Shown here piece by piece: positions 1-64,000 of a DNA stretch of 64,000 nt. Both the position numbers and the translations under genes were made by a program. Within the stretch, counting starts at the first letter, position 1. Every line of letters starts with the position of its first letter. The notes beneath the pieces are model-generated. The model saw only the letters and a list, made by a program, of their open reading frames with translations. It had not been told where the DNA came from and did no database searches. Origin of the DNA: Eubacteriaceae bacterium (lineage in GTDB: Bacteria > Bacillota > Clostridia > Eubacteriales > Eubacteriaceae); assembly GCA_012522805.1 (NCBI GenBank), contig JAAYJS010000018.1:1-64000 (forward strand), given 5' to 3'.

Positions 1-466
1 CTAAACTGTCTTCATCGATGTTGATACCCGGAAAATAAGGGATGTACTTAATTTCTAAAGCTACGGGCAAGATGTCTTGATAGAGAATTGTTTGAATACG
101 AACAATTTTTGTGTAAGGCGCAACCTGGAGATGATAAACCATGTCAATGTCAGCTGGTTGAACATCGACATTCAATAATTCAGCTTTTGTAAAGCCACCT
201 TTGATTAAAAGCTTCGGCAAATACAATACTTTAAAATTGTTGATTGTAAACTCTTTGACATAACTTCCTTTTCCCGGTTTGGAGATGACATAACCTTCAT
301 TGCTTAAAATTTCTATAGCTTTGCGTATGGTCATTCTACTTACTTTGTATTCCTGGCTTAAAGCGTTCTCAGAAGGAAGCATGTCTCCGGGCTTCCAAAA
401 TTTACTGAGTATTTTGATACGTAACGTTTCCGCTATGTGTAAATATTTGAATTCAGTTGTTTTCAT
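1..466 (-). CDS. GntR-family transcriptional regulator (C-terminus outside window)
   Basis: Not in the ORF track because the stop lies beyond the left edge. Translating from the ATG at 466 gives about 155 residues. The first 70 form a GntR winged helix, with the recognition-helix region reading like YKVSRMTIRKAIEILSNEG. A UTRA/FadR-type effector region begins after that. The start overlaps the 3' end of the corrinoid-protein gene by 14 bases on the same strand, so the two are very likely co-transcribed. By position it probably regulates the methyltransferase operon in response to a substrate; the ligand cannot be told. Family assignment is firm. Confidence 0.85.
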   Translation of the reverse strand, partial: MKTTEFKYLHIAETLRIKILSKFWKPGDMLPSENALSQEYKVSRMTIRKAIEILSNEGYVISKPGKGSYVKEFTINNFKVLYLPKLLIKGGFTKAELLNVDVQPADIDMVYHLQVAPYTKIVRIQTILYQDILPVALEIKYIPYFPGINIDEDSL

Positions 467-1097
467 GCTTAATCCAATCTTGACAAATTTTCAAACCTTG
501 AATCGCAGAACGTGTGTAGGCATCTGCACCGGCTAAATCGCAGACAGCTTGAGTTGCAACGCAACCACCTATAATAATTTTAACATTTTGCCGAGTACCG
601 GCTTTTACGAATGCATCTACCGTATCCTTTATGGCAGGAATACAGTCGGTTAAGACTGCGGAAATTCCAACGATAAAGCAGTTATTTTTTAAAGCTGCAG
701 TTACAAAATCTTCAGGAGAGACATCTATGCCGATGTCTTTGACGATGAAGCCACCGGCAGCCAAAGCACCTTTATAGATATTTTTTCCTATGTCGTGAAT
801 ATCGCCCTCTACAGTTCCTACTAAAATAGTATGGGATTCAACCTCTGTTTCTATGTTGTCATACATGCTGCAGATATCGGTCCGCTCCAAGGCATCTTCA
901 AAAATCATTCCGACTACCATCAAATCTGCAATGGAATATTCGCCTTTTTCGTATAGACGCCCCACCTTGTCTAAACCTTCATTTAATGCTTGCCATATTG
1001 CTTGCTTTGGCACTTGAGCGATGATACATCGATCTAAGAGTTTAATAACTTTTTGATCGTTGAGTTCCGTAACAGCATCAATCAGCATTTTTTTCAT
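453..1097 (-). CDS. Methyltransferase cognate corrinoid protein (MtbC/MttC/MtaC type)
   Basis: 214 residues, the usual length of corrinoid shuttle proteins. An N-terminal helical cap domain (about 1-90) is followed by a Rossmann-like B12-binding domain carrying the DxHxxG signature (GDIHDIGKN, near residue 100), the SxL region (GISAVLT) and the GG motif (IIIGGC). The His is the lower axial cobalt ligand. It carries a methyl group between an MttB-type methyltransferase and an acceptor methyltransferase in the cytosol. It lies downstream of an mttB homologue on the same strand, but a terminator-like hairpin and about 280 bases separate them. RBS GAGG precedes ATG 1097. The partner substrate is not determined by sequence. 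Confidence 0.93.
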   Translation of the reverse strand: MKKMLIDAVTELNDQKVIKLLDRCIIAQVPKQAIWQALNEGLDKVGRLYEKGEYSIADLMVVGMIFEDALERTDICSMYDNIETEVESHTILVGTVEGDIHDIGKNIYKGALAAGGFIVKDIGIDVSPEDFVTAALKNNCFIVGISAVLTDCIPAIKDTVDAFVKAGTRQNVKIIIGGCVATQAVCDLAGADAYTRSAIQGLKICQDWIKHENN

Positions 1098-1312
1098 ACT
1101 TACCTCACAAAATTCTAGGTTTTATGTTTCATTGATTGTAACATAAATGCATATAATCAAAAAAAGATTAGAATTTATAAGCATTTACGATACTAAAATT
1201 GATGGTGATTGACAACTTGATATTCCTTGAAACTGAGTTTGTAAGATGATTCAGAATCATGGTTTGAATATCAAATATTATCTCTATTGTGCGAGTCCAA
1301 TCCAATAAAAAG

Positions 1313-1354
1313 AAGGGCACGATCAAGCGAAAAAATAGATTGCTTCGTACCCTT
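1313..1354 (-). terminator. Rho-independent terminator after mttB-like gene 1
   Basis: AAGGGCACGA...GCTTCGTACCCTT forms a bulged stem; read on the minus strand it is followed by CTTCTTTTTATT. It sits between the methyltransferase and the corrinoid gene, so the corrinoid gene either depends on readthrough or has its own promoter. Confidence 0.65.
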
Positions 1355-1378
1355 GCTAAATTATGTAGTTTCAGTTAA

Positions 1379-2791
1379 CTAGTATTTACAAGCCTCCGGC
1401 AAATATCGGTTTAATAGTTCCTTTTGCTCTTTAGTTCTTTCAGGCAATTGGTATTTATTGATACGACGTTCTATTTCTGCTAAGGCTAGAAGATGTATTT
1501 CTTTTTTCTCAGGTTTTGTGTCCTCTGAGACACCATATTTTGAAAATATTTTTGGTAGATAGAAATCTTCTCTGTAACGTTTTGGTGTTCGTCCACTTAA
1601 AAATGTGTTGCTATCAATCGAGTTTAACATATCGTCAATGACATTGGGATCTATATTTTGGTTGATGCCCTTCAGATAATGGTTTGAAATGCGAATGAGT
1701 TCTTCATCATAGATAGCTTTTTCAAAGCTTCCGCAATAAAATCCAGACATTAATCCGGGATAACAATAGACGCAATCAATCTCAGTCAATTCAAAGGGTA
1801 ATAATGTTGTGATGGTTGATTCGACACCGGCTTGAAAATCTGGTTTGGCAGAATCTGCAAGCGTTGCACATATGGAACAACTTAATTTGTAGGATAAACA
1901 TAATTCGTAGAACCCTACAGAAACAAACACTTCTTCGACAGACCCATAAGATGGTTGAAGCGTTCGCATGTCCGCTGCTGTACTACACACGGAATAGTAA
2001 ATTTCAGTGCCTGGTCTTAAAAGCTGAATATAGACAGTTCCGGCCAAGGCCAGAGCCATATCGTGTATGTTTAGTCCTAGAATATTTGCAGGACCTGTCA
2101 AATTTGCAAGTGTACAGGGTACCAATGTAATGCTCTGGCCTTGCACAACGGCCGCATTAATATTTAAAATACATTCATTATCATAACTGAGAGGAGACAT
2201 GGGGCAGATGCACTGGTTCATAATAACTTCGTCTTCACCAGCACCGCGTATTTCTCGAACCAGCTTAATGGCATCATAAGCACTTTGATAGATGTCTTTA
2301 TTTTTCGAATTCATACTGTTGGCTCTAAAACCATTCGTAAAAAATTTGTCGCTGTATTTTAGAAGCATTGCAATCTGTGCTACGTATTTATCTTCCGCAT
2401 CATTGTCGTGTGGATCAACAACGCAGATGCCGGCGCCTTCATACAAGTCTGAAGTTTCTCCAAGTTGATACATTTTTACAACATCTGAGATAGCGGCCCG
2501 TCTGTATTTTTCGGTTTCTTCATCTAAGATGTAGGGAACACCAAAAAACAATTGGTTGATTAACTTTCTTTCTGTAATTTCACCGATCTCGTAAGACGGA
2601 AAAGTACTTAAAGCATCTTCAATTTCTTTATCTGTTAAATAGACACGATCCCCTTCAACCCTGATACCGTGCTTTTTAAAAAGATCTAAGGCACTCTCAT
2701 GTTCAAAACGGATACCGACTTTTTGTAGCGTTTCCGATACCTTACTGCGTAAGTTAGAAATAGTGGAAGAATCTAAAAACTTTTTTTTCAT
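1379..2791 (-). CDS. MttB-like (COG5598) corrinoid-dependent methyltransferase, non-pyrrolysine, copy 1
   Basis: 470 residues, matching the trimethylamine-methyltransferase superfamily, with a (beta/alpha)8 barrel expected across the chain. The C-terminus has the family pattern FLSGRTPKRYREDFYLP. The ORF has no internal TAG, so it is not the pyrrolysine enzyme that uses trimethylamine. Characterised non-Pyl members demethylate glycine betaine, proline betaine, carnitine or butyrobetaine and pass the methyl to a corrinoid protein, such as the one encoded downstream. It starts 16 bases after the winged-helix gene. It ends in TAG, showing that amber is used as a real stop here. The substrate is unknown. 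Confidence 0.9.
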   Translation of the reverse strand: MKKKFLDSSTISNLRSKVSETLQKVGIRFEHESALDLFKKHGIRVEGDRVYLTDKEIEDALSTFPSYEIGEITERKLINQLFFGVPYILDEETEKYRRAAISDVVKMYQLGETSDLYEGAGICVVDPHDNDAEDKYVAQIAMLLKYSDKFFTNGFRANSMNSKNKDIYQSAYDAIKLVREIRGAGEDEVIMNQCICPMSPLSYDNECILNINAAVVQGQSITLVPCTLANLTGPANILGLNIHDMALALAGTVYIQLLRPGTEIYYSVCSTAADMRTLQPSYGSVEEVFVSVGFYELCLSYKLSCSICATLADSAKPDFQAGVESTITTLLPFELTEIDCVYCYPGLMSGFYCGSFEKAIYDEELIRISNHYLKGINQNIDPNVIDDMLNSIDSNTFLSGRTPKRYREDFYLPKIFSKYGVSEDTKPEKKEIHLLALAEIERRINKYQLPERTKEQKELLNRYLPEACKY

Positions 2792-2807
2792 ACTAATTCA
2801 TTGACAG

Positions 2808-3083
2808 TTATAAAATATACTGTTCAACTTTCTCCTTTCCATAATCTGTGAGCTTGTAAGAACTCACCAATTCGCTTTCTTCTGTTAGATGTGCCTTTTC
2901 TACGGTTATCAAACCTGCGCCTCTCATAGACATCAGGTGACCATCCAGCGCATCTACAGTTGCTTGTTTTTCATTGGGATAAATAGTTTTAACTTTTTCA
3001 TACAATTCGAAAGGTGTTAAAGCATTATCGTCATCATGCAGTATTTTAAGAATTGAAAATCTCAAAGGTAATTGACTCATCAT
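2808..3083 (-). CDS. Small winged-helix DNA-binding protein
   Basis: 91 residues. It reads as a single winged helix: an N-terminal helix (LPLRFSILKILHDDD), a helix-turn-helix around residues 20-55 with MRGAGLITVEK as recognition helix and wing, and TDYGKEKVEQ at the C-terminus, like PadR/MarR-type stand-alone domains. It has no ligand domain. It is wedged between the EamA transporter (6 bases) and mttB-like gene 1 (16 bases), so it is probably an operon-borne regulator. GGAGCGA lies just before tandem ATGs. No closer family is recognised. Confidence 0.7.
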   Translation of the reverse strand: MMSQLPLRFSILKILHDDDNALTPFELYEKVKTIYPNEKQATVDALDGHLMSMRGAGLITVEKAHLTEESELVSSYKLTDYGKEKVEQYIL

Positions 3084-3089
3084 TCGCTC

Positions 3090-4100
3090 CTAGTTTTCTC
3101 TTATATTTATAATTTCACTGGGCTTACCGGCAACTAAACCGGCACCAATGACTGTAATAATAGCACCGATGATAATGTTTAAAGTGATGGTTGCACTTCC
3201 GGAAAACAACCAACCAAAAACAACGCCCCACAGTGCATAGGTGATCATCAATGCTAAAGCTCTAGAAACGCCTGTCATATTGATTGCGCTGTAGTAAAGA
3301 AAATACGAAATGGCATTGACAATCGCACCTGCTAGTAATATGAAGGTCCATGGTGATGTAAAAGACTTAATTAACAATTCATAACCAATTGTAGAGAAGC
3401 CCTTGACAAAAGGCAGAATAAACAAGAAATAGACAGAGAATGAAGTTACCCATCTGATGCCAATTGCTAAATCGGGATCTACTAGGTCCATACCATAGGC
3501 ACAGATTACACCCTCTATTCCCCAACCTAATGTAGCTACAAGACAAGCGATAATACCTAGTTTAAAATTTGGATAAATTTCTCCGGTTGGTGCAACATAA
3601 GTGACGACGATGGCACCTATGACACAAAACATGATACCAATCCAAGCATTTTTGCTAATTTTTTCTTTTAAAAATATTCTCGACAAAATAGCTCCCACAG
3701 CCGGATAGATAGCTGTTATGGCCATTGTGTAGAATGGACCGGCATAGTTTAGACCAATATAATATCCACTCATGGCCAGTGGACCACCGAACACTGAAGC
3801 AAGACATATAATTTTGCCCGGTTTGGTTTTTATGACTCTTACATACTCCTTTGCTTTTCCATTGTAAATATTGATAAACAAAGTGGTTATCGCAGCAAAG
3901 GCATCAGTTAGACATGCAATAACGAGCGGTACAATGTACAAACCCAAATTTGCGTAACTAATAAAAGGCTCTTTGTCGAACCCGAGGGAAATGACTACGC
4001 CCCCTAACCCCCATAACATTCCACTGATAACACCAAAGATAATACCTTTTTTTGCATAACGCAAATTTTTTTGAAACAGTGAATTTTTGATAGAAACCAT
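3090..4100 (-). CDS. EamA/DMT-superfamily permease (10 TM)
   Basis: 336 residues from the ATG at 4100, chosen because AAAGGAGAG lies 4 bases upstream; the ORF-track start adds 8 residues without an RBS. Ten hydrophobic segments form two five-helix repeats typical of drug/metabolite transporters. The first repeat has GVISGMLWGLGGVV and the second has CLVATLGWGIEGV. It is the first gene of the operon with the winged-helix protein and mttB-like 1. It is probably an inner-membrane carrier for the methylated substrate or its product; direction and substrate are not evident. Confidence 0.88.
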   Translation of the reverse strand: MVSIKNSLFQKNLRYAKKGIIFGVISGMLWGLGGVVISLGFDKEPFISYANLGLYIVPLVIACLTDAFAAITTLFINIYNGKAKEYVRVIKTKPGKIICLASVFGGPLAMSGYYIGLNYAGPFYTMAITAIYPAVGAILSRIFLKEKISKNAWIGIMFCVIGAIVVTYVAPTGEIYPNFKLGIIACLVATLGWGIEGVICAYGMDLVDPDLAIGIRWVTSFSVYFLFILPFVKGFSTIGYELLIKSFTSPWTFILLAGAIVNAISYFLYYSAINMTGVSRALALMITYALWGVVFGWLFSGSATITLNIIIGAIITVIGAGLVAGKPSEIINIREN

Positions 4101-4124
4101 ACAACTCTCCTTTCGTTTAAACAA

Positions 4125-4153
4125 ATTAAAACATAGATATATCAGTTTGTCAA
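4125..4153 (-). promoter_or_regulatory. Sigma-70-type promoter for the EamA-mttB operon
   Basis: On the minus strand TTGACA and TTTAAT are separated by 17 bases, ending about 25 bases before the start codon at 4100. The -35 is a perfect match and the -10 matches at four of six positions. Confidence 0.6.
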
Positions 4154-4550
4154 CAAGTAAATAACAGATAGTTGTAAAATTTCGTAAATCAGATATAAAA
4201 TTGAAAAAAAGAAAGAAAAACTAGATTTTAAAAGCTTTTTTGAATAAAATAAAACAATAGTGAATGCAAAGAATCATGGCCACAGGATGTGCTAAAAGAA
4301 TGTGTTAAAATTTTGATACAATGTAAAAATTAGAGATTAAAAGATTAGAATTATCGGTATTAATTAAACATATTCAAATTGGCACCACCATTAACTTTAT
4401 AGTCAAATCATATAATGTGAACGCAACAGGTGTGTCATTTGAAAAACTGATGCTATTTTAATTAGAAAAATTATTTTGGGAAAATAAGGAACGATTGAGC
4501 GGAAAAAACTTCAAAAAGATTCAATATTTAATAAAGAAACTTGAATCAAT
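4154..4550. other. Intergenic gap, A+T rich, possible decayed coding scrap
   Basis: About 400 bases with no ORF of normal length. On the plus strand a short open stretch ending near 4462 translates as IGTTINFIVKSYNVNATGVS, which reads like protein rather than random A+T-rich DNA, but it has no start, no RBS and no recognisable family. It may be a remnant. Confidence 0.3.
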
Positions 4551-4593
4551 CAATGTTTAAAACCGATGTTGACAACATCGGTTTTAAACATTG
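4551..4593 (-). terminator. Long perfect inverted repeat, terminator after BCCT gene
   Basis: CAATGTTTAAAACCGATGTTG and its exact reverse complement are separated by a single base, giving 21-bp arms, 8 bases after the BCCT stop. The stem contains T-tracts on both strands, so it can act in either direction. Confidence 0.8.
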
Positions 4594-4601
4594 GGTGAGT
4601 G

Positions 4602-6140
4602 TTAAGACTCAGAAATACTTTTTTTGCGATACTTCAACAACATTTTAAAACAACTGGCAACGATAATCCCATAGACGATACAAGTGGGCAGAGCGAGGAT
4701 AATAGATAAAACTTGTAAATCCTCTAAAGAAGCACCCAACCACATCATAACCATGGGGATAGCCGCTAAGCTGATTGCCCAAAACATAGTTAGCGGTTTG
4801 CCCGGGCGTTCGCCCAATTGTATCTTTTTGGAGGAGACCATGGCCAAGGTATAGGAAGCGGAATCAAAATTGGTTGCCATAGAAATAATAGATGCAATTA
4901 AAATACTCAAGACAAATACCACGCCGACGGGTAAGCTTCTAAAAACCTGAATAACGGTTTGCGGACCGCCGACACTTTTCAAGCTGCCGAGGACATCAAA
5001 ACTGCCGTTCAGGTGTTTGCCCATAAAGAAATTTCCCCAAATGGAGAAAAACACAAATGTTCCGGCAAAGCCGTAAATTAAACCGCCAAAAATAATTTGA
5101 AATACGGTGCGTCCCTTGGATATTTTGGCGATGAATAGGCCCATAAAAATGGAATAAGACATCCACCAAGCAAGATAAAACACCAACCAGGCCTCCGGGT
5201 GTCCGCTGTTATTGATGGGATCCATATAGGTACTGAGATGGATAAAGTTTTGCATCAATTTACCTAAAGCGGTGGTCGACATTTTAATGATAAAAACGGT
5301 ATCGCCGAGAATAAACATAATAGCCGCAAGTGAAATCATCACAAACACATTGATATCGGAAAGAACTTTAATACCTTTTTTAACACCCAGATAGGCAGAA
5401 GTGGCAAAAATAGCTGCAACGACAATCATTACAATAGTTCTGAGTTGCGGTGTATCCTGCAAACCAAAAAGGTTATTTAAACTTGCAGATACCAAAGGAG
5501 ATCCGATTCCTAAGGCCGTACCGACCCCGCCGATCAGACCGAAGACAAAAAAGATGTTGAGAATCTTCCCTAAAGTGCCGTCAACACGATCGCCTAAAAC
5601 TTCGCGACATACGTTGGCGACATCAAATCGTTCCTGCTTTAATGTGAAGTGCACAAAAGCAAAAGCTACGGATGGTATCAAGTAAAGGCTCCATGCGGAA
5701 AAACCCCAATGCAATAAGGGAAGAGTTGCCGCATATTCGCCGGCCTCCACGGATAATGGCGCTAAACCGAAGGGAGGCGCACTGTAGTGGTAAGCCCATT
5801 CGATGCATCCCCAGTAGATAAAACCCGCAGCCATGGATGCGCAAAACATCATGGCTGCCCAGGAAAATTCAGAGTATTCTTTTTCGGCATCTTCGCCCAT
5901 TTTAATGTCTTTAAACTTAGAGCTTAACCCCATATAAAGACATAATACGATGGATATGATTGCCAACCAAATATACCACCAACCAAAATTAACGGCAATA
6001 AAATCGTTAATTTGATTGATAATACGTGTACTCTGTTCCGGCATTGCAAATAGAAAAATGCAAGATACCGCAACAAATATTAAAGATACGGATACGACAG
6101 TCCAGTCTATATTCGATTGTTTTTCTTTATTATGATTCAT
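4602..6140 (-). CDS. BCCT-family betaine/carnitine/choline transporter
   Basis: 512 residues with about 12 membrane helices. The tryptophan-rich substrate region typical of BetP/OpuD/CaiT is visible (GFSAWSLYLIPS, and WWMSYSIFMGLFIAKISKGR in TM8). It lacks the long charged tails of osmosensing BetP, so it is more likely a nutrient carrier or exchanger. It is last in the operon mttB-like 2 / MFS / BCCT, 55 bases after the MFS gene. BCCT carriers move quaternary ammonium compounds, which supports a betaine-like substrate for the neighbouring methyltransferase. The precise substrate is an inference. Confidence 0.93.
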   Translation of the reverse strand: MNHNKEKQSNIDWTVVSVSLIFVAVSCIFLFAMPEQSTRIINQINDFIAVNFGWWYIWLAIISIVLCLYMGLSSKFKDIKMGEDAEKEYSEFSWAAMMFCASMAAGFIYWGCIEWAYHYSAPPFGLAPLSVEAGEYAATLPLLHWGFSAWSLYLIPSVAFAFVHFTLKQERFDVANVCREVLGDRVDGTLGKILNIFFVFGLIGGVGTALGIGSPLVSASLNNLFGLQDTPQLRTIVMIVVAAIFATSAYLGVKKGIKVLSDINVFVMISLAAIMFILGDTVFIIKMSTTALGKLMQNFIHLSTYMDPINNSGHPEAWLVFYLAWWMSYSIFMGLFIAKISKGRTVFQIIFGGLIYGFAGTFVFFSIWGNFFMGKHLNGSFDVLGSLKSVGGPQTVIQVFRSLPVGVVFVLSILIASIISMATNFDSASYTLAMVSSKKIQLGERPGKPLTMFWAISLAAIPMVMMWLGASLEDLQVLSIILALPTCIVYGIIVASCFKMLLKYRKKSISES

Positions 6141-6194
6141 AAGTGACTCCTTAAAGAATACATATCTTCAGACAGTCCCTTTGTAGACAAAAAC

Positions 6195-7490
6195 TTAAGA
6201 AACTTGCTCATTCGTTTCTTCAAGTTGCAATTGTTGTTGCTTTTTTGCATAGCGCAAAGTGGCAAGACAAAATACGATGGCTATCAAAGCGCTGGCTGCC
6301 AAGCAAATAAAGATATAGTTAAAGCCTTCATTTGCATATTTGTCGATAAAACCGCCAAAAACTTGATGCATAAAGCTTTCAGGTAAAAAGCCGATGACGG
6401 ACAACATACCTGTTGCAGCACCGAAAATATGCGGCGGTACCTTAGTTTCGGTCAAAACGGAGGAGGCAATCCCATAGGCGCCGTTGGCGATAAAGCCTAA
6501 CACCAAAGTAACGACAATGGCAATCATCATAAAGGCCGCCGTTTTGGGCATGATCAGGTAAGAGACAATACAAATGGCAGAGCCGATCATTCCGATGATG
6601 ATGGTCTTAGATGGAGAATTTAATTTTTTAGCAATGCCCCCCATTAGCGGAGATGCGATGATGGCAATACCGTAGTAACGGATCATTCCGATAATTGAAA
6701 CCATGACCATGGGCACGGCGTACACATTGGTTAAAAAGGGTGTGGTGAAATTCATACCCATGTAGACGATCATAACAAAGAAGAGAGTCAAACTGGCGAG
6801 CCAAGCACCGGGATGGCGAAGGGCTTCCTTAAATTCGTTGACATTAAACTTTTTATTGGCTTCCGTATTGACTTCGCCTTTAAACTTAGGTATGAAGATA
6901 TATGAGATGATGCCTAAAATTAAAATAACCGTACCTAAAAAGATTAAGGACATACGCACACCGATGCGATATTCCGGCATGGTATTAAATAGAGCCAAGG
7001 TTACAACGTTGATGGCAAGACCGCCTAATCCGTACAAAGCGTAAGAGATACCGACAATGACGGGGTATTCATCTCCGGAGCCGCTAAAACGCAATAATTT
7101 ATAACGACATCCCCAAAAGATGAGAATAGTCGTGACTGCCATTAAAGCAAATATTAAAACTAAAGTATTGTAGGAAGGTAACATGGCATACCAATAGGTC
7201 ATAAAGGCCGTGGTGATAAAACCCACAGAGGCCAAAGTACGAATCCTGAATTTATCCGCAACTATACCGCAAGGAATATACAAAATGGTCGCCATAATAC
7301 CGTACATACCGGATAGAAAACCGAGTTGCGCATTGGTGATATTTAAACCTACCAATAAGGGTTCATAAAAAACGTTTTTCAAATATATAGGCGTATAAAT
7401 AATACCGCTACCGGCACCGGATAAAAAAATCATCAAAGCACGTCTGAACTTCGATAGGTCTTTATAGGTTAATTCTTTTTTATGATTCAT
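6195..7490 (-). CDS. MFS transporter
   Basis: 431 residues with about 12 predicted membrane helices. The motif-A-like loop after TM2 is GIVADKFRIRTLASVGF. There is a second half with weaker repeats, and a glutamine-rich cytosolic tail (KKQQQLQLEET). It resembles the nitrate/oxalate-type MFS carriers often found beside amine-degradation genes. It lies between mttB-like 2 (89 bases, with a hairpin) and BCCT (55 bases), all minus strand, so one transcript is expected. Substrate unknown. Confidence 0.88.
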   Translation of the reverse strand: MNHKKELTYKDLSKFRRALMIFLSGAGSGIIYTPIYLKNVFYEPLLVGLNITNAQLGFLSGMYGIMATILYIPCGIVADKFRIRTLASVGFITTAFMTYWYAMLPSYNTLVLIFALMAVTTILIFWGCRYKLLRFSGSGDEYPVIVGISYALYGLGGLAINVVTLALFNTMPEYRIGVRMSLIFLGTVILILGIISYIFIPKFKGEVNTEANKKFNVNEFKEALRHPGAWLASLTLFFVMIVYMGMNFTTPFLTNVYAVPMVMVSIIGMIRYYGIAIIASPLMGGIAKKLNSPSKTIIIGMIGSAICIVSYLIMPKTAAFMMIAIVVTLVLGFIANGAYGIASSVLTETKVPPHIFGAATGMLSVIGFLPESFMHQVFGGFIDKYANEGFNYIFICLAASALIAIVFCLATLRYAKKQQQLQLEETNEQVS

Positions 7491-7532
7491 AGTTTTACGT
7501 GTAAAACACGCCTCCTTTTATAATGAATATCC

Positions 7533-7565
7533 ACCGAAGGAATGAAAGAGATTCATTCCTTCGGT
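7533..7565 (-). other. Intercistronic hairpin inside the mttB-MFS-BCCT operon
   Basis: ACCGAAGGAATGAA and its exact complement form a 14-bp stem with a 5-base loop just after the mttB-like 2 stop. On the minus strand there is no downstream T-run before the MFS gene, so it looks more like an RNA-stability or partial-attenuation element than a full terminator. Confidence 0.55.
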
Positions 7566-7578
7566 ACAAGGGGTTTTA

Positions 7579-9030
7579 TTAGAATTTATATTTGTCCGGT
7601 AAATGTTTGTTTAATAAGTCTTTTTGTCGTTTGTCAAAATCCGGGAGTTCGTAGCTTTCGATACGTTCTTTGAAGACATTGTAAGAGCGTTCTCTAATAT
7701 CTTTTACTTTCTCTATGTCGGTCGGTGTGCAACCGCTGCGGTTAAATACCGGTGTGGTTAGGTAGGTTTCCTCCCTGTAGTCTTTCGATGTTCTGCCACT
7801 CAAGTAATTACCCCTGGGTCCGATTTTCTTAATTAAATTAAAATTGGATTTTTTATCGGATACGGCAACACCTTGACGCAAACGTCTCATATAGCGGAGC
7901 ATTTCTTCATCCATCATAAATTTTGGGAAACTTAAGAGGTTAAAGTTGGATAGGTCGCCGGCGGCATGGGGAAGGATACAACCGTCAGAGAGGGCGATAG
8001 CCAAAGCTCCCAAGGTACTTTCAACACCGGCCTGATAGTCGTAGGTAAAGCCGTCAGCCAAAGAACCCGAACAACGAACGGGGATGCGATGGTAGCTTCC
8101 TAAAGCCAGGTGACCGAGCATGATCAACATAAATTCCGGAGCACCTGTCATTAATCGAACTTCTCTTAGGTCTGTAATGGAGGAGAAGGGGCTTAGGATA
8201 ACCGGCAAACCCGGTTCGATCAGTTGAATCATTATGGCGACTGCCAACATGTTGGCGTAGTCTGCGACAATAGAACCCATCAAAGAGGGCGGTGCTGTTA
8301 AGTGGGACATGGAGCAAGTTGTAATGGTAATGGGTTGTTTTTCTTCTGCATAACCGATATAATGACCAATAGCATCCCAACCAACGGTTAGTGGCGGAAG
8401 AACACACATACCGCTATAGCATACATAATCATCAAAGTTGTCGTATAATTGTTTGATGAGTTGTACAGTTGCTTTTGCACCTTCTTTTGCAGAGCCGCAT
8501 TTATAGTTGTGTGGGGTAATACCTAAAATATTGTAAATAGGTTTGCGGGAGTATTTTCCTAGGAAGGCCATTTGTGCCATGGCGGATTCGGTAGGTGAAT
8601 TTTCAAATCCCGGAATATCGGCTGATACTTGGGAAGAGATATCCCAGACAGGGTCGGTATTTAATAGCTTGTAAAAGTTTTCCAAATCATCGGAATTTAA
8701 TGGACGTATCTTACCGTCCCAATCTTCCAGAGTAGGACAGCCGTTGGTTGGCGCTATAATAAAATCTTTGCCTATACCGATTTCCAAATCATTTTCATAA
8801 CCTTTGATGGTGAAGGATTCCGGTATGGTTTTCAATGCATCATTTACCATGGATTCGGAAATATAGACAATATCGCCTTCTAATTTGGCGCCGTGTTTTC
8901 TGAAGATTTCCAGTGCTTCTTCATCTTCAAACTTAACACCAACTTCTTCCAGGGTGCGCAGGACGTAGGCATGCATCAACTCTACATCTTCTTTTGAGAA
9001 AAAAACATCATACAAATTACCTTTTAACAT
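7579..9030 (-). CDS. MttB-like (COG5598) methyltransferase, non-pyrrolysine, copy 2
   Basis: 483 residues, homologous to copy 1 over its length (shared EVGVKFEDEEALEIFRKHGA-like N-terminus and YLSGRTSKDYREETYL C-terminus). There is no in-frame TAG, so it belongs to the non-Pyl glycine-betaine/carnitine/proline-betaine branch. It is first in an operon with MFS and BCCT carriers, and the start is preceded by a GGAG-type RBS. No corrinoid protein is in this operon, so it would share the one at 453-1097 or one elsewhere. A consensus sigma-54 promoter lies 48 bases upstream. Confidence 0.91.
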   Translation of the reverse strand: MLKGNLYDVFFSKEDVELMHAYVLRTLEEVGVKFEDEEALEIFRKHGAKLEGDIVYISESMVNDALKTIPESFTIKGYENDLEIGIGKDFIIAPTNGCPTLEDWDGKIRPLNSDDLENFYKLLNTDPVWDISSQVSADIPGFENSPTESAMAQMAFLGKYSRKPIYNILGITPHNYKCGSAKEGAKATVQLIKQLYDNFDDYVCYSGMCVLPPLTVGWDAIGHYIGYAEEKQPITITTCSMSHLTAPPSLMGSIVADYANMLAVAIMIQLIEPGLPVILSPFSSITDLREVRLMTGAPEFMLIMLGHLALGSYHRIPVRCSGSLADGFTYDYQAGVESTLGALAIALSDGCILPHAAGDLSNFNLLSFPKFMMDEEMLRYMRRLRQGVAVSDKKSNFNLIKKIGPRGNYLSGRTSKDYREETYLTTPVFNRSGCTPTDIEKVKDIRERSYNVFKERIESYELPDFDKRQKDLLNKHLPDKYKF

Positions 9031-9077
9031 AATAGACTCCTTTTCTATTTATTAATTATGTTTGCACCGATAATTAA

Positions 9078-9094
9078 TGCAAGATGTGTGCCAA
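9078..9094 (-). promoter_or_regulatory. Sigma-54 (-24/-12) promoter for mttB-like 2 operon
   Basis: Minus strand TTGGCACACATCTTGCA has GG and GC exactly 10 bases apart and matches YTGGCACG-N4-TTGCW at nearly every position. It faces the divergent sigma-54 activator gene at 9210. Confidence 0.85.
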
Positions 9095-9209
9095 GTATTA
9101 AATCTTAAAAAAGACGAAATTACGAATGAAAAGGATACAATACTTCTGATATTTTCTCATTTGTGATAAAATATTTCTCAAATAATATAAAAAACGGAGG
9201 TGACTCGAG

Positions 9210-10595
9210 TTGGAAAAAATATTAGACTACCAACAATATTTATTAGATTTACCTAAAGAGACGTATATTACAATTTTAGAAAATTGTTATTCGGAAATAA
9301 CAGTGGCTAATACAGATGGAGATGTCATCTATGCTAACCCCAAAAGCATTGAGTGTCACGGCATCTTACCGGAAAACATGAGGGATATTAATTTTTTAAC
9401 GTCCTACAACGGTTTGTGGACACCGCCCTCTACCCAATATGCCATCGACACAGGAAGAACGGTATTTTGTCGCCAAAAATATTTATTGGACAAAAAACTA
9501 CACATTACCATCACTACGCCGGTTTACGATGAGAATAACGAATTGGAGATGATCGTTTATACCTCTATGGATGACGATGCGATTCAACATTTTGATATCG
9601 ATTATTTGGAAGAATCGGGTAGTAATAAGATAAGTGCTCGAGAAAAGCAAAAGTCGGATAACAATATTGTCGGTAACTCTTACATTATATATAAAACCCT
9701 CAACCGATTGTACCAGGCGGCTAAATCCGATATCCCTGTATTGTTGTTGGGAGAAACCGGTGTCGGCAAAAGTTTGTTCGCCAAATATATCCATGATTGC
9801 AGTCCCAGAAAAGATGCACCTTTTATTTCTATTAATTGCGCTTCTATTCCGGATAATCTGATAGAGAGTGAATTGTTCGGTTATGTTCCCTACGCTTTTA
9901 CCGGCGCCAGTCCTAAGGGTAAAAAGGGGTTGGTGGAGCTTGCCAACGGCGGCACCTTATTTTTAGATGAAATTGGAGAGCTGGAGTGGAACATTCAGGT
10001 TTAATTGTTGGATTTTTTAGAAAATCAGCGTTTTATCTCTGTAGGCGGTTTAGAACAAAAATATGTGGATACGCGTATCGTTACCGCGACCAATAAAAAC
10101 ATCGACAAACAGGTAGAAAAAGGTGTTTTTAGAGAAGATTTGTTTTGGCGTATTAATGGTATTACTCAAACGATACCCCCCTTAAGGGAACGCAGTAGCG
10201 ATATTATTCCCTTGCTTAAGTATTTTTTATCCTTACATAATAAAAAATACAATAAAAACAAACAATTCTCCGACGACGTGTTAAAGTTATTGATGTCCTA
10301 CAGTTGGCCGGGCAACGTTCGGCAACTTAGAAGTGCCGTAGAATACATGGCTGCCATGAGTATCGGCAATATGATTGAAACGGATCACTTGCCGGAGCAA
10401 GTCGCAAAATACGTTGATATGGAAATCCTTAAAAATGGGGAGTCTCTTTACAATGTATTGCTGGAGTCCTATAAAAAGAAAATTGTGATCAATTATTACA
10501 ATGAAGCCAAAAATGTAAAAACTTTTGCGGATACATTGGGTATCTCACAGGCCAACGCCTATAGACTCATCAATACTTATGTCAACGATGGGTAA
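9210..10595 (+). pseudogene. Sigma-54-dependent activator (PAS-AAA+-HTH) interrupted by in-frame TAA
   Basis: Start is TTG 9210 with CGGAGG 9 bases upstream. An N-terminal PAS-like sensor domain covers about residues 15-130. The AAA+ domain has Walker A GETGVGKS, an FTGA sigma-54 contact loop (YAFTGAS) and Walker B GGTLFLDEIGEL. A C-terminal helix-turn-helix ends the protein. The ORF track splits it at TAA 10002-10004. The same frame continues without a gap as LLDFLENQRFISVGG, exactly what follows in NtrC-family proteins, where a Lys codon (AAA) is expected in place of TAA. It is divergent from the sigma-54-promoted operon and almost certainly its regulator. As read, the ATPase is cut before its arginine finger, so it would be non-functional. 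Confidence 0.9.
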
Positions 10596-10627
10596 GGCTT
10601 GCAAGTAAAAAGATCAAAACTATTTTT

Positions 10628-10672
10628 AATCCCTTCTTTCATGCACTTCGATAGGCTATAATAGAAGGGATT
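10628..10672 (+). terminator. Inverted repeat after the activator, enclosing a TATAAT
   Basis: AATCCCTTCT and AGAAGGGATT form a 10-bp stem with a 25-base loop, followed by TTAAATTT. The loop contains TATAAT at 10657-10662, about 30 bases before the next start codon, so terminator and promoter functions may overlap. Confidence 0.5.
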
Positions 10673-10691
10673 TTAAATTTGAGGAAATGAC

Positions 10692-11315
10692 ATGAGAAGC
10701 ATAACCCCTGGGGAGAAAACCGGTTTGGTCAATTTATCTGAAAGGATTCCGTCCTTGGAAACCGATGTCAGATTTTATACCGGCGAAAATTTCATAGGAA
10801 AACCCTTACCCGGTTACCACGCTCCGGTGGTGTGGGCGAGTGCCCAATGCGCCGAAGCCTTGCAACGGGTTCAACATTTATTGTTGGCGCAAGGTTTGTC
10901 CCTTCGGGTTTACGACGGTTACAGACCGCAGGAGGCGGAGTGTGCCATCCGCGATTGGATGGAGGAGCCGGAGACCATGCCGGAAAAAGCTTACTATTAT
11001 CCCAAGCTGACCAAAAAGCAATTGATGGAGAAGGGCTTTATAAAATTTCCTTCGGTGCATCGCACCGGCGAGGCTTTGGATGTGACGCTTTTTAAGCTAT
11101 CCTCGGGCATATCTTTGGATATGGGCTCACCCTATGGGTACATGTCTCCGGCTTCCCAAAAAACTTATTCTCACTTGACACCAAGACAGGTCCAAAATCG
11201 GTTAATGCTGAAATATGCCATGGCATCGGCGTGTTTTAAAATGAATGACGGGGGCTGGTGGCATTTTGAGTTGGATACAGAGAGATGGAAAAGAGAAAAT
11301 CGAGCAAGCATTTAG
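10692..11315 (+). CDS. VanX/DdpX-like D-Ala-D-Ala dipeptidase (peptidase M15D)
   Basis: 207 residues, normal for the family. The zinc motif SxHxxGxAxD appears as SVHRTGEALD and the last zinc His as GGWWHFE. The DGYRP motif, which carries the catalytic arginine, is present. Known enzymes hydrolyse D-Ala-D-Ala for vancomycin resistance or for nutrition. There is no signal peptide, so it is cytosolic. One oddity: the catalytic base usually seen as E in EWWH is G here, so activity is uncertain. No vanRSHA genes are nearby, so resistance should not be inferred. GAGG lies before ATG. Confidence 0.82.
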   Translation: MRSITPGEKTGLVNLSERIPSLETDVRFYTGENFIGKPLPGYHAPVVWASAQCAEALQRVQHLLLAQGLSLRVYDGYRPQEAECAIRDWMEEPETMPEKAYYYPKLTKKQLMEKGFIKFPSVHRTGEALDVTLFKLSSGISLDMGSPYGYMSPASQKTYSHLTPRQVQNRLMLKYAMASACFKMNDGGWWHFELDTERWKRENRASI

Positions 11316-12130
11316 GAGATTATGTGGAAACAACCAATCAGCAAAGCGGATTGACGGCAAATCAATTGAAAATGATCGCTATTGTTGCCATGACTATCGA
11401 TCATATCGGTTGGGCTTTTGTGGAGACAACGACGCCATTGGGGATTGGGATGCATCTGATCGGCCGATTCACCATGCCCATTATGTGTTTTTTTATTGCC
11501 GAGGGCTACCATTACACCCGCAATATTAAAAAATACGCCATGCGTCTGTTGTTTTTTGCACTTTTGCCTTATCTTCCCTTTATCTTTTATCGCACTGGGG
11601 CCCTGCCCAATGCAGAGAGTTTTTTAATGCTCAACGTCATTTTTGTGTTGCTTTTGGGACTCATCGCCTTACACCTTCACAATACCATCAAACAACCGGC
11701 TTTGCGATGGTTGTTGACCATTCCCATTTTGTATTTGGCAAGTTTTTGCGATTGGCAATACTTCGGTGTTTTATTTATTTTAGCCTTTGGTTTAAACAGA
11801 AGAAACTTTAGAAAACAAGCTTTTTGGTTCAGTGCCGTTGTTTTGCTTTACTATATAGAACTTTATTGGCCTTATGGGATGCTTTTGTATCGGACCATCA
11901 ACGGGCGTTATACCATCTCACAAGCAAAGGAGCTTTTGAGCACCTTCCCTCACCTGTATTATTTGAGTCATGCAGTGATGCGCATGGGGTTATTGCTGTC
12001 GTTGATTTTGTTGTCGAAATATAATGGCAAAAAAGGACGGGATCTGCCCGGCGGCAAATGGTTTTTTTATATTTACTACCCCCTTCATCTTCTGATTATC
12101 GGATTTTTTCTATTTTTTGTTTTTGAATAA
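11285..12130 (+). CDS. TraX-family membrane protein
   Basis: 281 residues, about 8 membrane segments. Strong TraX signature at the N-terminus: LKMIAIVAMTIDHIGWAF followed by GRFTMPIMCFFIAEGYHYTR and KYAMRLLFFALLPYLPF. Family members resemble acyltransferases; the F-plasmid TraX N-acetylates pilin, while chromosomal Firmicute copies have no assigned target. It overlaps the dipeptidase gene by 31 bases in another frame, suggesting translational coupling. No conjugation genes are near. Confidence 0.88.
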   Translation: MEKRKSSKHLGDYVETTNQQSGLTANQLKMIAIVAMTIDHIGWAFVETTTPLGIGMHLIGRFTMPIMCFFIAEGYHYTRNIKKYAMRLLFFALLPYLPFIFYRTGALPNAESFLMLNVIFVLLLGLIALHLHNTIKQPALRWLLTIPILYLASFCDWQYFGVLFILAFGLNRRNFRKQAFWFSAVVLLYYIELYWPYGMLLYRTINGRYTISQAKELLSTFPHLYYLSHAVMRMGLLLSLILLSKYNGKKGRDLPGGKWFFYIYYPLHLLIIGFFLFFVFE

Positions 12131-12152
12131 GATCATAACTGGGTTTTTAAAA

Positions 12153-12527
12153 CTAAAGTTTCGAAGTGTCTTTGAAGGGTTTGGTTGAAAATGGGTTTTT
12201 AGAGCCCTCCAGATAATTTTCTAAATCCTTTTTTAATCGAAAAAGCCGGTAGGGATGAAAAACAGTCAGACCGATTTGAGGTTGATGGATGAGGGGGATC
12301 GCTATAAAAAAAGCTTTCCCTGCCTCTTCTACCAAGAGAAGGTCTGTTTCGTTTCTCCAAGCAAGCAATACCGGCGGATTTTTGAGGTTGAGATCATATT
12401 TGTATCCTGTTTTGCTATCGATTAACAGGATTTTGTCTGAATGGATCATACATACACCGTTTCTCATGTCATCCGGTTCAGATGGAAAAACATTATGGGT
12501 GTATAAAATTCGATGGGTATGAACCAT
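12153..12527 (-). CDS. Hypothetical protein
   Basis: 124 residues from ATG 12527, preferred over 12569 because AAAGAGG lies 7 bases upstream. It is mostly beta-strand-like, without signal peptide, cysteines or membrane segments. There is no motif I recognise. It is convergent with traX and divergent from pgi. The codon pattern looks real, but function is unknown. Confidence 0.55.
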   Translation of the reverse strand: MVHTHRILYTHNVFPSEPDDMRNGVCMIHSDKILLIDSKTGYKYDLNLKNPPVLLAWRNETDLLLVEEAGKAFFIAIPLIHQPQIGLTVFHPYRLFRLKKDLENYLEGSKNPFSTKPFKDTSKL

Positions 12528-12768
12528 AGGGGACCTCTTTAAATACAATCTATCATTAAAAATAATCATTATCCATTTACGATCAGTATAGCACAGCGAC
12601 GATCCTACAATTCTTACTTTTAGCTATCAATATGGAGATTTAAAACTGTTATAGAAGGTTTACAAATGGTATAATAAGGAAAACGTGTTATCATATAAGT
12701 TAGAATTTAATTGTTACAAAGGTTTCGAGTTCGATGATCAAATAAGAGCGGTTACGGAGGAGAAGACT

Positions 12769-14118
12769 ATGGAAAAAAACGTAAGACTGGATGTTTCTAA
12801 GGCAAAGGATTTTGTAAGAGATCACGAATTAACTTACATCAAAAGGCAATTGGAGGATGTTAGAAAAGAATTGCTTGCCGGCACCGGGGCTGGAAATGAT
12901 TTTTTAGGTTGGATAGACCTGCCCGTGGCCATGGACCAGGAGGAATATGCTAGAGTTAAAACTGCCGCAGAGCGCATTAGGCAAGATTCCGAAGTGTTTT
13001 TGGTTATTGGTATTGGCGGCTCTTATTTAGGTGCTCGCGCAGCCATCGACTTTCTGCAACATAATTTTTATAACATAGCCTCTAAAGAAAAGCGAGGTGG
13101 ACCGGAAATTTACTTTGTCGGCAATAATATTTCCTCGACCTATGTCAGAGATTTAATCGATATTATTGGAGATAGGGATTTTTCGATCAACATCATTTCG
13201 AAATCCGGAACGACGACGGAACCGGCCATTGCTTTTAGAATTTTCAGAAAAATCTTGGAAGAAAAGTATGGCAAAGAAGGTGCAGCACAAAGAATTTACG
13301 CCACCACCGATAAAGCAAGAGGTGCCTTGCGCACTGTAGCCGATCAAGAAGGCTACGAAACCTTTATTATCCCCGACGATGTCGGCGGACGCTTCACCGT
13401 TTTAACACCTGTGGGTTTATTGCCCATCGCTGTCAACGGCACCGATATCGATGCCTTGGTCAAAGGCGCTGCGGATATGCGGGAGATGGCCATCAATGAA
13501 AAGTTTGAAGACAATAGCGCCATGTTGTATGCGGCTTATCGCAACCTCTTTTTAAGAAAAGGCAAGAGCATGGAAGTATTGGCCAATTACGAACCCAGCT
13601 TACACTATGTTTCCGAATGGTGGAAACAATTGTATGGCGAAAGCGAAGGCAAAGACGGCAAAGGTCTGTATCCTGCATCCTACGATTTAACCACAGACTT
13701 GCATTCCTTAGGGCAATTCATTCAAGATGGTGCACGCATAATGTTTGAGACGGTATTGAACGTAGAAGATTGCGACGCCGAAATTTTAATGGAAGCAGCG
13801 GACGAAGATTTGGATGGTTTAAATTATCTGGCCGGAAAAAACTTGGACTTTGTCAATAAAAATGCGATGAACGGTACCATCTTAGCGCATACCGATGGTC
13901 AAACCCCTAATTTGGTTGTTCACATTCCGGAACAAAGCCCTTATTATTTGGGTCAATTGTTTTATTTCTTTGAATTTGCCTGTGGATTAAGCGGCTACCT
14001 GCTGGGGGTGAACCCCTTCGACCAACCCGGCGTCGAAGACTACAAACGCAATATGTTTGCCCTGTTGGGAAAACCCGGCTACGAAGAAGAGAGAGAAAAA
14101 CTTTTAAAACGTCTCTAA
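12769..14118 (+). CDS. pgi: Glucose-6-phosphate isomerase
   Basis: 449 residues from ATG 12769, which follows CGGAGGAGAAG; the ORF-track start 84 bases earlier lacks an RBS. It interconverts glucose-6-P and fructose-6-P. The sugar-phosphate-binding segments [18 protein letters not shown] and [14 protein letters not shown] and the C-terminal [13 protein letters not shown] signature are all present. Length matches the short Firmicute GPI type. It is monocistronic, ending at a strong terminator. Confidence 0.97.
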
Positions 14119-14134
14119 AAGAAAAAAGATAACA

Positions 14135-14163
14135 AAAAAAACGCTCCAGTGGAGCGTTTTTTT
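14135..14163 (+). terminator. Bidirectional terminator between pgi and methyltransferase
   Basis: AAAAAAACGCTCC AGT GGAGCGTTTTTTT; A-tract on one side and T-tract on the other allow use by both convergent genes. Confidence 0.9.
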
Positions 14164-14183
14164 ATGTGTATCGCACATTCAAG

Positions 14184-14843
14184 TTATTTTTTTCGACACA
14201 AAAAACTGGCAATGGCACCGTCAACCCGAAACCAAAGCAGATCGTAACGTTTCTTTAGTCTGTTTTGTAGTGTTTCTTTCGATTCGAAGGGTGGGGTAAA
14301 CCAGCCTTTTTTTGTGAGGACATTTTTCACCAGACAATCACTGATTTTCAGTTCGTTGCGTATAAAAAAACAACCCAAAAAGAGGCCGCCTTGCTTTAAA
14401 ACACGATGACATTCGTCGTAGGCCTTTTGCTTATCGGGAAAGACGTGAAAGCCGTTCATCGATAACAGTATGTCGAAATCTTCATCTGCAAAGGGCAGGG
14501 CCCCCACATCTCCTTGTAGCAATTCGATGGAAACGCCCCGACTGGACATTAAGTTTTCGCATTTTTCAAGCATCTCGCTGCTGTAGTCAATCCCTGTAAT
14601 CGTGGCATCTTTAAGATGAGCGTAGGTATCGGCGGTAAAAATACCCGTTCCTACAGGGACATCCAAAAGTTTGCCATTAAAATTTTTAGGTATTTTCTGA
14701 AGCAATCGTTCAGCGATATCGATGTCGTTGATACCACCCCAAAAAATAGACAGATAACATTTGCTCCGCCAAGTGCGCCCGCATAAGACCTCATCGTAAA
14801 AGGAAATGGAGGTGCGGTAGGCGGATTTAATTTTGCCGGACAT
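14184..14843 (-). CDS. Class I SAM-dependent methyltransferase (UbiE/Methyltransf_11 type)
   Basis: 219 residues. Motif I is LLDVPVGTGIFT (SAM glycine loop), the acidic motif II is TGIDYSSEML, then LQGDVGALPFADEDFD and a typical CHRVLKQGG post-motif. RBS AGGAG lies before ATG 14843. The methyl acceptor cannot be predicted, and the gene stands alone between two terminators. Confidence 0.87.
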   Translation of the reverse strand: MSGKIKSAYRTSISFYDEVLCGRTWRSKCYLSIFWGGINDIDIAERLLQKIPKNFNGKLLDVPVGTGIFTADTYAHLKDATITGIDYSSEMLEKCENLMSSRGVSIELLQGDVGALPFADEDFDILLSMNGFHVFPDKQKAYDECHRVLKQGGLFLGCFFIRNELKISDCLVKNVLTKKGWFTPPFESKETLQNRLKKRYDLLWFRVDGAIASFLCRKK

Positions 14844-14936
14844 AGTTTTCTCCTAATTCACAAATTAATTTATTATACCACACTAACATTTATTCGGAAA
14901 GCGCCATGATTTAGAGTTTATGCAGAGCCTTAGGCA

Positions 14937-14994
14937 TAAAAAATCGCCTTGAAGTTTGTCGGGATGTCGGCTGTACCTTCAAGACGATTCTTTT
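14937..14994 (-). terminator. Terminator after glnN
   Basis: On the minus strand GAATCGTCTTGAAG pairs with CTTCAAGGCGATT around a 27-base loop, and TTTTT follows. Confidence 0.75.
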
Positions 14995-15002
14995 AAAAAT
15001 AT

Positions 15003-17135
15003 TTAAATATAATACAAAATGTCCTCGTAAATGGGGAAGGGCCAATGGCGGCTTGCAACGTAGGATTCCAGACGGTCGGCGACAAGGCGCAGGGCCTTCA
15101 TAGCAGGGATGACGGTGTCGTGGCAATGGTTGGCTCGGTTTTGAGAGTTAGCAATGTCTTTGTTTTCCGAAAGAGTCATTTCCAATCGGTCGATGTCCGC
15201 AACCAATTCATCGCAATCTTGAGAAAGTTTTTGAATCAAGCGGTCTTCTATCGCTGTTAATGCTTCCAAACCGGCCATCTTCTTTTGGGCATAACCCGTG
15301 GCGATGTCTTGACTATATGCCAGTGCAGCGGGTAAGATCTCTCTTTTTGCGATGGTTAACATGGTTCGCGCTTCGATGGTAATGGTCTCGGAGTAATCCG
15401 ACAGGTGAATCTCCTGCCGTGCCATCAATTCGGGGCCGGTGTAAATATTGTGGTTTTCAAATAAAAGGATATTCTTATCCAAACAATAGTTGGCAAAGGC
15501 TTCCGGGGTGCTCTTCAAGTTGGGCAATCCTCTTTTACGGGCCTCTTGTAGCCAATGTTCGGTGTAGTTGTTGCCGTTAAAAATAACCCGTTTATGATTG
15601 CGAATGGAGTTTTTAAGAACCCGTCGCAATGCTTTTTCGAAATTATCCGCACCTTCCAATTGGTCGGCAAATTCCCGCAATACTTGGGCGACCATGGTGT
15701 TTAAGGCGATGTTGGGGCCGGCGATGCTTTGGTTGGAACCCAGCATTCTGAACTCAAATTTGTTTCCCGTAAAAGCCATGGGAGAGGTTCTGTTACGGTC
15801 GTTGTTATCGATTTTAAAACTGGGAACCGCTTCGATACCTAAATCCATAATGAGATCGGACACGGCATGAATGGGTGCGCCGGTTTCTAAGGATTCTAAA
15901 GCTGCGGTTAATTGCTCACCTAAAAAGATCGACAAAATGGCCGGTGGTGCTTCGCTACCGCCGAGACGCATATCGTTGCCTGCGGTTGCAATGGTACAAC
16001 GGAGCATTTCCGGGTAGCGGTCGACCGCTTCGACAAAGGCCGTTACAAAAGTCAAAAATTGCAAGTTGTCTTGGAGGGTATCTCCGGGGTTTAGAAGATT
16101 TTCCCCCGTGTTGGTTGTCATGGACCAATTGTTATGCTTGCCGGAACCATTGATACCTTGAAAGGGTTTTTCATGAAGCAAACAGGCAAAATTGTGACGG
16201 GCCGCCACTTTCTGCATGTATTCCATGATCAATTGGTTGTTGTCCGTGGCCATATTGGTGTTGGTATACACCGGGGCCTATTCATGTTGGGCAGGAGCGG
16301 ATTCGTTGTGACGTGTTTTAGAGGGAATACCCAATTGCCACAATTCTCTGTCCAGATCGCACATAAAGGAATGCACTCTGCCGCGGATTCGCCCGTAATA
16401 ATGGTCATCCTTTTCTTGTCCCTTAGGTGGGCGGTTACCGAACAGGGTGCGACCGGTCAGGGTTAAATCCTTACGTTTTTTAAAATCGTTGCGATCGATG
16501 AGAAAATATTCCTGCTCCGCACCGACATTGGTGTTTACTTTTTTGACATCGGTTTTGCCGAAAAGGTGTAAAATGCGTACGGCTTCCTTGGATAAACTTT
16601 TATCCGAGCGCAGCAAAGGCGTTTTTTTATCTAAAATTTCGCCGGAAAAGGACACAAAGGTTGTGGGGATGCAGAGGGTCGTGCCCTTAATAAAGGCAAA
16701 GGAGGTGGGATCCCAAGCGGTATAGCCCCGAGCTTCAAAGGTTGCTCGCAAACCGCCACTGGGAAAGGAGGAAGCGTCGGATTCGCCTTTAATGAGTTCT
16801 TTTCCTGAAAACTCCATGATCACCTTACCTTCGGTGGTGGGGCTGATGAAAGCTTCGTGCTTTTCCGCAGTGATGCCGGTCATGGGCTGAAACCAATGGG
16901 AAATATGGGTAACGCCATATTCCATAGCCCAGTCCTTCATGGCGCTGGCTACAACTTCCGCGACGTTTTCATCCAAGGGCAGGTCTTTTAAGACGGTGTC
17001 CACCATCGCTTTGTAGATATGCTTGGGCAGGCGCTTGCGCATGACGGTATAATTAAAGACCTTCGACCCGAAAAGATTGATGACGTCCTCTTTATTATCG
17101 TAAAAATGTTGAGGTTCATTTTGATTTTGAAACAT
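15003..17135 (-). pseudogene. glnN: Glutamine synthetase type III interrupted by in-frame TAG
   Basis: Two ORFs (16278-17189 and 15003-16271) are one reading frame of about 710 codons, the normal length of the dodecameric GSIII. ATG 17135 is chosen because of GGAGAG just before it. The stop TAG at 16278-16280 falls inside the conserved stretch [13 protein letters not shown]-stop-AP, where GSIII proteins have Leu (TTG to TAG is one change). Downstream residues (DNNDRNRTSPMAFTGNKFE) are perfectly conserved, so the gene was recently intact or the base is an error. GSIII makes glutamine from glutamate, ammonia and ATP. No other glutamine synthetase is in the window. Confidence 0.93.
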
Positions 17136-17178
17136 GGACTCTCCTTTGCAAATTGGTATCAAAGAATAGAATGAGGTT

Positions 17179-17207
17179 ATTATAATCAAAGAAGATTGAA
17201 AAGTAAA
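17179..17207 (-). promoter_or_regulatory. Sigma-70 promoter for glnN
   Basis: On the minus strand TTTACT and TATAAT are 17 bases apart, about 45 bases before the glnN start. Confidence 0.6.
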
Positions 17208-17212
17208 GAAAA

Positions 17213-17280
17213 AACCCGCGTTTTAAAGCTGAAAGACCACTTGGGTACCTTTCCTGAATAAAGCTTTAAAAACACGGGTT
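17213..17280 (-). terminator. Terminator after the metal-efflux operon
   Basis: AACCCGTGTTTTTAAAGC pairs with GCTTTAAAACGCGGGTT on the minus strand, followed by TTTTTTC. The large loop has a small nested hairpin. Confidence 0.75.
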
Positions 17281-17301
17281 GATGGTTGGTTGAATATCGG
17301 G

Positions 17302-19155
17302 TTATTTAAGCCTCAAGGCTCTCGCTGCGTTGAGAACGGCCAATACCGAAACCCCAACGTCTGAGAATATAGCTTCCCACATATTGGCCATGCCCAAGGC
17401 GCCTAAAGCTAAGACAAAAAACTTAACACCTAAGGCAAAAATAATATTCTGTTTAACGATGGCCATGGTCTTCTTGGAAATGCTGATGGCGGTGGCAATT
17501 TTAGCAGGGTTGTCGTCCATTAAAACCACGTCGGCCGCTTCGATGGCGGCATCGCTACCCAATGAACCCATGGCGATGCCGATATCCGCACGGGTTAAAA
17601 CCGGCGCATCGTTGATACCGTCACCGGCAAAGAGTAACTTTCCTTTGTCGGATTTCTCTTTAAAAATTTTGTCCACCATGGCGACCTTATCTCCGGGTAG
17701 AAGCTCTGAGTAGACTTCATCGATACCCAAAGTCGCGGCAACAGTTTCAGCGACTTCCTTCTTGTCCCCGGTAAGCAGGATAAGGCGCCGGATGCCTTGT
17801 TCCTTTAAAGAAGCAATGGCTTCAGCTGCTTCGGTCTTAATTTCGTCCTCTAAGGTAATAGTTCCTGCGTATTGCTCATCGATGGCGATGTGCACCTCCG
17901 TTGAGGCTCTAGGAAAAGGGAAATCCTCAGGGAATTGGACAAAGTGTTTTTCTAGAAAAACTTGGTTGCCCGCCAATACTTGCTTTCCGTCGACGACGGC
18001 ATGGACACCGTGACCGGAAATTTCCGTTGCAGAGGCCAAGAGTTCTTTATTTAAAGGCTTGCCGTAGGCTTCTACGATGGATAGAGAAATCGGATGGTTG
18101 GATTGACTTTCTGCCAAAGCCGCATATTCGAGCAAGGCTTCTTGAGAGAGCGTCCGTGCAAAAATATCCTTTACTTTAAAATGTCCCTTGGTCAGCGTAC
18201 CGGTTTTATCCATGAGTACAATTTCCGATTGGGCAAGGGCTTCCAAATAGTTGCCCCCCTTAATGAGGATGCCTTTTTTAGAAGCACCGCCGATACCGCC
18301 AAAAAAGCTGAGGGGTACCGATATCACCAAGGCACAAGGGCAAGAGATAACGAGGAAAATAAGGGAGCGCTTCAGCCAATCGTGGAAGGGTTGGGCAAAA
18401 AACACCGGAGGTATGATGGCCATCAACAAGGCCAAACCCACTACTGCGGGGGTATAATACCGGGCAAAACGGGTGATGAAATTTTCTGTTTTGGCTTTTC
18501 GTTCCGATGCTTCCTCCACCAATTCCAAAATTTTAGAAACGGTGGAATCCTCAAAGGTTTCGGTGACCCGAAGGGTCAAAATGCCAGCGAGGTTCACGCA
18601 GCCGCTGAGCACTTGATCGCCTGGTTGTACATACCTGGGTACGGATTCTCCGGTTAAGGCGGAGGTATCGACGGTTCCGCTGCCGTCCATCAAAATGCCG
18701 TCTAAGGGAATGCGCTCTCCGGCTTTGACGACAATGGTATCGCCGACGGCAACCTCATCCGGGTCGACAACCGTTACTTGATTGTCAACCAAAAGGTTGG
18801 CTGTATCCGGAGCGATGTCCATGAGTTCCGCTATGGACGCCCTAGAACGGTTAACCGCCATATCTTGAAACAAGGTACCGATCTGATAAAACAGCATGAC
18901 GGCGACCCCTTCCAGATATTCTCCGATGTAAAAGGCACCTAAGGTTGCAACGGTCATTAAAAAGTATTCATCTAAAAAGCGGCGATTTTTTAAATTGCCA
19001 AATGCTTTGGCAATGATGTCGCTGCCGACAACCTGATAGGCCACAAAATAGGGAAGTATGCGCCATGGTCCGGCAAGGGGCAGGATGAGAGCCAGCACCA
19101 AAAGTGCCGCGCCGAGGGCACATCGCAAAGCTCTTTTTTTTATACTGGGAGACAT
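17302..19155 (-). CDS. cadA: Heavy-metal P1B-type ATPase (Cd/Zn/Pb exporter)
   Basis: 617 residues. It has the P-type motifs TGES (A-domain), ISCPCALVIS (CPC metal site in the membrane), DKTGTLT (phosphorylated Asp), the SNHPIS HP motif of heavy-metal pumps and GDGINDAP. The first membrane helices start almost at residue 1: there is no N-terminal HMA domain, which instead is the separate gene 4 bases upstream. It exports divalent soft metals across the plasma membrane using ATP. It is third in the cadC-like / HMA / cadA operon. The metal specificity (Zn, Cd or Pb) is inferred from the CPC motif and the CadC-type regulator. Confidence 0.94.
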   Translation of the reverse strand: MSPSIKKRALRCALGAALLVLALILPLAGPWRILPYFVAYQVVGSDIIAKAFGNLKNRRFLDEYFLMTVATLGAFYIGEYLEGVAVMLFYQIGTLFQDMAVNRSRASIAELMDIAPDTANLLVDNQVTVVDPDEVAVGDTIVVKAGERIPLDGILMDGSGTVDTSALTGESVPRYVQPGDQVLSGCVNLAGILTLRVTETFEDSTVSKILELVEEASERKAKTENFITRFARYYTPAVVGLALLMAIIPPVFFAQPFHDWLKRSLIFLVISCPCALVISVPLSFFGGIGGASKKGILIKGGNYLEALAQSEIVLMDKTGTLTKGHFKVKDIFARTLSQEALLEYAALAESQSNHPISLSIVEAYGKPLNKELLASATEISGHGVHAVVDGKQVLAGNQVFLEKHFVQFPEDFPFPRASTEVHIAIDEQYAGTITLEDEIKTEAAEAIASLKEQGIRRLILLTGDKKEVAETVAATLGIDEVYSELLPGDKVAMVDKIFKEKSDKGKLLFAGDGINDAPVLTRADIGIAMGSLGSDAAIEAADVVLMDDNPAKIATAISISKKTMAIVKQNIIFALGVKFFVLALGALGMANMWEAIFSDVGVSVLAVLNAARALRLK

Positions 19156-19158
19156 GGT

Positions 19159-19374
19159 TTAAGCAAGTGTGCAATCCGGCTCTATTTTTGAGATTGCTTT
19201 TTTAGCTTCCTCTACGATTTGGTCAAACCGATTGTCATCCGCAGTCAAGGTCATCTTTTGTAAGACAAAATTGATGGAAACATCTTGTACGCCCTCAATT
19301 TTTTGAATGACATCAACCATTTTTTCAGCACAATGTGCACAGCCTAAGTTTTTCATTTTAAATTTCTTTTTCAT
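19159..19374 (-). CDS. Stand-alone heavy-metal-associated (HMA) domain protein
   Basis: 71 residues, one ferredoxin-fold HMA domain. The metal-binding CxxC is GCAHCAEK near residue 12. It is a detached equivalent of the N-terminal domain missing from the adjacent ATPase, probably delivering the metal to it or regulating it. The gene ends 4 bases before cadA and is preceded by GGAG. Confidence 0.9.
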   Translation of the reverse strand: MKKKFKMKNLGCAHCAEKMVDVIQKIEGVQDVSINFVLQKMTLTADDNRFDQIVEEAKKAISKIEPDCTLA

Positions 19375-19384
19375 TTGTTTCTCC

Positions 19385-19747
19385 TTATTCTTGAATATGA
19401 TCGAACCCTTGTTGAAAAATGGTTCGGATATGATCGTCTGCCAAAGAGTAGAAAACGGATTTGCCTTCCCGGCGGTTTTTAACCAATTTGCCCTGCTTCA
19501 GCACGCGCAATTGATGGGATATGGCCGATTGGCTCATACCCAATACCTCCGCAATATCGCAAACACAAAGCTCCGACTCAAACAAAGTGACCAGTATTCG
19601 CACTCGTGTGGAATCTCCGAAAACTTTGAATAACTCTGCCAAATCGTACAACAAGGACTCTTCCGGCAGTTTGCTTCGCACGTGGTTGACGATATCTTCA
19701 TGAACTTCTGTAATATCGCAACATTCAATTTTTTTATCTTCAGTCAT
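19385..19747 (-). CDS. ArsR/SmtB-family metal-sensing repressor (CadC-like)
   Basis: 120 residues. It has the winged helix with the ELCVCDIAEVLGMSQSAISHQL alpha-3/recognition motif, plus N-terminal cysteines (IECCD), as in CadC sensors that bind Cd/Pb/Zn through an N-terminal Cys and the CVC pair. Metal binding would release DNA and turn on efflux. It is first in the operon with a perfect palindrome 14 bases upstream. Confidence 0.92.
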   Translation of the reverse strand: MTEDKKIECCDITEVHEDIVNHVRSKLPEESLLYDLAELFKVFGDSTRVRILVTLFESELCVCDIAEVLGMSQSAISHQLRVLKQGKLVKNRREGKSVFYSLADDHIRTIFQQGFDHIQE

Positions 19748-19760
19748 TTCAATAACCTTT

Positions 19761-19782
19761 CATATGAACATATATTCATATG
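19761..19782 (-). promoter_or_regulatory. ArsR/SmtB-type operator
   Basis: CATATGAA-CATATA-TTCATATG: perfect 8-bp arms with a 6-bp centre, the spacing typical of SmtB/CadC operators, between the start of the repressor gene and its likely promoter. Confidence 0.8.
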
Positions 19783-19917
19783 TATAGTATAAAAGAATTT
19801 TAAATTTTGTCAAGATAAAATTGACTAAATGACGATGAAAAAATGTTATTGCAGATCGTTTATGGTAAAATGAAAAAGTAAAAATTAAGACATAAAATGA
19901 AGCAAGAAGGTGGAAAG

Positions 19918-20595
19918 ATGTTAACAGGAGTTGTGGTCAATACTTTGGCCATTATTGTTGGAAGTGGTGTGGGGTTAATTTTTCGCAGGGGGATCTCTGA
20001 AAGAATTTCTGAAACTCTGGTTCAGAGTATGATGCTCGGTGTTTTATACATTGGGATATCCGGCTTGGCCAAAACGCAAAACGTTATGGTGCTCATGCTC
20101 TCTTTGGCATTGGGCGCCATTGTCGGGGAAGGCTTGATGTTGGAGCAACGCTTTGAGGCTTTCGCCCACCGTATGGAGGGTAAAATGAGTCAAGAACAAA
20201 GCCTTGCCAAGGGCCTGATCGCCGCAACCTTGCTTTTTTGCGTCGGTGCCATGGCGGTGGTTGGTTCCATCGAAAGTGGCCTACAGGGCAACCACGCCAC
20301 GTTATTTGCCAAGGCCGCCATTGACGGTGTCATGGCGATTACTTTGGCGGCATCCTTAGGCATGGGTGTGGCCTTTTCCTCTATTTTTGTTTTGCTATAC
20401 GAGGGTGCCATTGTATTGTTTGCCTCCATGGTAGCGCCTTTTATGACGGAAAGTGTTATCGGAGATATGACCGGCTTCGGCTCTTTGCTGATCATAGTCA
20501 TTGGGTTGAATACCCTCCAAATAACAAAAATTAAAACGCTGAATATCCTGCCCGGAATTTTAATTCCTATTTTTTATTATCTCTTATTGGGGTAG
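19918..20595 (+). CDS. DUF554 membrane protein
   Basis: 225 residues from ATG 19918 (AAGGTGG 6 bases upstream). Seven hydrophobic segments, starting MLTGVVVNTLAIIVGSGVG, characteristic of DUF554 (YdfK/YqgA type). Function not established for the family. It lies 4 bases before murE, so the two are co-transcribed. Confidence 0.88.
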   Translation: MLTGVVVNTLAIIVGSGVGLIFRRGISERISETLVQSMMLGVLYIGISGLAKTQNVMVLMLSLALGAIVGEGLMLEQRFEAFAHRMEGKMSQEQSLAKGLIAATLLFCVGAMAVVGSIESGLQGNHATLFAKAAIDGVMAITLAASLGMGVAFSSIFVLLYEGAIVLFASMVAPFMTESVIGDMTGFGSLLIIVIGLNTLQITKIKTLNILPGILIPIFYYLLLG

Positions 20596-20599
20596 ACGG

Positions 20600-22099
20600 A
20601 TGATGACTTTAAAAGAAATTGTAGCGAACTTAAACCAAAATGAATTGTTAATTGATGCTTTTTATGAGGAGGACCTATCCCTTCAAACGGTGGTGTGCGA
20701 CTCCAGAAAAGTAACGCCCGGTGCCGTATTTGTCGCCATAGTCGGCTTTGAGAGCGATGGCAACGCATATATTCCCATGGCAATCGAAAAGGGTGCAACG
20801 CTTGTGGTGTCCGCTGAGCCACCACCTAAGGGCTTGGCCACCGCTTATTTACAAGTCAAAGATGACCGGCGAGCCCTAGCCGTACTGGCAGATGACGCCT
20901 ACGGGCATTTGTCACAAAAAATGAGGATCATCGGGGTAACGGGCACCAACGGTAAAACCTCCATCGTCACATTTATACAGGACTTGTTGCACCGTTCGGG
21001 TTTGAAAGCCGGTTTGATGGGTACCATTGCCAATCGCATGGAAGCGGAAGAGCTCTACCATGCCGGGCGCACCACGGAGGAAGCGCCGGATATTCAAAAC
21101 ATGTTATGGCAAATGCACCAAAAAGGCGCTACCCATGTGGCCATGGAAGTTTCCTCCCACGCTATGGAATTGGATCGGGTGTATGGCATGTGCTTTACCT
21201 ATGGTATTTTTACCAATTTAACCCAAGAACATTTGGACTTTCACCACAACTTTGAAGCCTATTACCAAGCAAAGAAAAAAATGTTCCGTCAGACCACCGT
21301 GGCCAATATCATCAATATTGACGACAGCTATGGACAAAGGCTCTACGACGAACTGCGTCGTGAAGGTCTGAGCAAAGCCCGTACATATTCCTACGGGTTT
21401 CACGCCGAGGCCGATTACCATATCGAAATCACCGAACAAGCGATCGACCATACGGTTTTCACCTTAAGGGTGAAGGGAAAAGAAATGGGAGCATTCACTT
21501 TGCCGGTGTTGGGAGATGTGATGGTAGCCAACGCTACGGCGGCCATCGCCGTCGCTTTGTTTGAAGGCTTACCCTTAGAAGTGATTCGGGAATCCTTACA
21601 GGAAAGCACAGGGGTTACCGGAAGAATGGAAAGCGTCGGTATCGACAGCGACATTCAAGTAATGGTGGATTATGCCCATACCCCGGATGCTTTGGAAAAA
21701 TTATTGCTGACGGTTCGAAAATTTCATTCCGGGCCCATCCACCTTGTTTTCGGTTGCCCCGGAGATCGGGACAGAGAGAAACGCCCCCAGATGGGAGCAA
21801 TTGCAGGGCGCTTGGCCAACACCGTCTATTTGACCGACGACAACCCGGCATCGGAAACCTCCATGGCTATATTAAAAGCTATTGAAGAGGGTGTCCGGAA
21901 GTATGAGACACCCTACGAGGTGATACCGGACAGAAAAGCAGCCATACACAAAGCCATTCTCAATGCCAACCCCGGCGATTTGGTGATTATGGCGGGAAAG
22001 GGGCATGAAACTTACCAAATTGTGGGAAAGGCGCACCACCCCCATTCCGATAGAAAAGAAGCGGAAAACGCCCTTGTTGCGAGAAAAAGAAAGCGATGA
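20600..22099 (+). CDS. murE: UDP-MurNAc-tripeptide ligase, probably L-lysine (or L-Orn) type
   Basis: 499 residues. ATP-binding GVTGTNGKTS, the DDNPASE motif and the C-terminal GKGHETYQ are clear Mur-ligase signatures. It adds the third stem-peptide residue to UDP-MurNAc-L-Ala-D-Glu in the cytosol. The discriminating motif is DNPA rather than DNPR of meso-DAP ligases; DNPA/DDPN is reported for L-Lys-adding enzymes. I therefore infer Lys (or Orn) peptidoglycan. It is the second gene of the DUF554-murE-queG-like operon, outside the usual dcw cluster. Confidence 0.93.
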   Translation: MMTLKEIVANLNQNELLIDAFYEEDLSLQTVVCDSRKVTPGAVFVAIVGFESDGNAYIPMAIEKGATLVVSAEPPPKGLATAYLQVKDDRRALAVLADDAYGHLSQKMRIIGVTGTNGKTSIVTFIQDLLHRSGLKAGLMGTIANRMEAEELYHAGRTTEEAPDIQNMLWQMHQKGATHVAMEVSSHAMELDRVYGMCFTYGIFTNLTQEHLDFHHNFEAYYQAKKKMFRQTTVANIINIDDSYGQRLYDELRREGLSKARTYSYGFHAEADYHIEITEQAIDHTVFTLRVKGKEMGAFTLPVLGDVMVANATAAIAVALFEGLPLEVIRESLQESTGVTGRMESVGIDSDIQVMVDYAHTPDALEKLLLTVRKFHSGPIHLVFGCPGDRDREKRPQMGAIAGRLANTVYLTDDNPASETSMAILKAIEEGVRKYETPYEVIPDRKAAIHKAILNANPGDLVIMAGKGHETYQIVGKAHHPHSDRKEAENALVARKRKR

Positions 22100-22176
22100 T
22101 AATAATTGCCATCGTCCTGTAACCCGGGTAAACGACCATTGTTGAGGTGGTCAGAAATACGATTCGGAGGAGACCG

Positions 22177-22983
22177 ATGAAAGAAACCATTAGAAAATTT
22201 GTTCGAGATTTTGTAAAAGAGAAGGACAAAGGCGGTATTATCAAGGATATTTGGAGAGAACCCTTGGTAGGTTTTGGCGATGCCCGGCATCCACGGATGG
22301 GGGAGTTAAAGACTTGGGTACAATCCGACCACGTTTTACCTTCAGAGGTGTTGCCCGAGGCTCAAACCATCATCACCTATTTTCTTCCCATGCAAAAGAC
22401 CATTGGCGACAGCAATATACCCGGACGGTTGAGCTCCAAGGAATGGGCCATGGCCTACGAAAAAACCAACGCTACTTTGGGAGAGTTGGGAAGTGCGCTC
22501 TCACAGTTTTTAAAGGAACAGGGTTATCCGAGTATTGTTCCTGCCGAGGCCACTCAATACGACGAACGCATTTTAATGAGCAAGTGGTCTCAACGGCATT
22601 TAGCTTGGCTGTGCGGTTTGGGTACCTTTGGCATCAACAATATGTTTATCACTGCAGCCGGCACCTGCGGGCGATTGGGCTCTACGTTAACGGCACTGGA
22701 ACTGGAAGTTGACGGCCCCCTAGAGGAGGAATACTGCCTTTACAAAATCGATGGCTCTTGCGGGCTTTGCATAGACCGTTGCCCCGTCCAAGCTTTGACA
22801 ACGACCGCTTACGATCGTTTCAAATGCAATGATTTGTGCGCCGATAATGCAAAAGTACACGTCGGTTATGGCTCTTCCTATCTATTAGAAGATACAGGCT
22901 CAGAGGTTCTTGGAACCAACACCTGCGGCAAATGCGTGGTAGGGGTGCCCTGTACCTACCGACGTCCTAAAACAAAACAATAG
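22177..22983 (+). CDS. QueG-like iron-sulfur protein (short COG1600 member)
   Basis: 268 residues from ATG 22177 after CGGAGGAG. It has a ferredoxin-like motif CGLCIDRCP, a partly degenerate second set CNDLC and a C-terminal CGKCVVGVPC. It resembles epoxyqueuosine reductase-related proteins but is about 100 residues shorter and lacks the HEAT-repeat tail of true QueG, so a tRNA-modification role should not be assumed. Probably a cytosolic redox enzyme. It ends at a strong terminator. Confidence 0.75.
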   Translation: MKETIRKFVRDFVKEKDKGGIIKDIWREPLVGFGDARHPRMGELKTWVQSDHVLPSEVLPEAQTIITYFLPMQKTIGDSNIPGRLSSKEWAMAYEKTNATLGELGSALSQFLKEQGYPSIVPAEATQYDERILMSKWSQRHLAWLCGLGTFGINNMFITAAGTCGRLGSTLTALELEVDGPLEEEYCLYKIDGSCGLCIDRCPVQALTTTAYDRFKCNDLCADNAKVHVGYGSSYLLEDTGSEVLGTNTCGKCVVGVPCTYRRPKTKQ

Positions 22984-23002
22984 AAATAATCGCAAAAAAA
23001 GT

Positions 23003-23034
23003 AAAAGCCCGTTGTGCATGCACAACGGGCTTTT
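23003..23034 (+). terminator. Perfect palindromic bidirectional terminator
   Basis: AAAAGCCCGTTGTGCA and its exact complement (16-bp arms) between two convergent genes. Confidence 0.9.
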
Positions 23035-23084
23035 ATCGTTCCAAGCTTATCCAAACTTGAAAGTTATTGCTAGTTATAGGCTAA

Positions 23085-23981
23085 CTATCTTTGTTTTCTA
23101 AGAAACGCAATACCGACTCCCGAGAGGGTTAATCCCAATAAACTGATGAGGGATGTGGCATCGCCTGTTTTCGGTATGGTGGTTACTGCACCGTAGCTAT
23201 AACCATAGTAATTGTATCTTTCAACAAAAATAGGATCCGGCTTAATCATATTGATTAGGATATTCATTTCTTGCTTTACGACGATGTCATTACTATCTTT
23301 GATCGTTACAGCTTGTACCGGTTTAATGTTAAAAGCATAGAATCTGATGTTCATCTTAGCTTTTAGATCCCCAATCACATCAACATCAATTGAGTCCGTT
23401 GCTTCTTCCGGCACAGGTTCCCTGTCTTCTTCGCCTGGAGCTTCGGAATCTCCAGGTTCTTCGCCTGGTGTGGTTACGACTTCGAACGTGTTATCATCAA
23501 CTACCGCGCCATTTTCAAAGGTTATAAGAACGTAAATGCTTTTGCTTCCATCCTCTGCTTCTGTAATCTCACCACCGGTAATCTCACCACCTGCAGCATG
23601 AATGTCTTCGGCATTCACCACTAAAGTGATCGGATCTACTGAAGTTGCTTCCGGATCAACCTCTATGGGGCCTTCAACCCAATCGGGTGCGACTGGTGGA
23701 GTTGTTGGAGTTTCATCTCCCTCTCCTTCACCTGTTGGCTCATCTCCTTCTGCAGGAGTTTCATCTCCCGGAGTCGCTTCTGGCGGAGTCTGTACTTCCG
23801 AAGATTTTTCGCCATCTAAATTGTTTTGATTGTCTTGAGTACCTTGTTGCTCAGGTTCTTGCGGTTGTCCTACCGTTCCTTGGTCTGCGTCGATGGCTTC
23901 TGAAGCGAACACGCTGCCAACGACATTGATACTCATGACCAGCATGACGATCAATGCGATGACCAATAATTTTTTGTTCAT
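23085..23981 (-). CDS. Sortase-anchored surface protein with acidic Pro/Glu-rich linker
   Basis: 298 residues. A signal peptide covers residues 1-27 (ends VGSVFASEA). An acidic, Pro/Glu/Gly/Thr-rich low-complexity stretch (about 28-110) likely spans the wall. A beta-rich middle part follows, then a second acidic linker. The C-terminal sorting signal is IPKTGD, a hydrophobic helix and RKQR. IPKTG is a variant of LPXTG. No adhesive domain is recognised. A consensus promoter precedes it and a shared terminator follows. Confidence 0.85.
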   Translation of the reverse strand: MNKKLLVIALIVMLVMSINVVGSVFASEAIDADQGTVGQPQEPEQQGTQDNQNNLDGEKSSEVQTPPEATPGDETPAEGDEPTGEGEGDETPTTPPVAPDWVEGPIEVDPEATSVDPITLVVNAEDIHAAGGEITGGEITEAEDGSKSIYVLITFENGAVVDDNTFEVVTTPGEEPGDSEAPGEEDREPVPEEATDSIDVDVIGDLKAKMNIRFYAFNIKPVQAVTIKDSNDIVVKQEMNILINMIKPDPIFVERYNYYGYSYGAVTTIPKTGDATSLISLLGLTLSGVGIAFLRKQR

Positions 23982-24021
23982 ATCATTCCTCCTAATTTAT
24001 CACTAGCAAATCTATAAAATA

Positions 24022-24050
24022 ATTATAACAGGTCCTTAATTATTAATCAA
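24022..24050 (-). promoter_or_regulatory. Sigma-70 promoter for the surface protein
   Basis: Minus-strand TTGATT and TATAAT, 17-base spacer, about 40 bases before the start codon. Confidence 0.65.
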
Positions 24051-24145
24051 GTCTTAAGGGAAAAAGGTGTCATATTTTATTGAATTGACAATCCCAGAAA
24101 ACTTTGAAGATGTGAAGGACCTTACGAACCTGCTTTTAAAGATGA

Positions 24146-25129
24146 CTAAAACAGGCCGGTTTTCAAATTTTCTATATTTTTTTCCATTAAGTCTAAAACC
24201 GATACATCCGCCGGTGCCAAGAGGTAATCATAAAATTGAAGGGCTTGGGCACCGTGCTTTGCAGCGATTTCTTCTGCCTGTCCTTTGCTTTCATCTCGTA
24301 AATAAAAGATGGTTGTCGGTTGTACCCGATCCAATTCTTTTTCAAAATCTTCGAGAGAGGTTTTGCCATCTAAGGCGTAAACATTGAGGTTGTAAGCATT
24401 GGCTAAATAACGGAGCGTGTGGGTATCGGCCACATACATGCGTTTGTTTTCCGATTGCTCGGCAGCGGCTTTCATTTCGCCACCTAAACGGTTCAGTTCG
24501 GAGCGTAGGGTGTCGGCATTCTTTTTAAAAGTTTCTGCGTTGCTTTCATCGATTTCAATTAAACCCTTTTCGATAGCTGAAGCGATGACCTGTGCATTGG
24601 CGGGATCGGTACCAATGTATGGGTCTTTTTGTCCGCCACCTTTAATGGAAACCGTTTGAGAGCTTTTGACGTTGACGTTGATAGATCCGTCTTCGCTTTG
24701 ATAACTTTCGTCTTTGATCTCGGAATGGTAGTAATCTTTATCGGACAGACGTTTGATATCTGCACCGGTTTGTACGACGACGGGCTTGCCTTCGGGTAAA
24801 TCCGATAGGATTTCTGCCATCCAAGTTTCTAAATCATCGCCGGTATAAAGGATCAGATCCGCTTCTTTGATGGTTTGGATATCCTTATCAGAGGGTTGAT
24901 AGTTCTTCAGATCGCTGCCAGTTGTCGGAATAGCATGTACGTTGACATGCTCGCCACCGATGGTTTTTGCAAAATCCGCATTGATAAAGGAAGTCGCAAC
25001 GACCTCTTTAGCTGAAGGTTTGGCAGTGTCGTTATCTCCTTGATCTCTATTGCCCGAACCTTGTTGGCAGGCAGTAAGAAAGACAACGAGCGACAATAAC
25101 AGGAACCCATATTTTAGTATTCTTTTCAT
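24146..25129 (-). CDS. ZnuA/TroA-like metal ABC-transporter lipoprotein, divergent ligands
   Basis: 327 residues from ATG 25129 (AAAGGAGAAGG upstream). Lipoprotein signal with lipobox LTAC. Cluster A-1 fold: VVATSFINADFAKTIGG start, a central helix, and a C-terminal LDLMEKNIENL. In Zn/Mn-binding relatives the HxYEP and DPHxWLDP histidines hold the metal. Here these segments read DLKNYQPS and DPYIGTDP, so two of the usual ligands are missing; a His survives in DTHTLRYLANAY. No permease or ATPase is adjacent. It may bind metal differently or have another ligand. Confidence 0.82.
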   Translation of the reverse strand: MKRILKYGFLLLSLVVFLTACQQGSGNRDQGDNDTAKPSAKEVVATSFINADFAKTIGGEHVNVHAIPTTGSDLKNYQPSDKDIQTIKEADLILYTGDDLETWMAEILSDLPEGKPVVVQTGADIKRLSDKDYYHSEIKDESYQSEDGSINVNVKSSQTVSIKGGGQKDPYIGTDPANAQVIASAIEKGLIEIDESNAETFKKNADTLRSELNRLGGEMKAAAEQSENKRMYVADTHTLRYLANAYNLNVYALDGKTSLEDFEKELDRVQPTTIFYLRDESKGQAEEIAAKHGAQALQFYDYLLAPADVSVLDLMEKNIENLKTGLF

Positions 25130-25158
25130 TTCCTTCTCCTTTAATGGGGTTAAAACAA

Positions 25159-25202
25159 ACGCCCTCACCGTATTGTATTTGAGTCATCCGGTTGTAGGGC
25201 GT
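25159..25202 (-). terminator. Hairpin between membrane protein gene and lipoprotein gene
   Basis: ACGCCCT...ACCG pairs with CGGTGAGGGCGT, then TTTGTTTT on the minus strand. It ends the 25267-25809 transcript, or attenuates the lipoprotein gene. Confidence 0.6.
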
Positions 25203-25266
25203 CTATCGTCATTATTTTCTATTCATATTGTAGAAAACGAACCTTAAATTCCCCTTTTTTGGAGAC

Positions 25267-25809
25267 TTAAAAGGTTAAGCTGTCGTGATCGTCTTTTTTA
25301 TTTGAACCGGTACCGTCAAAATCGGTAAAATCGTACTCTACCGGGGTGTTATTCCGAATCATCATCATAAAGATGGGTGACGTTACAGGAATGACGATGG
25401 AAAGCACGGTGTATAGAATTGCTTTGTCCGGTGCATATAGTTTATACAGCCTGAGCAGTGCCAATACCGTGATAGCCAGTGTAATAATGACAATGATCGA
25501 TCTTATAATTTCGTTATCATAGGTTGCGGCAGCCAATGCGTTCGTCCCGACCAGTACCCATTGCGCAAAGGGAATCGATAAGCTTGATGTAACTGTAATT
25601 TTCTTCTTTAAAACCATACCGAAGATATAGTCCTGTGCAACGGGAATCCATGCTAACCAAGGGTTGGCAATGTTTTGCCTTTTTGCCATGGTGTAAAGAG
25701 CAAAGGCGCGCAGTACGAACATGACAACGGCTATGATAACAACAATGATTAAAAATCCACCAAGTATAGCCATGATGCCGTACAATGCTTGATCGTTAGT
25801 TGTGTCCAT
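25267..25809 (-). CDS. Small multi-TM membrane protein, unknown
   Basis: 180 residues, about 4-5 hydrophobic helices, with an inter-helix segment QNIANPWLAWIPVAQDYIFG resembling the PGW...IP motif of small uncharacterised Firmicute membrane proteins. The hydrophilic tail (about 20 residues) is Asp/Lys rich. RBS GGAGG before ATG 25809. Function unknown. Confidence 0.7.
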   Translation of the reverse strand: MDTTNDQALYGIMAILGGFLIIVVIIAVVMFVLRAFALYTMAKRQNIANPWLAWIPVAQDYIFGMVLKKKITVTSSLSIPFAQWVLVGTNALAAATYDNEIIRSIIVIITLAITVLALLRLYKLYAPDKAILYTVLSIVIPVTSPIFMMMIRNNTPVEYDFTDFDGTGSNKKDDHDSLTF

Positions 25810-26101
25810 TTAAATGACCTCCTATCTTATTCTTGTATTGATTATAACACTAATCAAACCAAAGAAACGTAAAAGATTTTTAACGTAAGAGATAATAGAA
25901 CAATAGAATGGTAAAAAAAGTTGATCGGACTGGATTTTAAAGATGAAGCCTCTTAAAACGATCAGACGCAACAGATCACGGCAAGGAACGATTAAGACCC
26001 ATTATTGAGATGGGTCTTAGTGGAATGTACTTTAGAGTAAAGGAAGCACTTTACCTTGATGGGCTTAAGATGAATACAAGAATTGTTCAAAAACAGTTAT
26101 C
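25810..26101. other. Intergenic gap with one inverted repeat
   Basis: No ORF. TAAGACCCAT/ATGGGTCTTA (25993-26019) makes a 10-bp stem with 7-base loop but has no T-run on either side. Nothing else seen. Confidence 0.5.
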
Positions 26102-26129
26102 TTGACAACCCATCAAACAATGATATAAT
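26102..26129 (+). promoter_or_regulatory. Promoter of tRNA-Asn copy 1
   Basis: TTGACA and TATAAT with a 16-base spacer, 10 bases before the tRNA. Confidence 0.75.
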
Positions 26130-26139
26130 CAAATTATCT

Positions 26140-26214
26140 TCCTTAGTAGCTCACCGGTGGAATACTTGGCTGTTAACCGATAGGCTGTTGGTTCGAATCC
26201 AACTTGGGAAGCCA
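26140..26214 (+). tRNA. tRNA-Asn (GTT), divergent copy 1
   Basis: 75 bases with anticodon GTT in CTGTTAA, a normal T arm (GTTGGTTCGAATCCAAC) and encoded CCA. Compared with copy 2 it has eight substitutions. They leave a C-A mismatch in the acceptor stem and a poorly paired D stem (GCTC against GAAT). A good promoter and terminator flank it, so it may be expressed, but it could be degenerating. Confidence 0.8.
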
Positions 26215-26232
26215 TAAAAATGGCTCTATCAT

Positions 26233-26272
26233 AAATGTTGGGGTAGGAACATCCTATCTCAACATTTTTTTA
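26233..26272 (+). terminator. Terminator after tRNA-Asn copy 1
   Basis: AAATGTTG..GTAGG/CCTATCTCAACATTT stem followed by TTTT. Confidence 0.8.
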
Positions 26273-26458
26273 TTTGAATCAAAAAATATGAGCGTAGTTT
26301 TCTTCTATCCCAATTGATAAAAGAGAAAAGTATCACCATAGCTTTTCGTACGATGAATCAATCTGATATCGCTATCTTTAGTATGCATTGGACAACGCAA
26401 TAAGAATGCGACGATTTTTTACAAGAGGTCTTTTCGCACAAAAAAAGCGAATATATAG

Positions 26459-26677
26459 GGGGGCCTTGGCACTAATCCGGTTAAATTGGACGGCAGTTTC
26501 AGTCAAAGTCATTTTAGGGAGCGGGTGATCAGCACCAATATGAAAATGCTCCAAAGAATAATCAAGATGGTGGCTGTTGCTAGAGGAGAAGATAAGATCG
26601 ATGCGATCATCGGTGTTTTGAGAACGGGTGCAGTCAATCACCCAATCACCGACGATGGCACAGCGGGACAATTGTGA
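26459..26677 (+). pseudogene. C-terminal remnant of a SorC-family sugar-responsive regulator
   Basis: About 70 codons with no start codon; an in-frame TAG lies just upstream at 26456. The segment ARGEDKIDAIIGVLRTGAVN followed by ITDDGTAGQL matches the end of SorC/DeoR-type effector domains (AGGEEKAEAILGALRGGLIN...ITDEATA). The DNA-binding part is gone. It lies 47 bases before the FGGY kinase, the classic position for the repressor of such a sugar operon. Confidence 0.7.
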
Positions 26678-26724
26678 ATACTGATCCAATAGGATGTCAT
26701 AAAAAACACTTAAGGAGGGTAATC

Positions 26725-28239
26725 ATGAAGTACATTATTGGAATTGATGCTGGAACGTCAAACGTAAAGGCAGTTTTGTTTGATACGGAGGGGACAGAGA
26801 TCCTTGTGGAAGCTATTGAAAATGAGCCCATCTACATCGGAGCAACGGACATCGAACAGAATATGACCGTGCTTTGGGATAAGGTGGCTCTTTGTATCAA
26901 AATGCTCATGGAAAACGGACCGGCAAAGGCTGAAGATATTTTAGCCATTGGTGTCACTGGACAAGGAGAGGGGATTTGGCTCATTGACGACAATGGCGTT
27001 CCGGTTCAAGATGCGATTTTATGGTGTGACGGACGTGCTGTCGACGAAGTGGAAAAAGTAACGGTAGACGATCCGGAGCTGGGAAGAATGATCCACAAAG
27101 TGACGGGAACACCGGCATTAACCGGTACCCAATTAATGCTTTTGCGCTGGATGAAGCAGAATCGTAAAGACGTCTTAGATAAAGCGTCCACCATGTTCTT
27201 CTGTAAAGACTGGGTGCGCTATAAATTGACCGGGTAACTCAATAGCGATTTGAGTGATGCGGGGACATCGCTATTAGACTCTGCAAAGGGTGTGGTTGCA
27301 GAAGAATTGTTGGCCAAATTGGGTCTTGGGGACTATATTGAATTGATACCGCCGGTATTAAAGAGCGATGCCATTGTCGGTACGCTCACGCCCCAAATGG
27401 CAACAGAACTGGGATTAAAAGAAGAAATTCCGGTAGTAGCAGGCGCCATTGACGTGGTGGCGGCAGCAGTGGGAATCGGAGTCGTAGATGTCAAAGACGT
27501 TTGCGTTATTTTGGGGACCACATGTGCCAATGAAATCTTCCTGCATAAATCCGATTGTGATTTCGGGAAGGAAGGTACGCGCTACGAAAAACATGCCGTT
27601 GGTGATTTATTTATGAATCTATTGCCCACCATGAACGGAACGCCGAACTTAGATTGGGTGATCAACGAAATTGCCATGACCCAAGACTTTAAACAAATCG
27701 ATGCCATGATTTCAGAAGTGCCTGCCGGTAGCGGTGGCGTCATTTATCATCCCTATATCAGCGCGGCGGGAGAAAGAGCTCCCTTTTACAATCCCCATGC
27801 CAAGGCAGGATTTTTTGGCATCAATGCGAAGACCAACCGTGCCACTTTAGTCAATGCGGTTTACGAAGGCATCAGCTTTTCCATCAAAGACTGCTTACAA
27901 GGGGTCGACAAAAACGGCCGGGTCTTTTTAGCCGGTGGTGGCGCCAAGAGCAGTGTTTGGGCGCAAATGATTGCAGATGTTCTGGGAATGGAAGTTGTGA
28001 TTTCTGAAGGCAATGAATTTGGTGCCAAAGGGGTGGCCATGTCCGCCGGTGTGGCCGTGGGTGAATATAAAGATTACCACGATGCCGCAGAACGCACCTG
28101 TAAAATCAGCAAAAGCTACCTTCCTAATATGGAGAATAACAAAGTTTACGAAGCCCTGTATCCTTTATATAAAGAAATTAGAGAAGTACAAGGAGACTTG
28201 TGGAACAAACGGGCGGCTATCATGAAAACAATCGGCTAG
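26725..28239 (+). pseudogene. FGGY-family carbohydrate kinase interrupted by in-frame TAA
   Basis: ATG 26725 follows AAGGAGG. One frame of 505 codons is split by TAA 27235-27237 in YKLTG-stop-LNSDLSDAGTSLLD, where relatives have Glu (GAA to TAA). The N-domain phosphate loop GIDAGTSNVKAV and the C-domain GGGAKSSVWAQMIADV are intact, as in xylulokinase/erythritol-kinase-like proteins. It would phosphorylate a sugar, polyol or sugar acid for the downstream dehydrogenase and aldolases. As read it is truncated to the first third. Confidence 0.92.
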
Positions 28240-28249
28240 GAGGAAAATC

Positions 28250-29287
28250 ATGAAAATATTTTTTACTGCAGAATACGATGAAAGCGCATTAAAACCTCTT
28301 TATGATATCGGCGAAGTTGTTAAAGATGGTTGGGCCATCGGCTTGCCGAAGATGGAAGAGGATGAGTTTGCAAAAAAATCACAGGATGCGGACATCATCA
28401 TCACCAGCTACGATGATGTGACCCGTAAAGTCATTGAAAATGCACCCAACCTGAAACTCATTGCTTGTACAAGGGCAACCCCTGTCAATGTGGACATGGA
28501 AGCCGCAAAAGAAAGAAATATTCCTGTTCTTTATACACCGGGTCGCAACTCCGACACTACGGCAGAAATGACCATCGGGCTGATGTTGGCGATTGCTAGG
28601 AAAATTCCCATGGCTTATAAAGCCTTAAAGGAAGGTGAATTCACCGCAGATCCCAGCGCCGTTAAAGAAACCAAAGAAGGCTTAAAAGTCGATATGGTTT
28701 GGGATATGAAACCGGGATCCCCCTATGTGGTTTTCAAAGGGACCCAATTAAAAGGTAAAAAATTAGGCATAGTTGGCTACGGTAGCATTGGTAAACGGGT
28801 CGGACACATTGCCAGAGCCTTTGGGATGGAACTTTTGATTTACGACCCCTTCCTTTGCCCCATTGATATCGAAGCCATAGATGTGCGCAAGGTAGAAAAA
28901 TTAGAAGATATGATGGCGGAAGCCGATTTTGTGACCTGTCATATGAAAATTACCCCGGAAACCACCGGTATCATCAGTAAAGAGATGATTGCCAAAATGA
29001 AACCGACCGCTTACTTCATCAATAGTTCCAGAGGCGCTATTTTAGACGAGGAAGCATTGATTGAAGCTTTGCGAGAAAAGAGGATTGCCGGCGCTGCCTT
29101 CGACGTATACGCCAAAGAACCCATCGCCAGCAACCATCCTTACATTACGGAGTTAGACAATGTGGTGATCACACCGCATATTGCCGGCGCTACCGACGAT
29201 GTACTGGTCAACCACACACGACAAATCGTGGCGGATGTTCAACGCTTTGTAGAAGGGCGTTCCATGCTTTATCAATATCGCTATTAA
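28250..29287 (+). CDS. D-isomer-specific 2-hydroxyacid dehydrogenase (SerA-like)
   Basis: 345 residues. NAD-binding GYGSIGKRVG, catalytic-region INSSRGAILDEEAL (with the Arg of the family further upstream), and the terminal His in VVITPHIAGATDD. It reduces or oxidises a 2-keto/2-hydroxy acid with NAD(H). It starts 10 bases after the kinase, with GGAGG. In this cassette it probably acts on a phosphorylated or free sugar-acid intermediate rather than serving serine synthesis. Confidence 0.9.
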   Translation: MKIFFTAEYDESALKPLYDIGEVVKDGWAIGLPKMEEDEFAKKSQDADIIITSYDDVTRKVIENAPNLKLIACTRATPVNVDMEAAKERNIPVLYTPGRNSDTTAEMTIGLMLAIARKIPMAYKALKEGEFTADPSAVKETKEGLKVDMVWDMKPGSPYVVFKGTQLKGKKLGIVGYGSIGKRVGHIARAFGMELLIYDPFLCPIDIEAIDVRKVEKLEDMMAEADFVTCHMKITPETTGIISKEMIAKMKPTAYFINSSRGAILDEEALIEALREKRIAGAAFDVYAKEPIASNHPYITELDNVVITPHIAGATDDVLVNHTRQIVADVQRFVEGRSMLYQYRY

Positions 29288-29305
29288 GCTGAAAAAGGAG
29301 AAAAG

Positions 29306-29968
29306 ATGTTATTACAAAAAGAAAGAGAAGATGTTGTTAAATATTGCCAAATGTTGATTACCCATGGCTTGACAAAGGGAACCGGCGGCAATATCAGTAT
29401 TTTAAACAGAGAAAAAGGCATGTTCGCCATGAGTCCCAGCGGTATCGACTATTTCGAAACCGAACCTGAGGACATAGTCGTCATCGATTTGGAAGGCAAG
29501 ATTGTTGACGGGAAGAGAAAGCCCTCCAGCGAGCACGAATTGCACAGGATCTTTTATGTTAGAAGAGATGATATCAATGCTGTTGTACACACACACTCCG
29601 TTTACAGCACCGTCTTGGCGACCTTAAGAGAAGGCCTTCCCGCGTCCAGTTACTTGGTAGCTTTTTCCGGATACGATGTTCGTTGCGGAGAATACGCCTC
29701 TTTCGGCTCCATGGAGTTGGCTGAAAACACCTTTAAGGCTATGGAAGGCCGCTACGCTGCTTTCATGGCAAACCATGGTTTAATTACAGGTAGTAAAGAT
29801 ATTCTCAATGCTTTTAATATTGCAGAACAAATCGAACAATGTGCTGAAGTTTATGTAAAAGCAAGAAGTATCGGCACACCGGTTATCTTAGATGAAGCGG
29901 AAATGGAAAAAATGATTTATAAATTCAATCATTCCTATGGTCAAAGAAAATCAAAAGATTCCGAATAA
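29306..29968 (+). CDS. Class II aldolase/FucA-AraD family protein 1
   Basis: 220 residues. The Gly-rich GLTKGTGGNISI phosphate site, the Glu of SSEHELH, zinc histidines in VVHTHSVYST and the later His in NHGLITG are all in place. Family members cleave fuculose-1-P or related ketose phosphates, or epimerise ribulose-5-P. It follows the dehydrogenase by 18 bases after an AAGGAG. Followed by a hairpin. Exact substrate unknown. Confidence 0.92.
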   Translation: MLLQKEREDVVKYCQMLITHGLTKGTGGNISILNREKGMFAMSPSGIDYFETEPEDIVVIDLEGKIVDGKRKPSSEHELHRIFYVRRDDINAVVHTHSVYSTVLATLREGLPASSYLVAFSGYDVRCGEYASFGSMELAENTFKAMEGRYAAFMANHGLITGSKDILNAFNIAEQIEQCAEVYVKARSIGTPVILDEAEMEKMIYKFNHSYGQRKSKDSE

Positions 29969-29989
29969 ACTTGACTTCTCATAGAGTTG

Positions 29990-30020
29990 TGGCAGCCCGA
30001 TCCTTCAGATCGGGCTGCCA
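29990..30020 (+). terminator. Intercistronic terminator between the two aldolases
   Basis: TGGCAGCCCGATC-CTTCA-GATCGGGCTGCCA then CTTTTCC; strong 13-bp stem with a short T-run, so attenuation is plausible. Confidence 0.75.
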
Positions 30021-30062
30021 CTTTTCCAAGGGGACAAGGTCAGTCGAAAAACAGGAGTAAAG

Positions 30063-30716
30063 ATGCGAGAATTAGAGACAAGAAAAGCCATCATCGATGC
30101 TTGCCTTTGGATGGAAGCCACCGGTATGGCCATTGGCACTTGGGGCAATATCAGCATGCGCATAGAAGACAACCAAATGTTGGTCACCCCCAGTAAAATA
30201 GCCTACGACGCCCTACAACCCACCGATTTGGTTGTCGTCGATCTAGAGGGCAACCAACTGGAGGGAAAGCGGCATCCTACCTCTGAAATGCATCTCCACC
30301 GTTTACTTTACAAACACCGTGCCGATGTCAATGCCATCGTCCATTGCCATCCTGTCTATGCATCGGCAGTTTGTGCTAGTGGTGGGGGCATTCCGCCCAT
30401 TTTAGAAGAAATGAGCCAAATGATAGGCGGCGAAATCCCCATAACCGAGCGGTATATCAACGCAGGGGAGCATTTATTGTTGGCAGAGGAGACTGTCAAA
30501 GCTTTGGGAAATAAAAATGCGGTGCTGATACGCAATCACGCACCGGTCTGTGTGGGAAGAGACCTCGAGGAAGCCAAAGTTTGTTGTCAGGTGACTGAGA
30601 AAGCCGCTAAATGTTATTTAGCATTAAAAGGGGGAATGGCAATACACACCATTCCGAACTCTTTGGTTCAAGCGGAGAGGGAACGATTTTTAACCCGTTA
30701 CGGAAACGAACATTAA
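30063..30716 (+). CDS. Class II aldolase/FucA-AraD family protein 2
   Basis: 217 residues, paralogous to the gene upstream: MAIGTWGNISMR, PTSEMHLHR, zinc site IVHCHPVYAS and RNHAPVCVG. It differs in having Cys-rich C-terminal residues (KVCCQVTEKAAKCY). Preceded by AGGAG. The two aldolases share perhaps a third of their residues, so they may have distinct substrates or steps. Confidence 0.9.
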   Translation: MRELETRKAIIDACLWMEATGMAIGTWGNISMRIEDNQMLVTPSKIAYDALQPTDLVVVDLEGNQLEGKRHPTSEMHLHRLLYKHRADVNAIVHCHPVYASAVCASGGGIPPILEEMSQMIGGEIPITERYINAGEHLLLAEETVKALGNKNAVLIRNHAPVCVGRDLEEAKVCCQVTEKAAKCYLALKGGMAIHTIPNSLVQAERERFLTRYGNEH

Positions 30717-30720
30717 AAAG

Positions 30721-30748
30721 AAAAACGGAGCACAACACTCCGTTTTTT
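30721..30748 (+). terminator. Terminator of the aldolase cassette
   Basis: AAAAACGGAG-CACAACA-CTCCGTTTTTT. Confidence 0.9.
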
Positions 30749-30895
30749 CATGTCTGATTTTTCAATGGGAATGGGAATCGGATCGCAGTGATTGACGAAT
30801 ACATCCGCAAACGGGTATTGTCCAGTGTTCGAGAAAAGAGCAGCTACAAGACATTAAAGTTTCTAGAAGGGCCATCCTTTCATTAAAAGAGTGTC

Positions 30896-30924
30896 TTGAC
30901 AAAGAGAAAACAAAGCTTTATAAT
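30896..30924 (+). promoter_or_regulatory. Consensus promoter of tRNA-Asn copy 2
   Basis: Perfect TTGACA, 17-base spacer and TATAAT, 11 bases before the tRNA. Confidence 0.9.
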
Positions 30925-30935
30925 ATCTATGCTAT

Positions 30936-31010
30936 TCCTCAGTAGCTCAACGGTGGAGCACTCGGCTGTTAACCGATAGGTTGTTGGTTCGAATCCAACC
31001 TGGGGAGCCA
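30936..31010 (+). tRNA. tRNA-Asn (GTT), copy 2
   Basis: 75 bases; acceptor TCCTCAG/CTGGGGA (one T-G wobble), D stem GCTC/GAGC, anticodon GTT, T arm GTTGGTTCGAATCCAAC and encoded CCA. Fully paired and clearly functional. Confidence 0.95.
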
Positions 31011-31511
31011 TTTTTTTGCAAATCTAAACCAGTCAAAACTATACTAAAAGGTGTTTTACAATTTTACCATGGGATTCGGTGCAGTTGTAAGCGATGATGA
31101 TTAGATCGTCATCGATATAGACGGTGTTGATAAAGGACCGGAACGGTAGTTCTCGGTTCTTTTTTTATTGTGTTGTCCATCTCGAGGTTACACCATGCTC
31201 TCAAAATCCTGAAGATATGGGATCTTCAGCGATGAATGGCGATGGAATCGAGAAAAGTGCCAATATTGAGAATGTTATGGCATAAGCAGATTGAATCGGC
31301 AAGGACAACATCGATGAACTAGTGACAGTATTCGTGTCAGTATAAAAATTTATGTTGTGATGGATGTCATGGAAGACTCATTAGAATTACCGGTGTTGCA
31401 GCTTAAGTACATTGCTACCGTTTTATTTGAAGTTTAAAAATAGAAAAAAATTGCAAAAAACAAACACTTCTCGTGCGAGGAGTTTTATCCGTAAACAAGT
31501 TGTCGAGCCGA
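31011..31511. other. Gap with a terminator-like hairpin and decayed coding scraps
   Basis: GACCGGAAC...GTTCTCGGTTC followed by TTTTTTT (31135-31168) is a clear plus-strand terminator with no intact gene before it. Between about 31200 and 31350 one plus frame reads ANIENVMA-stop-AD-stop-IGKDNIDELVTV, protein-like but broken by stops. This suggests an eroded gene; no family is recognised. Confidence 0.4.
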
Positions 31512-31892
31512 TTATTCAAGAATGAGTGGCTCAAAAACAGTGTACCAAAATACATTATAATCATCAATATCACCGTAGAGGATTTCATCGGGTATATATT
31601 TGATTTCAGAATCATCAACATTAAAAAGCCCTTGTTGTCCCTTAACCGGCAGGGGATAGATGGGGCGCGGGTCGGTGAAAACCCACTCGAAGTCGCGATC
31701 ACCTTTTCTAATAACGTCTACCAAGTTGACTACTACCAAGGCATGTCCTGGTATCGTGCCAGAGACTTTTTTCGCAGTAGCGCAAATCAAAAGATCGCCC
31801 CGGTGGTGTGTACGCCAAGTACGATACTCAATGGTCTTTTCGCCTGACAAGACCTCTAAGGCATAACCTGGCCATAAAGATAGTGCTTTCAT
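31512..31892 (-). CDS. ASCH-domain protein
   Basis: 126 residues. It begins MKALSLWPGYALEVLSGEKT followed by IEYRTWRTHHRGDLLICA, the ASCH (PUA-like fold) signature in which a GEKTxExR loop and a GD turn form a putative nucleotide/RNA-binding cleft. GGGAGAT lies 5 bases upstream of ATG. It stands alone, and the biological role of such small bacterial ASCH proteins is poorly defined. Confidence 0.85.
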   Translation of the reverse strand: MKALSLWPGYALEVLSGEKTIEYRTWRTHHRGDLLICATAKKVSGTIPGHALVVVNLVDVIRKGDRDFEWVFTDPRPIYPLPVKGQQGLFNVDDSEIKYIPDEILYGDIDDYNVFWYTVFEPLILE

Positions 31893-32411
31893 AAGCTATC
31901 TCCCAAAATCTATTCTTCATCGTGCATCAAAGATCAATGAAAAAATTAATATAACGAATTACGGCATTGAATACTACTAGAATATCAAAACACTTGTTAC
32001 AAAGCAAGGAATGCAGCGACTAAGCAACTGTTTGATTTTGGCTTCGAAAGTGTAATGTTTTTTTGATGTCTTATACGGACGACGTTAATCTTTACCGATC
32101 TTTGCGATGAATTCTTTCAAACGGTAGAATGCTTGATCGTGATAAAAGAGCATCTCATCTTCTTTATGAGATCGCACCACTTTACGTTTTTCCTAAGATG
32201 CATAGACCTATCTACTCAAGCGCATACTTTTCTTTACACATATGCAGGAAAGCGGAGATTTTATCTGGTGTTTCGTCATCATAGAAAAATTTGAGACCAT
32301 TGTCCACTCGAATACAAGGAATTTTATAGCCAGCCCGGTTGTTATGATATTTGGGGCGTTTGCTACAATGAGCGTGAAAATTTGGTCGAAAATAGCGCCC
32401 AATTTTTGAAC
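31893..32411. other. Gap, largely non-coding, with coding-like minus-strand scraps
   Basis: No intact gene. The ORFs at 32208-32484 are short, overlap each other and run into the terminator of the pyridoxal-kinase gene. The only protein-like part is listed separately at 32085-32331. Confidence 0.4.
32085..32331 (-). pseudogene. Unidentified decayed coding remnant
   Basis: Two protein-like minus-strand stretches in different frames: YKIPCIRVDNGLKFFYDDET...KEKYALE and, after a frame change and stop, RKVVRSHKEDEMLFYHDQAFYRLKEF ending at TAA 32085. Composition is protein-like, but neither piece has a start and no family is recognised. Confidence 0.35.
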
Positions 32412-32456
32412 AAAAAAACAGCGATTCATTCAAGCATCTGAAAAATCGCTGTTTTG
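32412..32456 (-). terminator. Terminator after pyridoxal kinase
   Basis: AAAACAGCGATT and AATCGCTGTTTT form a 12-bp stem with T-tracts on both strands, 30 bases after the kinase stop. Confidence 0.8.
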
Positions 32457-32485
32457 TTTTTAATTTGAGACAAAAATGGCTCAAG

Positions 32486-33361
32486 TTAAACGCTTGATTG
32501 AGCTTCGTCGAGCAGATCGATCAGTTTCGGTAGCATTTTTTCAAACTTAACACCGTACCAATGGTCTGCGTCTTTTTTGGTGTGTTCAATACTGGCTAAG
32601 GTAAAGTCTGCGGCAATTCTTGCGGCATCGTAGATAGACAAGCCGTTCATCAATGCGCCGACAAAGGCAGAGGCATAGACATCGCCGGTGCCGTGGCAAC
32701 CTTCGGCAAAACGTTTATGTTCGTAATAACTCTCTTTTCCATCTTCAACGACGATGACACCGGTTTTTTCCGGCTGGTAGCCGACACCGGTTAGTATGAC
32801 GGTACCGGCACCGATGGCAACGAGTTTACTCAGCAGTTCATCGATATAAGCTCGATCGTACTCTGTTTTAAAGTCCATGCCGGTCATAAAGCAAGCTTCG
32901 GTGATATTGGGTATGATGATATCCGCCTTAGAACAGAGGGTCATAATAGCCTTGACATAGGTGTCGTCGAAACCGGCATACAATTCGCCATGATCCGCCA
33001 TAGCGGGGTCGACGATTTTTAGTCCGGTGGGTTTATTGACCCTGTTCATGACGTCAATCACATAATCGATTTGCTTGGTACTGCCTAAGTAGCCGGTATA
33101 GATCGCATCGAAATCGATGTTTTCCTTTTCCCAATGGCTGACGATAGAGGGGATATCTTCGGTTAAATCTCTAAATGTATACCCTGTAAAGCCACTGGTA
33201 TGGGTGGAAAGCACTGCAGAAGGTAGGACAGAGGCTTCTACACCGCAAGCGGAAATAATCGGCAAGGCAACGGTCAGAGAACATTGGCCGACACAGGAAA
33301 TATCTTGTATGGTGAGAATTCTTTTATCTGTCAATTCTATACCATCCTGCAGGTTTCGCAT
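32486..33361 (-). CDS. Pyridoxal/pyridoxamine kinase (ribokinase fold)
   Basis: 291 residues. It begins ILTIQDISCVGQCSLT, as in PdxK/PdxY proteins, contains IIIPNITEACFMTG and the anion-hole/catalytic GCHGTGDVYASAF (GTGD, Asp as base). It phosphorylates pyridoxal, pyridoxamine or pyridoxine to give PLP precursors. The start overlaps the end of nifU by 25 bases, the third gene of a nifS-nifU unit. NifS is PLP-dependent, so the linkage makes biochemical sense (inference). Confidence 0.9.
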   Translation of the reverse strand: MRNLQDGIELTDKRILTIQDISCVGQCSLTVALPIISACGVEASVLPSAVLSTHTSGFTGYTFRDLTEDIPSIVSHWEKENIDFDAIYTGYLGSTKQIDYVIDVMNRVNKPTGLKIVDPAMADHGELYAGFDDTYVKAIMTLCSKADIIIPNITEACFMTGMDFKTEYDRAYIDELLSKLVAIGAGTVILTGVGYQPEKTGVIVVEDGKESYYEHKRFAEGCHGTGDVYASAFVGALMNGLSIYDAARIAADFTLASIEHTKKDADHWYGVKFEKMLPKLIDLLDEAQSSV

Positions 33362-33771
33362 TCAGCACAATTGGGGAACAAGCTTTTGTCGTATGGAATG
33401 TTGTTTCGCTCATAATAATTTTGGATTGCTGCTTTCAGAGCTTCCTCCGCTAGGACAGAACAATGTATTTTAGGAGCAGGAAGTCCACCTAAGGCCTCCA
33501 CGACTTCACGATTGGTTAAGGTCATCGCCTCTTCTAAGCTTTTACCCTTTACCATTTCCGTTGCAATGGATGAAGTGGCTATCGCTGCGCCACAGCCAAA
33601 GGTTTGAAATTTAACATCTTCGATGCGATTTTCCTTGATCTTAAGGAAAAATTTCATGATATCTCCACATTTTACATTGCCAACCTCTCCCACGCCATCG
33701 GCGTCGGGAATTTCACCCACATTGCGTGGGTTAGTAAAATGATCCATTACTTTTTCACTGTATAAAGACAT
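33337..33771 (-). CDS. nifU: NifU/IscU-type Fe-S cluster scaffold
   Basis: 144 residues. Three scaffold cysteines are visible: GNVKCGDIMKF, FGCGAAIATSS and KIHCSVLAEEA. The C-terminal tail adds NCAECETC, as in the NifU-like scaffolds of clostridia. It assembles [2Fe-2S]/[4Fe-4S] clusters with sulfur from NifS, whose gene ends 12 bases upstream. Confidence 0.95.
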   Translation of the reverse strand: MSLYSEKVMDHFTNPRNVGEIPDADGVGEVGNVKCGDIMKFFLKIKENRIEDVKFQTFGCGAAIATSSIATEMVKGKSLEEAMTLTNREVVEALGGLPAPKIHCSVLAEEALKAAIQNYYERNNIPYDKSLFPNCAECETCRMV

Positions 33772-33783
33772 GGTTTACTCCTT

Positions 33784-34974
33784 TCAAAGTATAAAATCTT
33801 TTTCGCCTCTTACTTTTGAAACCCACACGGGGGACATCATTCGCAATTGATCGACGACTTTTGGAATTTCTTTTATCATATAGTCAACTTCTTCTTCCGT
33901 GTTCTCTTCGGATAGACTTAAACGCAGAGAACCGTGGGCTATTTCGTGGGAACGGCCGATGGCCAAAAGCACATGACTTGGATCCAAAGATCCGGAAGTA
34001 CAGGCCGACCCGGAAGAGGCATAAATACCTTTTGCGTTGAGAAGTAACAACAAGGCTTCGCCTTCGATGCCTTCAAAACAAAAGCTGACATTGCCGGGCA
34101 AACGTTTCTCTGGATCTCCGTTTAAAGCGGCGTGCTCGATGGTGGATAAACCACGAATCAGCTGATCGCGCAAGGCGGATATTTTCTGAATATTTTCCGT
34201 TAAGCGGTTCATGCTTTCTTCTAATGTGGCGGCCATACCGACAATGGCAGGCATGTTTTCGGTACCGGCACGCTTGCCTCTTTCTTGGGCCCCGCCTTCT
34301 ATTAAGGTTGCAATCGGAATACCTTTTCGGACGTATAAAGCGCCGACACCCTTAGGACCATGAAATTTGTGACCGGACAGGGATAATAGGTCGATGTTGT
34401 CGGAAACGACATCGATGGGTAAGTGGCCGACGACTTGTACCGCATCGGTGTGAAACAATACATTTTTATCATGACAGATCGCTCCGATTTCTGCAATGGG
34501 TTGAACGGTTCCGATTTCGTTGTTGGCATACATAATGGTAACCAAGCAAGTGTCTTCGCGGATAGCATCGGCGACTTGCGCCGGGTCAATTAAACCATTT
34601 TCGTGGACATCCAACAAAGTGAGTTCGAAGCCTTCTTCTTTTTCCAGTTTTTGGAGGGCATGCAGAACGGCGTGGTGCTCGAAGGCTGTGGATATGATGT
34701 GTTTTTTACCTTTTTTCTTGCCAAGTTTAGCTGCTGTAAGGATCGCTTGATTGTCGGATTCGCTCCCGCCGGATGTAAAGAGAACCTCCCGGGGAGTACA
34801 GCCAATGGCATCAGCTACGATCTCTCTTGCAGTTTGAAGCGCTTCAGCGGCTTGTTGTCCAGGCGTATGCAGGCTGGAGGGGTTGCCGTAGTGCTCTTTT
34901 AAATAGGGTAACATCGCGTTAAAAGCTGTCTCGCTCATTTTTGTCGTTGCGGCATTATCCGCATATATTTTCAT
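33784..34974 (-). CDS. nifS: Cysteine desulfurase NifS/IscS
   Basis: 396 residues from ATG 34974, with AAGGAG upstream; the track start is 10 codons earlier. PLP-site [16 protein letters not shown] with the Schiff-base Lys, the N-terminal [12 protein letters not shown], the substrate Cys loop [14 protein letters not shown]. It mobilises cysteine sulfur as persulfide for NifU, and probably for ThiS/tRNA thiolation. First gene of nifS-nifU-pdxK; no IscR is adjacent. Confidence 0.96.
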
Positions 34975-35643
34975 AGTATTTCTCCTTACATAAATGCTTG
35001 TCATTAGAACATTTTACGTTTTTAAGGCATCTCTGTCAAGTTCGGACTCAAAAACAAATCGGCTCTTCTTAGGTTGTTAAAAAACTGAAGCCTCTTAGTG
35101 AGATTTTTTGAAAAATTGTTTATTGAATGAAAGGTTTTTCAAAGGAAAATTCTTAAAAGCGTAAGACCAATGTCTAAAAGTAAGTTCTGCAGTTGACTAC
35201 AAAGGTGGTGTGTCGAGCTGTAATCACTTATCTGTTCATCGTCTAGTTGTCGTTGACGGTAGGTTAAACAGTTTAGGTCTTGGCATGAAAAAAGCACCTG
35301 CTCGAGGTGCTCTGTGTTTATTTTGGTGGATGATGGCCATGATGTGATGGCTAGTGGTCGGATTGTTTCGGTTGCACTTTGTGATTTCGATGCCTGCCAC
35401 TTGCGGATGACAGATAACTTCTTTCCAAATTTTTCTGCCGGTTCTTGCAGCACACCGAAAATGGGAATTGTGCCATCCAAAAGTGTAAAGCGCGAACAAC
35501 CGGAATGCTGTAACTGCTTTGTAATCTTTTGCTAAATTGCGACGGTTTGCCACATCGGTAGAAAGGCATTCTGTTTGAGACTGAGGCGACCGTTTGTCAA
35601 ATAGTGTTGACAGGATTTGTTTTTGGCTGGCAGTTGTTGTATT
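34975..35643. other. 670-base gap, no intact gene; hairpin and possible eroded CDS
   Basis: AGCACCT-GCTCG-AGGTGCT (about 35291-35309) is a small hairpin. Three overlapping minus-strand ORFs occupy 35139-35569. One frame includes IPIFGVLQEPAEKFGKKLSV, which is protein-like, but none has an RBS or recognisable family. I treat it as probably decayed or non-coding. Confidence 0.35.
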
Positions 35644-36579
35644 TTATTCCTCTGACGGGTCTATGCGGTAATCGGGACGTTCCGTTTTGTTTCTGACATC
35701 CCATAGTATTCTGCCGTAGCCGGTATCGGAGACTTCCAAAACAAGGCCGTCTTCATTGGCTTGTGTTTGCAACCAAGATAAGATTTTGACTGCATTTTCC
35801 GGTGTCGCATCTCCCGGTGGTAGGGCATGTTCCATTACAAATTCCACATATTCATCATCGGGGCTTATCCAAACTTCTTGGTGATGTGTCTCATAGCTGG
35901 TTTCCGGATTGTATCCCAAAAGAAACAGCACATTAAATAGAGAGTAAAACCGACGGCCTGTCCATTGACGCGTTGGTTTTCGAGAAAAAACTTCTTGGAT
36001 AACTTGCTCACTGAGGTGATTTTTTCTACTTAAATGCGTAATGTTACAGCACCATTTGCGGCTCATGTCCATAGATTTCATCAGACCGTTCATGCCCTGA
36101 ATGGCCGGTGTTAGTGAGCTGAACACGATATCGAAAGCTTCTTTATAGCCTTCCTTTTCGATATCTAAAGTTTGAAAATCACAAGTGTGGAGGGTTGCAT
36201 TGGTTAACCCTTCCCGTTGAAGGAGTTCCATACCGTGGGCGACCATTTTTTCGGAAAAATCTAAACCGACCACGCGGCGTACTTTTTTCGCAAAAGCTGC
36301 TGCAAACTGGCCGGGACCACAACCGATATCCACAATACTATAGTTTTCTTGCAACAACCCTCTGTGTTCGAGATAGTTGATGGTGCTATCCACACGTTCG
36401 TTACCTGTTGGTTGTCTCTGTCGTTTCTTTTCCCAGACCTCTGCACGTTGATTCCATTTCTGAGGAGAGTGCTCCGGTGCACCGGCACGTTTCGATTCTT
36501 GCAAAGCGATAAAATATGTCAGATCTTCTGGTTTTGAGACGTTTGGATGGATGTTGGTTTTAATATTTAAATTTTTCAT
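35644..36579 (-). CDS. Class I SAM-dependent methyltransferase
   Basis: 311 residues. Motif I IVDIGCGPGQFAAAFA at about residue 85, motif II VVGLDFSEKMV, then FDIVFSSLTPAI. A 70-residue N-terminal extension (SPQKWNQRAEVWEKKR) and a C-terminal region typical of the corrinoid/heme-enzyme-adjacent methyltransferases of clostridia. GAGGAC lies before ATG. Acceptor unknown; isolated gene. Confidence 0.85.
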   Translation of the reverse strand: MKNLNIKTNIHPNVSKPEDLTYFIALQESKRAGAPEHSPQKWNQRAEVWEKKRQRQPTGNERVDSTINYLEHRGLLQENYSIVDIGCGPGQFAAAFAKKVRRVVGLDFSEKMVAHGMELLQREGLTNATLHTCDFQTLDIEKEGYKEAFDIVFSSLTPAIQGMNGLMKSMDMSRKWCCNITHLSRKNHLSEQVIQEVFSRKPTRQWTGRRFYSLFNVLFLLGYNPETSYETHHQEVWISPDDEYVEFVMEHALPPGDATPENAVKILSWLQTQANEDGLVLEVSDTGYGRILWDVRNKTERPDYRIDPSEE

Positions 36580-36673
36580 GCCGCATGTCCTCTCCGGTTA
36601 AATTGCTATTTTCATTCTTGTATAGCCTTTGAATTGTGTGAATACAGTCATTTTCAGAGCAGCGTTTCCGCGA

Positions 36674-37603
36674 TTATAAAAACATAGGGGTAGATAGGTA
36701 GCGGTCTCCGGTATCCGGCAAAAGGAAAACAATGGTTTTACCGGAATAATCCGAACGTTTTGCCAATTGAATGGCGGCATGCATCGCTGCCCCGGAAGAG
36801 ATGCCCACTAAAAGCCCTTCCAAGTGTCCAATTTGTCTACCGGTAGCAAAGGCATCTTCATTGGAAACCCTGATGATGTCGTCATAAATCTCGGTGTCCA
36901 ACACTTCGGGAATAAAACCGGCACCGATCCCCTGAATTTGGTGTGCACCGGCAGTCCCGTCGGTTAAGACCGGCGAATCTTCAGGTTCTACACCAACGAT
37001 TCGAACATTTTCGTTTTTAGATTTTAAATATTGCCCCACACCGGTAATCGTACCTCCGGTACCGATGCCGGCGACGAAAACATCGACCTGACCTTCGGTA
37101 TCTTCCCAAATTTCCGGACCGGTGGTTTGATAATGAATTTCAGGGTTTGCCGGGTTTGTAAATTGTCCGGGAATAAAGGCGTCGGGCAATTCCTTCGCTA
37201 AAGCTTTCGCACGATCGATGGCACCTTGCATACCCTTGGCACCTTCTGTCAACACCAGCTCTGCTCCGTAAGCTGTCATGAGTTGCCGGCGCTCAACACT
37301 CATCGTATCCGGCATGACGATGATCAGAGGATAACCTCTAATAGCAGCAACCGATGCTAAACCAATACCGGTATTGCCGGAAGTAGGTTCAATGATAACG
37401 GAATGGGGGGTTAAAAGACCTTTTGCTTCGGCATCGTCCAGCATGGCTTTGGCAATGCGGTCTTTCACAGAACCTGCGGGGTTGTAGGATTCTATTTTAG
37501 CTAGGATACGGGCCTTTAAGTTGAATTTTTTATTTAGTCTGTTGAAGGCCACCAATGGGGTGTTGCCGATGAGTTCTTCGGCAGATGAAAATATTTTAGA
37601 CAT
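36674..37603 (-). CDS. cysK: Cysteine synthase A (O-acetylserine sulfhydrylase)
   Basis: 309 residues. PLP-lysine motif YNPAGSVKDRIA, the substrate loop PTSGNTGIGLA, the phosphate-binding GIGTGGTITGVGQYL and the C-terminal PDTGDRYLSTPMF. Makes cysteine from O-acetylserine and sulfide. Preceded by AAGGAG. No T-box or SAM/S-box element is visible in the short leader. Confidence 0.96.
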   Translation of the reverse strand: MSKIFSSAEELIGNTPLVAFNRLNKKFNLKARILAKIESYNPAGSVKDRIAKAMLDDAEAKGLLTPHSVIIEPTSGNTGIGLASVAAIRGYPLIIVMPDTMSVERRQLMTAYGAELVLTEGAKGMQGAIDRAKALAKELPDAFIPGQFTNPANPEIHYQTTGPEIWEDTEGQVDVFVAGIGTGGTITGVGQYLKSKNENVRIVGVEPEDSPVLTDGTAGAHQIQGIGAGFIPEVLDTEIYDDIIRVSNEDAFATGRQIGHLEGLLVGISSGAAMHAAIQLAKRSDYSGKTIVFLLPDTGDRYLSTPMFL

Positions 37604-37726
37604 GAATTTTCTCCTTTATAGTGTATTGAATACGAAATCAGCTATTATTTTTGCGGCATCAATTAAGAACACAGTATACTCAAGCTACCCATTATCTTTA
37701 CGTTGCAATTTGTGTTGAAAAATAAA

Positions 37727-37768
37727 ACAACACACCTTGATCATACGTCACTGCAAAAGATGTGTTGT
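37727..37768 (-). terminator. Terminator after the TetR gene
   Basis: ACAACACATCTT pairs with AAGGTGTGTTGT, then TTTATTTTT on the minus strand. Confidence 0.8.
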
Positions 37769-37790
37769 TGGTTTGACTTTCCATTAAACT

Positions 37791-38444
37791 TTAGGTATTG
37801 ATAAAATCATCAGCCGTAAAGCGGATGCGTTTCATAAGGGAATCTATTTTGTGAATATTTTTTTCTATAACGGCTAAGGAGGCTCCGGTTAAGCGAGCAG
37901 ACAAGGTCGAAACAAAATCCGACATTTGGTAGGGTGCTTGTTGATCCCAAAGAGATGAAGTATCGTTGACCAATTGTTTACGGGTGCCGTACTCCACGAC
38001 CAGTAATCTTTGCAACACGGCGTGGTCGATATCCAAGGACAATTCCATTATATTTTCATAGATGTTGTTTTGAAGGATTTCTTGAGTTTCTTCTAAGATG
38101 TAATCTTTTGTTATATATAGACGGTAAAGTTTTAGCAAATTCTCGTTATTAAAAATGGAACCGTAATAGAGACGATAAAAAATTAACTGGCGTTGAATTT
38201 GGTTTTCAATGTGATTCCCAACTTGTGTTTCGATTTCTGTATAAATTTTCAAAATAAATTGATGGAAAGCATCGCCCAGAAGATCATTCTTTTTGTAATA
38301 GTAGTTGACTAAACCGACGGGTACATCTGCTGTGTTGGCAATGTCCGCAATGGTTGTCTCTTTAAACCCTTTTTCATAAAAAAGTTTTTTAGCAACAGAC
38401 AAAATTTTATTTTTTGTCTCAATGCCTTTTTTATAATGACCCAT
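37791..38444 (-). CDS. TetR/AcrR-family transcriptional regulator
   Basis: 217 residues. N-terminal helix-turn-helix: KNKILSVAKKLFYEKGFKETTIADIANTADVPVGLVNYYY, the TetR pattern (quoted in part as evidence). The helical C-terminal domain has no recognised ligand pocket. It is divergent from the polyferredoxin gene across a 302-base intergenic region that contains a perfect palindrome over the ferredoxin promoter, its probable operator. Confidence 0.9.
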   Translation of the reverse strand: MGHYKKGIETKNKILSVAKKLFYEKGFKETTIADIANTADVPVGLVNYYYKKNDLLGDAFHQFILKIYTEIETQVGNHIENQIQRQLIFYRLYYGSIFNNENLLKLYRLYITKDYILEETQEILQNNIYENIMELSLDIDHAVLQRLLVVEYGTRKQLVNDTSSLWDQQAPYQMSDFVSTLSARLTGASLAVIEKNIHKIDSLMKRIRFTADDFINT

Positions 38445-38681
38445 TATTCCCCCTCTTATATTTTAGAATATAACATTCTTTCTATTATTGCATATTATTG
38501 CATAAATAAGAATAAGTTTCAATACTTTGGCCTTGAGGACAAAGTGGTTTTGCACATAAAAAAAATAGAACGTAATTGGTATAAATAAGTTAATGTGTTT
38601 AAAAACATCTCATCATAACATTTTTAGACAGAGATAACAATTCTTTTTATCGTTGTCTTTCAAAATTGTCAAAAAAATAAC

Positions 38682-38710
38682 TTGATTAACTTACTTGTAT
38701 ACACTATAAT
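38682..38710 (+). promoter_or_regulatory. Promoter of the polyferredoxin gene
   Basis: TTGATT, 17-base spacer, TATAAT; about 36 bases before the start codon. Confidence 0.7.
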
Positions 38711-38717
38711 ATACAAG
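38694..38717. promoter_or_regulatory. Palindromic operator over the -10 box
   Basis: CTTGTATA-CACTATAA-TATACAAG: perfect 8-bp arms with an 8-bp centre, spanning the TATAAT. Size and position fit a TetR-family repressor site. Confidence 0.7.
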
Positions 38718-38746
38718 GTAGATATTAGAGATTAAGGAGGAGTGCT

Positions 38747-39127
38747 GTGAAAAAAAGACTAAAGGTCGTTAACCAAAGTGATTGTCTAAAATGTTTAGCA
38801 TGTGAAGCTGCGTGCTCTATGGCATTTTATAAAGAGTTTGATCCTTCAAAGGCAAGCATTTATGTCACGGAAAAAAACAATGAACCAAAAACCGTAGTAT
38901 GTGTCCAATGTGGTAAATGTGCTAGAACTTGTGAATACGATGCGATCACACAAAACAAACGAGGTGTGTACGTCATCAACAAAAAATTGTGCACGGGCTG
39001 TGGTGAATGTGCAAAGGTATGTCCTTTTGGCGTTCTTGTTCATGAAGAAGAAAAACCGACCAAATGTATTGCTTGTGGTATCTGCGCAAGAGAATGTCCT
39101 ATGGATGTTTTAGCAGTGGTGGATTGA
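38747..39127 (+). CDS. Four-cluster 4Fe-4S polyferredoxin (HycB/CooF-like)
   Basis: 126 residues with 16 cysteines in four CxxCxxxC-type sets: CLKCLACEAAC, CVQCGKCARTC, CTGCGECAKVC and CIACGICAREC. Such proteins pass electrons between a dehydrogenase and another redox partner. No partner oxidoreductase is adjacent, so it serves enzymes elsewhere. AAGGAGG before the GTG/ATG region. Probably repressed by the divergent TetR protein. Confidence 0.92.
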   Translation: MKKRLKVVNQSDCLKCLACEAACSMAFYKEFDPSKASIYVTEKNNEPKTVVCVQCGKCARTCEYDAITQNKRGVYVINKKLCTGCGECAKVCPFGVLVHEEEKPTKCIACGICARECPMDVLAVVD

Positions 39128-39157
39128 TTATAAAAAATACGGATGTTAAAATAAAAG

Positions 39158-39196
39158 ACACTCCCTCAAAGCTGTGATGCTATTTGTAGGGAGTGT
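39158..39196. terminator. Convergent terminator overlapping the mutY stop
   Basis: ACACTCCCT and AGGGAGTGT stem followed by TTTTT on the plus strand; the 3' end of mutY lies inside the stem. Confidence 0.75.
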
Positions 39197-40241
39197 TTTT
39201 ACGTGAAGAAGAATTGTAAAAACGAAGCATTTTTTTAAAAGCAGTGGGCAAAGCAAAATCCGACAAAATATTTTTAGGAGAGATAAATACACCTTTATCT
39301 CCGTCGTGTTGCACTTGTTTGATGATGTATAGGTCAATCTCCCATGTGATATGGGTAAAAACGTGCTTGGTTTTACCAATTAAACAAAGTGGTTCTGTGT
39401 ACTTGTAAGTCTTCTGCAAATAATTGCCAATTCCCTGATTTTTTTCGACGATTGGAAAACCCCATAAACCGGATAGAAGCCCCTTGTCCGGGCGCTTTTC
39501 TATCAATAACTGCCCTTTTGTATCTTCGACAAGGCAGGCTTCCATGGCAAGAGTTTTTCGTTTTATTTTTTTCTTTTTAACGGGCAATAGATGGACATGT
39601 CCCGTTTCCAAGGCACTGCAATGCTCGCGTATTGGACACAGTAAACAATAAGGGTTAGTCGGTAAACATATTAACGCACCGAGCTCCATCATGGCTTCAT
39701 TAAAATCGCCGGGTTCATCCGGCATACATTGCGATAAGGCATGTTGTATTTGCCGCTTGGTCGCTTGCTCACCGATATCGTCAAAGGAATTGGTCAACCG
39801 GCTAAAAACACGCAGGACATTGCCATCCACCGCCGCTATCTTTTCATTAAAGCAAATGCTGGCAATAGCAGCAGCAGTATAGGGGCCGATCCCGGGAAGC
39901 TTAAGCAAATCTTTATAGTTGTCCGGTATAAAGCCGTGCCATTCTGTTACGATTATTTTAGCAGCGCGATGCAAGTTTTTTGCGCGGTTGTAATAACCCA
40001 ATCCCTCCCAATGTTTCAGCAAAAGATCTTCCTCTGCGGCAGCTAAAGCCTGCACATGAGGAAAGCTTTCGACAAATCGGTTGTAATAGGGGAGCAAAGT
40101 ATCGATTTGTGTTTGCTGTGCCATAATTTCCGATATCCATACGGCATAAGGGTCTTTGGTTAGACGAAAGGGTAAAGGACGTTTATTCTTTTCAAACCAT
40201 TGGAGTAGACTTTTCGTCCATGAAAAACTTGTAGTGTTCAT
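39180..40241 (-). CDS. mutY: A/G-specific adenine DNA glycosylase
   Basis: 353 residues from ATG 40241, which aligns with known MutY starts; an 18-residue longer start at 40295 also lacks a convincing RBS. The family motif WISEIMAQQTQID carries the catalytic Glu. The HhH and Asp lie in LLKLPGIGPYTAAAI and AAVDGNVLRV. The [4Fe-4S] loop is CLPTNPYCLLCPIREHC, and a NUDIX-like C-terminal domain recognises 8-oxoG. It removes A mispaired with 8-oxoG and so prevents G-to-T changes. Confidence 0.95.
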   Translation of the reverse strand: MNTTSFSWTKSLLQWFEKNKRPLPFRLTKDPYAVWISEIMAQQTQIDTLLPYYNRFVESFPHVQALAAAEEDLLLKHWEGLGYYNRAKNLHRAAKIIVTEWHGFIPDNYKDLLKLPGIGPYTAAAIASICFNEKIAAVDGNVLRVFSRLTNSFDDIGEQATKRQIQHALSQCMPDEPGDFNEAMMELGALICLPTNPYCLLCPIREHCSALETGHVHLLPVKKKKIKRKTLAMEACLVEDTKGQLLIEKRPDKGLLSGLWGFPIVEKNQGIGNYLQKTYKYTEPLCLIGKTKHVFTHITWEIDLYIIKQVQHDGDKGVFISPKNILSDFALPTAFKKMLRFYNSSSRKNTPYK

Positions 40242-40367
40242 AAAAAAAAGTATATCACACTCTTGTATATAAAAAGGATACCTTAATTTGAACATGTCCT
40301 ATAAAATCGAAGCGACTGTCTCATCATATTTTATAGTAAAAACTTATTATAATATTTCGTCTTTTCC

Positions 40368-40396
40368 TTGACATGTATTTACATTCTTGTTACAAT
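40368..40396 (+). promoter_or_regulatory. Promoter of the G5/3D protein gene
   Basis: TTGACA, 17-base spacer, TACAAT; ends 43 bases before the start codon. Confidence 0.7.
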
Positions 40397-40439
40397 TCTA
40401 TATGTTTATTACGAAACTATGAAGATGAGGAAGGTCATA

Positions 40440-41504
40440 ATGAAAAATAAAGGAATACGAAATGGTATCCATCGAACAAACCGACAATTATTTTTAGCTG
40501 CCGGTTTGTGTTTAATCTTTTTGATGATTGGTGTTACAACGGCATTTAACGCTAAAAAAGATGTTACCGTTTATGTCAATGGTAATACCGTCGCAGAATT
40601 ATCCTCCAAGGGCAATCAGGAAATCATCAACGCACGGTTGAGTGACAGAATTTACGACGTCTTAACCGAAGAAGGTCTGCCCACCGGTGACGATTATGAA
40701 ATAGATGTCGATCTCAACAAACAGATTAAAGATGTTGACGAAATCAATATTAAGAAAAAAGCGGAAGGCGTTATTTCCGTCGATGGTGTCAGTACACTTT
40801 TTAAATCCGCTGCCAATACAGTGGAAGATGTCATTAAAGAAAATGAATTGGAAGTCAAAACAGACGACATTGTCGAACCCGCATTAACGACGGCTTTGAC
40901 AACAGATATCCAAGAAGTAAAAATTACTCGCGTTACTTATGGTGAAGAAAAGGGTGAAGGCGAAATTCCTTTTGAAACGGAAAATCAGGAAACTTCTTCC
41001 ATGGCCAAGGGTGTCGAAAAGGTTATTACCGAAGGTGTAAACGGTAAGGAAGCTTTTACCGATAAAATTACCTATCACGACGGCGTCGAATTTTCAAGAG
41101 AACGCATTGAAACCCAAGTTATTGAAGAGCCGGTAAAAAAAGTGGTGGAAGTTGGAACCAATGTCGGAAATGTTGGCAATGGCGGCGATGGTGGAAGCCC
41201 CTATGGCAACGAAGAAGGCGGAGTGCCGACCGGACGTTCTTTTATTGCTAATTGTACGGCCTACACCCATACAGGTAACCCCACTGCATCCGGTGTCATG
41301 CCTGTAGCCGGTGTAACCGTAGCAGCGGATCCTTCAGTTTTTCCCTTGGGTACTAGAATTTACATCCCGTACTTTAACAACACCTTTATCGTTCAAGATA
41401 CCGGTGGCGCTGTTAAGGGCAATGTGATCGATATCTTTATGGATACATACGACGAATGTGTACAATTCGGCAGAAGAGATTTGGAAGCGTATGTTGTAGA
41501 TTAA
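40440..41504 (+). CDS. Exported cell-wall protein with DUF348/G5 and 3D domains (YabE/RpfB-like)
   Basis: 354 residues from ATG 40440 (AGGAAGG upstream). An N-terminal membrane anchor/signal (LFLAAGLCLIFLMIGVTTAF) is followed by ubiquitin-like DUF348 (VTVYVNGNTV), a G5 domain (VEKVITEGVNGKEAFTDKITY, shortened) and a Gly-rich linker. The C-terminal 3D domain carries the three Asp motifs (VAADPSVFPLGT, VQDTGGAVKG, IDIFMDTYDEC), as in lytic transglycosylase-like MltA folds. It is expected to cleave peptidoglycan or remodel the wall outside the membrane. Confidence 0.9.
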   Translation: MKNKGIRNGIHRTNRQLFLAAGLCLIFLMIGVTTAFNAKKDVTVYVNGNTVAELSSKGNQEIINARLSDRIYDVLTEEGLPTGDDYEIDVDLNKQIKDVDEINIKKKAEGVISVDGVSTLFKSAANTVEDVIKENELEVKTDDIVEPALTTALTTDIQEVKITRVTYGEEKGEGEIPFETENQETSSMAKGVEKVITEGVNGKEAFTDKITYHDGVEFSRERIETQVIEEPVKKVVEVGTNVGNVGNGGDGGSPYGNEEGGVPTGRSFIANCTAYTHTGNPTASGVMPVAGVTVAADPSVFPLGTRIYIPYFNNTFIVQDTGGAVKGNVIDIFMDTYDECVQFGRRDLEAYVVD

Positions 41505-41519
41505 AAATAAAAACAACCT

Positions 41520-41554
41520 ATCCGGTTTGTGATTTGTCGCAAACCGGATTTTTT
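41520..41554 (+). terminator. Terminator after the 3D protein
   Basis: ATCCGGTTTG/CAAACCGGAT stem with TTTTTT tail. Confidence 0.9.
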
Positions 41555-41664
41555 AATATTTGGACAAAAGAAGGGCAAGATCCAACTTGTACTGAAAGCA
41601 ATACTTTACAAAACCATGTGCAATTGTTATATTGTATACAATAATGTCTAGGAGTAAAGCAAAA

Positions 41665-42732
41665 ATGAAGATTAAAATTGAGAAAAGACAGGAGCTCAAA
41701 CCAAAACTTGACGAAAGTAACTTAGAATTCGGAAAAGAATTCACCGATCATATGTTCTTAATGAACTATACGTTGGGCCAAGGATGGCACGATGCGCGCA
41801 TTGTACCCTATGGTCCCATCGAGATGTCGCCGGCTGCTATGGTGTTGCACTATGCCCAAGAGACCTTTGAAGGCCTAAAAGCATACAAGCGCCCCGATGG
41901 CAAAATCCAATTGTTTCGCCCTGAGGAAAACTTTAAACGCCTCAACCGATCCAACGATAGAATGTGCATCCCGCGATTTGACGAGGACTTTGCCATCAAG
42001 GCGTTGAAAACCCTAGTCGAAATAGATCAGGATTGGGTTCCCCATGCACCGGGCACATCCCTTTACATTCGCCCCTTTATTTTTGCAACCAGTCCCTTTA
42101 TCGGTGTGCGAGAAAGTAGGACCTATCTATTTTGTATCATTCTAAGTCCCGTAGGTTCTTACTACCCCGGTGGCTTGGCACCGACAAAAATGTATATAGA
42201 AGATGTCTTTGCAAGAACTGTTTTGGGTGGTACCGGAGAAGCAAAATGCGGTGGCAATTACGCCGGTGGCTTAGCAGCCCAAAAGAAAGCTGCCAGCAAA
42301 GGCTTTGAACAAATTCTCTGGTTGGACGGTGCTGAAAGAAAATATATTGAAGAAGTAGGCACCAGCAATGTCTTCTTTAAAATTGACGGCAAGTTTTACA
42401 CACCGGAACTCAGCGGTACCATTTTGCCGGGTATTACTAGAAAAAGTATCATCGAATTGCTGAAAAGCTGGGGAGAGACCGTCATTGAATGTAAAATGAC
42501 GATCGATGAATTGGTCGATTATCACCGTCAAGGCAAAGTAGAGGAAGTCTTTGCGACGGGAACCGCAGCCGTCATCTCTCCGATCGGAAGTTTGGACTAC
42601 ATGGGCGAAACCTTAGTATTTCATGACAATCAAATCGGAGAATACTCACAAAAAGTGTACGATGAATTATTCGGCATCCAAACAGGCCAATTGCCGGACC
42701 CCTTCGGTTGGACAGTTTTAATTGATGAATAA
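41665..42732 (+). CDS. ilvE: Branched-chain amino-acid aminotransferase
   Basis: 355 residues from ATG 41665 with TAGGAG upstream; the track start has 11 extra residues. The class IV fold is supported by GPIEMSPAAMVLHYAQETFE, the Lys in KCGGNYAGGLAAQKKA, the EEVGTSNVFF motif and LPGITRKSI. It transfers the amino group between Val/Leu/Ile and 2-oxoglutarate using PLP. Monocistronic; no T-box seen in the short leader. Confidence 0.95.
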   Translation: MKIKIEKRQELKPKLDESNLEFGKEFTDHMFLMNYTLGQGWHDARIVPYGPIEMSPAAMVLHYAQETFEGLKAYKRPDGKIQLFRPEENFKRLNRSNDRMCIPRFDEDFAIKALKTLVEIDQDWVPHAPGTSLYIRPFIFATSPFIGVRESRTYLFCIILSPVGSYYPGGLAPTKMYIEDVFARTVLGGTGEAKCGGNYAGGLAAQKKAASKGFEQILWLDGAERKYIEEVGTSNVFFKIDGKFYTPELSGTILPGITRKSIIELLKSWGETVIECKMTIDELVDYHRQGKVEEVFATGTAAVISPIGSLDYMGETLVFHDNQIGEYSQKVYDELFGIQTGQLPDPFGWTVLIDE

Positions 42733-42739
42733 AGAATGA

Positions 42740-42763
42740 ACGGAGTGAAAGCTCCGTTTTTTA
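42740..42763 (+). terminator. Terminator after ilvE
   Basis: ACGGAG-TGAAAG-CTCCGT then TTTTTA. Confidence 0.9.
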
Positions 42764-42803
42764 TTCTCGATCAACATCGAGCAATCAACAAGAGTAAATA
42801 TAT

Positions 42804-42980
42804 TTAAAAACGCGACGTCTTTGGTAAATCTTCAAAACAAATACCCATAATGTCGCAAACTTGATTGAGACGATAAATAGCGTTTTGACGATGAAGGTTC
42901 AAAGCTTTATGTAGTCGCGGATAGGTTTTGCCCATGTAGGAAGTAAACATCATCTTTTCAAGATGATCTCAATGGATAGA
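42804..42980 (-). pseudogene. 3' remnant of a PucR/CdaR-type regulator
   Basis: An open stretch of about 58 codons on the minus strand ends at TAA 42804 and contains LHKALNLHRQNAIYRLNQVC, matching the C-terminal HTH_30 of PucR/CdaR proteins (LHVHRNTLLYRLNKI). It is closed upstream by an in-frame TGA and has no start. Too short for the ORF track. The rest of the gap to the tRNAs shows no gene. Confidence 0.65.
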
Positions 42981-43171
42981 TGAAAATAGATATCGTAGAT
43001 GGATCCTTTGTATTACCTGTTAAAAGAAAATCAGATCAAAAACTGCATTCGCTTAGTTGATTAAAATTTATGATTGTTCATTCAGAAATAAAAGACACTT
43101 CAAATGCTATGATCGCATTGAATTTAGCCATTAACGGAAGTTTTTTAAGGTAAAATTGACCGCTCCATTGC

Positions 43172-43200
43172 TTGACAAATAATTGAGAACTTGTTATAAT
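43172..43200 (+). promoter_or_regulatory. Promoter of the tRNA-Ser pair
   Basis: TTGACA, 17-base spacer, TATAAT; 22 bases before the first tRNA. Confidence 0.9.
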
Positions 43201-43222
43201 AAATTTCGCATTTATTTAATGA

Positions 43223-43311
43223 CGAGAGGTAGCGAAGTGGTCATAACGAGGCGGTCTTGAAAACCGTTAGGGTGCAAGCCCACGTGGGTTCGAATCCCAC
43301 CCTCTCGGCCA
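43223..43311 (+). tRNA. tRNA-Ser (TGA)
   Basis: 89 bases, class II with a long variable arm; acceptor CGAGAGG/CCTCTCG, anticodon TGA in TCTTGAAAA, T arm GTGGGTTCGAATCCCAC, discriminator G and encoded CCA. Confidence 0.95.
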
Positions 43312-43355
43312 GAATCTTTCAAAACAACTCTGTTAAAAATGCTTATGACGACAGT

Positions 43356-43447
43356 GGAGAAGTACTCAAGTGGCTATAAGAGGTACCCCTGCTAAGGGTA
43401 TAGGCCGTTTACGCGGTGCGAGGGTTCAAATCCCTCCTTCTCCGCCA
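43356..43447 (+). tRNA. tRNA-Ser (GCT)
   Basis: 92 bases, class II; acceptor GGAGAAG/CTTCTCC, anticodon GCT in CCTGCTAAG, long variable arm, GAGGGTTCAAATCCCTC T arm, encoded CCA. Confidence 0.95.
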
Positions 43448-43461
43448 TGATTTGAACATTC

Positions 43462-43498
43462 AAAAGCCTTGATAACTTTTGTTTTCAAGGCTTTTTAT
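43462..43498 (+). terminator. Terminator of the tRNA-Ser operon
   Basis: AAAAGCCTTGA and TCAAGGCTTTTT around a 12-base loop. Confidence 0.9.
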
Positions 43499-43526
43499 TA
43501 TTGCCATCTATTGCCCTATGCTTTCT

Positions 43527-43615
43527 CATGGACCTTTACAGCTGTGGAAGAGATATTGGATTAAAAATAAAAATGAAGCGACAGGAGCATGGACCTTTAC
43601 AGCTGTGGAAGAGAT
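43527..43615 (+). repeat. Two copies of a 28-bp direct repeat, 61-bp period
   Basis: CATGGACCTTTACAGCTGTG continuing with GAAGAGAT occurs exactly at 43527-43554 and 43588-43615, separated by 33 bases. Similarity partly continues after the unit (GGATTAA). The core ACAGCTGT is palindromic. No third copy, no cas gene. Confidence 0.8.
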
Positions 43616-43710
43616 GGATTAAGAATTTATGTCATTTTGAAACAGGTGGATGTTTTTCGCTTGCAAAATTATATGATTAAGTTTAAGATAGAGGCAATAA
43701 AAAGTAAAAA

Positions 43711-43791
43711 ACGGGAGCTGTCAAAGGCTGAGAGGAGGGCATGCCCTCGACCGTAGACCTGATTCGGATAATGCCGACGGAGGAATGATAA
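43711..43791 (+). promoter_or_regulatory. TPP riboswitch (THI element) of thiSFGH
   Basis: Contains the conserved GGGAGC...GCTGAGAGGAGGGC...ACCCTGA-like ACCTGATTCGGATAATGCC and ending GACGGAGG, the two TPP-binding arms of the thi-box. Binding of thiamine pyrophosphate would lower expression of the operon. Confidence 0.95.
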
Positions 43792-43802
43792 CGCGAATAC
43801 CT

Positions 43803-43846
43803 GTCCTTTTTGTCGACGTCCGATGTCGGCAGAAAGGATTTTTTTT
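43803..43846 (+). terminator. Expression-platform terminator of the first TPP riboswitch
   Basis: TCCTTTTTGTCGAC and GTCGGCAGAAAGGA form a stem followed by T8 directly before the thiS ATG. The AAAGGA ribosome-binding site is in the stem, so translation may be blocked too. Confidence 0.85.
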
Positions 43847-44041
43847 ATGATCATCATTAACGGAAAAGAAATGGCTCTTCAATGGGAAACCCTGGAGGAT
43901 TACATCCTTTCTCAAAACTATCTCCTCGAGCATATCGCTGTGGAGCGTAATGAGGTCATTGTGCCGAAGGCGGCTTATGGGCAAACAAAACTGTTGCGTG
44001 GAGATCGTTTGGAGGTCGTTTGTTTTGTCGGAGGTGGCTGA
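43847..44041 (+). CDS. thiS: ThiS sulfur-carrier protein
   Basis: 64 residues from ATG 43847; the track start at 43823 would lie in the terminator stem. Ubiquitin-like fold ([20 protein letters not shown]) and the essential C-terminal Gly-Gly (FVGGG, with one extra Gly). It is adenylated by ThiF, thiocarboxylated and gives sulfur to ThiG. Directly downstream of the TPP riboswitch. Confidence 0.93.
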
Positions 44042-44042
44042 G

Positions 44043-44678
44043 GTGCAGATCACACGGGAGCAATGGTTGGCGACCTTGTCCCAAAGGCAGGGGCGGGCAC
44101 TGGTGGACAAATTTCAGAAAGCGCGGGTGGCAGTATGCGGTTTGGGCGGTTTAGGCTCTCACATTGCTCTGACTTTGGCGCGAAGCGGTGTCGGTCATTT
44201 AAGTTTAATAGACTTCGACCGGGTCGATTTGAGCAACATTCACCGACAAGCTTATCGCTTAACGCATATCGGCAGTTATAAAACGACTGCCCTGAAGGAG
44301 ATGGTGATGGAGGTGGCGCCATTTTGTCAGGTCACCACCCACAATACCGTCCTTTGTGCGAAAAACATTGAAACCCTGTTAGCAGAGGAGGATGTGATTT
44401 GCGAAGCTTTCGACGACCCGAAGGCGAAAGCCCTATTGGTGCAGGCTGTCAGAGAGAAGATGCCGGAAAAAATGGTCATCGCCGCTTCCGGAATGGCGGG
44501 GTGGGGCAGTCCCAACACCATTCAAAGCCGTCGGGTTAGTCAAAACTTTTACTTGTGCGGAGACGAAAAATCGGGAATTGAGTCGGGTCAGAGCTTAAAC
44601 AGTGCCAGGGTGCAAGTGTGCGGAGCCCACCAAGCCACATTGATTCTCAGATGTTTGGCAGGTTTCTTAGAAGTATAA
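44043..44678 (+). CDS. thiF: ThiF adenylyltransferase
   Basis: 211 residues from GTG 44043, one base after the thiS stop, with GGAGGT upstream. Nucleotide-binding GLGGLGSHIAL, the Arg finger in NIHRQAYRL, and C-terminal VCGAHQATL. It adenylates the C-terminus of ThiS with ATP. The short MoeB/ThiF form without a rhodanese domain is typical of anaerobes. The longer ORF start at 43950 overlaps thiS and is rejected. Confidence 0.92.
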   Translation: MQITREQWLATLSQRQGRALVDKFQKARVAVCGLGGLGSHIALTLARSGVGHLSLIDFDRVDLSNIHRQAYRLTHIGSYKTTALKEMVMEVAPFCQVTTHNTVLCAKNIETLLAEEDVICEAFDDPKAKALLVQAVREKMPEKMVIAASGMAGWGSPNTIQSRRVSQNFYLCGDEKSGIESGQSLNSARVQVCGAHQATLILRCLAGFLEV

Positions 44679-44729
44679 GACGTTGACGGGATGGCATTGA
44701 CAGAAATACAATCAAATGGAGATGAAGTC

Positions 44730-45545
44730 ATGGAAAAAACGGGTTCTAACAGAACAAACAATCAAGTGCTTTCAACGGAAGATTTTTTGGAGATCGGCGG
44801 TCACCGCCTTCAATCCCGCTTTATTCTGGGATCCGGGAAATACTCTCCAAACCTAATCGAGGCGGCGGTCCATCAGGGCGGCGCAGAGATGGTCACGGTT
44901 GCCGTGAGAAGGGCGAACACGAAAGACAGTGAAAATATTATGAACTATATCCCCGATGGGGTGATCCTTTTGCCCAATACCTCCGGCGCCCGGGATGCCC
45001 GGGAAGCGGTGCGCATTGCCCGGCTGGCGAGGGAATTAGGGTGCGGGGATTTTATAAAAATTGAAATTATGAAAGATTCCAAATACTTGCTGCCGGACAA
45101 TGCAGAGACCGTCAAAGCGACGGAAGTACTGGCACAGGAGGGGTTTGTCGTCATGCCTTATATGTACCCAGACTTGTATATCGCTCGGGACTTGGTCAGT
45201 GCAGGCGCTGCCACCATTATGCCACTTGCCGCACCCATCGGGTCTAACCGAGGGCTGGTAACCGGGGAGTTTATACAAATTCTTGTAGAGGAAATCGATT
45301 TGCCCGTCATCGTCGATGCGGGTATCGGCAGTCCCTCTCAGGCCTGTGAAGCCATGGAAATGGGATGCGCCGCCGTTATGGCCAATACGGCCATTGCCAC
45401 CGCCGGCCATATTGCGACCATGGCCTCAGCCTTCGGAAAAGCCATCGCCGCAGGTCGTCAGGCCTATTTGTCCGGATTGGGTCGGGTTTTACAACGGGGC
45501 GCCTGTGCGTCGGATCCTTTGACCGGTTTTCTATACAACGACTAA
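44730..45545 (+). CDS. thiG: Thiazole synthase ThiG
   Basis: 271 residues from ATG 44730 with GGAGAT upstream. Barrel fold with the Schiff-base Lys in [20 protein letters not shown], and the phosphate-binding [14 protein letters not shown]. It builds the thiazole ring from DXP, dehydroglycine and ThiS thiocarboxylate. The ORF start at 44691 overlaps nothing useful and lacks an RBS. Confidence 0.96.
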
Positions 45546-45602
45546 AAAATGAAAACAAAAGAGTTTAATTTGAAAGAAAAGAACGCAAAGAGAAGTGACC
45601 AC

Positions 45603-46763
45603 ATGGCATACTTGCCGCAAATGGAGCAGATCGAGTCGGATGTTATGGCACGGGTTCTCGAAGAGATGCACAATTACGATGCCGGACGCTACACCGAGTC
45701 GGATGTTATGGCAGCCCTTCGAAAACCCTCCTGCAGTATCGAAAATTTAAAGGCTTTGTTATCTTCCGCGGCGACACCTTATTTAGAGGCCATGGCCAAA
45801 CGCGCCCACGACGAGACGCAGAAACACTTTGGCAACACAGTGTATCTCTTTACACCTCTTTATATTGCCAATTATTGTGAAAATCATTGTGTTTATTGTG
45901 GTTTTAACGCTACCAACAAAATTAGGCGTTTGCGCCTCAATAAAGAACAAATGGAGCGGGAAATGCAAATTATTGCAGAGTCGGGAATAGAAGAAGTCCT
46001 GTTGTTAACCGGGGAGAGTCCTACCGCCAGCGATGTTGCGTATATTGGTGAAGCTTGCCAATTGGCACGTCGATACTTTCGCATGGTGGGCTTGGAAATT
46101 TATCCTGTCAATACCGAGGAATACCGTTATCTCAGGGAGTGTGGTGCCGACTACGTCACCGTTTTTCAAGAAACCTACGATAGCGATCTTTATGAAACTC
46201 TGCACTTGAGGGGTCCTAAAAGGGTTTGGCCTTATCGCTTTGAAGCCCAAGAGCGGGCGCTGATGGGTGGAATGCGCGGGGTTGGTTTTTCCGCACTCTT
46301 TGGATTGGGGGATTTTAGACGGGATGCCTTGGCAACGGCGCTCCATGCCTATTTTCTGCAACAAAAATATCCCCATGGAGAGGTATCGTTGTCTTGTCCA
46401 AGAATCCGACCGACTGCCACCGATCAACATTTTGCATCTCAGAATGTGAGCGAAAAGGATCTTTGCCAGATTATTTGCGCCTATCGAATTTTCATGCCCT
46501 ATGCCGGCATTACCGTATCCACCCGGGAAAGCGCCACCTTCAGGCGAGGTATTGTAAAAATTGCCGCTACGAAACTATCTGCCGGGGTGTCCACAGGGAT
46601 TGGAGATCACGAAGAGAAATACACAGATGCGGTTATAGAAGATGCCAACGCCGTGGGAGATGCACAATTTGAAATCAGCGATTCCCGTTCCTTACAAGAA
46701 GTTTACGACGATTTAAGTGTAGACGGCTTGCAGCCGGTTTTAAACGATTATCTCTATGTTTAA
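45603..46763 (+). CDS. thiH: 2-iminoacetate synthase ThiH (radical SAM)
   Basis: 386 residues from ATG 45603; the track's ATG 45549 adds 18 poorly conserved residues and lacks an RBS. Radical-SAM motif CENHCVYCG, followed by the Bio/Thi barrel and VSTRESATFR. It cleaves tyrosine to give dehydroglycine for ThiG, the oxygen-independent route. There is an internal 19-base direct repeat in frame near the N-terminus. Overlaps the next gene by 8 bases. Confidence 0.95.
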   Translation: MAYLPQMEQIESDVMARVLEEMHNYDAGRYTESDVMAALRKPSCSIENLKALLSSAATPYLEAMAKRAHDETQKHFGNTVYLFTPLYIANYCENHCVYCGFNATNKIRRLRLNKEQMEREMQIIAESGIEEVLLLTGESPTASDVAYIGEACQLARRYFRMVGLEIYPVNTEEYRYLRECGADYVTVFQETYDSDLYETLHLRGPKRVWPYRFEAQERALMGGMRGVGFSALFGLGDFRRDALATALHAYFLQQKYPHGEVSLSCPRIRPTATDQHFASQNVSEKDLCQIICAYRIFMPYAGITVSTRESATFRRGIVKIAATKLSAGVSTGIGDHEEKYTDAVIEDANAVGDAQFEISDSRSLQEVYDDLSVDGLQPVLNDYLYV

Positions 46764-47364
46764 AATTATCTGTATCAGCAACCGAAAGCTTTGCAAGGAA
46801 AACTTTTTAGAGCGAGTGGAAAAGATAGCGGCGGCAAAACCGGACGGTTTTATTCTCAGGTAAAAAGATCTGCCAATTGAGGAATACCGGGCATTGGCGC
46901 AAGAGGTTTTGGGCATTTGCAAAAAGCAGAAAGTGCCCTGTATTTTACACACATGGTCAGGGGTTTCCGAGAAACTCGGTATATCCGCCATTCACTTGCC
47001 TTTGTCGGATTTACGGCGCCTTGGGAGGAAGGGCTCCTTGAAGTCCTTTGATACCGTCGGTGCATCCTGTCACTCCCTGTCAGAAGCTTTAGAAGCAGAG
47101 GCTTTGGGGGCAACCATTATCACCGCCAGTCATATTTTCCCCACCGATTGCAAACAAAATGTACCCCCCAAGGGCTTGGCGTTTTTATCCGAAATTTGCC
47201 AAAGGGTTTCAATACCGGTCATTGCATTGGGGGGTATTTTTGAAAACAACATCGCCTTTTTGCCCGATACCGGCGCAGCCGGCGCTGCTGTTATGAGCAC
47301 GGCGATGACCTGTGATGCCCCCAACCACATGATGATGGCGCTGAGAAAACAAGTTCATAGATAA
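46756..47364 (+). pseudogene. ThiE/TenI-like phosphate-barrel protein with in-frame TAA
   Basis: Frame begins ATG 46756 inside the end of thiH. Codon 36 is TAA 46861-46863, in FILR-stop-KDLPIEEYRAL, where family members have Glu (ILREKDLP; GAA to TAA). Downstream the frame stays open with SCHSLSEALEAEALGA, VIALGGIFENN and GAAGAAVMSTAM. TenI-like thiazole tautomerase or a second ThiE; 203 codons in all. The stop would leave a 35-residue peptide unless a downstream start (46894) is used. Confidence 0.88.
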
Positions 47365-47369
47365 AAATA

Positions 47370-47410
47370 CCAATCCCCCCAAATCGTCGATAGTCGATTG
47401 GGGGGATTGG
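47370..47410 (-). terminator. Terminator after the aminotransferase (convergent with thi operon)
   Basis: CCAATCCCCCCAAATCG pairs with CGATTGGGGGGATTGG; the minus-strand T-rich tail TATTTTTAT follows. Confidence 0.8.
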
Positions 47411-47444
47411 CATGTCATGAATCGATCATTTTAAAAAGTGTTGC

Positions 47445-48794
47445 TTAGTTAAAATCGAGTTGTTTTTCTGTTTGTGTGATGATGGTATCTAGCTTTTCTA
47501 ATAGCAAATCGGTTTCTTCCCGGGTAATGCCGTAGTACGGTGTCAAGATGAAGGCATCGCCTTCGATACCGCGTTTCATCTTACCGGAAGCAGCGGATAA
47601 GATCACGCCATTGTCAAAGCCTGCCTTCATCAATTTGGCCAAAGCCATTTGCTCGTTGGGCAAGCAGGTGCGGGTTTCGTGGTCTTTAACCAGTTCCACA
47701 CCGGTTAAGAGGCCTTTGCCCCTGACATCTCCAATGAGGGGATGGCGGTCTCGCATTTTAATGAGTTCTTCTCTCATATAGTCGCCTTGGGTATTGATGT
47801 TTTCCAGCATGTTTTCCCGTTCCATGATGCGGGTGGTTTCGATGGTAACGGCGCAAGCCATGGGGTTGCCCGCCCAGGTAAATCCGGCATAGTAGTAACC
47901 GACTTCTTTAAACAAATCGGATACTCTTTCATTGACGGCAGCAGCACCAACGGGGAAATACCCGCCGGACATACATTTTGCAATGGCTACGATATCCGGT
48001 TGAATACCAAACCAATCCGTAGAAAGAGGCTTGCCGGTTCTGCCGTAGCCGGCCAATACATCGTCGGTGATGACGAGCAATTCGTATTTGTCGCAAATCT
48101 CTTTGATGCGTTTAAAATAGCCTTCCGGTGGTGTCATACCTGCGGTGGTGGTGCCGCCGATGGGTTCAAACAAAAATCCTGCGTAGTTATCCGGGCCTCT
48201 GTTGATCAATTCGTATTCCAGTTCATTTGCACACTCAAAGTCGCAGGATTCAGGTCTTTTTTCAAAGGGGCAGTGGTAACAGGTAGGCGGTGCGATGTGG
48301 CCTTCATCGATGGCATAGGCGGACATATCGCTTCTACGGGCGATGTTGCCTCCAAAGCATGCCGTTAAAAAGGTGTTTCCATGATAGCTTAACCAACGGG
48401 ACATAATTTTATTTTTTGTGGGTTTTCCCTTGTGTACCCAATAGGCTTTTGCAATACGCGCAGCCATTTCCACAGCCTCAGATCCACCGGAAGTAAGGAA
48501 AAACCGATCCATTCCCGTAAAATCTGCCAGTACCTTGGAGCATTCATCTAAGATGGAGGGCACGGAAGTAAAACGAGTGAGATACCCTAATTCTAAAGCT
48601 TGTTTTTTAAGCACTTCCGCCATATCTTCCCGTCCATACCCTAAGGATGCGTTCATAGCTCCCGAACAAGAGTCGATGTATTGGTTACCATCGGCATCCC
48701 ATTGATAAAAACCCTTGCCTTTAACAAGGTTTAAGTTTGGATTAACCCAATCCGATAAAAATACGTGGGGATGCAACTCATAAGACTTTTTCAT
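47445..48794 (-). CDS. Class III (omega-amino acid) aminotransferase
   Basis: 449 residues from ATG 48794 (GGAGG 9 bases upstream; the track begins at a TTG in the RBS region). Fold-type I PLP signatures: FFLTSGGSEAVEMA, SYHGNTFL, LVITDDVLAGYGRTG (PLP-binding Asp), and VAIAKCMSGGYFPVGA with the Schiff-base Lys. A CYHC...CDFEC cysteine cluster lies mid-protein. Amino donor likely an omega-amino acid or taurine-like compound; specificity unknown. Downstream of an MFS carrier on the same strand. Confidence 0.9.
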   Translation of the reverse strand: MKKSYELHPHVFLSDWVNPNLNLVKGKGFYQWDADGNQYIDSCSGAMNASLGYGREDMAEVLKKQALELGYLTRFTSVPSILDECSKVLADFTGMDRFFLTSGGSEAVEMAARIAKAYWVHKGKPTKNKIMSRWLSYHGNTFLTACFGGNIARRSDMSAYAIDEGHIAPPTCYHCPFEKRPESCDFECANELEYELINRGPDNYAGFLFEPIGGTTTAGMTPPEGYFKRIKEICDKYELLVITDDVLAGYGRTGKPLSTDWFGIQPDIVAIAKCMSGGYFPVGAAAVNERVSDLFKEVGYYYAGFTWAGNPMACAVTIETTRIMERENMLENINTQGDYMREELIKMRDRHPLIGDVRGKGLLTGVELVKDHETRTCLPNEQMALAKLMKAGFDNGVILSAASGKMKRGIEGDAFILTPYYGITREETDLLLEKLDTIITQTEKQLDFN

Positions 48795-48913
48795 AATTAT
48801 CAACCTCCTATAAATTATGAATTTCTAAGCGACAAAACGGACTGACACCGATTGTGATAACTTTTTTCGCTGATGACCGACCTCCTCAAAATGATGAATG
48901 CTAAGCGATAAAA

Positions 48914-50209
48914 TTAAATGGACGCTGATTCTGAAAACTTACTCCGCAAGGTTTTACCGGCTTTGAGGGAAAAGTTGCAGAATACAAACATGCCGATTGC
49001 AATGAGTATATTAATGATCCAAACCAGATTGTAGGAGCCGCTGGTATCGTAGATGATGCCGCAAAAGACTGGGCCTACCATACATCCGACTAAAAACAAT
49101 GCGTAGTTTAAACCATAGAGAAAAGAATAATCTTTCATGCCAAAAATGGTAGCGGTGAGCAAAGGTGGTCCGACTGCAGAGATGCAAACACTGAGACCTA
49201 CCAATACGGCCGTCACATAGGCCAATGCCGGTATGTTGGTCGTAAAATACAAACTGACCATACCGAATATAAATAAAACGGTACTCAACAAAATACTGGC
49301 ATTGACGCTGAATCGATCGATGACGATACCGATGGCAAAGGTACCGATTAATAGGCCAATTGAAAGGACGGACATCACAAGCCCGGCATTCATATCGATA
49401 TCGTATAAAAAGTTCGGAATATGGACCATGACTCCGGACGCCACCATTCCCATACAAAACAAGCCCATGGTCAAAAATAGAAAAGCAGATGAACGCAAAG
49501 CAATTTTTTTAGGAACGCCGGAGTGAGGATCCTCCGCACCCTTTTCTCTCTCTTCCTTTTCTCTTTTTTCAGCAGCTTTGATGGCCTGAGGCGAGCCCTC
49601 AGGGTAAGTAAAGGGAACTTGATGGACATCTGAAGGTTTTTTATAAAAAATCAATGCGGAAACAGGAATGGCGGTCACTAAAATGATCGCACCGGAGATA
49701 AAAACGGCGGTCTTCCAACCAAGGCTTTGAATCATCAACTCTGTTAAAGGTGAGAGAAAAATCGCTCCTAAACCGGCACCGGCGAAGACCAAGCCCGTCA
49801 TGGTACCGCGTTTGTCTATGAACCAATTATTCAACATGGACGTGAGCGGCACATTGGCGATGGTCATCATAGAAGCATCGGCGATAAAAAATAAAATATA
49901 AAATTGCCAAAGTTGCGTGGCAATGGATAAGGTCATAAAAGCGATACCGGTGGCAATAGAACCCAAAACCATCATGAGGCGGATGGGCATTTTTTCAATC
50001 AAGTAACCAGCAAACATAGCCCCCACGGCAGCGCCCAGAGCCGCCATGGCATAAGAGACAGAAAATTGGGCAGTTGTAAATCCAAATTCTTGATTAACCG
50101 GCGTCATGTAAAACGCAGGGGTATTGTTGATGATGGCGACAGTAAAAACGGTGATGATAAAAGCTCCAAAAACAATACGATTACCAAAAAAACGTTGCTT
50201 GTTGTTCAT
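48914..50209 (-). CDS. MFS transporter, OFA (oxalate/formate antiporter)-like
   Basis: 431 residues from ATG 50209 with AGAGGT upstream. 12 membrane segments, TM1 FGAFIITVFTVAIINNTPAF and a loop GYLIEKMPIRLM. A long, very charged central loop (EKREKEEREKGAEDP) sits between the halves. It may carry the amino acid used by the aminotransferase 119 bases downstream; the substrate is unproven. Confidence 0.88.
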   Translation of the reverse strand: MNNKQRFFGNRIVFGAFIITVFTVAIINNTPAFYMTPVNQEFGFTTAQFSVSYAMAALGAAVGAMFAGYLIEKMPIRLMMVLGSIATGIAFMTLSIATQLWQFYILFFIADASMMTIANVPLTSMLNNWFIDKRGTMTGLVFAGAGLGAIFLSPLTELMIQSLGWKTAVFISGAIILVTAIPVSALIFYKKPSDVHQVPFTYPEGSPQAIKAAEKREKEEREKGAEDPHSGVPKKIALRSSAFLFLTMGLFCMGMVASGVMVHIPNFLYDIDMNAGLVMSVLSIGLLIGTFAIGIVIDRFSVNASILLSTVLFIFGMVSLYFTTNIPALAYVTAVLVGLSVCISAVGPPLLTATIFGMKDYSFLYGLNYALFLVGCMVGPVFCGIIYDTSGSYNLVWIINILIAIGMFVFCNFSLKAGKTLRSKFSESASI

Positions 50210-51120
50210 GGAAATACCTCTTCTCCGTATGTTGAAATCTTTACACGCAAAGAGCAAGCAGCCTATTTCATGGAACATCAAAAAGTAAAAGGGTGGGTTT
50301 GGGGTAAGGGTGTGGTAATAATCTTATAAAAGCAAGGTGCATCAACAAATAAATGATTGTTTGAAAATGACACAAGCTTTTTCGCAATCTGCACAAATCG
50401 ATTCGGGCAATATTCTGTATTGAATAATAATTTAAACGTCGTACATTACTTTGCATGATCAAAGTTTAAATCTCTAAGTTTTGTAAAAAATCTTAGAAAA
50501 TGTTCTATCTTTTCATCCGTATAAAGTACTGCTTAATGATGTTGTTCCAATAGACTGCTGTTCCTCATTTAACCGTTGAGTGTCATTAGAAATGATCTGT
50601 TGCCAGTATGCAGCAACATAAGTGTTAATCGTTGTTAGCTGAGCTTTCACTTATAGTTTGCACAGGGTGAAGGCTCAACAACCATACGATACCATTGAGC
50701 AAAATACAGAAATTATCCAAAAGATTGAGCCCGAATCTGTGTGCATAAACGTTTACAATAAATAGTATAACATATATTTGCTAAGATTGTTAGGTATTTT
50801 AGAAAAAAGAAAAAATTGTACATTGGCAAACACAATTATGAATACCCCCAAGCTTGTCTAAAGCATAGCGAGAGGGTGCGGTAGGGCCGAAAAATATCGC
50901 TTAAAAAGTCTCGACATTGTTTAAGATATCCGATTGTACCCCATAGACCAGAGCGATGGTGTCTTCTTCTGGACTATCGGATTTTAAATAGAACAGGACA
51001 GTGTAGGGACCATTGGTTGCTTTTAGTTTTTAACATTTGTAGTTTAATTAATTGTGACGGGCACCATCGGTGTCAGCTTGACCTCAGAGCGCTTTGGTGA
51101 CATAATAGAATCAAATTCAA
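50210..51120. other. 900-base gap, mostly eroded or non-coding
   Basis: No intact gene. A 41-codon minus-strand open stretch (50901-51026) ends TAA and reads as NGPYTVLFYLKSDSPEEDT then IALVYGVQSDILNN, plainly protein-like but closed by a stop upstream. Elsewhere only short A+T-rich stretches are seen. Confidence 0.4.
50901..51026 (-). pseudogene. Unidentified C-terminal coding remnant
   Basis: See gap description: open frame of about 42 codons with acidic, normal amino-acid composition ending at TAA 50901; no start, no RBS and no recognised family. Confidence 0.35.
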
Positions 51121-51123
51121 TAC

Positions 51124-51214
51124 TAGGGGAGCGACTTTATCCGGAGGATAAAAGCTGAGAGGAAGGTAAGGCTTCGACCCTTCAACCTGATATGGGTAAT
51201 GCCATCGTAGGAAA
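51124..51214 (+). promoter_or_regulatory. TPP riboswitch (THI element) of thiM operon
   Basis: GGGGAGC...GCTGAGAGGAAGG...ACCCTTCAACCTGATATGG and ATGCCATCGTAGG match the conserved thi-box positions, with an extra P1 stem of TTATCC/GGATAA. Fewer conserved than the first but clear. Confidence 0.95.
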
Positions 51215-51232
51215 AAACGTGTGTACGGTTCG

Positions 51233-51259
51233 GATTGCCTTTGGCAATCTTTTTTATTT
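51233..51259 (+). terminator. Expression-platform terminator of the second TPP riboswitch
   Basis: GATTGCC-TTT-GGCAATC followed by TTTTTTATTTT, ending 12 bases before the thiM start; RBS GAGAGGT lies after the hairpin. Confidence 0.85.
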
Positions 51260-51270
51260 TGAGAGGTAAA

Positions 51271-52098
51271 ATGTTCAAAGAAATTATAAACAATGTAAAA
51301 GAAAAAGTGTCATTGGTACACAATATCACCAATTACGTCACTGTTAACGATGTCGCAAATAGCCTCATCGCCTACGGTGCTGCCCCGATAATGGCGGACG
51401 ACCCCAAGGAGGTCGAAGACATTACGGCTTTGTGCCAGGGCACCAATATCAACATCGGTACATTAAATGAAAGGACCATTACATCCATGGTTTTAGCCGG
51501 TCAAAAGGCAAATGCTCTCAAACAACCTGTCCTGTTGGACCCCGTGGGGATCGGTGCGTCGAATCTGCGCACGGAAACCGCCATGACCTTGATCAAAAAA
51601 ATCAACTTCGATGTGATCCGGGGCAACATGTCAGAAATGAAGGCCATTGCCTTGGGTACCGGTGGTGCCCGCGGGGTAGATGCGGATGCAGCCGATGCCA
51701 TCTCACAACAAAATTTATCAGCGGTGGTGGAATTGGCGGTATCGTTATCTGAGCGCATTGGAAGTGTCGTAGCCATTTCCGGCGCTATCGATGTGGTTGC
51801 TCACGGCCATCAAGTGGCGATTGTGCGCAACGGCTCCCCGCTGATGGCGCAGATAACCGGCAGCGGTTGTATGCTTTCGGCATTAATCACCGCCACCCTT
51901 GCCGCCAATCCCGAAAAACCCTTCCGTGCGACAGTCACCGCTTTTTGTGTGATGGGTGTCGCCGGAGAAATGGCCGAAGCCCGCATGACGGAAACAGACG
52001 GCAACGCCTCCTATCGCAATTATTTAATCGATGGGATTTACAACTTGAATGCCGCTGTTTTGGAAAGAAGGAGCAATTGTGAAATACGAGAAGCTTAG
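51271..52098 (+). CDS. thiM: Hydroxyethylthiazole kinase ThiM
   Basis: 275 residues from ATG 51271, GAGAGGT upstream. Ribokinase-like fold: VHNITNYVTVNDVAN, LLDPVGIGASNLR, and the anion hole TGSGCMLSALI with Cys in place of Asp-type base, as usual for ThiM. It phosphorylates 4-methyl-5-hydroxyethylthiazole for salvage. First gene of the second thi operon; overlaps thiE by 20 bases. Confidence 0.96.
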   Translation: MFKEIINNVKEKVSLVHNITNYVTVNDVANSLIAYGAAPIMADDPKEVEDITALCQGTNINIGTLNERTITSMVLAGQKANALKQPVLLDPVGIGASNLRTETAMTLIKKINFDVIRGNMSEMKAIALGTGGARGVDADAADAISQQNLSAVVELAVSLSERIGSVVAISGAIDVVAHGHQVAIVRNGSPLMAQITGSGCMLSALITATLAANPEKPFRATVTAFCVMGVAGEMAEARMTETDGNASYRNYLIDGIYNLNAAVLERRSNCEIREA

Positions 52099-52741
52099 TG
52101 GAAAGGCCTTAAAAGATGCACTGTGTCTTTACGCCGTGACCGATCCCATGTGGTTGGACGGTCGCCCCTTAGCGCAAGATGTGGAGTCCGCATTAAAAGG
52201 TGGGGTCACCATGTTGCAGCTCAGAGAAAAAACATTGGATGATGCCGAATTCATCGCCTTGGGTCAAGAGATCGGTGCGCTGTGTCGAAAATACCGGGTA
52301 CCCTTTATTGTCAACGACAATGTGGCGGTTGCCTTGGCTTGCGGTGCCGACGGGGTACATATCGGACAGGAGGATATGGACGTGTCCGAGGCCAGAGCCC
52401 TTATCGGAGAACAGCGATTGCTCGGTGTCTCTGCCGGGTCTTTGGAGGAGGCGATTAGAGCTGAAAAAGACGGCGCAGACTATTTGGGAGTCGGTGCCAT
52501 GTACGCGACGGATACCAAGAAAGACGCAGACGTTACGTCCATTGCCACCCTTAAAGCAATTTGCCAGAGGGTTCGCATACCGGTGGTGGCCATTGGCGGC
52601 ATCAACAGCAAAACCATCCCCGACTTGAAAGGGTCCGGGGTAGACGGCATGGCGGTGGTCTCTGCCATCTTTGCACAAAAAGAAATAGAACGAGCGACAA
52701 GAGAACTAAAGAAACTGACCATGGAGGTACTGAATGGATAA
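52079..52741 (+). CDS. thiE: Thiamine-phosphate synthase ThiE
   Basis: 220 residues from GTG 52079 (AAGGAG 6 bases upstream). GVTMLQLREKTLDD, FIVNDNVAVALACGADGVHIGQED, IPVVAIGGINSKT and GMAVVSAIF are the classical pyrophosphate- and phosphate-binding segments. It couples HMP-PP and thiazole phosphate to thiamine phosphate. This is the intact thiE of the window, and it overlaps the next gene by 8 bases. Confidence 0.96.
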   Translation: MKYEKLSGKALKDALCLYAVTDPMWLDGRPLAQDVESALKGGVTMLQLREKTLDDAEFIALGQEIGALCRKYRVPFIVNDNVAVALACGADGVHIGQEDMDVSEARALIGEQRLLGVSAGSLEEAIRAEKDGADYLGVGAMYATDTKKDADVTSIATLKAICQRVRIPVVAIGGINSKTIPDLKGSGVDGMAVVSAIFAQKEIERATRELKKLTMEVLNG

Positions 52742-53372
52742 GGTAAAGGGATATATTTTTGATTTGGACGGCACATTGATCGATTCTTTAGGCGTGTGGG
52801 ATCATGTCGCCTCCAACTATCTGATAGATCAAGGCATCACGCCGGCAGAGGACTTGGACGAACTCTTAAAAAGTAAATCGATGCAACAGGCTGTGGTCCA
52901 TTTCCAAGAGGATTACGGTCTGCAAAAAACCGCTGAGCAAATCATTGCGGGGATAGACGAAGTCGTCACCAAGGCCTATCGGGAAACGGTTCAGCCCAAA
53001 CCCGGTGTCCTAGCCTTTTTAGAAAAACTCAAGGACAAGGGCATTCCCATGGTGTTGGCATCTGCCACCAGTCGGGTGCCCATCGAGGCTTGCCTTCAAA
53101 CCAACGACATGACCGATTATTTTGATGGTATCATCACCTGCGCTGAAATAGGTGCGGGTAAGGATAAGCCGGATATTTTTGAAGCCTGTTTGGGGTTGTT
53201 GGGAACGACGAAGGCAGAAACCTTGGTATTTGAGGATGCGCCCTACGCCATCCGTACCGCAAAGGAGGCCGGCTTTCGCCTGATCGGCGTGTACGACGAC
53301 TCTTGGGAAAGGGAATGGCAAGCGGTGGAACATCTGACGGAAAAATTCATTCAGAATTGGTATGAATTATGA
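52734..53372 (+). CDS. HAD-superfamily phosphatase/mutase inside the thiamine operon
   Basis: 212 residues. HAD motif I FDLDGTLIDS (nucleophile Asp), motif II VLASATSR, motif III/IV KDKPDIFEACL and VFEDAPYAI. Cap type C1 like beta-phosphoglucomutase and phosphoglycolate phosphatase. Being translationally coupled between thiE and thiD, it may act on a thiamine phosphate or pyrimidine phosphate; this is inference only. Confidence 0.88.
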   Translation: MDKVKGYIFDLDGTLIDSLGVWDHVASNYLIDQGITPAEDLDELLKSKSMQQAVVHFQEDYGLQKTAEQIIAGIDEVVTKAYRETVQPKPGVLAFLEKLKDKGIPMVLASATSRVPIEACLQTNDMTDYFDGIITCAEIGAGKDKPDIFEACLGLLGTTKAETLVFEDAPYAIRTAKEAGFRLIGVYDDSWEREWQAVEHLTEKFIQNWYEL

Positions 53373-54175
53373 AAAAAGTCTTAACCATAGCCGGTTCCGA
53401 TTGTAGCGGTGGCGCCGGCATTCAAGCGGATTTAAAAACCTTTGCGGCCCATTGCGTGTACGGGATGAGTGCCATTACCGCCTTAACGGCTCAAAACACC
53501 ACCGGGGTGCGCTCCATCCACGAAGTACCGGCAAATTTTTTGGCGGATCAATTGGATATGATTTTTGAGGATATTGTTCCGGATGCGGTAAAAATCGGGA
53601 TGGTCAGCTCTTCCGCGTTAATTACCACCATTGCAACTAAACTCAAGGAGCACGGGGCAAAAAATATTGTGGTCGATCCGGTCATGGTGGCCACTTCCGG
53701 TAGCAAATTGCTGGGAGACGAAGCGATTACAGCTTTAAAAACACATCTTTTGCCCTTGGGTTGCATGATCACACCCAATATTCCCGAAGCTGAGGTGCTC
53801 TGTGGTTATCAGATTAAAAACCCTCAGGATATGGAAAGGGCAGCCCGGGACATCGCAAAAAACCTACCCCAGGTATCCGTCTTGGTAAAGGGGGGTCATT
53901 TGTCCGCCGACGCCGACGACTATTTGTATACGGAAAAAGAGAGTCGCTGGTTTCATGCCCATCGCATAGATACCCCCAACACCCATGGCACCGGCTGCAC
54001 ATTGTCTTCGGCAATTGCCTGTCACTTGGCAGCGGATCAGGATCTTTTTACCGCGGTGCAAGAAGCAAAAGCTTATTTGGTCGGTGCTTTATCCACCGGG
54101 TTGGATTTGGGTCAAGGTAGCGGACCCTTAAACCATAGCTGGTGGACTACCAATTGCCGGTCCAATCAATTGTAA
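53369..54175 (+). CDS. thiD: Hydroxymethylpyrimidine (phosphate) kinase ThiD
   Basis: 268 residues. IAGSDCSGGAGIQADLKTF (HMP-binding), VVDPVMVATSGSKLL, TPNIPEAEVLCG and the catalytic THGTGCTLSSAIA. Phosphorylates HMP to HMP-PP in two steps. Start overlaps the HAD gene by 4 bases. Last gene of the second thi operon. Confidence 0.96.
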   Translation: MKKVLTIAGSDCSGGAGIQADLKTFAAHCVYGMSAITALTAQNTTGVRSIHEVPANFLADQLDMIFEDIVPDAVKIGMVSSSALITTIATKLKEHGAKNIVVDPVMVATSGSKLLGDEAITALKTHLLPLGCMITPNIPEAEVLCGYQIKNPQDMERAARDIAKNLPQVSVLVKGGHLSADADDYLYTEKESRWFHAHRIDTPNTHGTGCTLSSAIACHLAADQDLFTAVQEAKAYLVGALSTGLDLGQGSGPLNHSWWTTNCRSNQL

Positions 54176-54498
54176 GAGAGAAGGTATTTAAAAATAGACT
54201 AGGACGATCGAAATCATACCCAAGCTAACTTTGGGTGTAGGGCCTGCTTAAACGGTTGGACCTTCGCTAATCCGGCCACTGATTCAGAGCAATTGCAGAC
54301 ACCTCTCTTCTTTTGGAATAGTCCCTGATTGGATCAATCCAATTTTGCTTATCATGGAGAGTGTGGTTAAGGATCGAACCGAAGGATGATGCTATCATCT
54401 CTTCAAAACACTGCTCCGGTAGGTTCAGGTGACTAGTTACCGGTTAGAAAAAGTGTTGTCGTTACTCGACGAGAACACCCTTCAACAACAGTGCATTT
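54176..54498. other. 320-base gap, nothing recognised
   Basis: CCCAA-GCTAAC-TTTGGG (54221-54237) forms a tiny hairpin. No ORF, repeat or RNA gene recognised. Confidence 0.5.
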
Positions 54499-54544
54499 AA
54501 AAAACACCGAACTTCAACACTGGTTTTGAGTTCGGTGTTTTTTG
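54499..54544. terminator. Bidirectional terminator between thiD and the flavin reductase remnant
   Basis: AAAACACCGAACTT with AGTTCGGTGTTTT, T-tracts on both strands. Confidence 0.85.
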
Positions 54545-54551
54545 TATCCTT

Positions 54552-55237
54552 CTACAGCCAACCTTGCTCCATCCAATAACGATTGTCTAAAGTCAGAGGT
54601 TGGCCTTTTTTAATGATGTCCTTTTGCATCTTTCTACAAAGCCTAAATTTTAATTTTGTCGCGATCGTTTGTGTCGCCATACGGGGCGATTTGTAGCGAC
54701 TTGCGATTTTTTTGATCTTTTTTAAAATGGCGGTTTTTCTTTTTTGGGAGAGTTCATCCCAATAGATGCTTTCCATCAAGGCGAAACCCACTTTTTTGAT
54801 ATCGGAGATACCCAACCAACTGAGGGCGGTCGCCACGTCTTTTTGAGCGGCACCATTGGGTGCGCCGATGCTCTGTGTCAGGATAACCGCAGACTTTGTA
54901 AACATCTTGGCCTTGGGCGGTGCATCATGAAATGGCAGGCGAAATGCTCCAACAGAGTTTTGATTTGTCCCGGTGCACGCATAACGTACACGGGGTAAGC
55001 GAAGACGATGACATCCGCCGCTAACATCGCATTCCAAATAGGCATGGTTTTTTCGGTGTGGGGGCAGGCCTCTTCTCCCTCAAAAAAACATTTTTTGCAC
55101 CCAACACAAAAAGAAGGACCGTCTTTGGGTAAGTAAAACTCTTGGATTCGGTGCTCCCGCAGCTCCGATAGGAAGGCCTCTTTTATTTGATAGGTACATC
55201 CTCGAATCTCCGTACCATTGATAACAACTATGTTCAT
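54552..55237 (-). pseudogene. NADPH-dependent FMN reductase/flavodoxin-fold protein with frameshift
   Basis: The 5' part (ATG 55237, GAGG upstream) reads MNIVVINGTEIRGCT, CVGCKKCFF and VYVMRAPGQIKTLLEH in one frame. From about 54915 the continuation (KSAVILTQSIGAPNGAAQKD...) is in the next frame. A missing base near 54905-54925 within CCAAGGCCAAG restores MMHRPRPKMFTKSAV. Fused length would be about 228 residues, a normal size for this flavoprotein family. The product as read would be non-functional. Confidence 0.85.
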
Positions 55238-55363
55238 CAGCAACCTCATAATTTATTGATATTTTCATTGTACGGCACAGGGCTTTATGAAAGATTAATA
55301 GCGAGTGCGTTCAATTGTAAATCAAAGATAGACCATCAATAACATCATAGTTTTGCAACAGAG

Positions 55364-55411
55364 CGTCGGTCCAAGCTGCAAAGTGTGAACACCCTGCAGC
55401 TTGGACCGACG
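55364..55411 (-). terminator. Strong hairpin after the CoA-transferase
   Basis: CGTCGGTCCAAGCTGCA and its exact complement (17-bp arms, 14-base loop) 30 bases after the stop; the T-run is weak. Confidence 0.7.
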
Positions 55412-55440
55412 GTTAAAAGGATTGGAGTTGGCCGGTCCCA

Positions 55441-56775
55441 TTACCAAATTTTCAAAGCTTCTGCTTCTTTTCTCAGTTCTTCTCTAAAATCCGGGTGTGC
55501 AATGCCGATCAGGGCTTCGACTCTTTCGGAGACATTTAAGCCTCGCAACCAAGCGACACCGTATTCTGTGACCACATAGTCCACGTCGTTTCTGGAGGTC
55601 GTCACCGCTGCGTTTTTGTGAAGGAAGGGTACAATTTTAGAGCGCAGCACTTTGTTGCCGTCTTCACCCTTCGTTTGATAGGTCGCATGCATGGCAATGA
55701 TGGACTTACCGCCCTTGGACATCTGCGCACCCATGACAGTTTCCGATTGACCGCCGGTTCCGGACCACTGTACGCCGCCAACGGTTTCCGAGGCACATTG
55801 TCCGAACAGGTCGATCTCCAAGGAAGCGTTGATGGATACAAACTTGTTGCAGCGCCCGATGGTATAAGGGTCGTTGGTAAAGGTACAGGATTTAAAGAGT
55901 ATGGAGGGGTTGTTGTCGATGTAGTCGTAAAGTCGCTGACTGCCCATGGTAAAAGAGCAAACGGAATAGCCGTCGTATAACCCTTTTTGTGTGTTGTCCA
56001 CCGCACCGCATTCCAGAAGGTCGATCATGGTTTCCGTAAACATCTCGGTATGGATGCCCAAATGCTTTTTGTTGCGCAACTCGTGGGCGACGGCATTGGG
56101 GATATTGCCGATCCCCAATTGGATGGTGGAGCCGTCTTCAATAAGGTCGGCAATGTACTTTCCGATGGTCGCGTCGGTCTCGGTGTAGGGAGCTAAATTG
56201 GCAATGGGAATGGGTCGGTCGGACTCCACCAAGGCATCCACTTCGGATATGTGGACATTCGAATCGCCAAAAGTTCTGGGGAAATTCGGATTGACTTCCA
56301 ATATGGTGAAGGCGCCTTTGTCGATGAGATCTCTCTCGTAAATGGCAGAGACGGATAGAGAGAAATAGCCGTGGCTGTCCATGGGGGATACCGTTGCTAT
56401 GACCACCGGACGGCGGTTCTCGTAGGTGATGCGGTCCATGACTTTGCGGAGTACGGAGGTAGAACTTTGGGGAATCGCACTGACCAGTTTATCTTCATGG
56501 GCTTCTCTCAATGCTTTTGAGAAAAACCATCCGTTGTGGCTTAAAATGCCTCGCATTTCCGGATCTTTAAAGACCGGGTAATCCTGCAAAGGCAGGCAGG
56601 TATTCAAGGTGCAATTTTTGACTCCGGTATTTTTGAGATGCTGCAATTTTTCCATAATAGCCGTTGGTTCGCCGGCTGCCTGAGCGGAAAAAATATAATC
56701 TCTGTCGCGGATTAATTCCAAAGCTTTTTCAGCGGTCATGACTTTTTCTTTATAGGTTTCTTGTATGGTTTTCAT
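55441..56775 (-). CDS. Acetyl-CoA hydrolase/transferase family CoA-transferase
   Basis: 444 residues, the length of 4-hydroxybutyrate/butyryl-CoA:acetate CoA-transferases. Catalytic Glu in GIHTEMFTETM, the GIGNIPNAVAHEL loop and MSKGGKSIIAMHATYQTK near the end. It moves CoA between short-chain acyl groups. AAAGGAATC before ATG. Follows an MFS carrier by 45 bases. Preferred acyl acid is not resolved by sequence alone. Confidence 0.92.
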   Translation of the reverse strand: MKTIQETYKEKVMTAEKALELIRDRDYIFSAQAAGEPTAIMEKLQHLKNTGVKNCTLNTCLPLQDYPVFKDPEMRGILSHNGWFFSKALREAHEDKLVSAIPQSSTSVLRKVMDRITYENRRPVVIATVSPMDSHGYFSLSVSAIYERDLIDKGAFTILEVNPNFPRTFGDSNVHISEVDALVESDRPIPIANLAPYTETDATIGKYIADLIEDGSTIQLGIGNIPNAVAHELRNKKHLGIHTEMFTETMIDLLECGAVDNTQKGLYDGYSVCSFTMGSQRLYDYIDNNPSILFKSCTFTNDPYTIGRCNKFVSINASLEIDLFGQCASETVGGVQWSGTGGQSETVMGAQMSKGGKSIIAMHATYQTKGEDGNKVLRSKIVPFLHKNAAVTTSRNDVDYVVTEYGVAWLRGLNVSERVEALIGIAHPDFREELRKEAEALKIW

Positions 56776-56820
56776 GGTTGATTCCTTTCTTAATCTTTGA
56801 ATCTGTGAAATATTTAAAGT

Positions 56821-58029
56821 TTATCTTCCGGTTTCAGGTAGCAGGAAGGAGCCTAGGAAAAAGGTTAGGCTTACCCCTAAGGCGATGTACAATCCGACGG
56901 CATAACCCATATGATCGATGGCAATACCGATCAGGTAGTAAACGACGGTTACGACGATATAGGAAATGGCCCAAAACAAACCCATCACTTGAGTGAGCTT
57001 GCCGGGAGTCATATTCGGTAGTTCTTGGGGGATCATCACCAAGGATGTGATAGGTAAAAACATAAAGGTACCGATGGCCAAGGCGGCAATGGCGGCGACG
57101 GTGCCGTTGGAGGCATTAAACATGACCAGACCACTCAGGGTCATCAGCAATCCGCAAAGTCGGATAACCGGTAGACGTTTGTTGAATTTTTTAGATAACC
57201 AAATGGCTAAAACCGTTCCGATGACACCTCCAATAGCGGTGAGGGTACTCAGGGCTTTGGCATCGATGACAGCAAAAGTTGAAATTGGGAAAATATTGAG
57301 TAGGACCAAGTAAAAAGTCAAGGAGCCGCAATAAGTCAGGGGCAACAACCAGTTAATTTTTTCTTTCATGGCATCGATAATGGTGTAATGCTCGTCGGCG
57401 CTGTTGGTAGTGGTCTTCTTTTGGGTTAGGGCAAAGTCTTCACCGAAAACCAGCCATAGAACAAAGAGAATGCCGGATATGGCAGCGAAAAAAGCCATGC
57501 TTTTTTGCCAAGTTTCAAGCCAAGCGATGACCGGACCTACGATTAAAAGAGCGATGATGCCCCCGACGTTGTAGGCAACAGAGTTTAAAGCGTTGACCGT
57601 GGGGCGGGCGGTGGGTGAAAAGTACTGTATGACAACGGGGCTGAAGTAGACAACGAACAATGCGCCACCAAAGCCCATGACGAAGCGTCCTAGGATAAAA
57701 ATCGTGTAAGCAGGAGCCATGATGGCGATGATGCTGCCCAATACGATCAGCAATGCGGCAAGCCCGATGGATTTTTTAGGGTAAAGTTTGGTGAGGATGG
57801 CTGCAGCTAAAAAGTTGCCGATAATTTTAGCCAGGGTCACCGCGTTGGAAATAAATGTGGCGGAAGCAAAACCGGTTAAATGGAAGTGCTCCATAATTTG
57901 CGGTGTTAAGGTACTGCCCGCAATCCAATTGACTGCGAAGAATGCGTAGGTAAAAAACATGATGGTCTCTATGATAATCGAACGGCCGGATGTTGAAGTT
58001 TCCTTTGTGGCGACGGTGTGAGTGGACAT
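56821..58029 (-). CDS. MFS transporter (CP/NNP-like)
   Basis: 402 residues, 12 membrane segments. FGGALFVVYFSPVVIQYFSPTARPTVNALN corresponds to the loop between TM4 and TM5 of cyanate/nitrate-type carriers. AAAGGAGATACC precedes ATG. Co-transcribed with the CoA-transferase, it may import the organic acid that the transferase activates (inference). A LysR-type palindrome lies 101 bases upstream of the start. Confidence 0.88.
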   Translation of the reverse strand: MSTHTVATKETSTSGRSIIIETIMFFTYAFFAVNWIAGSTLTPQIMEHFHLTGFASATFISNAVTLAKIIGNFLAAAILTKLYPKKSIGLAALLIVLGSIIAIMAPAYTIFILGRFVMGFGGALFVVYFSPVVIQYFSPTARPTVNALNSVAYNVGGIIALLIVGPVIAWLETWQKSMAFFAAISGILFVLWLVFGEDFALTQKKTTTNSADEHYTIIDAMKEKINWLLPLTYCGSLTFYLVLLNIFPISTFAVIDAKALSTLTAIGGVIGTVLAIWLSKKFNKRLPVIRLCGLLMTLSGLVMFNASNGTVAAIAALAIGTFMFLPITSLVMIPQELPNMTPGKLTQVMGLFWAISYIVVTVVYYLIGIAIDHMGYAVGLYIALGVSLTFFLGSFLLPETGR

Positions 58030-58129
58030 GGTATCTCCTTTCTAAGATCATTTACTTCTTAGAACCTATCAAAAAAAACAAAATCAGAATATAATAAATT
58101 GCTTGCAAGCGTTTAACTTGATTACAGCT

Positions 58130-58144
58130 TATCATATTCTGATA
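58130..58144 (-). promoter_or_regulatory. LysR-type operator palindrome
   Basis: TATCA-TATTC-TGATA fits T-N11-A with 5-bp arms, between the damaged LysR gene and the MFS/CoA-transferase operon. Confidence 0.6.
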
Positions 58145-58213
58145 GGTGATAGGATACCACTTGGGCATCTATCATGAGTAGAATTCATGATAGAAAAGAA
58201 AGCACTGCGGTGT

Positions 58214-59096
58214 CATAGTATTCGGTTTTTGAGACAGATATCAATAAAACTTTTCATTTGCCTGGTTCGCACCTTGGACTTTAAATAAACGAGCTTTAAA
58301 GACCAAGGAAAGGTGGGGTTTTCAGATGAACTTGGTGTATTTTTTTTGATGAATAATTGTCGATAAGGGGTTTAGGTAAAATGGATACCCCCTGATTTGC
58401 GGCGACCATTTCGATGATTAAATCCCATTGGTTGCTTTCAAAAACGATGTTGGGTTCAAATCCGGCTTGGCGACAGGTGTCGACAAACACACCGTGATAC
58501 ATAAAATCTTTTTCGACTTGAAAAAACTTTTCGCGATGCAAGGTGGCAAAATCCACGGTGTCGGCTGACCTCAAACGGTGGCTGTTTCCAACTAAGAGCA
58601 CTGCCTCGGATGTAAAGACTTTGTGTATGACAAAGCGGTCGTCGTCGAAGGGGGTAATGGCAACGCCCATATCCAATTCATTTTCCAACAGTTTCTCGAT
58701 GATGTGGGTGGAGGTGGCGTCGTTGATCGTTAAGGACACAGAAGGTATCTTTTTTTTGAATTCGTAGATGACGGAATAAAAGAAAATACTGCCGGCCGTC
58801 GGGGGCAATCCGAAACGCAAAACATCGTCCTGTTTTCCCAGTTCATCGTAGAGGATCTTTTTCTTTTCGTCGTAATAATCAAAAAAGTCTTTTGCAAACC
58901 GGTAAACCAGCTCTCCCTGCTTTGTCAGGGTCAGCTTTCTACGAGAACGGTCGATGAGGGTCGTTTGCAACTCCTCCTCTAAATTACGCACGGCTTTGCT
59001 GACGGCGGATTGACTGATATAATTTTTTTCAGCGGCTTTTGTAAAGCTTTCACACTCGACGGTGTGTACAAAATACGCTAAGTTTAAAAAGGGCAT
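58214..59096 (-). pseudogene. LysR-family regulator with a C-terminal frameshift
   Basis: From ATG 59096 (GGAGTG upstream): HTH FTKAAEKNYISQSAVSKAVR, then a periplasmic-binding-like effector domain. The ORF ends early at KTPPFLGL. In the next frame the sequence continues TFPWSLKLVYLKSKVRTRQM to TGA 58214, the normal LysR ending (PPFPWSL). Restoring one T in CCTTT near 58315 fixes it. Without it the last ~35 residues are lost; the DNA-binding domain and most of the effector domain remain, so partial function is possible. Confidence 0.88.
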
Positions 59097-59259
59097 GGCA
59101 CACTCCATAAGCATTTCAGTTTCAATTCGATCAAACCACAAGCGGTTGCTTTGACTATAACAAAAAATCATGAAAGAAATCTGATTTGATGAATCAATTC
59201 AAAGAAATTGTAGAAATTATAAGGGATGGTTTGAACAGACCATCCATAAAGAAAACAAA

Positions 59260-59296
59260 ACGAACCGATTTTTTTAAAAACAAAAAGTCGGTTCGT
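59260..59296 (-). terminator. Terminator after the esterase gene
   Basis: ACGAACCGA/TCGGTTCGT stem with T-rich flanks; a second small hairpin (GGATGGT/ACCATCC) lies at 59224-59245. Confidence 0.65.
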
Positions 59297-59337
59297 CAGT
59301 CGCGTCCATCAATTGCAGGGACGCCATGAAGTTGTAA

Positions 59338-60090
59338 TCAAATGACGCCCTTTTCCTGTAAGATATTTAAAAAATAAACGATTTGTATCCGCCACCAAGG
59401 CCAATCGTGGTTCACATCGTATCCCCAATAATCCACAAAGGCCGGTATTTGCTTTGCAAGAAAAGCGGCTTCTAATTTTCGGGTGTCCTCTATGCTCGGT
59501 TCCTCCCAAGCGCCCTGTCCGGTACAGACGATGATGTTGCCCCTTCGGTACTTGTCCAAAAACCAAGGATCGTAGAGATTCCACAAATAATCCGTGGGGG
59601 AGTTTTCATAAACGCCGATATCACTGCCGTAATCGCCGACGAAAAACCGTGCATCGTATATACCGCTTAAAGCGATGGTCGTGTCAAAGACATCCGGGTG
59701 TCTTAAATAAAAATTCATGGCGTGGTAGCCGCCCATGCTGCAGCCGGTGGCGATCATGGCGCCCTGGTAGCCGCTTAAGTGCTTAACCGTTGGGATAAAC
59801 TCTTCAACGATATAGCGATCGTAGCGGTTGTGCATCTGACCCTTGTCGTGGGGCGAAGCATTTTGATTCAACCAAGATTCATAGTCCACGGAATCCGGTG
59901 TAAAAACTTGAATAGCACCGGATTGAATGAACCCGCGGCACGCTTCTATCATGCCGAAGTCTTCGTACTCATAATAACGACCGCCGGAAGAGGGGAAAAC
60001 CACCATGGGTTTGCCGCTGTGTCCGTAGGTTTTAAAAAACATTTCGCGATTTAAATGTGCACTGTAATGTTGATGTTGCTCAATTTTCAA
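59338..60090 (-). CDS. Alpha/beta-hydrolase, esterase-D-like
   Basis: 250 residues. The nucleophile elbow is ATGCSMGGYHAM (Ser in CSMGG), and the His is expected in VNHDWPWWR near the C-terminus. No signal peptide. Starts inside the end of the ATP-grasp gene (4-base overlap), so translation is coupled. The usual esterase-D substrates are small acyl esters; here it may release or process the product of the ATP-grasp ligase (inference). Confidence 0.88.
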   Translation of the reverse strand: MKIEQHQHYSAHLNREMFFKTYGHSGKPMVVFPSSGGRYYEYEDFGMIEACRGFIQSGAIQVFTPDSVDYESWLNQNASPHDKGQMHNRYDRYIVEEFIPTVKHLSGYQGAMIATGCSMGGYHAMNFYLRHPDVFDTTIALSGIYDARFFVGDYGSDIGVYENSPTDYLWNLYDPWFLDKYRRGNIIVCTGQGAWEEPSIEDTRKLEAAFLAKQIPAFVDYWGYDVNHDWPWWRIQIVYFLNILQEKGVI

Positions 60091-61283
60091 TGGTTCTCCT
60101 CCTCCAGTCGACTGATGTAGTCGATGATTTCCATCATCTTCTCTTCGGTTTCACAACGAAACAAATAACCGTAATTACCCATGACGGCAGAGAAAATATC
60201 CGGCATCTCCACATTGGATAGGATGTACTCACCGTAGTTGTGGTCGATATCCTCTCTGGAATGTACGTAATGTCTGCGGTGTTTCCGGGCGATGTAGCAG
60301 CAATAATAGGGACGTGTAATCGGAGCAGAAAAATCCTCTCCCAATACGATGTTGGCGTATTCGCTGTACATGTCGATATCGTTGGCATAGTTGAACATAT
60401 CCATGGTCATGCCACCCGGTGGACGGCAATTAACCTCTAAACCGACCAATTGACCGGTATCTTTTAACCTGAAAAATTCAAAATGGAAGAAGCGCTCCTT
60501 AACATTAAAAGCTTCCACACATTTTTTTCCGGCTTCCTCTAAGTCCTTGGGAATGTCCCTGGGAATATAATAATACATATCTGTATCGTCTTCGATGATA
60601 TCCAAAACCGGCTTGTCGTAAATCAGGGTGGACATAAACACCACATTGCCATCGCGGTCTGTTAAACCGTCGAAGGTGACGATGTCGCCGTCGACGTAAG
60701 CTTCCATGATGTAGGGGATGCGATCGCCGGTAATGAGTTGGTCCTCCCGATCTCTAAAAAAATGGGCCAGCTCTTCGCCGTTCTGGATATTATGGGTGTC
60801 CAAGGCGCCAACACCGATATTCGGTTTGATGCAAACAGGGTAGCCCAATTCTTTGGCCAGCAATTTGGCATCGTCCTGACCGGTAAACACACGGCCTTCT
60901 GCTACGGGAATACCGATTTGGCGATACACTTCCTTCATGGCGGATTTGGCTTTGATCCGATCCATATCTTCATTTTTAAATCCACTAACATTGAAATCCG
61001 TCCGCAAGGCGGCGTCCAATTCCAACCAATGCTCGTTTTGGGATTCTATGCGATCGATCTTACCGTACTTGTGGGTAAAAAAACCGCAGGCTTTTAAGAC
61101 TTCGTCGTAGTTTTCTAAAGAATCCACTCGGTAGTACTCGGTTAAGGCATCTCTTAATTCCTGGGTCAGGCCTTCGTAGGGTGTGTCGCCGATACCCAAC
61201 ACCTTGACCCCTTTTTCATTGAGACGAAAGACAAAATTTTGAAAATTGTCCGGGAAATGTGGTGAGATAAAAATATAGTTCAT
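60087..61283 (-). CDS. ATP-grasp ligase (carbamoyl-phosphate-synthase-large-subunit-like)
   Basis: 398 residues. A Rossmann-like N-terminal domain (FISPHFPDNFQNFVFRLNEKG), then ATP-grasp: SAMKEVYRQIGIPVAEG, IKPNIGVGALDT, the nucleotide-binding EAYVDGDIVTFDG and the metal/phosphate site GLEVNCRPPGG. The family forms amide or peptide bonds with ATP. Paired with an esterase through an ATGA-type overlap. The acid and amine partners are unknown. Confidence 0.88.
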   Translation of the reverse strand: MNYIFISPHFPDNFQNFVFRLNEKGVKVLGIGDTPYEGLTQELRDALTEYYRVDSLENYDEVLKACGFFTHKYGKIDRIESQNEHWLELDAALRTDFNVSGFKNEDMDRIKAKSAMKEVYRQIGIPVAEGRVFTGQDDAKLLAKELGYPVCIKPNIGVGALDTHNIQNGEELAHFFRDREDQLITGDRIPYIMEAYVDGDIVTFDGLTDRDGNVVFMSTLIYDKPVLDIIEDDTDMYYYIPRDIPKDLEEAGKKCVEAFNVKERFFHFEFFRLKDTGQLVGLEVNCRPPGGMTMDMFNYANDIDMYSEYANIVLGEDFSAPITRPYYCCYIARKHRRHYVHSREDIDHNYGEYILSNVEMPDIFSAVMGNYGYLFRCETEEKMMEIIDYISRLEEENH

Positions 61284-61433
61284 TGAGCATTCTCCTTTTG
61301 CTTGTTAGAGTATTTTATCATTTTATGTTAACGTTGACAATGTTGGGTGTACAATGTCCGAATGGTTGTTGCATGGTCGAATCATCTTCGCTAAGAGATA
61401 CAGGGAAGCATTTGATGGCCACGCTTAAACACA

Positions 61434-62093
61434 TTAAAATAAAGGCGCATCGGAAACATAATACCAATCCATACCATGGATGTGAATGATGGCGTCTCCC
61501 TCTTCGCCGGTATCGATGTTAAAAGTCGTATAACCCGGTGCCATGCCGTAGGTTTTAACCTCATAAACTTCTATGGAAATGCTGGTTCGACTTACCTGAA
61601 GAACCCGGTACAAGGCGGCGTAGGCATCCGTATCCGTCCGATACTGCAGGGTGTTGCTATCGGATCCGTCTTCATGTTTTCCAAAATAATAATAATGGCC
61701 CAAATTGTCCGTCCACTGACCCGCAATCGAGTTGATGAGATCCGTTTGGGCTTCTCGGTCGACAAATCGGAAAAAGGCAGAGACGATGGCGCTCTGTCTG
61801 CCACTTTCATCCACTGCTATGCTGTTGACGTGAACGTCCTGATCCAGCACCAGGGGCTTTTGGTATCGGGCGCTTGTGGTATCGGGATCGCTGCCATCCA
61901 AGGTGTAGTAAACTGTTACATTATTTCCTTTAGGCGGTGTGATGGTTAAAGTTTGAGGTGCTTCGTATTTTTTTTCAACTAAGGAATATTCCGGCGGTTG
62001 CAACACTTCCTCTTCTGTGGTGGGTTTTTGTTGACAGCCCCAAAAAGTAAAGATCGATGCGAGGATGACGAGGACTAATAATATCTTTTTCAT
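61434..62093 (-). CDS. Lipoprotein with a chitobiase/beta-hexosaminidase C-terminal (CHB_HEX_C_1) domain
   Basis: 219 residues from ATG 62093 (GGGGAGAACC upstream). Lipobox FTFWGC, then a VTVYYTLDGSDPDTTSARYQKPL domain typical of CHB_HEX_C_1 beta-sandwich, and a C-terminal region with many aromatic residues. Probably cell-surface and membrane-anchored; the binding partner is unknown. Confidence 0.85.
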   Translation of the reverse strand: MKKILLVLVILASIFTFWGCQQKPTTEEEVLQPPEYSLVEKKYEAPQTLTITPPKGNNVTVYYTLDGSDPDTTSARYQKPLVLDQDVHVNSIAVDESGRQSAIVSAFFRFVDREAQTDLINSIAGQWTDNLGHYYYFGKHEDGSDSNTLQYRTDTDAYAALYRVLQVSRTSISIEVYEVKTYGMAPGYTTFNIDTGEEGDAIIHIHGMDWYYVSDAPLF

Positions 62094-62243
62094 TGTGGTT
62101 CTCCCCATGGTAGTTTGTTCTATTTTACCATAAATTCCATTCGCTTAATAGCTGGGTAAAGGCTATCGACGATGGCGCTTTCTCATTTTAAAACATCCTT
62201 TTAAGCTAAGTAGCCTATAATGGACTCAACTAGAAGGAGGTCT

Positions 62244-62561
62244 ATGATGAAGAAGAAGACGGGATTTATTTTTATGGGCCCTTACGACCCCAAGGTCCAC
62301 CATGCAACTTTTGATACCAAGGTCTTTACCGGCAACATCTGCACTGCCTGCAATTTAGAGGAGGCAAAAGAAGTGGCTTGTCGGATGATGGCCGACGGTG
62401 TCGGTATGATCGAGTTGTGCGGCGCCTTCGGTGCTGAAGGTGCACAGGAAATCATCAAAGCGACGGAGGGCAAGGTGGCGGTTGGCTATGTCGTTCACGA
62501 TCGGGAACAGGATCCGCTATTCGAAGAATTTTTTAAAAAGAAAAAGCCCCAAAACGATTGA
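62244..62561 (+). CDS. DUF6506 family protein
   Basis: 105 residues from ATG 62244 (AAGGAGG 5 bases upstream). Family pattern: GFIFMGPYDPKVHHAT, then ADGVGMIELCGAFGAEGAQEI and a C-terminal VGYVVHDREQDP. Such small proteins have no known function. A terminator follows. Confidence 0.8.
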   Translation: MMKKKTGFIFMGPYDPKVHHATFDTKVFTGNICTACNLEEAKEVACRMMADGVGMIELCGAFGAEGAQEIIKATEGKVAVGYVVHDREQDPLFEEFFKKKKPQND

Positions 62562-62583
62562 CCATGGACATAAATTTTCATGT

Positions 62584-62613
62584 AAGACAGCTGAAGCTGT
62601 CTTTTTAAATTTT
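62584..62613 (+). terminator. Terminator after DUF6506 gene
   Basis: AAGACAGC-TGAA-GCTGTCTT then TTTAAATTTT. Confidence 0.85.
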
Positions 62614-62885
62614 GGCTCGTTGAAACGGCTTTGCCATTCATCGCTATGGGGTCTCCTCGTCACGAAAATTAGCGAAAATTTATTGGGGAAAGATTGAATT
62701 TGATCCCTTGTCAGGTTATAGTTAAGCTCGAAGGAATGATATAAGAAGATCACGTTTAGTGGCTTTAAAGAAGGTCTGATAGCCCTTTTTTGAAAGAGGA
62801 TAGGGCTGTCGTAGGATTAGAAAAAAATTAAACCATTTCGACTGCATTGAAAATTCTAAAATGCCCATACATTCAAGGAGGAACC
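62614..62885. other. Leader region before malic enzyme
   Basis: No convincing ORF. AGCCCT...AGGGCT (around 62779-62809) can fold. AAGGAGG is present just before ATG 62886. No known riboswitch recognised. Confidence 0.45.
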
Positions 62886-64000
62886 ATGGATATTTACCGT
62901 CAAGCGCTGCTTTTGCATCAAGAGCAACAAGGAAAAATTTCAACAGAATTAAAAGGAGATCTGAACACAAAGGAGGATTTATCCCTGGTGTATTCACCGG
63001 GTGTTGCGGAACCTTGCAGAGAAATCCACAAAAACATCGATGAGGTCTATCGATACACTTGGAAGGGCAACACCATTGCCGTTGTTTCCAACGGGACAGC
63101 TGTTTTAGGACTGGGAGATATCGGACCGGAGGCGGCGCTACCCGTCATGGAGGGAAAGTGCTGTTTGTTTAAACGGTTTGGCGGTGTCAATGCCGTTCCC
63201 ATCGTTTTGAAAACCAAAGACCCCGACGAAGTCGTCGAGATTGTCAAACAGCTCTCTCCCACTTTTGGCGGTATCAACCTTGAGGATATCAGTGCACCGG
63301 CTTGTATTGAAATCGAACGTCGGTTAAAAGAAGAGCTGGACATACCCGTATTCCATGACGATCAGCATGGTACGGCCATTGTCGTCACAGCGGGGTTGAT
63401 CAACGCTTTAAAGTTGGTGGATAAAAAACCGGAAGAATGCGTTGCGGTCATTTCCGGTGTTGGAGCGGCAGGATCTTCCATCATCCGCATGATGTTGGAC
63501 TTGGGCATTTCCAACATTTATGGCTTTAACAGCCGAGGCATCTTAAATCGCAATGAAAAGAATGATTACAGCAATCCCCTATATCGGGAACTATCGGAAA
63601 TAACCAATAAGGACGGGGAAGATCTCAGCTTGGAAGAAGCGATGACAAAGGCAGATATTTTTATCGGCGTCAGCGTGAAGGACAAAATCAACAAGCAGAT
63701 GGTTAAAAGCATGAAGAGAAATCCCATTGTTTTTGCCATGGCCAATCCGGATCCGGAAATTCCTTACCAGGATGCCCGGGAAGCCGGAGCGACAGTCGTT
63801 GGGACGGGTCGATCGGATTTCCCCAACCAAATCAACAATGTTTTAGCCTTTCCCGGATTATTTAAAGGTGCTTTAGCGGCAAAGGCTACAGTCATTAACG
63901 AAGAAATGAAATTAGCAGCGGCGTATTCCTTGGCCAATCTCGTTTCCCAAGACGAGCTGAGGGAAGAGTACGTTATACCCTCTCCCTTTGATGAACGGGT
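62886..64000 (+). CDS. NAD-dependent malic enzyme (3' end outside window)
   Basis: Not in the ORF track as no stop occurs before the edge; 371 codons are visible. YSPGVAEPC near residue 35, the substrate/metal region FHDDQHGTAIV, the NAD-binding SGVGAAGSSII and AMANPDPEIPYQDA. It oxidatively decarboxylates malate to pyruvate, giving NADH. The short bacterial form is about 390 residues, so little is missing. Preceded by AAGGAGG. Assignment is firm; the cofactor choice (NAD vs NADP) is less so. Confidence 0.95.
   Translation, partial: MDIYRQALLLHQEQQGKISTELKGDLNTKEDLSLVYSPGVAEPCREIHKNIDEVYRYTWKGNTIAVVSNGTAVLGLGDIGPEAALPVMEGKCCLFKRFGGVNAVPIVLKTKDPDEVVEIVKQLSPTFGGINLEDISAPACIEIERRLKEELDIPVFHDDQHGTAIVVTAGLINALKLVDKKPEECVAVISGVGAAGSSIIRMMLDLGISNIYGFNSRGILNRNEKNDYSNPLYRELSEITNKDGEDLSLEEAMTKADIFIGVSVKDKINKQMVKSMKRNPIVFAMANPDPEIPYQDAREAGATVVGTGRSDFPNQINNVLAFPGLFKGALAAKATVINEEMKLAAAYSLANLVSQDELREEYVIPSPFDER

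Follow-up and report, generated by a model that had tools for sequence, protein, structure and literature searches.

The divergently arranged locus described here, a gene for a sigma-54 activator facing an operon that encodes a non-pyrrolysine MttB-superfamily methyltransferase (mttB2), an MFS transporter and a BCCT transporter, is, as judged from sequence, with good probability a sigma-54 switch that makes quaternary-amine use inducible. It lies in a stretch of 64,000 nucleotides of a Eubacteriaceae bacterium (the window), taken from a draft genome of 47 contigs. In the proposed scheme the activator, composed of a PAS-like sensor, an AAA+ ATPase and an HTH, would bind the inverted repeat TTNTCA-N4-TGANAA approximately 70 bp upstream of the -24 element. 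Upon sensing of the substrate it would remodel the RNA polymerase-sigma-54 complex at TTGGCAC-N5-TTGCA, and this remodelling would switch on the genes for the presumably corrinoid-dependent demethylase and for both transporters. A betaine-like quaternary amine would presumably serve as inducer and substrate. The activator gene is interrupted by an in-frame stop that is really present in the assembly, yet this stop should be treated as biology only after base errors in the assembly have been excluded. The features of the locus are collected in Table 1.

Table 1. Features of the mttB2 locus, with positions in the window.
Feature	Position	Strand	Remarks
-24/-12 (sigma-54) promoter of mttB2-MFS-BCCT	9078..9094	-	perfect match; same place in 6 related genomes
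Candidate activator-binding dyad TTNTCA-N4-TGANAA	9154..9169	.	core of 11-bp inverted repeat 9149-9174
mttB2, non-pyrrolysine MttB-superfamily methyltransferase	7579..9030	-	PF06253 1e-66
15-bp hairpin, mttB2/MFS gap	7532..7566	-	hairpins same place in several relatives
MFS transporter	6195..7490	-	PF07690 6e-25; 72-74% identical neighbour in relatives
BCCT transporter	4602..6140	-	PF02028 1e-130; third operon gene also in E. barkeri and E. aggregans (60%)
Long perfect hairpin after BCCT gene	4550..4594 (approximate)	-	putative operon end
Sigma-54 activator gene (PAS-like, AAA+, HTH), interrupted	9210..10595	+	orthologues 59-63% identical, full length
In-frame TAA in AAA+ domain	10002..10004	+	Lys in 19/19 orthologues

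The promoter, which a preliminary description of the DNA had called near-perfect, turns out to be perfect: TTGGCACACATCTTGCA (9094-9078, minus strand) shows zero mismatches to TTGGCAC-N5-TTGCA, with the -24 GG and -12 GC elements placed in this context upstream of mttB2, at a distance of 47 bases from the start codon. All other matches to the pattern within the window have at least two mismatches, and the 2.02 Mb genome holds three perfect sites including this one. The second (C21:17682) is flanked by an activator gene on one side and its downstream operon on the other, while the third (C27:4493), taken for a regulon member at first reading, was dropped because it is located within an ORF.

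The same description had let the promoter read into mttB2, MFS and BCCT genes, and the family matches to PF06253, MFS and BCCT bear this out for the three closely spaced genes. PF06253 spans the full length of mttB2, whose best solved relative is a glycine betaine methyltransferase (9yce, 4e-54). Neither MttB gene of the window contains an in-frame TAG, and against the Pyl-dependent trimethylamine methyltransferase model TIGR02369 mttB2 reaches 179.6 bits, the curated cut-off being 525. Homology and the neighbouring MFS and BCCT genes suggest that mttB2 encodes a corrinoid-dependent demethylase of a betaine-like quaternary amine. Several relatives have counterparts of the mttB2/MFS hairpin, which differ from it in sequence, and the long perfect hairpin downstream of the BCCT gene is the likely end of the operon. 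Beyond it (453-4124, minus strand) genes for a corrinoid protein, a second MttB and an EamA transporter are found, the window beginning at a contig end; mthB of the E. limosum choline pathway likewise adjoins an EamA gene (PMC12155760).

The activator gene starts with a TTG at 9210, preceded by the Shine-Dalgarno sequence GGAGGTGA at 9196-9203. The TAA is in frame with this start, the remainder of the frame is open to 10595, and the sequence is coding-like both before and after the stop. It had been proposed that the TAA replaces a Lys codon inside the AAA+ domain; in full agreement, the corresponding column holds AAA or AAG and never a stop in all 19 orthologues from other genomes. The stop follows Walker A (GETGVGKS) and Walker B (LFLDEIGE), both of which are present in the window activator, as are domain matches to Sigma54_activat (PF00158, 5e-59) and AAA_lid_14 (3e-24). 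At the GAFTGA loop (residues 225-233) this protein and all orthologues aligned have YAFTGA. Of the PAS-AAA+-HTH architecture assigned earlier, the AAA+ domain is firm, whereas the flanking parts are less distinct: PAS_9 is detected in three of four members of the activator family (best value 1e-5) but not in the window protein, the predicted structure of the first half is of low confidence (pLDDT 40) with a PAS-like order of elements, and the HTH scores weakly here and is clear only in the orthologues. Since the TAA precedes lid and HTH, the C-terminal HTH is not part of one uninterrupted protein as it is in the intact orthologues. Should the stop be real, the truncated product would end within the AAA+ domain and, having neither lid nor HTH, would be unable to bind the dyad. 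Dating of the lesion by excess divergence after the stop gave no usable signal because the window activator sits on a longer branch overall; its identity to orthologues is 77-82% in the AAA+ part before the stop (75-93% among intact pairs) and 52-59% after the stop (57-84% among intact pairs).

A search for activator orthologues covering 60 relatives, in line with the comparison of related genomes that had been suggested, showed that the order activator, sigma-54 promoter, mttB2 (74-77% identity) and MFS gene (72-74%) is kept in six other Eubacteriaceae genomes, namely E. callanderi FD and two very similar genomes, a Eubacterium MAG, E. barkeri and E. aggregans. The activator is intact in all six. 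The next orthologues come from an Acetobacterium-like genus, where the activator sits opposite another operon, consisting of an MtrH-like gene (labelled by recognition), BCCT, another MttB, a corrinoid protein and a further BCCT, and therefore the inducer may not be the substrate of MttB2.

The intergenic gap harbors a candidate binding site of the activator. The dyad was defined by aligning the gaps of the six-genome group and is exact in five of these six conserved gaps and missing in the sixth, a count made partly in the same sequences that served for its definition. Each of the six Acetobacterium-like gaps, none of which entered its definition, also has it, with at most one mismatch. The background is 0.079 per kb, and in 604 kb of the source genome only three exact occurrences are found, one of them in this gap. 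This dyad is taken as the putative site of the window activator. With gene order, promoter and candidate dyad conserved across genera, the pairing of activator and promoter is well supported at the level of comparative genomics, and the earlier assignment of the divergent gene as the partner of the operon holds.

With regard to known systems, RocR is a sigma-54 activator. In E. limosum, mtyB and mtcB encode demethylases of gamma-butyrobetaine and L-carnitine, respectively; MtyB adjoins an MFS gene and is divergent from a RocR homologue, MtcB has a RocR homologue as well, and detection of MtyB is confined to cells on its substrate, with none on lactate, proline betaine or carnitine (PMC8604678). 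The present locus resembles these loci in its non-pyrrolysine MttB gene beside an MFS gene and its divergent RocR-type regulator, but differs from them in the BCCT gene that follows and in the stop within the regulator. Sigma-54, a -24/-12 site or a dyad are not mentioned in PMC8604678; nevertheless, divergence of MtyB/MtcB from RocR homologues, taken together with the nature of RocR, makes sigma-54 control of MttB operons implicit in the literature. The view that sigma-54 control of a non-Pyl MttB operon deserves attention in itself is hence upheld as to the control but only in part as to its novelty, although an explicit statement of such control was not found in the literature searched. The dyad and the cross-genus conservation of the promoter appear to be undescribed in that literature. 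The activator is like enhancer-binding proteins of the RocR/PrdR type in its putative PAS-like N-terminus, sigma-54 AAA+ domain and HTH, and its best NCBIfam match is PrdR (2e-92, below the PrdR cut-off); unlike them it forms an orthologous group of its own in Eubacterium and Acetobacterium-like genomes and carries YAFTGA in place of GAFTGA. An activator beside its target operon and -24/-12 promoters are also features of the Clostridiales sigma-54 regulons surveyed in PMC6615313, the main text of which names no betaine, methylamine, methyltransferase or corrinoid regulon.

The pairing of mttB and activator recurs within the source genome: the site CTGGCATAACAATTGCT precedes another mttB (C16:13480), which has an unbroken activator gene two genes further along, and the activator of contig C47 is neighboured by a third mttB. 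The C47 paralogue reads DSFTGA where the window activator has YAFTGA. Conserved in related acetogens, the locus amounts to a rather ordinary regulatory unit to which a new candidate operator can be assigned.

The interrupted activator had led to the expectation of an operon that is silent unless another activator acts in trans. While the stop itself stands in the assembly, this expectation overlooks the only rpoN of the genome, a single gene (C21:28772-30133, minus strand) with an in-frame TAG at codon 77 (29905-29903), between region I and the core-binding domain; the rpoN genes of relatives are intact. A trans-acting activator alone would be no rescue if the stops are real because sigma-54 itself would be affected, and if those of activator and rpoN are both real the normal activation of the operon would be entirely lost. 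Furthermore, a second activator (C19:19960-21374, minus strand) is frameshifted at an A-run, while the CoA-transferase-like operon divergent from it keeps an intact -24/-12 site, TTGGCATAAAAGTTGCT.

Single interruptions are not confined to regulators. A census by eye for same-frame stops with coding sequence on both sides and no start nearby covered 604 kb of the 2.02 Mb, in stretches selected for the sigma-54 genes on them, and yielded about eight long genes with a single in-frame stop, including the window activator and rpoN. The genome search turned up a single glutamine synthetase gene, of type III (15003-17189, minus strand), which has one TAG at 16280-16278 in a conserved stretch, and an FGGY-family carbohydrate kinase (26674-28239, plus strand) has one TAA at 27235; the former is intact in relatives and the latter in the closest ones. 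Single stops are also found in a COG2509-like dehydrogenase (C1:79211), a DinB-like polymerase (C1:124477), a xanthine-dehydrogenase-like gene (C27:9418) and an aldehyde dehydrogenase (C47:12741), gene names other than glutamine synthetase and rpoN being given by sequence recognition. When the same scan was applied to two relatives (400 kb and 300 kb), nothing convincing came up; the hits proved on inspection to be artefacts of antisense frames or of neighbours. As no PylS above the cut-off is found in the genome, pyrrolysine read-through was discarded for the genes interrupted by TAG. Systematic recoding of TAA was discarded as well: TAA is the most frequent of the ordinary stops in the window, and the interrupting stops fall at unrelated residues. 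Of the changes behind the stops too few are well defined for their spectrum to be informative.

There is about an even chance that the TAA is a base error of the draft or a minority base, with an intact gene and a normally regulated operon. Base errors would explain why each lesion is the only one in an otherwise intact gene and why the sole glutamine synthetase is affected along with the sole rpoN; about eight such genes in 604 kb stand against none convincing in the 700 kb of the relatives, the genes depending on rpoN are still intact, and the assembly is a draft in 47 contigs. However, single-lesion pseudogenes also occur in sound genomes, and genes of the sigma-54 system are over-represented among the lesions (two of five with the triggering case excluded, versus 7 of 526 ORFs; Fisher p about 0.0025, the counts being made partly by eye).

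This over-representation would instead be explained by genuine recent nonsense mutation at an early stage of loss of the sigma-54 system, comprising rpoN and the activators of the window and of C19, with an operon that is no longer inducible. Such decay is a serious possibility, rated a little short of even. The in-frame TAG of rpoN and the frameshifted C19 activator beside its intact promoter fit with it, and neither rpoN nor the activator gives a match in several genomes of the family, small ones of 1.5 to 2.5 Mb, which suggests repeated loss of sigma-54 in the Eubacteriaceae. Contrary to this reading, promoters and structural genes are intact, the full-length activators of C16 and C21 are still open, and unrelated genes such as the glutamine synthetase are interrupted as well. 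Base error and real decay are thus roughly balanced, the former weighing slightly more, and either is compatible with the regulatory model.

It is improbable that, with a real stop, the operon is kept inducible by a paralogous activator acting in trans. The most likely candidate is the C47 activator, which among the paralogues of this genome aligns best with that of the window (46% over residues 143-460) and whose gene adjoins mttB and corrinoid-protein genes. Its HTH, VVKELGISQPKASRLIRKY, is nevertheless different from that of the window activator, TFADTLGISQANAYRLINTY, and the assembly's sole rpoN carries an interruption of its own.

A further reading, of very low probability, starts from an in-frame ATG of rpoN 24 codons after the TAG, at the start of the core-binding domain. 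Region I of sigma-54 imposes activator dependence, and forms of sigma-54 without it can initiate without an activator in vitro. Restart at this ATG would give a sigma-54 devoid of region I and a regulon that is becoming activator-independent; activators would then be dispensable, which would explain two of five being broken while promoters and operons are intact. Least credible of all is a bypass of the activator stop by TAA read-through or by restart at the TTG immediately 3' of it (10005), yielding a two-piece activator: the second frame is open to its end, but this TTG lacks a good ribosome-binding site, the AAA+ domain would be split, TAA is the ordinary stop of choice in the window, and no PylS is at hand for the TAG-interrupted genes.

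MttB-superfamily enzymes use up carnitine, betaine and related amines, from which other gut microbes make trimethylamine, and little has been described about how their operons are switched on. As to the interruption, one broken regulator in a draft genome calls for a genome-wide count of stops before it is interpreted. If the lesions of rpoN and the activator are real, the genome would offer an early snapshot of a sigma-54 loss that several relatives appear to have completed. The conserved promoter and dyad together provide a testable regulatory rule for Eubacterium and Acetobacterium.
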